Of a stretch of DNA of 64,000 nt, positions 1-64,000 are shown piece after piece. The position numbers and the translations under genes are program-made. This DNA comes from Amia ocellicauda (lineage: Eukaryota; Chordata; Actinopteri; Amiiformes; Amiidae): the NCBI RefSeq assembly GCF_036373705.1, contig NC_089855.1, forward strand, positions 48,281,318-48,345,317. The letters run 5' to 3'. A model generated the notes under the pieces. That model was not told the origin of the DNA. It worked only from the letters and a program-made list of their open reading frames with translations, and did not search any database. Within the stretch, counting starts at the first letter, position 1; every line of letters starts with the position of its first letter.

Positions 1-37
1 CCCCACGCACACGCGTACTTCTGCCCTGTGTGTGTGA

Positions 38-2512
<2,475 letters not shown>

Positions 2513-3440
2513 ACCACACACACACTGCCACGTGTACACGCACTCAGACACGCACACACACACACTGACCTCTACTGCATCGCACATAGAGATATTCACA
2601 CACAGATGGTATGAATATCATCCCCCCACTCTGCCCCTCTGCGCAGCTCTGGCCTGTTGCTATGGACGGTAGATGCCCATGGAGACCCCCTCTGTGCTTC
2701 TGTCCCTCCCTTCGTTTCTCGTTTTGTATTGAAAATGTGTATAAGAAAAATAAAAATGTAATTTTGCAAACCTCAGCCGTGGAGTGTAGTGCTGTTACTG
2801 TTACACAGCTCTGTAGTGACTAGTGTAGTGGATCTATACTGCACTGTATTGCACCATTATACACTACTTTTGATAGTCTGTTACAGTTGTGTGTGTTTCG
2901 CACCGCATCGAGATCCTTATAAAAGGCATCGCCTGTAATACCAGATGGGTTGGAATTTGTGTGTGAGGCTTTAAACGTGCCTTTAAAGGTAACTGACCAC
3001 ATCCACAAACCGTCCCTGTGTGTCACTCAAGTGTCATCTGCAGTGTCATGTTTCTGGGCTTTACTTACCAGTGTAAGTGACTTTTGTCACATTAGTCTAA
3101 TTTTTGCCTGTAAACCATCATAACCATGGATTTCGAATTCATTTCATTGGATGGTTCGGAATGATTTGCACTTCAGCTCTGGATCCCGTCCGGCCGTGGC
3201 GGTGTGCGTCGTCCTGGTGCTCGGCCCTCTGCGCTCTGAGCCACTACACTGTGAGCAGGCAGACCTGTGGTTCACACGCATTGCAATTGTCACCCTCTGA
3301 GCTTGTATTTACAGACTGTTAATTCAGTCTGTCCGGACCGAGCTCATGGTGAGGAGGCCAGTGATTGACATCCTCTCCCCGGACTCCGTCCCTCAGCTGT
3401 GCCTGAATCAGGAGGAGGCTGGAGTCGAACAGCACGGGGT
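2513..3440 (+). other. mcm5 3' UTR and intergenic sequence
   Basis: AATAAA at about 2749-2754, some 240 bases after the mcm5 stop, is the likely polyadenylation signal. A short CA-rich tract lies near 2514-2565. Beyond about 2780 I see no gene, only unremarkable sequence up to the Tc1-like relic. Confidence 0.6.
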
Positions 3441-3469
3441 TACACTCTATTGCACTGCACGGAGTATAT

Positions 3470-4065
3470 AAAATATAACTCCTTCCAAATATTGAGATGT
3501 TCCCCTTTTACCCTCAGAACAGCCTAAGTTCATCAGGGCCTGGACTCTACAGGGTGTTGAGAGCTCTCCACAGGGATGCTGGCCCATGTTAACTCCCAAA
3601 GTTGTGTCAGCTGGGCAGGTTGTGGATTTCAACTCTGAATAGCTTGTCCAGCTCAACACAGATGCTCAGTGGGCTTGAGATCAGGTGACTGGGCAGGCCA
3701 CTGCAGATGCTCAGATGTCCTGTGACATTCAAACGTTGCTCCACTTTTATCAAGGGGCCCAAAGTATGCCATGAAAACACACCCCGCACCCCACACCATC
3801 ACAGCTCCGCCTGCAGCGTTGATGCCAGGCAGGATGGATCCATGCACTCCTGATGCACGGGAAACTGTTGAGCGTGAAAACCCAGCAGAGTTGGAGGTCT
3901 TAACACAATCACACTGGTGTGCCCGGCCCCTACTACCATGCCCCATTCAAAGGCACTGAAATAATTTGTCTCGCCCATTGACACTCTGAATGGCACACAT
4001 ACACAACCCATGTCTCAACTGTGTCAAGTTTAAAAACCCTTCTTTAACCCTTCTCAATGTGTTAC
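3470..4065 (-). mobile_element. Degraded, internally deleted Tc1-like transposon
   Basis: On the minus strand the sequence reads pieces of a Tc1-family transposase. Near 3920-3960 there is an N-terminal piece of the type FEWGMVVGA. After a gap comes GAVMVWGAG with a shifted HTLGPL-like piece near 3740-3800, then WPAQSPDLKPTEHL near 3655-3695. The DNA-binding domain and most of the catalytic domain are missing and frames are shifted, so it cannot encode a working enzyme. It lies between the convergent 3' ends of mcm5 and hmox1. The outer limits are approximate because I could not match clean terminal repeats. Confidence 0.75.
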
Positions 4066-4110
4066 ACTGTTCCACAGAGATGAGACTGACAACCCTGTCA
4101 CCAAATCGGC

Positions 4111-4116
4111 TTTATT
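4111..4116 (-). terminator. Probable hmox1 polyadenylation signal
   Basis: AATAAA on the minus strand, about 550 bases downstream of the hmox1 stop codon. The interval 4117-4661 would then be the hmox1 3' UTR; it holds no other recognisable feature. Confidence 0.45.
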
Positions 4117-4661
4117 TCTTATGAAAATAATACAAAATAGATAATTCTTCTTGTTAACAATATTATACAGTATTTGTTGGAAAATGTTAAATGTTACAAA
4201 AATACACGAAGAACCACCCAACTGAGCTGGCAGCAGGTCTGTTTGTCAATTAGGCCCTTTGATAACTCGTTAATTAGATATGACAAACCTGTGTGTGTGT
4301 CTCCTGGGTTACACAAGGTTAACTGAGACTAATTAAGCCCAAATTATTGAATCAAATGAGCTCGTTAAGGAACAGGAATTGGAAAGACTAGAACCCCAAT
4401 CGCAGTGTGTTGCTGTCAGGGCCCAGTCGCCCAGTGTGTAGCAGCAGCTTTTACAATTATTGCAATCATTGACATAGTCTATTGATCACAGACCAAACAA
4501 GACACACAAAGCTGACATGTGTAAAATAATACAAACTAAAAGGCACAACCCACAGCAGCACGCAGGGAATGAAGTGTGTGCGACGCTGGCTCGGAGGGAG
4601 ACATGGTGCTGTCACTGCTGTTGTGGTCACTCCCCTCGCCGCCACCTCGAGCACTGCCTCT

Positions 4662-5103
4662 TTACAGCATGTACAGCCCCACGGCGAATGCTGCCGCAGC
4701 CACGCCCAGCCCCAGGACCAATCGCAGTGCGGGGAAGGTGCCGAGCAAACCTGAGGGGGGCGGGGTCTGCAGCTTCTTCACTCCTGATTGGTTGCCTTAG
4801 GAAGAGGGAAAACCAATGGATTGGTTAGTATGTTAAGAGTGACAGGTGTGTATTTTGTGTGTTTCAGTGTTTGTCCACATGTGTATGTGCGTCTGGGTGA
4901 GTTTCTGTGACTGTGCTAGAGTGCGTGTGTACAGTGTGTGCGTGTGTGTGTCTCTCACCGTGTGTGTTGCTGCTGGCTCTGTAGCGGATGTGCTGCTCTC
5001 TTTCACTCCCTCTCTCACTCTTCACCTCTTTCTGTGCCTCTGCTGATCCCACCATCTTCTCCAGATCCTCAAACAACTGCAGAATACAGACAGTGTTAAT
5101 ATA

Positions 5104-5138
<35 letters not shown>

Positions 5139-5147
5139 GTTAATATA

Positions 5148-5181
<34 letters not shown>

Positions 5182-5281
5182 ACAGTGTTAATATACCACA
5201 CACACACACACAGACAGTGTTAATATACCACACACACACACACACACACATACACACACACACACAGACAGTGTTAATATA

Positions 5282-5321
<40 letters not shown>

Positions 5322-5477
5322 ACAGTGTTAATATACCACACACACACACACACAGACAGTGTTAATATACCACACATACACACACACTCACAGACAGTGT
5401 TAATATACCACACACACACACACACACACAGTCTTAATATACCACACACACACACACACACACACAGTGTTAATATA

Positions 5478-5522
<45 letters not shown>

Positions 5523-5533
5523 GTGTTAATATA

Positions 5534-5576
<43 letters not shown>

Positions 5577-5698
5577 GTTAATATACCACACACACACACA
5601 CAGACAGTGTTAATATACCACACACACACACACACAGACAGTGTTAATATACCACACACACACACACACACACTCACAGACAGTGTTAATATACCACA

Positions 5699-5736
<38 letters not shown>

Positions 5737-6532
5737 GTGTTAATATACCACACACACACAGACAGTGTTAATATACCACACACACACACTCACAGACAGT
5801 GTTAATATACCACACACACACACACACAGACAGTGTTAATATACCACACACACAGTGTTAATATACCACACACACACACATTCACACACAACAGAGTCAG
5901 TGTTAATATACCACACACACACTAACACAGACAGTGTTAATATACCACACACACACACACACACACAGACAGTGTTAATATACCACACACACACAGAGAC
6001 AGTGTTAATATACCACACACACACACACACAGACAGTGTTAATATACCACACACACACACATACACACACACACAGAGTCAGTGTTAATATAACACACAC
6101 ACACAGTCAGTGTTAATATAACACACACACACACAGACAGTGTTAATATACCACACACACACACTCACAGACAGTGTTAATATACCACACACACACACAC
6201 ACACAGACAGTGTTAATATACCACACACACAGTGTTAATATACCACACACACACACACATACACACACAACAGTCAGTGTTAATATACCACACACACACT
6301 AACACAGACAGTGTTAATATACCACACACACACACACACAGACAGTGTTAATATACCACACACACACAGAGTCAGTGTTAATATAACACACACACACACA
6401 CACACACAGAGTCAGTGTTAATATAACACACACACACAGTCAGTGTTAATATAACACACACACACACACAGACAGTGTTAATATACCACACACACACACT
6501 AACACACACACACACACAGAGTCAGTGTTAAT

Positions 6533-6578
<46 letters not shown>

Positions 6579-7802
6579 GTTAATTTACCGCACTCTCTCA
6601 CCTCTATGTTCAGTGTGAAGGCAGTGTTGGCCTCCTGAGTGACAGCCTGCTTGTGGGAGGGGCTTAGCTCCAGGCTGTTCATGCGTGATCTGTACAGCTG
6701 CTTGAAGCGTGTGGCGTTGGTAACCCCCGGAAACGAGAAGAAATCCAGCCCCGCCCCCTCACCGCCCGGCAGCCCCAGGGCCTTCTGGGCCATCTTGCCC
6801 AGCACCTGCCCCCCCGACAGGTCACCAAGATAACGGGTGTAGGAGTGGGCCACCAGCAGCTCGGGGTGGTCCTTCCCCACCTGAGAGACAGAGAGAGAGG
6901 TTAGTACACATACAGTGTGTGTCCAGTGCATGTAAAGTGCATGTCCAGTGCATGTCCAGTGTGTGTCCAGTGTGTCTGTACCTCTCGGAGTCTCTGTGCG
7001 TATCTCAGCGCGGCGGCGGGGGGCTTGGCGACCCGCTCTCTCCAGCCCGGGCCCAGGTGGTACTGCAGGTCAGCCTCCAGGGCGGCGACCCGGCTCAGCT
7101 CGGCTGGGAAGTGGACTGGAGCCACAGAGGGGTGGGACGCGTTCCGATCTAGCTCCTCCTCCAGGGCTGTGTACACAGTGTACAGACAGCACAGCAGCAA
7201 CTAGAGGCAGAGAGAGAGGGAGAGGGGGATTCACTCAACACGTACTGGACATTACTGTGGACTGAGGCTATCACTGAACGGTGAGAGAGAGACAGACAGA
7301 GAGACGGACACAGAGGCACAGAGACACAGAGGCACAGAGACAGAGACACAGAGAGTGAGACACAGAGGCACAGAGAGTGAGACAGACATATCGGTGGTGG
7401 ATCGATGTACGGATGGGCTGATCAGTTTTCGGTCGGCTGGTACCTTGTGCTCGGGCAGGGTGATCTGGCCCTTCTGGAAGCGCAGCATCAGCGCTGTGTT
7501 CTCTGCGCGCTCGTGAGCCTGGCGGGTCGCTCCCTTGATCAGCTCCGACAGGTCCACACTGGTACAGAGAGAGAAGGAGATTCATTTTAAACAGAGTGTC
7601 AGATTGTCAGTGTGTCAGAGTGTCAGAGTGCAACAGTGCCAGCCTATCAGAGTGTTAGTGTGTCAGTGTCAGTGTGTCAGTGTGTCAGTAGTACCTGTCT
7701 GTGGTGTCCTGGCCCTGCGCTGATCTCACCATCTTCTCCAGCTCCTCAAACAGCTGCAGGACACAGATAGTTTTAATATACCACACAGTCAGTGTTAATA
7801 TA

Positions 7803-7845
<43 letters not shown>

Positions 7846-7868
7846 GTTAATATACCACACACACACAC

Positions 7869-7911
<43 letters not shown>

Positions 7912-7936
7912 CAGTGTTAATATACCACACACACAC

Positions 7937-7985
<49 letters not shown>

Positions 7986-9411
7986 CAGTGTTAATATAAC
8001 ACACACACACACACAGTGTTAATTTACCGCACTCTCTCACCTCTATGTTCAGTGTGAAGGCAGTGTTGGCCTCCTGAGTGACAGCCTGCTTGTGGGCGGG
8101 GCTTAGCTCCAGGCTGTTCATGCGTGATCTGTACAGCTGCTTGAAGCGTGTGGCGTTGGTAACCCCCGGAAACGAGAAGAAATCCAGCCCCGCCCCCTCA
8201 CCGCCCGGCAGCCCCAGGGCCTTCTGGGCCATCTTGCCCAGCACCTGCCCCCCCGACAGGTCACCAAGATAACGGGTGTAGGAGTGGGCCACCAGCAGCT
8301 CGGGGTGGTCCTTCCCCACCTGAGAGACAGAGAGAGAGGTTAGTACACATACAGTGTGTGTCCAGTGCATGTAAAGTGCATGTCCAGTGGGTGTCCAGTG
8401 TGTGTCCAGTGCGTGTCCAGTGTGTCCAGTGTGTCCAGTGTGTCTGTACCTCTCGTAGTCTCTGTGCGTATCTCAGCGCGGCGGCGGGGGGCTTGGCGAC
8501 CCGCTCTCTCCAGCCCGGGCCCAGGTGGTACTGCAGGTCAGCCTCCAGGGCGGCGACCCGGCTCAGCTCGGCTGGGAAGTGGACTGGAGCCACAGAGGGG
8601 TGGGACGCGTTCCGATCTAGCTCCTCCTCCAGGGCTGTGTACACAGTGTACAGACAGCACAGCAGCAACTAGAGGCAGAGAGAGAGGGAGAGGGGGATTC
8701 ACTCAACACGTACTGGACATTACTGTGGACTGAGGCTATCACTGAACGGAGAGAGAGACAGACACAGAGTGAGACACAGAGGCACAGAGACACAGAGAGT
8801 GAGACACAGAGGCACAGAGACAGAGAGAGTGAGACAGAGACACAGAGAGTGAGACACAGAGGCACAGAGAGTGAGACAGACAGATCGGTGGTATATCGAT
8901 GGACGGATGGGCTGATCAGTTTTCGGTCGGCTGGTACCTTGTGCTCGGGCAGGGTGATCTGGCCCTTCTGGAAGCGCAGCATCAGCGCTGTGTTCTCTGC
9001 GCGCTCGTGAGCCTGGCGGGTCGCTCCCTTGATCAGCTCCGACAGGTCCACACTGGTACAGAGAGAGAGGGAGATTCATTTTAAACAGAGTGTCAGATTG
9101 TCAGTGTGTCAGAGTGTCAGAGTGCAACAGTGTCAACCTATTAGAGTGTTAGTGTGTCAGAGTGTTAGAGAGCTAAATGCCATACTACTAGGGTTTCAGA
9201 GTATCAGTGCCAGTGTGTCAGAGTGTCAGAGTGCAACAGTGCCAGCCTATCAGAGTGTTAGTGTGTCAGTGTCAGTGTCAGTGTGTCAGTGTGTCAGTAG
9301 TACCTGTCTGTGGTGTCCTGGCCCTGCGCTGATCTCACCATCTTCTCCAGCTCCTCAAACAGCTGCAGGACACAGATAGTTTTAATATACCACACAGTCA
9401 GTGTTAATATA

Positions 9412-9456
<45 letters not shown>

Positions 9457-9479
9457 GTTAATATACCACACACACACAC

Positions 9480-9522
<43 letters not shown>

Positions 9523-9535
9523 CAGTGTTAATATA

Positions 9536-9572
<37 letters not shown>

Positions 9573-9582
9573 CAGTGTTAAT

Positions 9583-9626
<44 letters not shown>

Positions 9627-11054
9627 GTTAATTTACCGCACTCTCTCACCTCTATGTTCAGTGTGAAGGCAGTGTTGGCCTCCTGAGTGACAGCCTGCTT
9701 GTGGGCGGGGCTTAGCTCCAGGCTGTTCATGCGTGATCTGTACAGCTGCTTGAAGCGTGTGGCGTTGGTAACCCCCGGAAACGAGAAGAAATCCAGCCCC
9801 GCCCCCTCACCGCCCGGCAGCCCCAGGGCCTTCTGGGCCATCTTGCCCAGCACCTGCCCCCCCGACAGGTCACCAAGATAACGGGTGTAGGAGTGGGCCA
9901 CCAGCAGCTCGGGGTGGTCCTTCCCCACCTGAGAGACAGAGAGAGAGGTTAGTACACATACAGTGTGTGTCCAGTGCATGTAAAGTGCATGTCCAGTGCG
10001 TGTCCAGTGTGTGTCCAGTGCGTGTCCAGTGCGTGTCCAGTGTGTCCAGTGTGTCTGTACCTCTCGGAGTCTCTGTGCGTATCTCAGCGCGGCGGCGGGG
10101 GGCTTGGCGACCCGCTCTCTCCAGCCCAGGCCCAGGTGGTACTGCAGGTCAGCCTCCAGGGCGGCGACCCGGCTCAGCTCGGCTGGGAAGTGGACTGGAG
10201 CCACAGAGGGGTGGGACGCGTTCCGATCTAGCTCCTCCTCCAGGGCTGTGTACACAGTGTACAGACAGCACAGCAGCAACTAGAGGCAGAGAGAGAGGGA
10301 GAGGGGGATTCACTCAACACGTACTGGACATTACTGTGGACTGAGGCTATCACTGAACGGAGAGAGAGACAGACAGAGAGACGGACACAGAGGCACAGAG
10401 ACACAGAGGCACAGAGAGTGAGACAGAGACACAGAGACAGACACAGAGTGAGACACAGAGGCACAGAGACACAGAGAGTGAGACACAGAGGCACAGAGAC
10501 AGAGAGAGTGAGACAGAGACACAGAGAGTGAGACACAGAGGCACAGAGAGTGAGACAGACAGATCGGTGGTATATCGATGGACGGATGGGCTGATCAGTT
10601 TTCGGTCGGCTGGTACCTTGTGCTCGGGCAGGGTGATCTGGCCCTTCTGGAAGCGCAGCATCAGCGCTGTGTTCTCTGCGCGCTCGTGAGCCTGGCGGGT
10701 CGCTCCCTTGATCAGCTCCGACAGGTCCACACTGGTACAGAGAGGGAGGGAGATTCATTTTGAACTCATTCACAGATTTACTGAATCTTATTTATTGCTT
10801 GTTTTTTAAGAAATGTTATTAGTATTTATGACCTATTCTTTGTTAATGTATTTGTGTTTTACACATGCATTGGCACGATCAAGGAAAGATGTCATGCCAG
10901 TGAAGCGTGTTCGACTGAGTGAAGGAGAGACAGAGAGAGAGAGAGGGAGGAGGGGTCATTACACAGTTAGTCAGAGTGTCAGAGTGTCAGAGTGTCAGTA
11001 GTACCTGTCTGTGGTGTCCTGGCTCTGTTTCTCTCTGTGGTTCTGGGTGTCCAT
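4662..11054 (-). CDS. hmox1: Heme oxygenase 1 with three tandem catalytic domains (predicted 752 aa)
   Basis: Heme oxygenase opens heme to biliverdin, CO and iron at the ER membrane using cytochrome P450 reductase. Exons on the minus strand: 11054-11005 ([19 protein letters not shown]), 10731-10617, 10279-10061, 9928-9650, 9362-9304, 9052-8938, 8668-8450, 8319-8041, 7753-7695, 7558-7444, 7200-6982, 6880-6602, 5076-4959 and 4795-4662. They total 2259 nt, and all junctions are GT-AG and in frame. Each of three units has the proximal heme-ligand His ([12 protein letters not shown]; about residues 32, 256 and 480) and the distal-helix GDLSGG (about 147, 371 and 595). Only the last unit continues into the normal exon 5 and the hydrophobic anchor ending AVGLYML. 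A single-unit product would be 304 aa, close to the usual ~290. Orthology is certain. Whether the triple protein is made, or splicing skips units, cannot be seen. An assembly error is possible. Confidence 0.85.
5098..6590. repeat. Compound CA microsatellite/minisatellite in hmox1 intron before exon 5
   Basis: About 1.5 kb of (CA)n tracts, each punctuated by the invariant motif GTGTTAATATACCACAC or a close variant, repeated several dozen times. The unbroken frames in it are a consequence of the repeat and are not genes. Confidence 0.95.
7262..7390. repeat. Purine-rich minisatellite in hmox1 intron 2, unit C
   Basis: Imperfect repeats of CACAGAGGCACAGAGA and GAGTGAGACAGAGACA type lie between exons 2 and 3. 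Counterparts lie at 8750-8880 and 10365-10560, with copy number differing between units. Confidence 0.7.
7695..7753 (-). other. Hybrid exon joining hmox1 units B and C
   Basis: This 59-nt exon reads [13 protein letters not shown], the start of exon 5, then GQDTTD and AG, the end of exon 1. It has the acceptor of exon 5 and the donor (CAG/GTAC) and downstream intron sequence of exon 1. It leaves phase 2, exactly as exon 1 does, so it splices in frame into the next exon 2. Confidence 0.85.
7775..8030. repeat. CA/GTGTTAATATACC repeat, hmox1 unit B intron
   Basis: Shorter copy of the compound CA repeat in the matching intron (exon 4 to hybrid exon). Five or so punctuating motifs remain. Confidence 0.9.
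9304..9362 (-). other. Hybrid exon joining hmox1 units A and B
   Basis: Same 59-nt fusion of exon 5 head and exon 1 tail as at 7695-7753, with the same acceptor, donor and phase. It forms the linker between the first and second heme oxygenase domains. Confidence 0.85.
9380..9630. repeat. CA/GTGTTAATATACC repeat, hmox1 unit A intron
   Basis: Third copy of the compound CA repeat, in the matching intron of unit A. Tract lengths differ from units B and C while the exons beside it are nearly identical. Confidence 0.9.
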
Positions 11055-11084
11055 GGCTGTAACCTGCAGAAAGGGGAGTGTCGG

Positions 11085-11400
11085 TCAACTGTACAATATC
11101 ACAGATACGGCACAGCACATTACAACACAGCCCTGATACAGCATAGCACAGCAGAGCACAATACAACACATCACAGCACAGCACAGCACAGCACAGCACA
11201 GGTACAGCACTGCACAGCACTGCACAGCAGAATACAACACAGCACAGCACAGATACAGCACAGCACAATACAACAGCCCTGATAAAAGCACAGCACAATA
11301 CAACACAACACAGATACATCACAGATACGGCACAGTACACTGCAGTGCAGCACAGCACAGCACAGCACACCCAGTCCAGCACACCACAGTGCAGTGCAGT
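11085..11400. repeat. CACAG pentanucleotide array in hmox1 5' intron
   Basis: Imperfect tandem CACAG/ATACA/ATACAG units lie between the non-coding first exon and the ATG exon. It is the reverse complement of the CTGTG array beyond the promoter (12190-15770). Confidence 0.85.
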
Positions 11401-11429
11401 GATTAGGAGAGTGGAGACAGGGCTCTTAC

Positions 11430-11512
11430 CTCGGTGTCTCAGTCAGGAGATCTCTGTGGGTCTGAAGGCGGCTCTGTCTCTGTCTGTGTCTCTCTGGTGC
11501 TTTTCGCTCTCT
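11430..11512 (-). other. hmox1: hmox1 non-coding first exon (5' UTR)
   Basis: On the minus strand a good donor (ACCGAG/GTAAGAG) ends an exon at 11430. A matching acceptor (TTTCTGCAG) lies nine bases before the ATG at 11054. The 5' limit is estimated from the TATA box at 11538-11545. A leader split in this way is inferred, not proven. Confidence 0.5.
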
Positions 11513-11537
11513 GTGTCTGTGTTGTGTCTCGCTTTCT

Positions 11538-11545
11538 CTTTATAT
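11538..11545 (-). promoter_or_regulatory. hmox1 TATA box
   Basis: GATATAAAG on the minus strand, about 110 bases before the inferred first-exon donor. This would place the start site near 11510. Confidence 0.5.
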
Positions 11546-11644
11546 CAATCACAGAGAGTGGGGGGGTGGGGAGGTGGAGAGAGAAAACAGGAAGTGGGAG
11601 TGAGAGGAACTGAGAGAGTACACCCACACGCTGACCCCCCCCCC

Positions 11645-11675
<31 letters not shown>

Positions 11676-11770
11676 CATTATCACAGTACAATCACAGGAA
11701 AAAAACAGAGCGGAGAAAGAAAGAAAGAGAGAGAGACCAAGGGTATGAGAAGTAACCAGGATTCTTACAG

Positions 11771-12183
11771 TGCTGGCACAGATTGGAGAGAGAGAGAGAG
11801 AGAGAGAGGGAGGGAGGGAGGGAGGGAGGGAGGGAGGGAGTGCTGAGTCAAGGTTTGAGGCTGCTGTGGAAAACTCCGAGTCATGTTTTCACCCCCCTCT
11901 CCCTCTCCCTCGGTCACATGTCGTCTCCGCTGTTTTCCTTGCTGACTCAAAATCAAAGTCTGTCTTCCTGTCCTCACACACAAGCCCCGTCCCCCTCTCC
12001 CTCCCTCCACTCAGGAAAAGTGCAGAGTCACGTTACGCCCCTCTCTGCCCCCTGGCTCTGTTCCACGGGTTCCAGCAGATAAGCCATCTCTGGACTGCCT
12101 CTCTCCCTGGTTACTGTTTACCCTCCTTGCCCAGTGTGTTTGCCCAGCGCCGGCAGAGAGAGAGAACCCCAGCTCACAGCGCT
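11771..12183. promoter_or_regulatory. Candidate stress-response enhancer of hmox1, proximal copy
   Basis: The segment begins TGCTGGCACAGATTGG, has a (GGGA)n tract, then carries TGCTGAGTCA at 11841-11850 and TGCTGACTCA at 11940-11949. Both fit the StRE/MARE core bound by NRF2-small MAF and repressed by BACH1, the factors that control HMOX1 in vertebrates through such elements. It lies about 330-440 bases upstream of the inferred start site. The regulatory role is inferred from motif and position. Confidence 0.6.
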
Positions 12184-12189
12184 GTGCTG

Positions 12190-15100
12190 AGTTGTAGCAT
12201 TGTGTTCCTTCTCTACTGCAGTGTGCTGTGCTGTACTGTAGTGTGCTGTGCTGTACAGTAGTGTAGTGTGCTGTGCTGTACTGTAGTGTGCTGTGCTGTG
12301 GTGTACAGCAGTGTAGTGTGCTGTGCTGTACTGTAGTGTAGTGTGCTGTGGTGTACTGTACTGTAGTGTAGTGTGCTGTGCTGTACTGTACTGTAGTGTA
12401 GTGTGCTGTGCTGTACTGTACTGTAGTGTAGTGTGCTGTGCTGTACTGTACAGCAGTGTAGTGTGCTGTGCTGTACTGTAGTGTAGTGTGCTGTGCTGTG
12501 CTGTACAGCAGTGTAGTGTGCTGTGCTGTACTGTAGTGTAGTGTGCTGTGCTGTACAGCAGTGTAGTGTGGTGTGGTGTACTGTACTGTACTGTAGTGTG
12601 CTGTGCTGTACTGTACTGTAGTGTGCTGTGCTGTACTGTAGTGTAGTGTGCTGTGCTGTACAGCAGTGTAGTGTGGTGTGGTGTACTGTACTGTACTGTA
12701 GTGTGCTGTGCTGTACTGTACTGTAGTGTGCTGTGCTGTACTGTAGTGTAGTGTGCTGTGCTGTACAGCAGTGTAGTGTGCTGTGGTGTACTGTACTGTA
12801 CTGTAGTGTGCTGTGCTGTACTGTACTGCAGGGTAGTGTGCTGTGCTGTACTGTAGTGTAGTGTGCTGTGCTGTACAGCAGTGTAGTGTGCTGTGGTGTA
12901 CTGTACTGCAGGGTAGTGTGCTGTGCTGTACTGTAGTGTAGTGTGCTGTGCTGTACAGCAGTGTAGTGTGCTGTGGTGTACTGTACTGTACTGTAGTGTG
13001 CTGTGCTGTACTGTACTGCAGGGTAGTGTGCTGTGCTGTACTGTAGTGTAGTGTGCTGTGCTGTACAGCAGTGTAGTGTGCTGTGGTGTACTGTAGTGTA
13101 GTGTGCTGTGCTGTACAGCAGTGTAGTGTGCTGTGGTGTACTGTAGTGTAGTGTGCTGTGCTGTACTGTACTGTACTGTAGTGTGCTGTGCTGTACTGTA
13201 GTGTGCTGTGCTGTACTGTAGTGTAGTGTGCTGTGCTGTACAGCAGTGTAGTGTGCTGTGGTGTACTGTACTGTACTGTAGTGTGCTGTGCTGTACTGTA
13301 CTGCAGGGTAGTGTGCTGTGCTGTACTGTAGTGTAGTGTGCTGTGCTGTACAGCAGTGTAGTGTGCTGTGCTGTACTGTAGTGTATTGTGCTGTGCTGTA
13401 CTGTAGTGTATTGTGCTGTGCTGTGCTGTACTGTAGTGTAGTGTGCTGTGCTGTACAGCAGTGTAGTGTGCTGTGGTGTACTGTAGTGTGCTGTGCTGTA
13501 CTGTACTGTAGTGTGCTGTGCTGTACAGCAGTGTAGTGTGCTGTGCTGTACTGTAGTGTGCTGTGCTGTGCTGTACAGCAGTGTAGTGTGCTGTGCTGTA
13601 CTGTAGTGTAGTGTGCTGTGGTGTACTGTAGTGTAGTGTGCTGTGCTGTACAGCAGTGTAGTGTGCTGTGCTGTACTGTAGTGTGCTGTGCTGTGCTGTA
13701 CAGCAGTGTAGTGTGCTGTGCTGTACTGTAGTGTAGTGTGCTGTGGTGTACTGTAGTGTAGTGTGCTGTACTGTACTGCAGGGTAGTGTGCTGTGGTGTA
13801 CTGTAGTGTACTGTAGTGTGCTGTGCTGTACTGTACTGTAGTGTGCTGTGCTGTACTGTAGTGTAGTGTGCTGTGCTGTACTGTAGTGTGCTGTGCTGTA
13901 CTGTAGTGTAGTGTGCTGTGCTGTACTGTAGTGTGCTGTGCTGTGCTGTACAGCAGTGTAGTGTGCTGTGCTGTGCTGTACTGTAGTGTAGTGTGCTGTG
14001 GTGTACAGCAGTGTAGTGTGCTGTGGTGTACTGTACTGTACTGTAGTGTGCTGTGGTGTACTGTAGTGTAGTGTGCTGTGGTGTAGTGTGCTGTGGTGTA
14101 CTGTACTGCAGTGTAGTGTGCTGTGCTGTACTGTAGTGTAGTGTGCTGTGGTGTACAGCAGTGTAGTGTGCTGTGGTGTACTGTACTGTACTGTAGTGTG
14201 CTGTGGTGTACTGTAGTGTAGTGTGCTGTGGTGTAGTGTGCTGTGGTGTACTGTACTGCAGGGTAGTGTGCTGTGCTGTACTGTAGTGTAGTGTGCTGTG
14301 CTGTACAGCAGTGTAGTGTGCTGTGGTGTACTGTACTGCAGGGTAGTGTGCTGTGCTGTACTGTAGTGTAGTGTGCTGTGCTGTACTGTAGTGTGCTGTG
14401 CTGTACTGTAGTGTGCTGTGCTGTACTGTAGTGTAGTGTGCTGTGCTGTACTGTAGTGTAGTGTGCTGTGCTGTACTGTAGTGTGCTGTGCTGTACAGCA
14501 GTGTAGTGTGCTGTGGTGTACTGTACTGTACTGTAGTGTGCTGTGCTGTACTGTACTGCAGGGTAGTGTGCTGTGGTGTACTGTACTGTACTGTAGTGTG
14601 CTGTGCTGTACTGTACTGTAGTGTGCTGTGCTGTACTGTAGTGTAGTGTGCTGTGGTGTAGTGTGCTGTGGTGTACTGTACTGCAGGGTAGTGTGCTGTG
14701 CTGTACTGTAGTGTAGTGTGCTGTGCTGTACAGCAGTGTAGTGTGCTGTGGTGTACTGTACTGCAGGGTAGTGTGCTGTGCTGTACTGTAGTGTAGTGTG
14801 CTGTGCTGTACAGCAGTGTAGTGTGCTGTGGTGTACTGTACTGTACTGTAGTGTGCTGTGCTGTACTGTACTGCAGGGTAGTGTGCTGTGCTGTACTGTA
14901 GTGTAGTGTGCTGTGCTGTACAGCAGTGTAGTGTGCTGTGCTGTACTGTAGTGTGCTGTGCTGTGCTGTACAGCAGTGTAGTGTGCTGTGCTGTACTGTA
15001 CTGCAGGGTAGTGTGCTGTGCTGTACTGTAGTGTAGTGTGCTGTGCTGTACAGCAGTGTAGTGTGCTGTGGTGTACTGTAGTGTAGTGTGCTGTGCTGTA

Positions 15101-15775
15101 CAGCAGTGTAGTGTGCTGTGGTGTACTGTAGTGTAGTGTGCTGTGCTGTACTGTACTGTACTGTAGTGTGCTGTGCTGTACTGTAGTGTGCTGTGCTGTA
15201 CTGTAGTGTAGTGTGCTGTGCTGTACAGCAGTGTAGTGTGCTGTGGTGTACTGTACTGTACTGTAGTGTGCTGTGCTGTGCTGTACAGCAGTGTAGTGTG
15301 CTGTGCTGTACTGTAGTGTATTGTGCTGTGCTGTACTGTAGTGTATTGTGCTGTGCTGTGCTGTACTGTAGTGTAGTGTGCTGTGCTGTACAGTAGTGTA
15401 GTGTGCTGTGCTGTACTGTAGTGTGCTGTGCTGTGCTGTACAGCAGTGTAGTGTGCTGTGCTGTACTGTAGTGTAGTGTGCTGTGGTGTACTGTAGTGTA
15501 GTGTGCTGTGCTGTACAGCAGTGTAGTGTGCTGTGCTGTACTGTAGTGTGCTGTGCTGTGCTGTACAGCAGTGTAGTGTGCTGTGCTGTACTGTAGTGTA
15601 GTGTGCTGTGCTGTACAGCAGTGTAGTGTGCTGTGGTGTACAGCAGTGTAGTGTGCTGTGGTGTACTGTACTGTACTGTAGTGTGCTGTGCTGTACTGTA
15701 GTGTAGTGTGCTGTGGTGTAGTGTAGTGTGCTGTGCTGTACTGCAGGGTAGTGTGCTTTGCTATACTGCAATGTA
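12190..15775. repeat. CTGTR/GTGTR pentanucleotide satellite, 3.6 kb
   Basis: Tandem five-base units (CTGTA, GTGTA, GTGTG, CTGTG, CAGCA, CAGGG) fill the interval. They form larger blocks of the type CTGTACAGCAGTGTAGTGTG. A longer period is visible: the stretch starting at 13081 recurs at 15066. The minus strand is stop-free for about 1200 codons because no unit combination gives a stop there; this is not a gene. Confidence 0.95.
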
Positions 15776-15850
15776 GTGTGGTATACTGTACTGCAGTCTA
15801 GTGTGCTATACTGCAGTGTTGTGTGTGTATATTATGGTGTACTGCAATAC

Positions 15851-15851
<1 letters not shown>

Positions 15852-15910
<59 letters not shown>
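15852..15910. repeat. (TAA)n microsatellite
   Basis: About twenty uninterrupted TAA/AAT units. Confidence 0.95.
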
Positions 15911-15911
<1 letters not shown>

Positions 15912-16067
15912 ATTATATATGTAAAGTATATAATTTATATATGTACACTACTATGTTCCATATGTGTTGTGTTCCATGTCAAATATATGTTCCTCCTACT
16001 TATACTGTCATAGTAAATTACATATTCATATAAGCAAACTTATATAAATCATATATGCACAGTAGTA

Positions 16068-17292
16068 TACACTCACCTAAAGGATTATTAGGAACACCTG
16101 TTCAATTTCTCATTAATGCAATTATCTAACCAACCAATCACATGGCAGTTGCTTCAATGCATTTAGGGGTGTGGTCCTGGTCATGACAATCTCCTGAACT
16201 CCAAACTGGATGTCTGAATGGGAAAGAAAGGTGATTTAAGCAATTTTGAGCGTGGCATGGTTGTTGGTGCCAGACGGGCCGGTCTGAGTATTTCACAATC
16301 TGCTCAGTTACTGGGATTTTCACACACAACCATTTCTAGGGTTTACAAAGAATGGTGTGAAAAGGGAAAAACATCCAGTATGCGGCAGTCCTGTGGGCGA
16401 AAATGCCTTGTTGATGCTAGAGGTCAGAGGAGAATGGGCCGACTGATTCAAGCTGATAGAAGAGCAACTTTGACTGAAATAACCACTCGTTACAACCGAG
16501 GTATGCAGCAAAGCATTTGTGAAGCCACAACACGTACAACCTTGAGGCGGATGGGCTACAACAGCAGAAGACCCCACCGGGTACCACTCATCTCCACTAC
16601 AAATAGGAAAAAGAGGCTACAATTTGCACAAGCTCACCAAAATTGGACAGTTGAAGACTGGAAAAATGTTGCCTGGTCTGATGAGTCTCGATTTCTGTTG
16701 AGACATTCAGATGGTAGAGTCAGAATTTGGCGTAAACAGAATGAGAACATGGATCCATCATGCCTTGTTACCACTGTGCAGGCTGGTGGTGGTGGTGTAA
16801 TGGTGTGGGGGATGTTTTCTTGGCACACTTTAGGCCCCTTAGTGCCAATTGGGCATCGTTTAAATGCCACGGCCTACCTGAGCATTGTTTCTGACCATGT
16901 CCATCCCTTTATGACCACCATGTACCCATCCTCTGATGGCTACTTCCAGCAGGATAATGCACCATGTCACAAAGGTCGAATCATTTCAAATTGGTTTCTT
17001 GAACATGACAATGAGTTCACTGTACTAAACTGGCCCCCACAGTCACCAGATCTCAACCCAATAGAGCATCTTTGGGATGTGGTGGAACGGGAGCTTCGTG
17101 CCCTGGATGTGCATCCCACAAATCTCCATCAACTGCAAGATGCTATCCTATCAATATGGGCCAACATTTCTAAAGAATGCTTTCAGCACCTTGTTGAATC
17201 AATGCCACGTAGAATTAAGGCAGTTCTGAAGGCGAAAGGGAGTCAAACACAGTATTAGTATGGTGTTCCTAATAATCCTTTAGGTGAGTGTA
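16068..17292 (+). mobile_element. Full-length Tc1-like transposon with intact transposase
   Basis: The element has near-perfect 31-bp terminal inverted repeats: the left end begins TACACTCACCTAAAGGATTA and the right end is its complement. TA dinucleotides flank it at 16066-16067 and 17293-17294, as expected for Tc1/mariner target-site duplication. It contains one uninterrupted transposase frame. The match between the ends and the open frame indicate a young insertion. It separates the pentanucleotide array from the distal enhancer copy. Confidence 0.93.
16218..17258 (+). CDS. Tc1-like DD34E transposase, intact, 346 aa
   Basis: A cut-and-paste transposase of the Tc1/mariner superfamily acts in the nucleus on the element's inverted repeats. 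The N-terminus has paired helix-turn-helix character (FERGMVVGARRAGLSISQSA then ISRVYKEW). The catalytic region shows AWSDESRF (first Asp), QQDNAPCH (second Asp) and SPDLNPIEHLWD (Glu), in the DD34E spacing typical of Tc1. GGGGVMVWG and HTLGPL are family hallmarks. The length is usual for Tc1 transposases. The start is the ATG at 16218. No frameshift or stop is present, so activity is possible but unproven. Confidence 0.93.
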   Translation: MGKKGDLSNFERGMVVGARRAGLSISQSAQLLGFSHTTISRVYKEWCEKGKTSSMRQSCGRKCLVDARGQRRMGRLIQADRRATLTEITTRYNRGMQQSICEATTRTTLRRMGYNSRRPHRVPLISTTNRKKRLQFAQAHQNWTVEDWKNVAWSDESRFLLRHSDGRVRIWRKQNENMDPSCLVTTVQAGGGGVMVWGMFSWHTLGPLVPIGHRLNATAYLSIVSDHVHPFMTTMYPSSDGYFQQDNAPCHKGRIISNWFLEHDNEFTVLNWPPQSPDLNPIEHLWDVVERELRALDVHPTNLHQLQDAILSIWANISKECFQHLVESMPRRIKAVLKAKGSQTQY

Positions 17293-17294
17293 TA

Positions 17295-18202
17295 CTGCAC
17301 ATTTTCACATCAATTCACATGCATTACAATTATTAACCCGTTTTATTTGTGAGACCTTTAATTAAAAATCAGCACAGACACAGAGATTCCAGCAAAATGT
17401 TGACTTTGCTAATGACAATGAAATTGACAAATCTGTACTTTAGACTAGACGTACTTGTTGAAAAGTAGCTCACCTTTCCATTGTGAGTTTTATTTTGCCA
17501 TGAACGGGTGGGTTCCATGTTTTTAACACTCTTAACTATTTCACAATGTTTATTTAAGATTATTATAAAGGTTACTGTAGTATTATAAATGTTTTTCTCA
17601 ACATTTTAACACACACAGTCTGTTTTCCTTTATCAGAACTCACACATTATACAAATACAGCCCTGCATGCTTAACATTTTCTACTAAAAAGCTTTCAGGA
17701 CTGAAGTATTACCTCTTGTTTACAGTTTCTAAGCGTTCATACCTCTAACATAAGTAAACATCATTCAGATGGGAGTTCAAGTAATAGTAGATAACTAAGA
17801 TCATGAAAATGATACAGTAAAACCACTGTGTGATTCAGTGTATTTGTAATGTTTATGTTTTTTGCTGGTTTATAGTGCTGCCCCCAGTCATTGCTCTTCA
17901 GGAATAAGATGCACAGTCTTTGATCTTAAAACAAATGAATACAGGTATTTGACTTGGATGGAATATTTTTATAAGAAACATACTTGTTCCATTGTAAGAA
18001 CATTATGGAGCTCTGTGTCATATACATGTGAACATAAAAAACTATGTCTTATAATGCATGTCACATTTTGTCTTACATATGAAGACTATAATTTGTGTAT
18101 GTTAAATTCAGAACATATATATTTCATACAGGTTTCATACTTGACCTATAAAAGTCATGTGTTTTTTTAATATATTTTTCCATATGGGAGAGTACTTCTG
18201 TA

Positions 18203-18248
<46 letters not shown>

Positions 18249-18385
18249 GACTGTTTTATTGTCTTACACTATGTCTGGCTTTAACTGTTTGTTTTGTTGT
18301 AAAGTGCTTTGGGGTGTTTGTGCCCAAATAGTGTTATATAGAATAGATTGCTATTATTAAATATAAATATATTTTAATGCATTAT
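17295..18385. other. AT-rich intergenic sequence with (ATT)n microsatellite
   Basis: No gene found. An uninterrupted ATT tract lies at about 18206-18250. The rest is AT-rich sequence without a recognisable family. Confidence 0.6.
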
Positions 18386-18793
18386 TGCTGGCACAGATTG
18401 GAGAGAGAGAGTGAGAGAGTGAGAGAGTGAGGGAGGGAGGGAGGGAGGGAGTGCTGAGTCAAGGTTTGAGGCTGCTGTGCAAAACTCCGAGTCATGTTTT
18501 CACCCCCCTCTCCCTCTCCCTCGGTCACATGTCGTCTCCGCTGTTTTCCTTGCTGACTCAAAATCAAAGTCTGTCTTCCTGTCCTCACACACAAGCCCCG
18601 TCCCCCTCTCCCTCCCTCCACTCAGGAAAAGTGCAGAGTCACGTTACGCCCCTCTCTGCCCCCTGGCTCTGTTCCACGGGTTCCAGCAGATAAGCCATCT
18701 CTGGACTGCCTCTCTCCCTGGTTACTGTTTACCCTCCTTGCCCAGTGTGTTTGCCCAGCGCCGGCAGAGAGAGAGAGCCCCAGCTCACGGGGC
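18386..18793. promoter_or_regulatory. Candidate stress-response enhancer of hmox1, distal duplicate
   Basis: Nearly identical to 11771-12183 over its full length, including both sites (TGCTGAGTCA at 18452-18461, TGCTGACTCA at 18551-18560). The visible differences are mainly in the simple-repeat start plus scattered substitutions, such as TGTGGAAAA versus TGTGCAAAA. It lies about 6.6 kb further upstream in the same orientation. It could also be an unrecognised dispersed repeat. Confidence 0.55.
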
Positions 18794-19019
18794 TATAATA
18801 CATTACAGTGTACTTCTGTATATTGTATTACATTTTTTCTCAATTGATATGACACATTCCTCCAAACCAAGGTCCATGTTTTCAAAACAGTTAACACAGC
18901 CACCTAAACCCTTGATATAGTAAGCAAAACTAACAGTAACTTTTTGCTTGTTTTCACACAAATTACAATAATGCACAGACAATTGTTCCAAACACAACAA
19001 ACTAAACTCTACATAAAGT

Positions 19020-20890
19020 TCAACTTACAGTTCAATTTTACGTTCAGTTTGCCATCTTGTCAAATTCATATGGCATGTGCTCAGTTGCCATCATACTGAC
19101 GTCAGCTGGGTTAGTAAAGCACACAAAACAGGAAGTGCAACTTGCTAAATTGTTCACACAGCAATCAGCGCTTCGCTATGTAGAAAATAAGTCGCCTATG
19201 AAAATCCTAGAGCCTGAACAAACAATGGAGGAGTCTGGAGAAAGAGTTAGAAGACGAGGTGTAAGAATGAGAGGAGCTAGAGTAGGTGGGGAAGGATGAG
19301 GAGAGGGAAGAGGGAGAGGGAGGGGGAGGAGGTAGAAATATTTGAGTGACTAGAAGAGGAGGAGGAGAGGGGAGAGGAAGAGGGCACAGAACAAGGATCT
19401 CAAATGAGTTGAGAGCAACTCTAATTGACCATGTCATCAGCCATTGATTGGTCAGCATGCCACGGTCAATGTCCTGGTCAACACGGAGGCAACATTACCA
19501 TCTGTGCTGCAAGCTCATTGAATGAGGTCGCGGCCCACAATGTTGTCTTGGGACCATACAAGACAGAAAGACTCCTCAATGACTCCCTCATTCCACAAGA
19601 AGAACAAGGCCTGGAACAACCAGAATGGATGCGGTCTGTGGTGGTTTGGGACAATGTTCAATTTCACCATTCAGCACTGTGATGGTGTTCCTTCCACCAT
19701 ACTCTCCATTTCTAAACCTAGTCGAGGAGTTATTTTCCTCCTGGAGATGGAAGGCAGGGTGCGAACTATTGGGGAGCCAGGGGGAGCTTGGCTCCTCTTA
19801 ATAAGACATGAGCTCCCCTGAAAACATGATTTGTGACATTATGGGGGTCTCTAAAATATTGACAATATGCTAATTTTGCCATGCATTTCTATTTTTCTGT
19901 ATCTTCATCATAATGGATTATGCTTAAAATTAGGCTATTATTGATGTATGATTTATGCACGAGGGTGATTAATCGCTAATTCACTTTAATAAAGATACCG
20001 GCATGCATGCTATTCTTGTCATCACTATCGAAGCGTGGAAGCTGTTTTTAACAGAAAAAACATATTTAGTCCCACTCAGTCTGGGTGCTGAATAGCCATT
20101 ATTCATTTATTATCTGTTTTTATGTATAAATAAAGATGTCTAAAAGAAAACAAGGAAGCCTACTGACAAATTTTGGATTCACCAAACAAACCCACAAACG
20201 CCCATGGTGACAACTCAGGACATGCCGACAGAAGAAGCTGGCGATGCGGGAAACAGCTCGACAGAGGAAGAGGCCGATGACGATGCAAACCCTACCTATT
20301 TTACTATCTATAAACTATTTTATATACGATTGTATATCTATTTTACCTATTTTATCTATTTTATCTAGATACTTTACCTGTCTGTGTCTTATTTGTGCCG
20401 ATTAACTATAAAGTATAGTACATCACTCCGGAGAATACACTGTGCCCTGCTTTAGTTGTCCGTATTGTATCATACTGGGATGTTTGGTTGACATGGTTAT
20501 TCATTGATTATTATTATTATATATCAGATGTGCTGCCATAAAGCAAGTAGACCTACATGCTAGTTGCAGCTATGAATGTTTCATTGCAACAAGAGTCACA
20601 CACAGTCAAGTCCTCTAACCACCCCCATAAGAATGTGAGCTCCCCCGAAAGCCATGGTAAAGTTCTCACCCTGATGGAAGGTATATGAACACAACCCACA
20701 TGACAGGGTAACTCTTCTGCAGGCCATGGAGGAGGCCTGTGGAGACAGAGAGGCAAATGCATGCCAGGGATGGATACAACATGATGCATGGCTCGAGAAA
20801 ACACACATTGGGATGTTGATGAAATACTCTGTCCTGACAGACATGAAAGGCTGGATGAATACATTCATTGGTTACAACAGTAAACATGTT
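19020..20890 (+). pseudogene. Internally deleted IS630/Tc1-type transposase gene of a fish transposon, split by a hAT insertion
   Basis: The plus strand reads an Arg-rich N-terminus (MEESGERVRRRGVRMRGARV, 19225-19300), a piece like LRATLIDHVISH near 19410-19440, then PGQHGGNIT near 19470. Next come VVWDNVQFHHSAL (19640-19680, catalytic Asp region), FLPPYSPFLN and EELFSSWRWK (19690-19753). After the insertion it continues YEHNPHDRVTLLQAMEEACG to about 20880. Stops and frame changes lie between the pieces, and most of the catalytic core between DHVISH and PGQHGG is deleted. It cannot make a working enzyme. The element's ends are uncertain; CAAAAC-rich subterminal sequence at 18830-19030 and 20890-21600 may belong to it. 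Confidence 0.7.
19755..20673 (+). mobile_element. Non-autonomous hAT-type transposon nested in the transposase pseudogene
   Basis: The 919-bp insert starts CAGGGTGCGAAC and ends GTTCTCACCCTG, imperfect 12-bp inverted repeats of hAT type. It is flanked by an exact 8-bp duplication ATGGAAGG at 19747-19754 and 20674-20681. Removing the insert plus one duplication restores the host reading frame SWRWKVYEHNPHD. Inside, a 24-codon frame at 20136-20210 (MSKRKQGSLLTNFGFTKQ) resembles the start of hAT/zinc-finger transposase genes, followed by stops. Confidence 0.8.
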
Positions 20891-21917
20891 TGTGGTTGAC
20901 TTTTACACTTTCTCTCGGTTGCTTGAGCACATTTGTCCAAACAGAATGAACTTTTTCAAAACAATGAACACGCACTCCAAACACTTTTGGCCAAAATGAC
21001 ACAAATCCTTTGGAAAATGCACTCAGACTCTCAAAACAGCAAATACACAAAATCAAATCAGTCTATGAAAACAGTACCGTTTGTCATCTAATGTAAAGCT
21101 CTTTCCATCAGCCACAATAAACACTGACTATGAGCATCACTGTGACACGGTCAGCCCTGTACTGCTCTCTGTCTTCTGCTTGTGTGTAAAATACAGTAAA
21201 TAGCAAACATTTCACCCCAGCAGGAGCTGAACTCATGATATCTGAGTGACTCACATCAAGACCAGAGTAGGAACTCTTTCACTCAACAGTGAAAAATACT
21301 TTGACAGAAGATTTTACTATATTTAGTTACAGGAATGTTCTTGATACATTGAATGAAGCTGGAAATACTTTACAGTGAATATAAATCAAGTCCTCTGAAG
21401 ATACTCAAAAAACAAAAACACATTAGTTTTTTACAGTTTTGGTTACACGCATGTCTCAGTACTGAGTTCACTTTTTCAAAACTCTTCACACAGTTCTCTT
21501 TACCAAACATGCAGCCTGGCACAGCAGTACAAAGCACTACAACTACCAAAACACTTCATACATGTCTCAAAATCAACTCATTCTAGTGTAACAGTAGCAC
21601 AAGTTCTCTCCCAACAAAAACCCTTTGTCACTCATAACACAATGACCTAAAACAGTAACAACGGGCAGCATTACAAGATCATTTTGCCTTTGAAGTATCT
21701 TTGATATTTTACATGAACCAACATTCTTTACAAAACAAGAATGTACTCTGTAATGACTGCAGTGCTCACCTGTACAGACTGGAGTCTCACCTCCTTCACT
21801 CTCACTGTTCCTGTCAAAGGTACCTGCACAGCTGTTTCATCCTTAGTGTCCATTCAAGACCTGGTCAGCAGGGGCCAGACTGACGCTCTGTGCATTGTGA
21901 TATATTTGATGTTCTTG
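20890..21917. other. Transposon-flank-like intergenic sequence
   Basis: Many CAAAAC, ACACAA and TTTTCAAAAC motifs recur, as at 18830-19030. This suggests subterminal repeats of the IS630-like family rather than genes. No coding signal is seen. Confidence 0.4.
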
Positions 21918-22140
21918 TACACTACCGGTCAAAAGATTTAGAACACTTACATTTTTCCAGTTTTTATTGAAATTTACCCAGTTTAATGTCTCAATGTGCT
22001 CTAAAATTAAAGCATCGAACAAATAAACAATTGGAGATAAAAGAAGAAATCAGGGAATAATTTTGTTAAACAAAATATTTAATATACTGGATTAATTGTT
22101 AGGTTGTTCTGAACAAAACAAGCCTATTTGCAAATAAATC
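21918..22140 (+). mobile_element. Truncated Tc1-like element end
   Basis: The interval begins TACACTACCGGTCAAAAG, a well-known fish Tc1-type inverted-repeat start. About 200 bases of typical AT-rich subterminal sequence follow. No transposase and no opposite end are seen, so it is a fragment. Confidence 0.65.
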
Positions 22141-22990
22141 TGATTGAAACTGATGGTCACTTACCTATTCCCATTCCTGGATACTTTAATTATTGATGCC
22201 ACAGTTGACTTGCCTATATTGGGCTGCACCTCTGCCCAGCCTATTGCATTGAAAGGCCATGGGCTCGTGGTTGTGGTGCCTCTTTCTCTGTTTTGTCTTT
22301 GTCTTCTTTCTCCATTTTATGCCAACAACAACTCACTGTTATATATAATTATAGAACGATCGCTGATTGAACTATTGAGCAGTGAGGATTTGCACATGTG
22401 CAGTAGAGATTCACACTCGTGGGACTGTGTGTTATTGACTGTGAACAGATGATCTCATTTTGTTTGACAAGACTTATTCAATTGATTTTTGTGTCTTGTG
22501 TAGTGAGTTGTGTTTACTGCTTTGCACAAATGTGTTTGGCATTTGTATTTTGTGTGAAAGCAACCATACATGACCTGCTGTTTGATAAAAATGTATCCTG
22601 TTCTGCTCATCTAGGTTATGGTGTTGGTCACGTGGACCACAGCTTCATTCACGTTGACTTAGCAAACGAGAAAAACTGTAAAGTAAATTGCGATTTCTTG
22701 TCTTCATCAATACTTCTGCCTTCTTAGAGTAACATATGTATCACATAGACAAACATGTTAACATTTCAGCTGTTCCAAATGATAAGTGACTGTTGCATTA
22801 CTCTTAATGCATAGTTTTATGGAAACTGACGAACAATATTCCATGTTTCGATCATGAAAGTTTCAGGATAATGAGATCCATTGACACCAATAACCAAGGA
22901 ACATGAACCAGTTGGACAACATTATCTATTGATGTAATATTTCATCATCATTCTTTATGAGACACTGTTTCTATGGTCCAATGTAGCACT
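22140..22990. other. Intergenic AT-rich sequence
   Basis: No gene, repeat array or RNA that I can support. Confidence 0.4.
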
Positions 22991-23470
22991 TTTCCACACC
23001 ATGTTTTCAGATTTGACATTACTGTATGTATGCAGGCCCTTGTAATTGCTTTTCCAATACTGCCAACTCGTTACTGATGATTAATTTCACATTGTGGTAC
23101 GAGTATAAAGTGAAAGGAGTGCTATCCACCTCAACAACACAGCGATAACATGGAGCCGGCAGGTGATCCAGGTCACAATAGAGGTCAAGCAGTGGGAGGA
23201 GGAAGACGAGAAAGACGTGGTGGTCAAAGGAATGGCAGGGGACAAGCACCCCCTCTGAGAGGTGGTCGTGGGCCTCGTCATAGAGGAGGGCTTAGGCCTC
23301 ACCAGAGAGGCAGCCATGGGCCTCATTTGAGAGGTGTCGGGGAACGTGGTAGAGGACAAGGCCACAGACCAAGACAGTTCAGATTTTGATCAATGATTCC
23401 ACTGTGTCTGTAGTATTCTCTCTACTAGTCCTTTTACAGTGATGTATTATGTGTAGTACCATAATGAAAC
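22990..23470 (+). mobile_element. Second, severely deleted IS630-like element with Arg/Gly-rich N-terminus
   Basis: At 23150-23389 a short frame reads MEPAGDPGHNRGQAVGGGRR and continues with RG/RGG-like repeats, ending RQFRF then stop. This matches in kind the Arg-rich start of the transposase pseudogene at 19225. The catalytic part is absent, so this looks like a deletion derivative of the same family. It could alternatively be an unrelated RG-rich microprotein. The limits are approximate. Confidence 0.5.
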
Positions 23471-24660
23471 ATGTATCACATGTATTATATGGTGGTTCCC
23501 ATATAAACACTTCAAAAGTGTTAAATTGAATACTCATGGTGTTCAAACATTCAAATTTGCTGTGCGAGCTCATAATTATATAATTGAGCCTTATATTGCA
23601 TTGGTAGTTCAATTAAGGAATCAATTAAGTGTAGCAGAGTGGAAATTAACCCTAAAGAATGTATATGACTTTCACCACAATTCTGTTTCTATATTTGTAT
23701 GTGTATTATTTCGTTATTGAAGTACTTTACAGGGGTGTTAGGAGAGCTCTAGTGGTTAGAAACGGCAGCTGTCAGTATAACTTCCTGTTTTCAACAGAAG
23801 TACCTCTGATACCTTCCATTAAAGTGTGTCGATAGGTAGTTCTTATAGTATAGTAATATAGTTTTATGAATAAAATATCCCGTTTCACCTCAAAAACTAA
23901 GATTACAGTCAATGTAATATGACATTTTATTATTTGAATTAATCTAAGTTTATAGTTTTATGACGTTTTACTATTAGTACCATGCTTTACGTCATGTTAC
24001 AGTACGCGGCAACAATATAATAGTAATTAATTTCTGTTGTATTGGTTTCATCGAATGCTCGGACTGGGATTTGCCTGCTTTGATGTACTGTATATATTAC
24101 CAGGTATTTTTAATTTTTCGTATTTTTATTTTATATTTGAATCAAGGTTTTTCCTACTCTATTTGGAATGCAAATATTAAACGTACATTGAAAGTTATAA
24201 TTACTGTATTTGTAATAGCTAATCCTTAAGAATGGTTAAGAGCATGAACACCATTATAACTGCTTTGATTTGATTTGATTTCTTTTTATTTTACTGGAGG
24301 CATTTTGAAAAAAAACAAAACGAAACTATACGATCACTATTACTTTTTGTTTATATGTGTGAAAACTATTTCATATAATACAATGTGTACAAATTGCACT
24401 AAGAGAGAAACTGAGGGAGAGGTAAGACAGATGAACAAAAGCTCACTTCCAACACTTTCACTCACTCACTCACACACACACAGTGTCTGATGTATTGATC
24501 TGAATGTGTTTGGCTGCAGTGAATATGATCACTCATTCAGACTGGTTGTGCCAGTGAATTGCCACCTCTTGGCAGGCGTCAGAGGTCAGAGGTCAAAGGG
24601 CTGCAGGAGCACACAGCCATCACAACCAAACAGAGTCAAAGCAGAGCGAGTGACTGTCTG
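23470..24660. other. AT-rich sequence upstream of the apolipoprotein-L-like exon
   Basis: I could not identify the expected upstream exons. A short (CTCA)n/(CA)n tract lies near 24459-24482 and (GTCT)n near 24655-24675. Confidence 0.4.
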
Positions 24661-24681
24661 TCTGTCTGTCTGTCCTCACAG

Positions 24682-25555
24682 GATCGCAGCTCTGAAGGAG
24701 GAGGTGATGATGATTAATGAGATTGTGGAGGCAAGTGGAGGGAAGCTGGCTGAGGATCCAGAGGTGAAAGAGGAATTGGAGAAGATCTCAGAGTTTGTTA
24801 AGGAGTTCCCTGAAAAGAAGGAAAAACTAGAAAAAAGTAAAGAGGAACTCAATCACATCGCATATCGCCTCGTTCCCGAAAGCACCGTAGCTCAGGGAGG
24901 GGCTGTGGTCGGGGTGGGTGCTGGTGTAACGACGCTGCTGTCAGTGTTCACAGCAGGAGTTGCTGGTCTTGCATTTGGAGCAGCAGCAGCAGGAATAACA
25001 CTTGCTCTCATTGCTTATTTAAACAAGGAGATAACAAAAATTAAAAATAAAATCTTTAAAGATCTGGAAGAAAGTGAAAAACCTCTGAAGGCGGCCTGTG
25101 TTGGAGTTACCAAGCTGTCAAAAACCCTGGTCAGCAAAGCAGCAAATGACCCGGATGAGAAGAGGATCACAAGAGCAAGCCGAAACGAAGAGAGAATTCA
25201 AGCTCTAGGCACATATCCATGTAGTCCGAGCTATTTTGCAGTAGCCGGTGCAGTTTGTGAACATGGTGTACGCTTCAGTGCTGTAGGCAGTGCAATCGGT
25301 ACAGATTGTACACATTGTGCACTCAGATATAGGTTAGGTACAGCAGTTGGTACAGCAGTTGGTGCATCAGTTCGTGCAACATTTGGTGGTGCATTTGGTA
25401 GTCCTGTACGTTTAATCAGTGGAGCACTGAATCACAGCTCGCTTTCCCCTCCTGAGAAGAAAGATCATGTCAATAAATGTGTCCAAATGATTGACAGAAA
25501 TATAAAGACAAGCAGCTCAGTTCACTCTGAATTACAGTTACTGTTTCGAAGTTAG
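24682..25555 (+). CDS. Apolipoprotein-L-like protein, terminal exon (partial)
   Basis: A pyrimidine-rich acceptor (GTCTGTCTGTCCTCACAG) precedes an 874-base exon ending in TAG. The coded ~290 residues start with a charged, probably helical region (KEEVMMINEIVEASGGK, then a Lys/Glu-rich segment). Next comes a Gly/Ala-rich hydrophobic pair of segments (GAVVGVGAGVTTLLSVF, VAGLAFGAAAAGITLALIAY), a basic linker, and a second Gly/Ala-rich, zipper-like region (GTAVGTAVGASVRATFGG). The C-terminus is amphipathic. Helix bundle plus Gly-zipper hairpin is the general plan of the apolipoprotein L family, and APOL genes lie in the same human chromosomal block as HMOX1, MCM5 and FOXRED2. Identity is therefore moderate and partly positional. 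The frame runs open to an ATG at 24506, but that is in the intron-like tract. Upstream exons were not found. Confidence 0.5.
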
Positions 25556-27080
25556 ACCATCAGAGGGGCAAGGAGGAAGCCTTCAAGAACTGGCACATTC
25601 ACCATCTGGGGGAGCTCAGGATCCCGTGATGGGACCCCACCTCCGGGACGGTCATCTCCCCCTGCTGGAGCCCGAGTCTGAGAGCTTTTATCCTTTTACC
25701 GATTAATGATTGTCTTTTAAAAAATTTTTTAATCGTTTTTAATGAAAGGTGTTGATTTTAAGTTCACTTGTTTTGTTTGGTCGTTTTGTTTTTTTTCTTT
25801 GTCAAATGCGTTAATTATGTTTATTATTCACATGCATCAGATTGTTTTGGTTTTGTTTCTTTGATGTTTTTGTTATTTTATTGATTTATCTGGTGCATTT
25901 CCCGTTTACTTTAATGCATTTGACTGTTTTGTTGGTTTGGCAGTTTGCCCTTAAAACACAATTTGATTTGAATGATTTATTGCACATATATTTTGGTTTA
26001 CTTTAAATCACGTTAAGATTTTAAAAAGTTTTTTTTTTTTATCACAAGTATTAAAATTTGGAATATGTATTTTACATTTGCAGAAAAAAAAAACATTCAA
26101 AATAAATAAGTTAGACCTCACTACACATTTTTCTTTTATTGTGTTGTTATAGTCTTTATATTGTTCATTTTCTCGTGTTTATCATGTAATGCATTGGGGG
26201 GAGCATGAAACCTTTGCCTTTAGGCATGAACACCTCCCCTGCTGGCATTAGTGTATTGCAGTACTTGGGTCTTTAAAGTAAAAGATGTATTTCAAATTTC
26301 GAGTTTAACTGTTTTATGTTGTAAAATATAACAGTTCAAGACAGAGACGGAGATCAACACTGGAGACACGCAGCCTGAGAGGACAGGACTTTGTGTCTGT
26401 TTTACTCTTTCTGCGCCACAGGACTGGAAACTGTTAGAGATATTAGAGACAACATTATATTCACACAAGCATGTTCCCATAACAATACGCTTCCATGAGC
26501 AGCAATGATACTAAATAGCGAATATGTATTGATATTATTATCGTCATCATTTGTGCCAGTATATATGTATTTTCAACGCACAGTGACTCCCTTCACTTAT
26601 TACTCTTTCTGCAGATTTGTAACTGCAAACGTATTATTTATAATGTACTTATACAGCTGAAACACAATACACACGTTTCACATGAATCATCCAGATACAA
26701 TATAGCCGGTTTAATTGAACTAAAGTGCGCGTCTCAGTCATGGCCTTTATGGACGCATTTATTAATCCAGTCCTTAATGTTTTAGAGGGAAACCCAGATC
26801 TGCTGTATTAATTTATTCATTCATTTAATTGTAAATGGACACGTTATTGAATCGTGTCCCTTCACACTGACTGTCTGGATTGTCCTGCACACATTGACAC
26901 ACACAGCCTGAACCCCGGCCAGCTGTCATAGAGTATTAATACATTATTATCCTTCAGTTTATATGAACTAGTCAGCACTGCACCGGTCCTGTAAAATCAC
27001 ACTGTTTAATAAACTGATAGTAACTGTATCAGTCATTGTCTCTGTACGTGGATTTCACTCCAGGCTGCTAATAAAACTGT
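25556..27080. other. AT-rich intergenic sequence after the apolipoprotein-L-like exon
   Basis: Probably 3' UTR at first, then AT-rich sequence with long T runs. No further gene is seen. Confidence 0.4.
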
Positions 27081-27097
27081 AATGTCTTCGTGATCGC

Positions 27098-27250
27098 AGC
27101 GGCGCTGGAGATGATATCTCCCACACCATGTGTCTGCTGTCCTGTGTCTCAGTCCAGCTGCTCTTCTGACAGGGACTCGTGTCCTCAGTGGACGGACGTT
27201 ACGGACGCGTCCAGCAGCAGAGATTTAACCTCCATGTCCGGACGCTCAGC
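27098..27250 (+). other. Possible exon, unidentified
   Basis: An acceptor-like GATCGCAG and a donor-like CAGCCA/GTGAGT bracket a stop-free GC-richer stretch. It contains an ATG (MISPTPCVCCPVSQSSCSSD, then a Ser-rich sequence). I do not recognise the product, and the splice signals are only moderate. Confidence 0.2.
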
Positions 27251-27313
27251 CAGTGAGTCCACCAGTGGAAACGGGGCAAAATTATGCTATAGCCCTATTT
27301 TAAACACACCCCA

Positions 27314-27317
<4 letters not shown>

Positions 27318-27368
<51 letters not shown>
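27318..27368. repeat. (CT)n(CA)n microsatellite
   Basis: About 20 CT units followed by a short CA tract. Confidence 0.9.
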
Positions 27369-27399
27369 TAAACACTTTCTGTTCCCTACCTTTTTATTT

Positions 27400-28670
27400 T
27401 AAGGTCATCAGCCAATACCCGAAGTTACACAATTGTTCAATACGTCATTCCTTACAACAGTCAGAGCCTCTGTGTCCACAGGGAGGACAGACCCTCACAC
27501 AGCCGGTGTGTCGCACAGTGTCAGAGATGCGCCCTGAGCTCTGGACACGCACTGCTCTCTGCCCTGCAGTGCGTCAGTGCTGAGGCAGGAATCGCGTCCA
27601 ACCAGACACTGAACACAACAACAGCACCTGCAGCTGAAGGCCCAGGATCAGGGCTGATCTCCGAGGCTGGGCAGTATTGTTGGAGCTTCAGACTGGCTTC
27701 TTCTCTGAAGCAATTTAGGCCATAAGCTGTCATTCAGAAAGTGGCTAGAAATATGGTTCCACTCCACCAAGGGGCTACTTTCTCGACATGGTTTCTCGTA
27801 ACATCTTAAATATGTACGTAATCTGGAAATAAAAGTTCTCCACATGAAACTTGCCAGTATTTTAGTAATACAACATCAAACTTTGTACTTTTGGTTAACA
27901 ATAGTTCATGGCTTTTCATGGCCCCATACCTTTACTATCTCTTCAGTTAACAAGCTGATTTTTGAAGGTCCTATAGACCTTGATACCTTCTATGAAATGC
28001 GTAAATGCCAGGGAGATTTATATTTTACCTACAATGTAAAGCAAGATGTAAAATGACACTTTAAAATTACGCAATATCTCAAAGGCACAATTAAAACGTC
28101 ATACTTTATCGTATTCTACCTATATTTGGTTGAAGCTTTAAATAAACTGCCTGCTAATCTATTCGTCATTCTAACTACCTTTAGAAATGCAAACTATCAA
28201 TTATCTTAATCATGAGTTCCATAAAGTTTAGACTTCTGTGATCTAATGCAATATAGGTGTACAGCAGAAAACAAGTCCAACTTATAATACAAATAATAGT
28301 TATCGTAACAATTGTAAAATACACTCATTTCATTATATTAATACAAAATGTAAGTGTATAGGTAATAGGATTTAACCATTTTGAAGGGCATAATTATCAG
28401 CAAGGTTAAGGTTGAGACCCTGATCATTGTAATGAACAGTCATTAACCCGTGTCACTGTCAGGGGATGGAGGGATGATTCCTCTGGACTGTCTTCACAAT
28501 GTGAGCACAATCCACACACTGGCACAGTGGACAGCATGGAGCATGAGTATTTCAGTACAAGATTTTTTCGAGTTTAATAAAATCATATGTATGAACTGTT
28601 TTACATTGTAAAATATAAAACGGGGCCCAAATCTGGAGCGCCAGACGCGAGAATGATTTTAATTAACTTT
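27400..28670. other. Intergenic sequence, nothing recognised
   Basis: GC-richer to about 27720, then AT-rich. No coding or repeat family is identified. Confidence 0.4.
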
Positions 28671-28689
28671 TTATCATGATTGATCTGTT

Positions 28690-29330
28690 TTGTTTTGATG
28701 TGTTTTGATCTGATGTAATGTTACGGAGGTTTGTTGCTCTCGGCGCTTGTTATAGTGTGGAGCCTTCCAGAGGGCTGCACTATGAAGCGGGTAACTGCTG
28801 ATCCAGGTCAGTTCAGGAGTAACTGTGAGGTCGGGTGTATCTTCCCGGTTAACCCGCACTAGAGAGGTGGGTAAGTTTCCCCGGGGTCTGCGGTCAGGGC
28901 AGTACACCGCATCTCTGTCACCCTGTAGAAGCAGCGCCTCTCCGCCACAGTCTTGTCATTGGGCCGGGCTGTGAGAGGCTCACTGCGCAGGGCGAGGGGC
29001 TGAGAGACCGGGCAGCTGCTCCAGCTCACCCCGGTGAGGCTCTCTATGAAAGATACGAGTCTCATCCGAGGGAATTCAGTGTCTTTGCCGCTTCCACTGA
29101 ACTGCTGTTGCATGTGTTGTGTCCCTGGCCATTTAAGCCTCTAAAGCTTATAAGCGATCACCGGTAATTCGTAATTTAGAAGTACTTGATCTATTTTAAT
29201 ATGCGTAGGCTGGGCCTTTTCCTTTTCTTTTCCATAGGAATGTGAGGGTGATGGGTGCGATTGACTGTACGCACCCCTGGGAGAACATGAGGGGGATTAT
29301 GTGAATATGAAGTCATCGTATTTGATCTGA
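28690..29330 (+). mobile_element. Harbinger/PIF-type transposon relic
   Basis: Near 29233-29285 the plus strand reads RNVRVMGAIDCTHPWENM. GAIDCTH is the segment around the first catalytic Asp of PIF/Harbinger transposases. The surrounding ~600 bases have no continuous transposase frame, so this is a deleted copy. The limits are approximate. Confidence 0.5.
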
Positions 29331-29529
29331 CATGTAGGCTAGCCTACATTATTTTGTCCTTAAAACTTCTACTTATATTCAAGACAATTAAAGACACATT
29401 AGGTGGTGAGCCACGACCAAGAGTGGATTCCCGAAATATGCGTGAATCATGCCCTCCTCCAGTGTTCACTCTCTCTGCCTGTTTCTGTTTGCTGTGAACA
29501 CATGAGTAGACTATTATAAGTGTAGGCTA

Positions 29530-29815
29530 CTGTGGCAGGGAGGGGGTTAATTGTCCATCCCTGCCTGCTCATGGACTGCAGGTGGTTGGGGTGATTGATC
29601 AATTAAGGTCAATCAAACCCAGCCACCTGCTATATAAGGAGGCCTCAGCGTACCCATTAGGGGTAGTTTGTGTTGGAGAGTTGGGTGTGGGAGGAAACCT
29701 GCCCAGTGTTGCCCATGGTTTGTTTGAGTATGTAAGTGACGTTTTTACACAGTGAAGACCAGGTCCAGCCTGTGTAGTTTTCTTTGAGTTTTGTGTAACT
29801 TTTAGTTTGGCCATC
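29530..29815 (+). promoter_or_regulatory. TATA-containing promoter-like segment (possible LTR fragment) before the minisatellite
   Basis: It has TATATAAGG at 29631-29639. Just upstream is an inverted pair GCAGGTGG (29579-29586) and CCACCTGC around TTGATCAATTAAGGTCAATC. The start (CTGTGGCAGGGAGGGGG) and layout resemble fish LTR U3 regions. The next ATG (29816) opens into the 42-bp repeat array. No partner LTR or primer-binding site is seen. Confidence 0.3.
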
Positions 29816-29827
29816 ATGCCAGTTTAT

Positions 29828-32800
29828 GCAGGTCTGTGTTTGGCGTCTCTGTGCGGATGTCCACAGGGAGAGTGTTTGGTGTCTCTGTGCGGATGTCCAC
29901 AGGGAGAGCGTCTGTGTTTGGCGTCTCTGTGCGGATGTCCACAGGGAGAGCGTCTGTGTTTGGCGTCTCTGTGCGGATGTCCACAGGGAGAGTGTTTGGT
30001 GTCTCTGTGCGGATGTCCACAGGGAGAGCGTCTGTGTTTGGCGTCTCTGTGCGGATGTCCACAGGGAGAGCGTCTGTGCTTGGCGTCTCTGTGCGGATGT
30101 CCACAGGGAGAGCGTCTGTGTTTGGCGTCTCTGTGCGGATGTCCACAGGGAGAGCGTCTGTGTTTGGCGTCTCTGTGCGGATGTCCACAGGGAGAGCGTC
30201 TGTGTTTGGCGTCTCTGTGCGGATGTCCACAGGGAGAGCGTCTGTGTTTGGCGTCTCTGTGCGGATGTCCACAGGGAGAGCGTCTGTGTTTGGCGTCTCT
30301 GTGCGGATGTCCACAGGGAGAGCGTCTGTGTTTGGCGTCTCTGTGCGGATGTCCACAGGGAGAGCGTCTGTGTTTGGCGTCTCTGTGCGGATGTCCACAG
30401 GGAGAGCGTTTGGTGTCTCTGTGCGGATGTCCACAGGGAGAGAGTCTGTGTTTGGCGTCTCTGTGCGGATGTCCACAGGGAGAGCGTCTGGTGTCTCTGT
30501 GCGGATGTCCACAGGGAGAGAGTCTGTGTTTGGTGTCTCTGTGCGGATGTCCACAGGGAGAGCGTCTGTGTTTGGCGTCTCTGTGCGGATGTCCACAGGG
30601 AGAGCGTCTGTGTTTGGCGTCTCTGTGCGGATGTCCACAGGGAGAGCGTCTGTGTTTGACGTCTCTGTGCGGATGTCCACAGGGAGAGTGTTTGATGTCT
30701 CTGTGCGGATGTCCACAGGGAGAGTGTTTGGTGTCTCTGTGCGGATGTCCACAGGGAGAGCGTCTGTGTTTGGCGTCTCTGTGCGGATGTCCACAGGGAG
30801 AGCGTCTGTGCTTGGCGTCTCTGTGCGGATGTCCACAGGGAGAGCGTCTGTGTTTGGCGTCTCTGTGCGGATGTCCACAGGGAGAGCGTCTGTGTTTGGC
30901 GTCTCTGTGCGGATGTCCACAGGGAGAGCGTCTGTGTTTGGCGTCTCTGTGCGGATGTCCACAGGGAGAGCGTCTGTGTTTGGCGTCTCTGTGCGGATGT
31001 CCACAGGGAGAGCGTCTGTGTTTGGCGTCTCTGTGCGGATGTCCACAGGGAGAGCGTCTGTGTTTGGCGTCTCTGTGCGGATGTCCACAGGGAGAGCGTT
31101 TGGTGTCTCTGTGCGGATGTCCACAGGGAGAGAGTCTGTGTTTGGCGTCTCTGTGCGGATGTCCACAGGGAGAGCGTCTGGTGTCTCTGTGCGGATGTCC
31201 ACAGGGAGAGAGTCTGTGTTTGGTGTCTCTGTGCGGATGTCCACAGGGAGAGCGTCTGTGTTTGGCGTCTCTGTGCGGATGTCCACAGGGAGAGCGTCTG
31301 TGTTTGGCGTCTCTGTGCGGATGTCCACAGGGAGAGCGTCTGTGTTTGACGTCTCTGTGCGGATGTCCACAGGGAGAGTGTTTGATGTCTCTGTGCGGAT
31401 GTCCACAGGGAGAGTGTTTGGTGTCTCTGTGCGGATGTCCACAGGGAGAGCGTCTGTGTTTGGCGTCTCTGTGCGGATGTCCACAGGGAGAGCGTCTGTG
31501 CTTGGCGTCTCTGTGCGGATGTCCACAGGGAGAGCGTCTGTGCTTGGCGTCTCTGTGCGGATGTCCACAGGGAGAGCGTCTGTGTTTGGCGTCTCTGTGC
31601 GGATGTCCACAGGGAGAGCGTCTGTGTTTGGCGTCTCTGTGCGGATGTCCACAGGGAGAGCGTCTGTGTTTGGCGTCTCTGTGCGGATGTCCACAGGGAG
31701 AGCGTTTGGTGTCTCTGTGCGGATGTCCACAGGGAGAGAGTCTGTGTTTGGCGTCTCTGTGCGGATGTCCACAGGGAGAGAGTCTGTGTTTGGCGTCTCT
31801 GTGCGGATGTCCACAGGGAGAGTGTTTGGTGTCTCTGTGCGGATGTCCACAGGGAGAGCGTCTGTGTATGGTGTCTCTGTGCGGATGTCCACAGGGAGAG
31901 CGTCTGGTGTCTCTGTGCGGATGTCCACAGGGAGAGAGTCTGTGTTTGGCGTCTCTGTGCGGATGTCCACAGGGAGAGCGTCTGTGTTTGGCGTCTCTGT
32001 GCGGATGTCCACAGGGAGAGCGTCTGTGTTTGGCGTCTCTGTGCGGATGTCCACAGGGAGAGTGTTTGGCGTCTCTGTGCGGATGTCCACAGGGAGAGTG
32101 TTTGGCGTCTCTGTGCGGATGTCCACAGGGAGAGCGTCTGCGTTTGGCGTCTCTGTGTGGATGTCCACAGGGAGAGCTTCTGCGTTTGGCGTCTCTGTGC
32201 GGATGTCCACAGGGAGAGCGTCTGCGTTTGGCGTCTCTGTGCGGATGTCCACAGGGAGAGCGTCTGCGTTTGGCGTCTCTGTGCGGATGTCCACAGGGAG
32301 AGCGTCTGCGTTTGGCGTCTCTGTGCGGATGTCCACAGGGAGAGCGTCTGCGTTTGGCGTCTCTGTGCGGATGTCCACAGGGAGAGCGTCTGCGTTTGGC
32401 GTCTCTGTGCGGATGTCCACAGGGAGAGCGTCTGCGTTTGGCGTCTCTGTGCGGATGTCCACAGGGAGAGCGTCTGCGTTTGGCGTCTCTGTGCGGATGT
32501 CCACAGGGAGAGCGTCTGCGTTTGGCGTCTCTGTGCGGATGTCCACAGGGAGAGCGTCTGCGTTTGGCGTCTCTGTGCGGATGTCCACAGGGAGAGCGTC
32601 TGCGTTTGGCGTCTCTGTGCGGATGTCCACAGGGAGAGCGTCTGTGTTTGGCGTCTCTGTGCGGATGTCCACAGGGAGAGCGTCTGTGTTTGGCGTCTCT
32701 GTGCGGATGTCCACAGGGAGAGTGTTTGGCGTCTCTGTGCGGATGTCCACAGGGAGAGTGTTTGGTGTCTCTGTGCGGATGTCCACAGGGAGAGTGTTTG

Positions 32801-32875
32801 GTGTCTCTGTGCGGATGTCCACAGGGAGAGAGTCTGTGTTTGGTGTCTCTGTGCGGATGTCCACAGGGAGAGTGT
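29828..32875. repeat. 42-bp coding-phase minisatellite, about 75 units
   Basis: Units read TTTGGCGTCTCTGTGCGGAT followed by GTCCACAGGGAGAGCGTCTG plus two bases. A 36-bp variant lacks six bases near the unit joint. All unit lengths are multiples of three and no unit carries a stop in most frames, so five frames stay open for roughly 1000 codons or nearly so (for example repeats of LCGCPQGERLCLAS on plus, DALPVDIRTETPNT on minus). A block of variants at 30401-30790 recurs about 690 bp later at 31091-31480. I do not call it a gene because no single frame is favoured. Confidence 0.95.
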
Positions 32876-33016
32876 GGAGTGACAGGCGTGCGTGACGTCA
32901 CGGCAGGGGGCGTGGCTACGCGAGCGCAGCGCTACTGCACACTGCGCAGCTCGGCGGACACACCGGGCTCCCTGTCTGTGTATTGAGTGTGTAGGTGGAG
33001 GGGTGGGGTGACTGGT
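32876..33016 (+). promoter_or_regulatory. foxred2 CpG-rich promoter with CRE
   Basis: A GC- and CpG-rich stretch directly follows the minisatellite. It contains a full CRE TGACGTCA (32895-32902), a GC/KLF-type GGGGGCGTGGC, and GCGCAGCGC-type sequence. It lies immediately upstream of the inferred first coding exon of foxred2. Confidence 0.55.
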
Positions 33017-36000
33017 ATGCAGGTAAGACGCTGTGTTTTATTGTTTTTTGTTTTTCTGCGCTAGGACCTAGCCTGCCGCCGGGGGCTTATCTCGCAGGGC
33101 AGATGGGTTTAGGCACCTGGACTCCGGCCGGCTGACGCACTCCAGCCCGGGGATTGAGCCGCGGCCTGCTCCTGTGCGCTGACACATGCGCACAACGGCC
33201 TCCATACAGCGCTTCAAATCAGTACAACTAAAATACAAAATGTGTGTGTGAGAGAGGGAGAGAGAAACAACTTACCAGCCACTTGGTATTTTTACCAGCC
33301 AAAGGCAAACATCACCAGAAATGCACGAGGGTAAATGTGTGGTGAACATGTTAAATCGTGGCATTTATTCAGGTAATTAATCAAATCGCTATAACAAAAA
33401 AGAATTGCACATCTGTATAGACTAGACAGGTGTGTATGAGGGAAAAGGATCTGGATAGAAAAACATGCTCCCACAGTTTGTACTTGCAAGTGTTAGAAGG
33501 TCTTGGATCAAAACATTGCATTCTATTGAATATTGAACACTTGCTAGTAGAGACAGTGCGGGAGCATCTTTTTCAAATGAATCAATCACATCTGCAATAA
33601 CATGGCAGCTAATGGGGATCTGTATAAACACACTAAACTAACACATGAGAAGGGGTGTTGTATGGTGACACATTATTGCTCTTCATACTCCTCTTCCTCT
33701 TCAGTGCTACTCCCTTCTCTGGGTCTCTGCACGTCATTAAAAGGATTTCATTGGATTGGTTAGACATTCATAGAGTCACGGTCTGGTGGGTAAAAAATAT
33801 ATAATCTCTAGGAATGATGACAGACAGTAACGTCCTTTCCATTGGTCAATACCATGCACGCCAGCAAAGAAGCGATGCAAAAATGCATGTCTATCACAAA
33901 TAGTTTCCCCATAAATTAATACGTTGTAATAGATGCAATTGATGAATACTTATCTAACACAACCACTTTGTTAAATAAATATCTATGTAAAACTACATTA
34001 TTAGAAGCTGTATGGAAATGGCACAATAACAGCAGACCTGTCAACTCTCACGCATGTTATGTCAGGCTCTTATTATTGTCCTGACATTAGCACAACTATT
34101 TACTGTCACAATTTCAAATTAACTATAAAGCTTATGCCTATTTGTTTATAAAGGAATATTTTGCAGTTACAGCTGTAATTGACCGAACAATAGGTTTTTC
34201 TTTTTCATTTTTTATACATTTTCATTCAGTTGCCAGTTTAGCAATGTGAGCTGCAATGAAAATGCGTTAACATTAGCGTCCTTGTGGCAATGTTTTCCGG
34301 TCACAACAGGGAAATACAAAATGTATAAGACCTATCTAGCTAGCTAATTTGTACAATTCACTTGACTAAACAATTGACTTTTCCTCTCCAAACCACACTC
34401 AGACTGCCGCTCTGCGTTCAGAAACATAACTGTGCGCTCGAGTTCCAGCGAATACAAAATAAACGGCAAAAGCTGGCTGTGTGTGTTCATGTGTTTGTTG
34501 CTCCTCTCTCCTTTTCTGTCATATTCTGAAACCCTTTCATCCAGGTAATTAATAAGTCAGTAATTATGACTATGAAAACTAATTAAAAGTCATTACCAAA
34601 GTGGCTGGTAAAATTGACAGATTTACCCGCCACTGGCTAAATCTACCCACATTTGGCAGGTGGTGTGTGTTAATTTTATTCCCTGGTGTCTGACTGACTG
34701 ACTGTCCGTCCTGTGTGGGTGTAAGTGTCTGACTGTGTTTATCTATGCTTGTGTGTCTAATTTTCTCTCTCCTTTCTGCATTTGTATCTGCCTCTCTCTC
34801 TTTCTGTGACTGTATATCACCCTCTCTCTGTATCTGCCTCAAACTCTCTTGCTCTTCATCTCTGTCTGTCTGTTTGTGTTTTAGTTTCTCTGTTAAATTT
34901 CATGAAATGTGCTCTCCCCCCCCCACATTCAGTTGTCCTCGGTGCCGCTCTCTCTGCTGCCCCTGCTGGCCGCCCAGTGCCTCTGTAGCCTGGCGGATGG
35001 GCCCCACCCCCGTCGCCATGACTACTGCGTGCTGGGGGCTGGGCCGGCGGGGCTGCAGATGGGCCACTTCCTGCAGGAGACGGGCCGCGATTACGTCATC
35101 CTGGAGCGGAACCACGAACCGGGCAGCTTCTTCGCCATGTGAGCCAATAATCCAATTGGCTAACGAGCTCAATTAGCTAACAGAGGCCCATCAGCTCACC
35201 AGGCACATCTCTATCTCTCTCTCCCCCCCCAGTTACCCCCGTCATGGCCGCCTGATCAGCATCAACAAGCTGTTCACCGGCCGGCACAACCCGGAGTTTA
35301 ACCTGCGCCACGACTGGAACTCCCTGCTGGGGGCGGTGCGGGGGCGGGGTCAGCCCAGGGCGCCCCTGTTCTCGCGGGTCAGCTCTGCCCTGTACCCCCC
35401 CGCCCACAGCCTGCGCCGCTACCTCTCCCTGTTCGCCCAGGAGCTGCGGCTCCGGGTGCGCTATGGCGTCGACGTGGCTGGGGTCAGCCAGGGGACTAGC
35501 CAAGGTAATGGTGAGAAGGAGTGCGACCGATTCGACCAGAGCCAGAGCTACACCCTGACTGACCAAGAGGGACTGAACTACACCTGCAGGTGAGGAGGGA
35601 GGGTTGGGGAAAAGAGGGGGCGAGGGACTCGGTGTTGTAATACAGTATCGCTCTCTCTCTCTCAGGGTGCTGCTGGTGGCCTCAGGGCTGTGGGAGCCCC
35701 AGCAGGTGCGCTTCCCGGGCTGGGAGGCGGTGGAGGGGTACGAGTCCCTGCCCCGGGATGGCTCCGGGTTCCAGGGCCAGGCCGTGCTCATTCTGGGCAA
35801 GGGCAACTCCGCCTTCGAGACGGCTGCAGCCCTGCTGCCCCACACCGCCCGCATCGCCCTGTACAGCCCGCGCCCCGTGCGCCTCGCCTGGCAGACGCAC
35901 TATGTTGGTGACCTGAGGTGCTGAGAACAGATAGGGAGAGACCGACACACTGCCTGACTGCCCAACGGACTGACTGACACACTGACTGACTGACTGACTG

Positions 36001-39000
36001 ACAGACTGACACACTGCTTGACTCCCTCTCCCTGTCCCTCTCAGGGCAGTGAACACAGAGCTGCTGGACACCTACCAGCTCAAGTCTCTGGACGGGCTGG
36101 TGGACGGCTCGGTGGAGCAGCTGGCGCTGGTGCGGGACGCACGGGGCCGACTGCACGTCACGCTGGCTGAGCTGCTGCGTCTGCACGGCAACGACTCTGC
36201 GGCCACGCGGGCCGCCCATCACCACGACAACTTCTCCCTGCGCCGGCCCTTCGACCGCGTTGTGCGCTGCCTGGGCTTCAGGTTCAACTCCTCCATCTTC
36301 CACAGGTCTGGGTCTCTGATGCTGCCTGCTACTGAGTTACTGCATCATCACAACACCCTCCACAGGCCTGAGTCACTACTCCAGTACTACTCTTGTGCTC
36401 CTCCAGTCGCTGTGCTCTGGCTCTAACAGTGCTGTCCCTGTCCTGCAGCTCGGCGTGCCCCAGGCGGGCGGGCGTGGCGCGGGGCCGGTTTCCGGCGCTG
36501 TCGGCCTGGTTCGAGGGGCGGGGCTTGCCTGGCCTGTTTGTGATCGGCGCCGCTGCCCACTCCCGGGACTACCGCCACTCCGCTGGCGGCTTCATCCACG
36601 GCTTCAGATACACCGGTGAGATGCAACGCCAACATGCCACCTACACACCACCAACACACCACCAACGCACACTGCGGGGAACATACCAACACACCGCCAA
36701 CCACGCATCAACATGCTGCCAACGCAACAACAGTGCCCTGCCAACCACATGCCAACACATTGCCAATCATCACCAAAGCACCCCAAATCCACAGCAACTC
36801 ACCACACAATACCAGCCAACTACAACTAACACAGATGGACCCCCGTCACCAAGAGCAGCCCCACGGTCAGGATCTCACTTCTCTCCCTCCCTCTCTCTGC
36901 ACTCCGTGGCCCTCAGTGCGTGCTGTCCACCGTATACTGGAGCAGCGGTACCACGGCCACCCCTGGCCGGCCGCCACCCTGCAGACCAGTCAGCTGCTGA
37001 GCGCCATCCTGAGGCGGGTGAATGAGGCGTCCGGACCGTACCAAATGTTTGGGATGCTGGGGGACATCATCCTGCTACAGGGGTGAGCCTGGACTGTACC
37101 ACTGAGAGAGTGGAGTGTGGGGGGAGTGAGAGAGTGTCTCTGAGTGCCTGTAGTGTTTTCTACGAGTTGTGTAACGTGCGTGTCTCTCTCAGGGACAGTT
37201 TCCAGTACCTGGAGGAGTTCCCTCTGCAGGCTCTAGCCCAGCTGACAGCTCTGACAGGCCGGGCAGTGGGACCAGGGGGGCTGCTGGTGCTGGTGATGGA
37301 GTATGGACACAGCCTGACCGACTCACTGGGTCAGAACCGCTCCATCACGGACTGGGCCCTGGCCTGGAAGTCCAACTTCCTGCACCCAGTCCTGTACTAC
37401 TACAACACCCTGCCCAGCGGTCAGTATAGGACAGGACAGACTGGGCACTATAGGACAGGACAGACTGGGCACTATAGGACAGGACAGACTGGGCACTATA
37501 GGACAGGACAGACTGGGCACTATAGGACAGCACAGACTGGGCACTATAGGACTGGAGGACAGCACAGACTGGGCACTATAGGACAGGAGGACAGCACAGC
37601 ACAGACTGGGCACTATAGGACAGGAGGACAGGACAGACTGGGCACTATAGGACAGGACAGACTGGGCACTATAGGACAGGACAGACTGGGCGGTGGGGTA
37701 AAGTGTGGTGCAGTATTGGACACGTCTAACTCTACTAACCTCTGTCTCAGAGCGGGACATGAGGCTCCGCCCCCCTGGCTGGCCATTGCCCCGCCCCCAG
37801 GCTCTGCATCACATAGTGGAGGACTTCCTGACGGAGTGGGAGGGGCCAGTGTCCCACAGCCAGCCGCTGCGCCGCTTCCTGGAGCACTGCCTGACCTCTG
37901 ACCTCCGCACGTTCTACGCAGGTACTGTCCCTCACCTGAGACTGGCGGGGTGTTGCTGCACAGCACCGAGCTGCCACGTCCCTCCCTCTCTCAATTCAGA
38001 GGTGCTTTATTGGCAGCACCAATCACAGTATTGCCACAGCAGGTACAGATGTGCTTTCAAACAGGACAAGCATAACATGACCAGATACAATGGAACAAAC
38101 ATCATACACACTAAAATAAAATCTAATCAATTTTTGGTATGTGTATCAAAATTAGTGTCATGACAACAAAAAAGGCAGTGAACCCAACTGTTTGTGTTTT
38201 GTGTTACAATGGCGTCCCGCAGGCTGGTGTCCCACTCTGTCCCTGTGCAGGGGACACACGCTGGGCTGCTGTGATGGCCGTCGCTCATCCTCTCCCAGCA
38301 GGATGGGGAGCGCAGCTCTCGGGAGCTCACTGAGCTCAGGGGTTTGCACTGTGAAGTGTATAAAGAAGGTCTCTCTGATTTGTGTGTATTGAGGGCAGGA
38401 CTGCAGGTCGTGCGCTCTGTGTCCAGCTCCCCCGTCACACTGGCTGCACAGCCGCTCTGCTCTGGATACCCAGGAGTTTTGTATCTGCCCTTTCGATGTC
38501 AAGGCTGTGGTTGCTGAGCCAGTATTTATTAAGGTTTTGTCTTTTATATTTGTGATTTTCAAGCAATTTAACCTCTCTAGTCAGGGCCGGTAGCATTGCA
38601 GTTTGTTTTGTAACTCTATTTCGTTTCTCCATTCTTTTGTGTGTTTGTTTTTTAGATGCATGTCGAATTTCCCAATTGTTGTTGTGTGTGGGGCTCTGTG
38701 TGCCTCAGAGCCAGCTGGCCCAGGGGGTCTGTGTCTGGGCAGAGCTGGGTGCTGAGTGGAGTCCCAGTCCCGCTCTGCAGGCGGTGTGCGGGTGTTTCTG
38801 TGCACCTGTATCATGTGTTTAATGCATTCTAGGTGGAATATTTCTGTGGGGCTTTTGTCCCAATGTTTATTATTGAGGTTCATAAGGGGACCCCACACTT
38901 CACTCCCATATAGCAGGACTGGTTGGATGATGGAGTTGAATATTTTAATCCAAATAGTTATTGGTATTGTCATTTTCCCAAATCGTGTCTTTATGGCGTA

Positions 39001-39827
39001 AAATTCCTGGCGTGCCTCATCATTTAATGTGCTCATAGCCAGGGTGAAGCTCCCTGACGCACTGATGCTCAGGCCCAGGTGTGTGTAGCTCGTGCAGGGC
39101 TGTAGTGCCGTGCTGCCCAGACTGAAGCAGTACCTGTGTCCCTGAGATTAGGCTTTCTTCTGGAAAACCATGACTCAGTGTTGTGCAGACTGACTCTCAG
39201 GGCCCGGGTCTGACAGTGCTGCTCTGTGGCGACGGCAGCACCAGCTCATCTGTAGAGCAGGAGCTGGATCTCTGTGTCGAGGAGAGCAAGGCTGGGGCGT
39301 CGGCCTGCTCAACACTGTGGCAGCTCACTGATGTTGAGCAGTGTTGGGCTCAGACTGCAGCCCTGCCTCACGCCCCACCCTGACTGAAGACCTCTGGTCT
39401 CTGGTCTCCAGTCCTCACCGCGCACTGGTTTTCAGAATATTGAACATTGATTTGATGATATCATAAACTTCACCCCCCTACACCGTTCTGTAGAAGTTTA
39501 TAAAATAATCCTTTGTGCCAGATGGAGTCAAATGCCTGTTGAAAGTCTACAAAACAGGCCAATGTTTTCCTCTCTCTCTCAGAATCCTGTTTCCGTTTCG
39601 CTCTGACCAGTCGCTGGCCGCCCCTGTCCTGTCGCCAGGGTTACCTGCAGGCGCAGGGGCTTGTGGGTAATGCACGGCTGTGGCGACACGCAGTGGAGGC
39701 GGGGCTGATGGAGGACTTCCACCCCGAGCTGGCCAATGAGAGTGGAAGGACCCCGCCCTTACCCGGTCACATGACACGGACCGGGGCTCAGCTGACCAGG
39801 GTCGGTGTCAGCAGGGATGACCTCTGA
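33017..39827 (+). CDS. foxred2: FAD-dependent oxidoreductase domain-containing protein 2 (FOXRED2/ERFAD), 685 aa
   Basis: FOXRED2 is an ER-lumenal flavoprotein that works in ER-associated degradation. Ten exons join in frame: 33017-33022, 34933-35138, 35233-35589, 35666-35917, 36045-36305, 36449-36615, 36917-37082, 37193-37419, 37751-37921 and 39583-39827 (2058 nt). Human FOXRED2 is almost the same length. The start is chosen because ATGCAG/GTAAGA at 33017-33024 joins phase 0 to the second exon. This gives the signal peptide [20 protein letters not shown], and no in-frame ATG exists in exon 2. Motifs are GAGPAG (residues 37-42, FAD), GKGNSA (about 234-239, NADPH type), and [18 protein letters not shown] in exon 6. 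The C-terminus is SRDDL, a KDEL-like ER retrieval signal. A LINE fragment occupies the last intron. All reading frames and splice sites are intact. Confidence 0.93.
33270..34690. mobile_element. Possible non-autonomous DNA transposon in foxred2 intron 1
   Basis: CCAGCCACTTGG near 33277 and its near inverse CCAAAGTGGCTGG near 34597 bracket about 1.3 kb of AT-rich sequence, and both flanks continue with related TTTACCAGCC/GGTAAA sequence. No transposase and no clear target duplication were found. The rest of intron 1 (33023-34932) has no gene. Confidence 0.3.
36625..36830. repeat. ACCAACACACC-rich imperfect repeat in foxred2 intron 6
   Basis: Low-complexity CAACACACCACCAA sequence lies between exons 36449-36615 and 36917-37082. 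It is not coding. Confidence 0.5.
37424..37690. repeat. 23-24-bp minisatellite in foxred2 intron 8
   Basis: About eleven units of GGACAGACTGGGCACTATA with variable GGACA/GCACA insertions. It begins within a few bases of the splice donor at 37420. Confidence 0.9.
37985..39560 (-). mobile_element. 5'-truncated non-LTR retrotransposon (LINE) in foxred2 intron 9
   Basis: On the minus strand the sequence runs from [17 protein letters not shown]-like reverse transcriptase (about 39550) through a frameshifted ADD-box region. It continues to [36 protein letters not shown] (38860-39036) and a C-terminal Cys/His segment ERLCSQCD...HDLQSCPQY (about 38380-38470). It ends in a 3' UTR with AATAAAG near 38010. 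Multiple frameshifts and stops make it dead. A missing 5' part with an intact 3' end is the usual LINE insertion product. Confidence 0.8.
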
Positions 39828-40300
39828 CCTCGATTGACCTGTGTGTGAACTTCAGACACTGAGGAGCAGTGCAATCAGAAGCTGTGACCAAAGAGAGGCC
39901 GGGGTGTAGACGTATACACCCACTCACACTGGCACTGTTACTGACTACGGTACAATCACACACTACACACACTGCACACCGCACTGCTACGGGACTGTGG
40001 GACACAGTGGAGGAATTGGAGCAGTGCAGTGACTTAATTTACACACGTGTGTACTGGCCGGTACACACCAGCGGGAAGGGACGGGTATGGGGCTCTGCAG
40101 TGGTCAGGCTGTGTGTGCCAGTCTGCGTCTGCAAGTATGTGTGCGTGTGCGTGTGCGTGTTACTGCCTGACTGTCTGTGTGTGTGTTTGTGTACATGTTT
40201 CTCCTTATGTTGACGGAAATTTTATATAATATTTTTATACATTGTGCTCGTCTGTATTTTATACATATTATTATTTTTTTCCAAATAAAGATCGATATTC
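39828..40300 (+). other. foxred2 3' UTR
   Basis: The AATAAAG at about 40285-40291 is the likely polyadenylation signal. A (GT)n-like tract lies near 40138-40195. No other gene is seen before the ankrd54 promoter. Confidence 0.55.
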
Positions 40301-40429
40301 TAATGACGTGTCAAGTTTATTTGTATCAGTTTTATGTGGGTTTATTTGTTTAACTGTAAGTGAAGAAGTGCACATTTGTTCGTATTACATAAACTTCCCA
40401 TCCCCTGGGTGGCTGCTATTGGAACCTCG

Positions 40430-40782
40430 GGGGCGAAAATGTCGCTTCTGATTGGCTCACACGCCCGTCAGTCTCACTACTTCCGGGACGGGCGAGACAA
40501 TGGGCGGTGGAACTGGATGACAGCGCAGGCGCAGAGCTAGACTAGGGCCGCAGTGTGCGGCAACGGATGCCATCTTGGCTCTAGGGTCAGGGTGACTGAG
40601 GGAAGCGGTGTGGTTGACACTTGAGCCAAAATGGCGACTGCTGGGGGATTCAGTTTCATTTCTGGTCCCACTGTTGTGTATCTCCAGAGATAGAGACCCA
40701 GTGTCTGCAGCTTGTATTTACTTTTTAATGTAAATCGATCAGTGCGAATCGACGCGGAGCTGCGCGGAGCTGCGGACCCGGA
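40430..40782 (+). promoter_or_regulatory. ankrd54 CpG-type promoter
   Basis: A GC-rich, TATA-less region contains an NRF1-like palindrome GCGCAGGCGCA (about 40523-40533). YY1-type CCATCTTGGC (about 40569) and CCAAAATGGCGAC (about 40626) follow. It runs up to the ATG at 40783. Confidence 0.55.
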
Positions 40783-61291
<20,509 letters not shown>

Positions 61292-62390
61292 AGGCAGAGG
61301 GAAGACATGGGAGATGAAGCGAGGGGGCGGGAGAGACCAAAAGGTTTCGAATGATGTAACCCAGGATTGAGGGAGAGATGCAGAGGTACAGAAAGGGATG
61401 AGAAGGAGGAGGAGACGGAGAGACGGAATGGCCGCTCCTCTCCTTCCATGTACATACTGTGTGGCTGTGATGTCATGAGCTGCCTGTTAACTTAATAAAC
61501 CCAACCAATCACAGAGCCCGGCTGACTGAGCCTTATTCTGCGGTGTGTGTGTGTTTGTGCTTGTGTGTTCCTTGTGTATAGTGCCTGACTGTTGTGTATT
61601 GTGTTGTGAAACCTGCACCACATAAGTGCAGTAGGGTTGCCCCTCTGACTGACAGCAACACGGCACAGCAGAGCCAACAAACGAGCAAACGATACATAAA
61701 CAAAACACTTGGACTAGCGCCGAGTTAAACGGCCCAACCTGACATTGGCAGCTGCAATACTTCTTACCTGTGTCTAAGCCAGCGAGATGTACTGGCCTCT
61801 GCTTCCCTGAAATAACACTTATAGTGTGACTGACTTTTTATTCATTTTAATCCGAGTCTATCATCTGTATACTCACGAAATAGAAGGTATGTCATTACAC
61901 ATTATTATAATTCCCAAATAAATAAACTGTTGTAGCACGTGCCTGACGATGGGATTGAAGGTTTAGTCACTGTAACACAATTTTCTATACTAAGAGGAAC
62001 TATTATTAACAACATGAACACGAACACTTCCTCCAAACTCTGCAGCGCTGCCGGCCGGAGCTCAGACTGCTGTGTATCTCCAGAGAGCAGTGCTGGAGCT
62101 GACGCAGGCCTGGGAAGTGAGGTGTGTTCACTGTAGCTGAACTACAGCACACAGAGCTCCAGGGCTTCAGAAGAGGCAGAAGAACACGGCATGGCAACGT
62201 GAAGGGACGCTGAACTCCGACACAAAACTGGACACTGAAACTGTGACGACTTCCCGAGACAGTCGCCTAAAAGAGAGGACAATCCCAGATGAGTTGCACC
62301 CGGGGAGGACTGTCTGTCCACTGAGACACCATGTGCTCCCAGAGCCGGACACCCGTCTGTCCTGCAACACTGTCCTTTATTGGGCCCCTA
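61292..62390. other. ankrd54 3' UTR and intergenic sequence
   Basis: AATAAAC at about 61494 is the likely polyadenylation signal, some 200 bases after the stop. A GT-rich tract follows near 61540-61570. No gene is seen to 62390. Confidence 0.55.
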
Positions 62391-62392
62391 TT

Positions 62393-63245
62393 AGAACATA
62401 AGAAAGTGTCCAAACGAGAGGAGGCCATTCGCCCCATCGTGCTCGTTGGTGCATCGTGTCCATTAATAACTAAGTGATCCAAGGATCCTATCCAGTCTAT
62501 TTTTAAATGTTCCCAAACTTTCAGCTTCAACCACATCGCTGGGGAGTTTGTTCTGATTGTGACGCCTCTCTGTGTGAAGAAGTGTCTCCTGTTTTCTGTC
62601 TTGAATGCCTTGAAGCCCAATTTCCATTTGTGTCCCGGGTGCGAGTGTCCCTGCTGATCTGGAAAAGCTCCTCTGGTTTGATGTGGTCGATGCCTTTCAT
62701 GATTTTGAAGACTTGGATCAAGTCCCCTCGTAGTCTCCTCTGTTCCAGGGTGAAAAGGTTCAGGTCCTCAGTCTCTCAGTAGGACATTTCCTTCAGACCT
62801 GGAATAAGTCTGGTTGCTCTCCTCTGAACTGCCTCTAGAGCAGCGATATCTTTCTTGAAGTGTGGAGCCCAGAACTGTCCACAGTATCCAGATGAGCTCT
62901 AACTAGTGCATTGTACAGTCTGAACATCACTGCCCTTGTTCTCAATTCTACACTTTTGACAATATACCCTAACACTCTGCTTGCCTTTTTTATTGCTTCC
63001 CCACATTGTTTGGATGGAGAAAGTGAGGAGTCCACATAGACTCCTAGGTCTTTCTCATGCGTTACTTCATCTAGTTCTATTCCTCCCACAGTGTAATTAT
63101 AGTGGACATTTCTGTTACCTGCGTGTATTACCTTGCACTTGTCCACATTGAATTTCATCTGCCAGGTGTCGCCCACAGCTGAATATTATCTAAGTCCCTC
63201 TGAATATCCTGTGCTGCCGAGATTGTATCTGCTGAGCCACCTATT
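62393..63245 (-). mobile_element. 3' fragment of a CR1/L2-group LINE
   Basis: The minus strand encodes WQMKFNVDKCKVIHAGN and EKDLGVYVDSSLSPSKQC near 62900-63170. After a frameshift it reads RRLRGDLIQVFKIMKG-like and RRHFFTQRGVTIRTNSPAMW near 62530-62720. These are the reverse-transcriptase thumb and C-terminus of CR1/L2-type elements. The 3' end near 62395 reads AACATAAGAAAGTGTCC on the plus strand, a common fish LINE 3' terminus. It is dead and truncated. Confidence 0.8.
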
Positions 63246-63369
63246 TCAGTATCATCTGTATATATGTATATAGTATAAGCCTATATACTCACCGCTTAGT
63301 GAGTCTTGGGGGCTGTTTCCAATGTATGAACAGTTATAATCACCATCCTCATCCTCAGCATAACAATAA

Positions 63370-63511
63370 CAGTAAGAGCAGCAGCCCGCGTCCCTCCCTC
63401 TCTCCTCCCTGCCTCCTCCCACCGCTCGGCGCCGCTGCTGGTACCCGATGGCGGAATAAAGATGGCGTCGATTCACTTCCACCCGTGGCCACTTGCCGGA
63501 TCTTTGTAAAG
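63370..63511 (+). promoter_or_regulatory. Possible CpG promoter and 5' UTR exon of an unseen downstream gene
   Basis: A GC-rich stretch contains two ATGGCG contexts (63448 and AAAGATGGCG near 63458), typical of YY1 sites near start sites. A good donor AAAG/GTACTG follows at 63511-63513. The ATGs open only very short frames, so this would be non-coding leader. The gene itself is beyond the window. Confidence 0.35.
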
Positions 63512-63941
63512 GTACTGAGTGCCGCCTGCTCTGTCTCCCGACTGTGTGTGCCCCTGTCCCTGTCTCCCCTCTTACCCGTGCCCGCTTGTGAAAAAACAAC
63601 AAAATCCCTCTTGCGGACCGAGTACTGTAGTCCGTTTGAGCTACCTGGCCTACTGGTAGATTACATCCCCGGGCTCGAGTAGTGCGCCTCGGCTGGGGGT
63701 GGAGGCTGGGATCCCGGCCTGAGTGTTGAGATGACCCTGGGTAGGGGGGCGGTGGAGGGCTGTGAAAGAGAGGGGTGTGCTTTTGTTTTTGTTTTTTTCT
63801 AGGCAGGCGGGAAAGAGGAAATGTACCCGAGTTAACCCAGACGATGGATACGAAACACAATAACTAACGGATCATAATAATAATAACCACTTTATGGCCA
63901 GAGAGACGTGCTGCTGTGTGTGTTGTGTGACTGATCAGTGC

Positions 63942-63943
63942 AA

Positions 63944-63981
<38 letters not shown>

Positions 63982-64000
63982 TCTGTATGTATGTATGTAT
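63942..64000. repeat. (GT)n and (GTAT)n microsatellite at window end
   Basis: About 19 GT units, then four GTAT units running to the last base. Confidence 0.9.

Follow-up and report, generated by a model that had tools for sequence, protein, structure and literature searches.

Bowfin hmox1 is a tandem gene encoding three heme oxygenase domains in one predicted chain, with multi-domain counterparts predicted in other fishes

The bowfin hmox1 gene carries its catalytic exons three times within one open frame. Judged from its sequence, it appears to be a tandem-domain gene that most likely gives one mRNA and an ER-anchored protein of 83 kDa in which a single C-terminal anchor follows three heme oxygenase (HO) domains, a reading to which we assign a probability of about 0.7. 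We favor it because the frame is open, the predicted chain holds three PF01126 domains with their pocket residues and a lone anchor, and the exons of unit 3 differ less from those of the other units than its unique intron parts do. It is favored further because a second Amia record, P0001, contains the hybrid junction described below, no other HO-1 was found in the assembly, and 26 clean fish records are built alike. HO-1, a central stress and iron-recycling enzyme, is generally treated as a one-domain protein; it usually has a single catalytic domain and about 290 residues, a size that is customary rather than defining. The bowfin protein departs from that size, with three domains in 752 residues.

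Gene coordinates were re-derived from the sequence of the window, the whole 64-kb stretch analyzed here, which contains no N and corresponds to C6:48281318-48345317 on a contig of at least 48 Mb. On the minus strand, from 4662 to 11054, 14 coding exons are separated by 13 introns, all GT-AG (Table 1). Joined, the exons comprise 2259 nt and form a single open frame of 752 codons plus stop. Exons 2, 3 and 4 each occur three times at equal lengths (115, 219 and 279 nt), with intact splice sites and with a proximal His and a GDLSGG distal helix in every unit. Both the triplication and the uninterrupted 752-codon frame given in a preliminary description of this DNA were thereby reproduced.

The units are joined by a hybrid exon whose two copies, H1 and H2, are identical to each other. 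Its first half resembles the start of exon 5 and its second half the end of exon 1; the halves are joined in frame, and the linker encoded there is 20 residues long. The exon-5 half differs from exon 5 itself at several sites. Searching the whole genome with 181 bases around H1 returned full-length matches at H1 and H2 only, the remaining 86 matches being shorter and many of them lying in other repeat-rich places. By itself the in-frame hybrid exon is weak evidence, because any join of exon 5 to exon 1 falls in frame one time in three. The presence of three complete domains is not chance.

Table 1. Features of the hmox1 locus in the window.
Feature	Position	Strand
Exon 1, start codon, 50 nt	11005..11054	-
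Exon 2, unit 1, proximal His	10617..10731	-
Exon 3, unit 1, has Leu variant	10061..10279	-
Exon 4, unit 1, GDLSGG	9650..9928	-
Hybrid exon H1, exon 5 start + exon 1 end, 59 nt	9304..9362	-
Exon 2, unit 2	8938..9052	-
Exon 3, unit 2	8450..8668	-
Exon 4, unit 2	8041..8319	-
Hybrid exon H2, same sequence as H1	7695..7753	-
Exon 2, unit 3	7444..7558	-
Exon 3, unit 3	6982..7200	-
Exon 4, unit 3, has Ser variant	6602..6880	-
34-bp CA-rich minisatellite, ~40 copies, intron before exon 5	5163..6499	
Terminal exon 5	4959..5076	-
Exon 6, C-terminal hydrophobic anchor + stop	4662..4795	-
Three stress-response-like sites (two exact, one with a mismatch), 0.8-1.0 kb upstream of start codon	11841..12030	

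Domain searches recovered three heme oxygenase domains and one anchor. Pfam PF01126 (heme oxygenase) matched three stretches of the 752-residue chain with 673 bits in total against a cut-off of 23, and the best stretch spans profile positions 2-204 of 204. At 32 positions that we take to make up the heme pocket, 29 are identical to rat HO-1 in all three units, among them His25, Gly139, Asp140, Gly143 and Gly144; the differences, K22R, V24A and F47H, are common to the three units. Residues 724-752, the last 29, form the sole hydrophobic stretch above threshold, and none lies in the linkers. The three Pfam stretches and the single C-terminal hydrophobic stretch bear out the earlier claim of one chain with three complete catalytic domains and a single anchor. 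In domain family, pocket residues, C-terminal anchor and MCM-family neighbor, the gene resembles vertebrate HMOX1 (PF01126; PDB e.g. 6eha, 1n3u), from which it differs in its number of catalytic domains.

The units are nearly identical in their exons and, where unit 3 is compared with the others, less so in their introns. Their coding exons vary at three positions, with a Leu/Pro and an Ala/Ser replacement and a silent change, and show no indel; two of the three differences alter an amino acid, which we counted against the favored reading. Intron indels and unit-3 intron substitutions set the units apart, so the three are not one sequence repeated. Against unit 1, unit 3 shows 2 differences in 613 exon positions and 8 in 281 unique intron positions (Fisher p 0.002); against unit 2, the counts are 2 in 613 and 7 in 281 (Fisher p 0.006). 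The 281 positions were chosen by hand and leave aside the end of the intron leading into exon 5, since the exon adjoining it is a different one. Units 1 and 2 match almost throughout, in introns as in exons, and show no exon-intron rate contrast (2/613 vs 3/323). Lower change in the exons of unit 3 would fit selection on the coding parts, and conversion centered on exons could explain the same contrast. The introns of units 1 and 2 that match the one before exon 5 contain shorter arrays of its 34-bp CA-rich motif.

A second Amia record contains the same junction. 'HMOX oxygenase, partial [Amia calva]' (P0001), the top database hit, aligns with 54% of the query at 99% identity. It lies on a 578,982-base contig, holds the hybrid junction between two units, then reads into intron, and differs from the window in detail; from the contig and these differences we infer that it comes from an independent assembly. 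The model is partial, showing two units and ending before exon 5 and the anchor.

No second HO-1 gene was found in a PF01126 search of the 988-Mb, 385-contig assembly. The search gave eight matches, six in hmox1 and two in one hmox2-like locus on contig C23, whose two main exons share 66% and 80% identity with coelacanth HO-2 and whose third piece shares 47%. This heme oxygenase-2 copy belongs to the same domain family; unlike the window gene, it has one domain and an unsplit large exon. HO-2 carries Cys-Pro heme regulatory motifs, and the window protein, read over its whole 752 residues, has no Cys-Pro pair. To the left of hmox1, the ORF at 429-824 contains an MCM domain and is presumably MCM5, which HMOX1 adjoins. 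HO and MCM domains also occur together in single predicted chains from a deer and two snakes (P0041-P0043).

Predicted multi-domain HO-1 extends well beyond bowfin. We searched protein databases with the 752-residue chain (best 120 of 327 proteins) and ran two further protein searches (best 120 of 1944 and best 120 of 1935). The 338 distinct proteins listed comprise 300 with a single HO stretch, 30 with two, six with three and two with four, some of the multi-stretch proteins being broken single domains. One record, P0005, has four HO domains, and three-domain proteins occur in the fungus Basidiobolus too (P0025, P0026). The matches listed include at least 26 clean multi-domain fish records, mostly gene predictions, in addition to P0001 and the window's own gene. 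Elasmobranchs contribute 13 species among these matches, with three domains in Cetorhinus (P0002), Pristis (P0003) and Heptranchias (P0004) and two in ten others; eels, tarpon, bonefish and bony-tongues contribute 13 records, all two-domain. Like the bowfin protein, the predicted chains of these three elasmobranchs, Megalops (P0006) and Anguilla (P0008) combine short hydrophilic linkers and near-identical sibling domains with a single C-terminal anchor. A search for the same structure in other species, suggested at the outset, thus succeeded, and these predictions speak against treating the triple gene as unmatched and against the earlier statement that vertebrate heme oxygenases are single-domain enzymes of about 290-315 residues. 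The bowfin observation is right and its interpretation as a three-domain enzyme plausible; the claim of uniqueness is wrong. Searches of open-licence PMC papers by title and abstract beginning, a scope that most subscription journals and preprints fall outside, brought up no description of a multi-domain vertebrate heme oxygenase. In the main text of the bowfin genome paper, no word starts with 'hmox' or 'heme oxygenase' (PMC8423624).

Neighboring genes fused by annotation are an unlikely source of all these fish records. Each of the 27 chains tested (26 clean fish records and the window) has exactly one hydrophobic stretch, at its C-terminus and none internally, and elasmobranch linkers are conserved. 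Such fusion is possible for single records; P0032 (Bagarius), by eye two genes joined through a tail, was excluded.

Sequence comparisons suggest that the fish tandems are old enzymes whose domains were homogenized by gene conversion. In a tree of 74 domain rows, the domains of one protein mostly cluster together, and 52 of 60 domains match a sibling in their own protein better than any domain of another species. The eight exceptions include Synaphobranchus, Anguilla and Conger 1a, in which first domain matches first and second matches second (one tie), and a pair of skates whose first domains match each other; these position-wise groups are weakly supported in the tree itself. Eel and skate tandems thus seem older than the species splits. 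The tree takes in some single-domain records, with coelacanth, chimaera and reedfish absent. Left out of tree and counts were the broken, truncated or doubtful fish records P0031, P0032, P0033, P0034, P0121 and P0222, the frog record P0038 (one split domain), and the non-vertebrate or unnamed P0005, P0025, P0026 and P0035.

The linkers point the same way. In elasmobranchs the first linker on average resembles the linkers of other species more than the tail of its own protein in 13 of 13 cases (mean 58% vs 39% over 16 residues), and in teleosts in 8 of 13 (52% vs 47%). Given this conservation across species, the fused genes look old in elasmobranchs and, less clearly, in early teleosts, with domain cores homogenized. 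Bowfin differs from the other tandem fishes: its linker is closer to its own tail (62.5% identical over 16 residues), and its domain cores cluster with those of gar. The linkers of teleosts have a greater length and, on visual inspection, read as exon-5-like sequence running into exon-1-like sequence. In Megalops and Anguilla rostrata, two-domain proteins carry the name 'heme oxygenase 1a' as well as 'heme oxygenase-like', and the tandem HO-1 design therefore probably predates the teleost genome duplication.

Against this background, three other accounts of the bowfin locus can be weighed. Splicing might skip units, making the main product of a triplicated gene a one- or two-domain protein and the units spare or alternative cassettes. 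One unit with its hybrid exon comes to 115+219+279+59 = 672 nt, a multiple of three, so skipping would preserve the frame, and all three one-unit joins read through, predicting a 33-kDa form in place of the 83-kDa product of 752 residues. We consider this account unlikely, given that two- and three-domain chains are predicted in many fishes by different sources and that linker conservation between elasmobranch species suggests translation.

Two further accounts question whether three units are normal for the species or real at all. That they are an individual copy-number variant or a short-lived, functionless expansion, the usual bowfin allele having fewer, seems improbable to us. The near identity of units 1 and 2, introns included, the capacity of unequal exchange to alter unit number, and the two units seen in P0001 all point that way. 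P0001 nonetheless shows the tandem form in another record and breaks off before exon 5, with the full unit number lying beyond its end, and the several differences between exon 5 and the exon-5 half of the hybrid exon indicate that the duplication is not brand new. Erroneous expansion of repeats during assembly is very improbable. CA repeats and satellites abound at the locus and favor misassembly, but the window is free of N, the units are told apart by intron indels and substitutions, and expanding a normal gene in error would not create a hybrid exon, which P0001 also carries on another contig.

How often the tandem arose is a separate question. The matches listed include one-domain HO-1 from coelacanth (P0224), the chimaera Callorhinchus (P0318) and reedfish (P0330), and from numerous modern teleosts and tetrapods. 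Gar HO-1 is probably single-domain as well; its record, P0122, is an N-terminally short isoform X2 with one domain. No sturgeon, paddlefish or lungfish record is among the matches listed. We lean toward the tandem having arisen more than once, in elasmobranchs, in bowfin and in stem teleosts. More tentatively, the tandem may have arisen once, deep in jawed vertebrates or at least before the teleost duplication, and persisted over hundreds of millions of years, maintained by concerted evolution within the gene, with repeated losses, as a separate kind of multi-site enzyme having kinetics or reductase coupling of its own. A single origin would place unit-deletion losses in chimaeras, lobe-fins, reedfish, gars and modern teleosts. 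Such losses would come easily: when identical units exchange unequally, 672 coding nt, a number divisible by three, drop out.

The favored tandem-enzyme reading suggests a path for the bowfin gene. As the hybrid exon shows, a segment from the interior of exon 1 to the interior of exon 5 was duplicated head to tail, the break joining both coding exons in frame. Unequal crossing-over and gene conversion may then have added a third unit and held the units nearly identical. Splicing of the 14 exons, whose joint frame is open, would give a single mRNA and the 83-kDa protein. Each predicted domain would convert heme to biliverdin, CO and iron as ordinary HO-1 does, such that one anchor and one induction event would supply three active sites. 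The human haptoglobin HP2 allele is comparable, with internal exons duplicated in frame and copy number open to change by unequal exchange. Unlike bowfin hmox1, HP2 is a known polymorphism and does not encode an enzyme.

Sites upstream of the gene hint at stress control. Stress-response-like sites lie at 11841, 11940 and 12021, and a second copy of the block holding them, 97.8% identical, occupies 18386-18788. They are reminiscent of human HO-1, whose induction relies on a pair of stress-element enhancers some 4 and 9 kb upstream (PMC4267629). The parallel is no more than a hint, because motifs of this kind number 10 in the window against a shuffled mean of 30.

Multi-domain HO-1 across fish lineages under concerted evolution is a more interesting result than the bowfin gene alone. 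Several fish lineages that appear to carry two or three near-identical domains per anchor offer a natural test of what linking HO domains in cis achieves, with dose, oligomer formation and reductase sharing as possible reasons. The hmox1 tandems likewise make a clear example of concerted evolution within one coding gene.

The large catalytic exon of hmox1 is divided by an intron of 101-132 nt in all three heme oxygenase units (6602-10279). The hmox2-like gene (L009, on contig C23), the other heme oxygenase locus found in the assembly, differs from bowfin hmox1 in this respect: its large catalytic exon is unsplit.

A block containing stress-response-like sites lies upstream of hmox1 and occurs twice in the window, with 97.8% identity between the copies by sequence comparison. 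The block carries three such sites, two of them exact matches to TGCTGASTCA and one with a mismatch. The second copy sits 6.6 kb farther upstream of the gene than the first, and a satellite and a Tc1-like element occupy the interval between them.

Repeat features in the window
Feature	Position	Details
Stress-response-like-site block, first copy	11771-12177	~400 bp; upstream of hmox1
Satellite	12222-15828	3.6 kb; TGTGCTGTACTG-like units; directly upstream of hmox1
Tc1-like transposase open frame	16218-17258	346 residues, without stops; PF01498, PF13358
Stress-response-like-site block, second copy	18386-18788	
Tandem array of 42-bp unit	29832-32872	3 kb; ~75 copies
GA-rich tandem array	41897-60714	18.8 kb; GC skew ~0.88

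The very long open frames within the GA-rich array are repeat artefacts. In the 42-bp-unit array, several frames on both strands stay open, since the unit length is divisible by 3. An open frame at 24491-25555 gave a weak apolipoprotein L profile match, below the cut-off (22.5 versus 25.9 bits).

Among the protein matches listed, two Basidiobolus fungi (P0025 and P0026) have three heme oxygenase domains each, P0035 has two, and P0005, encoded on a contig of 5,028 nt, has four. Multi-domain heme oxygenases are not confined to vertebrates among these matches, as the fungal Basidiobolus examples illustrate.
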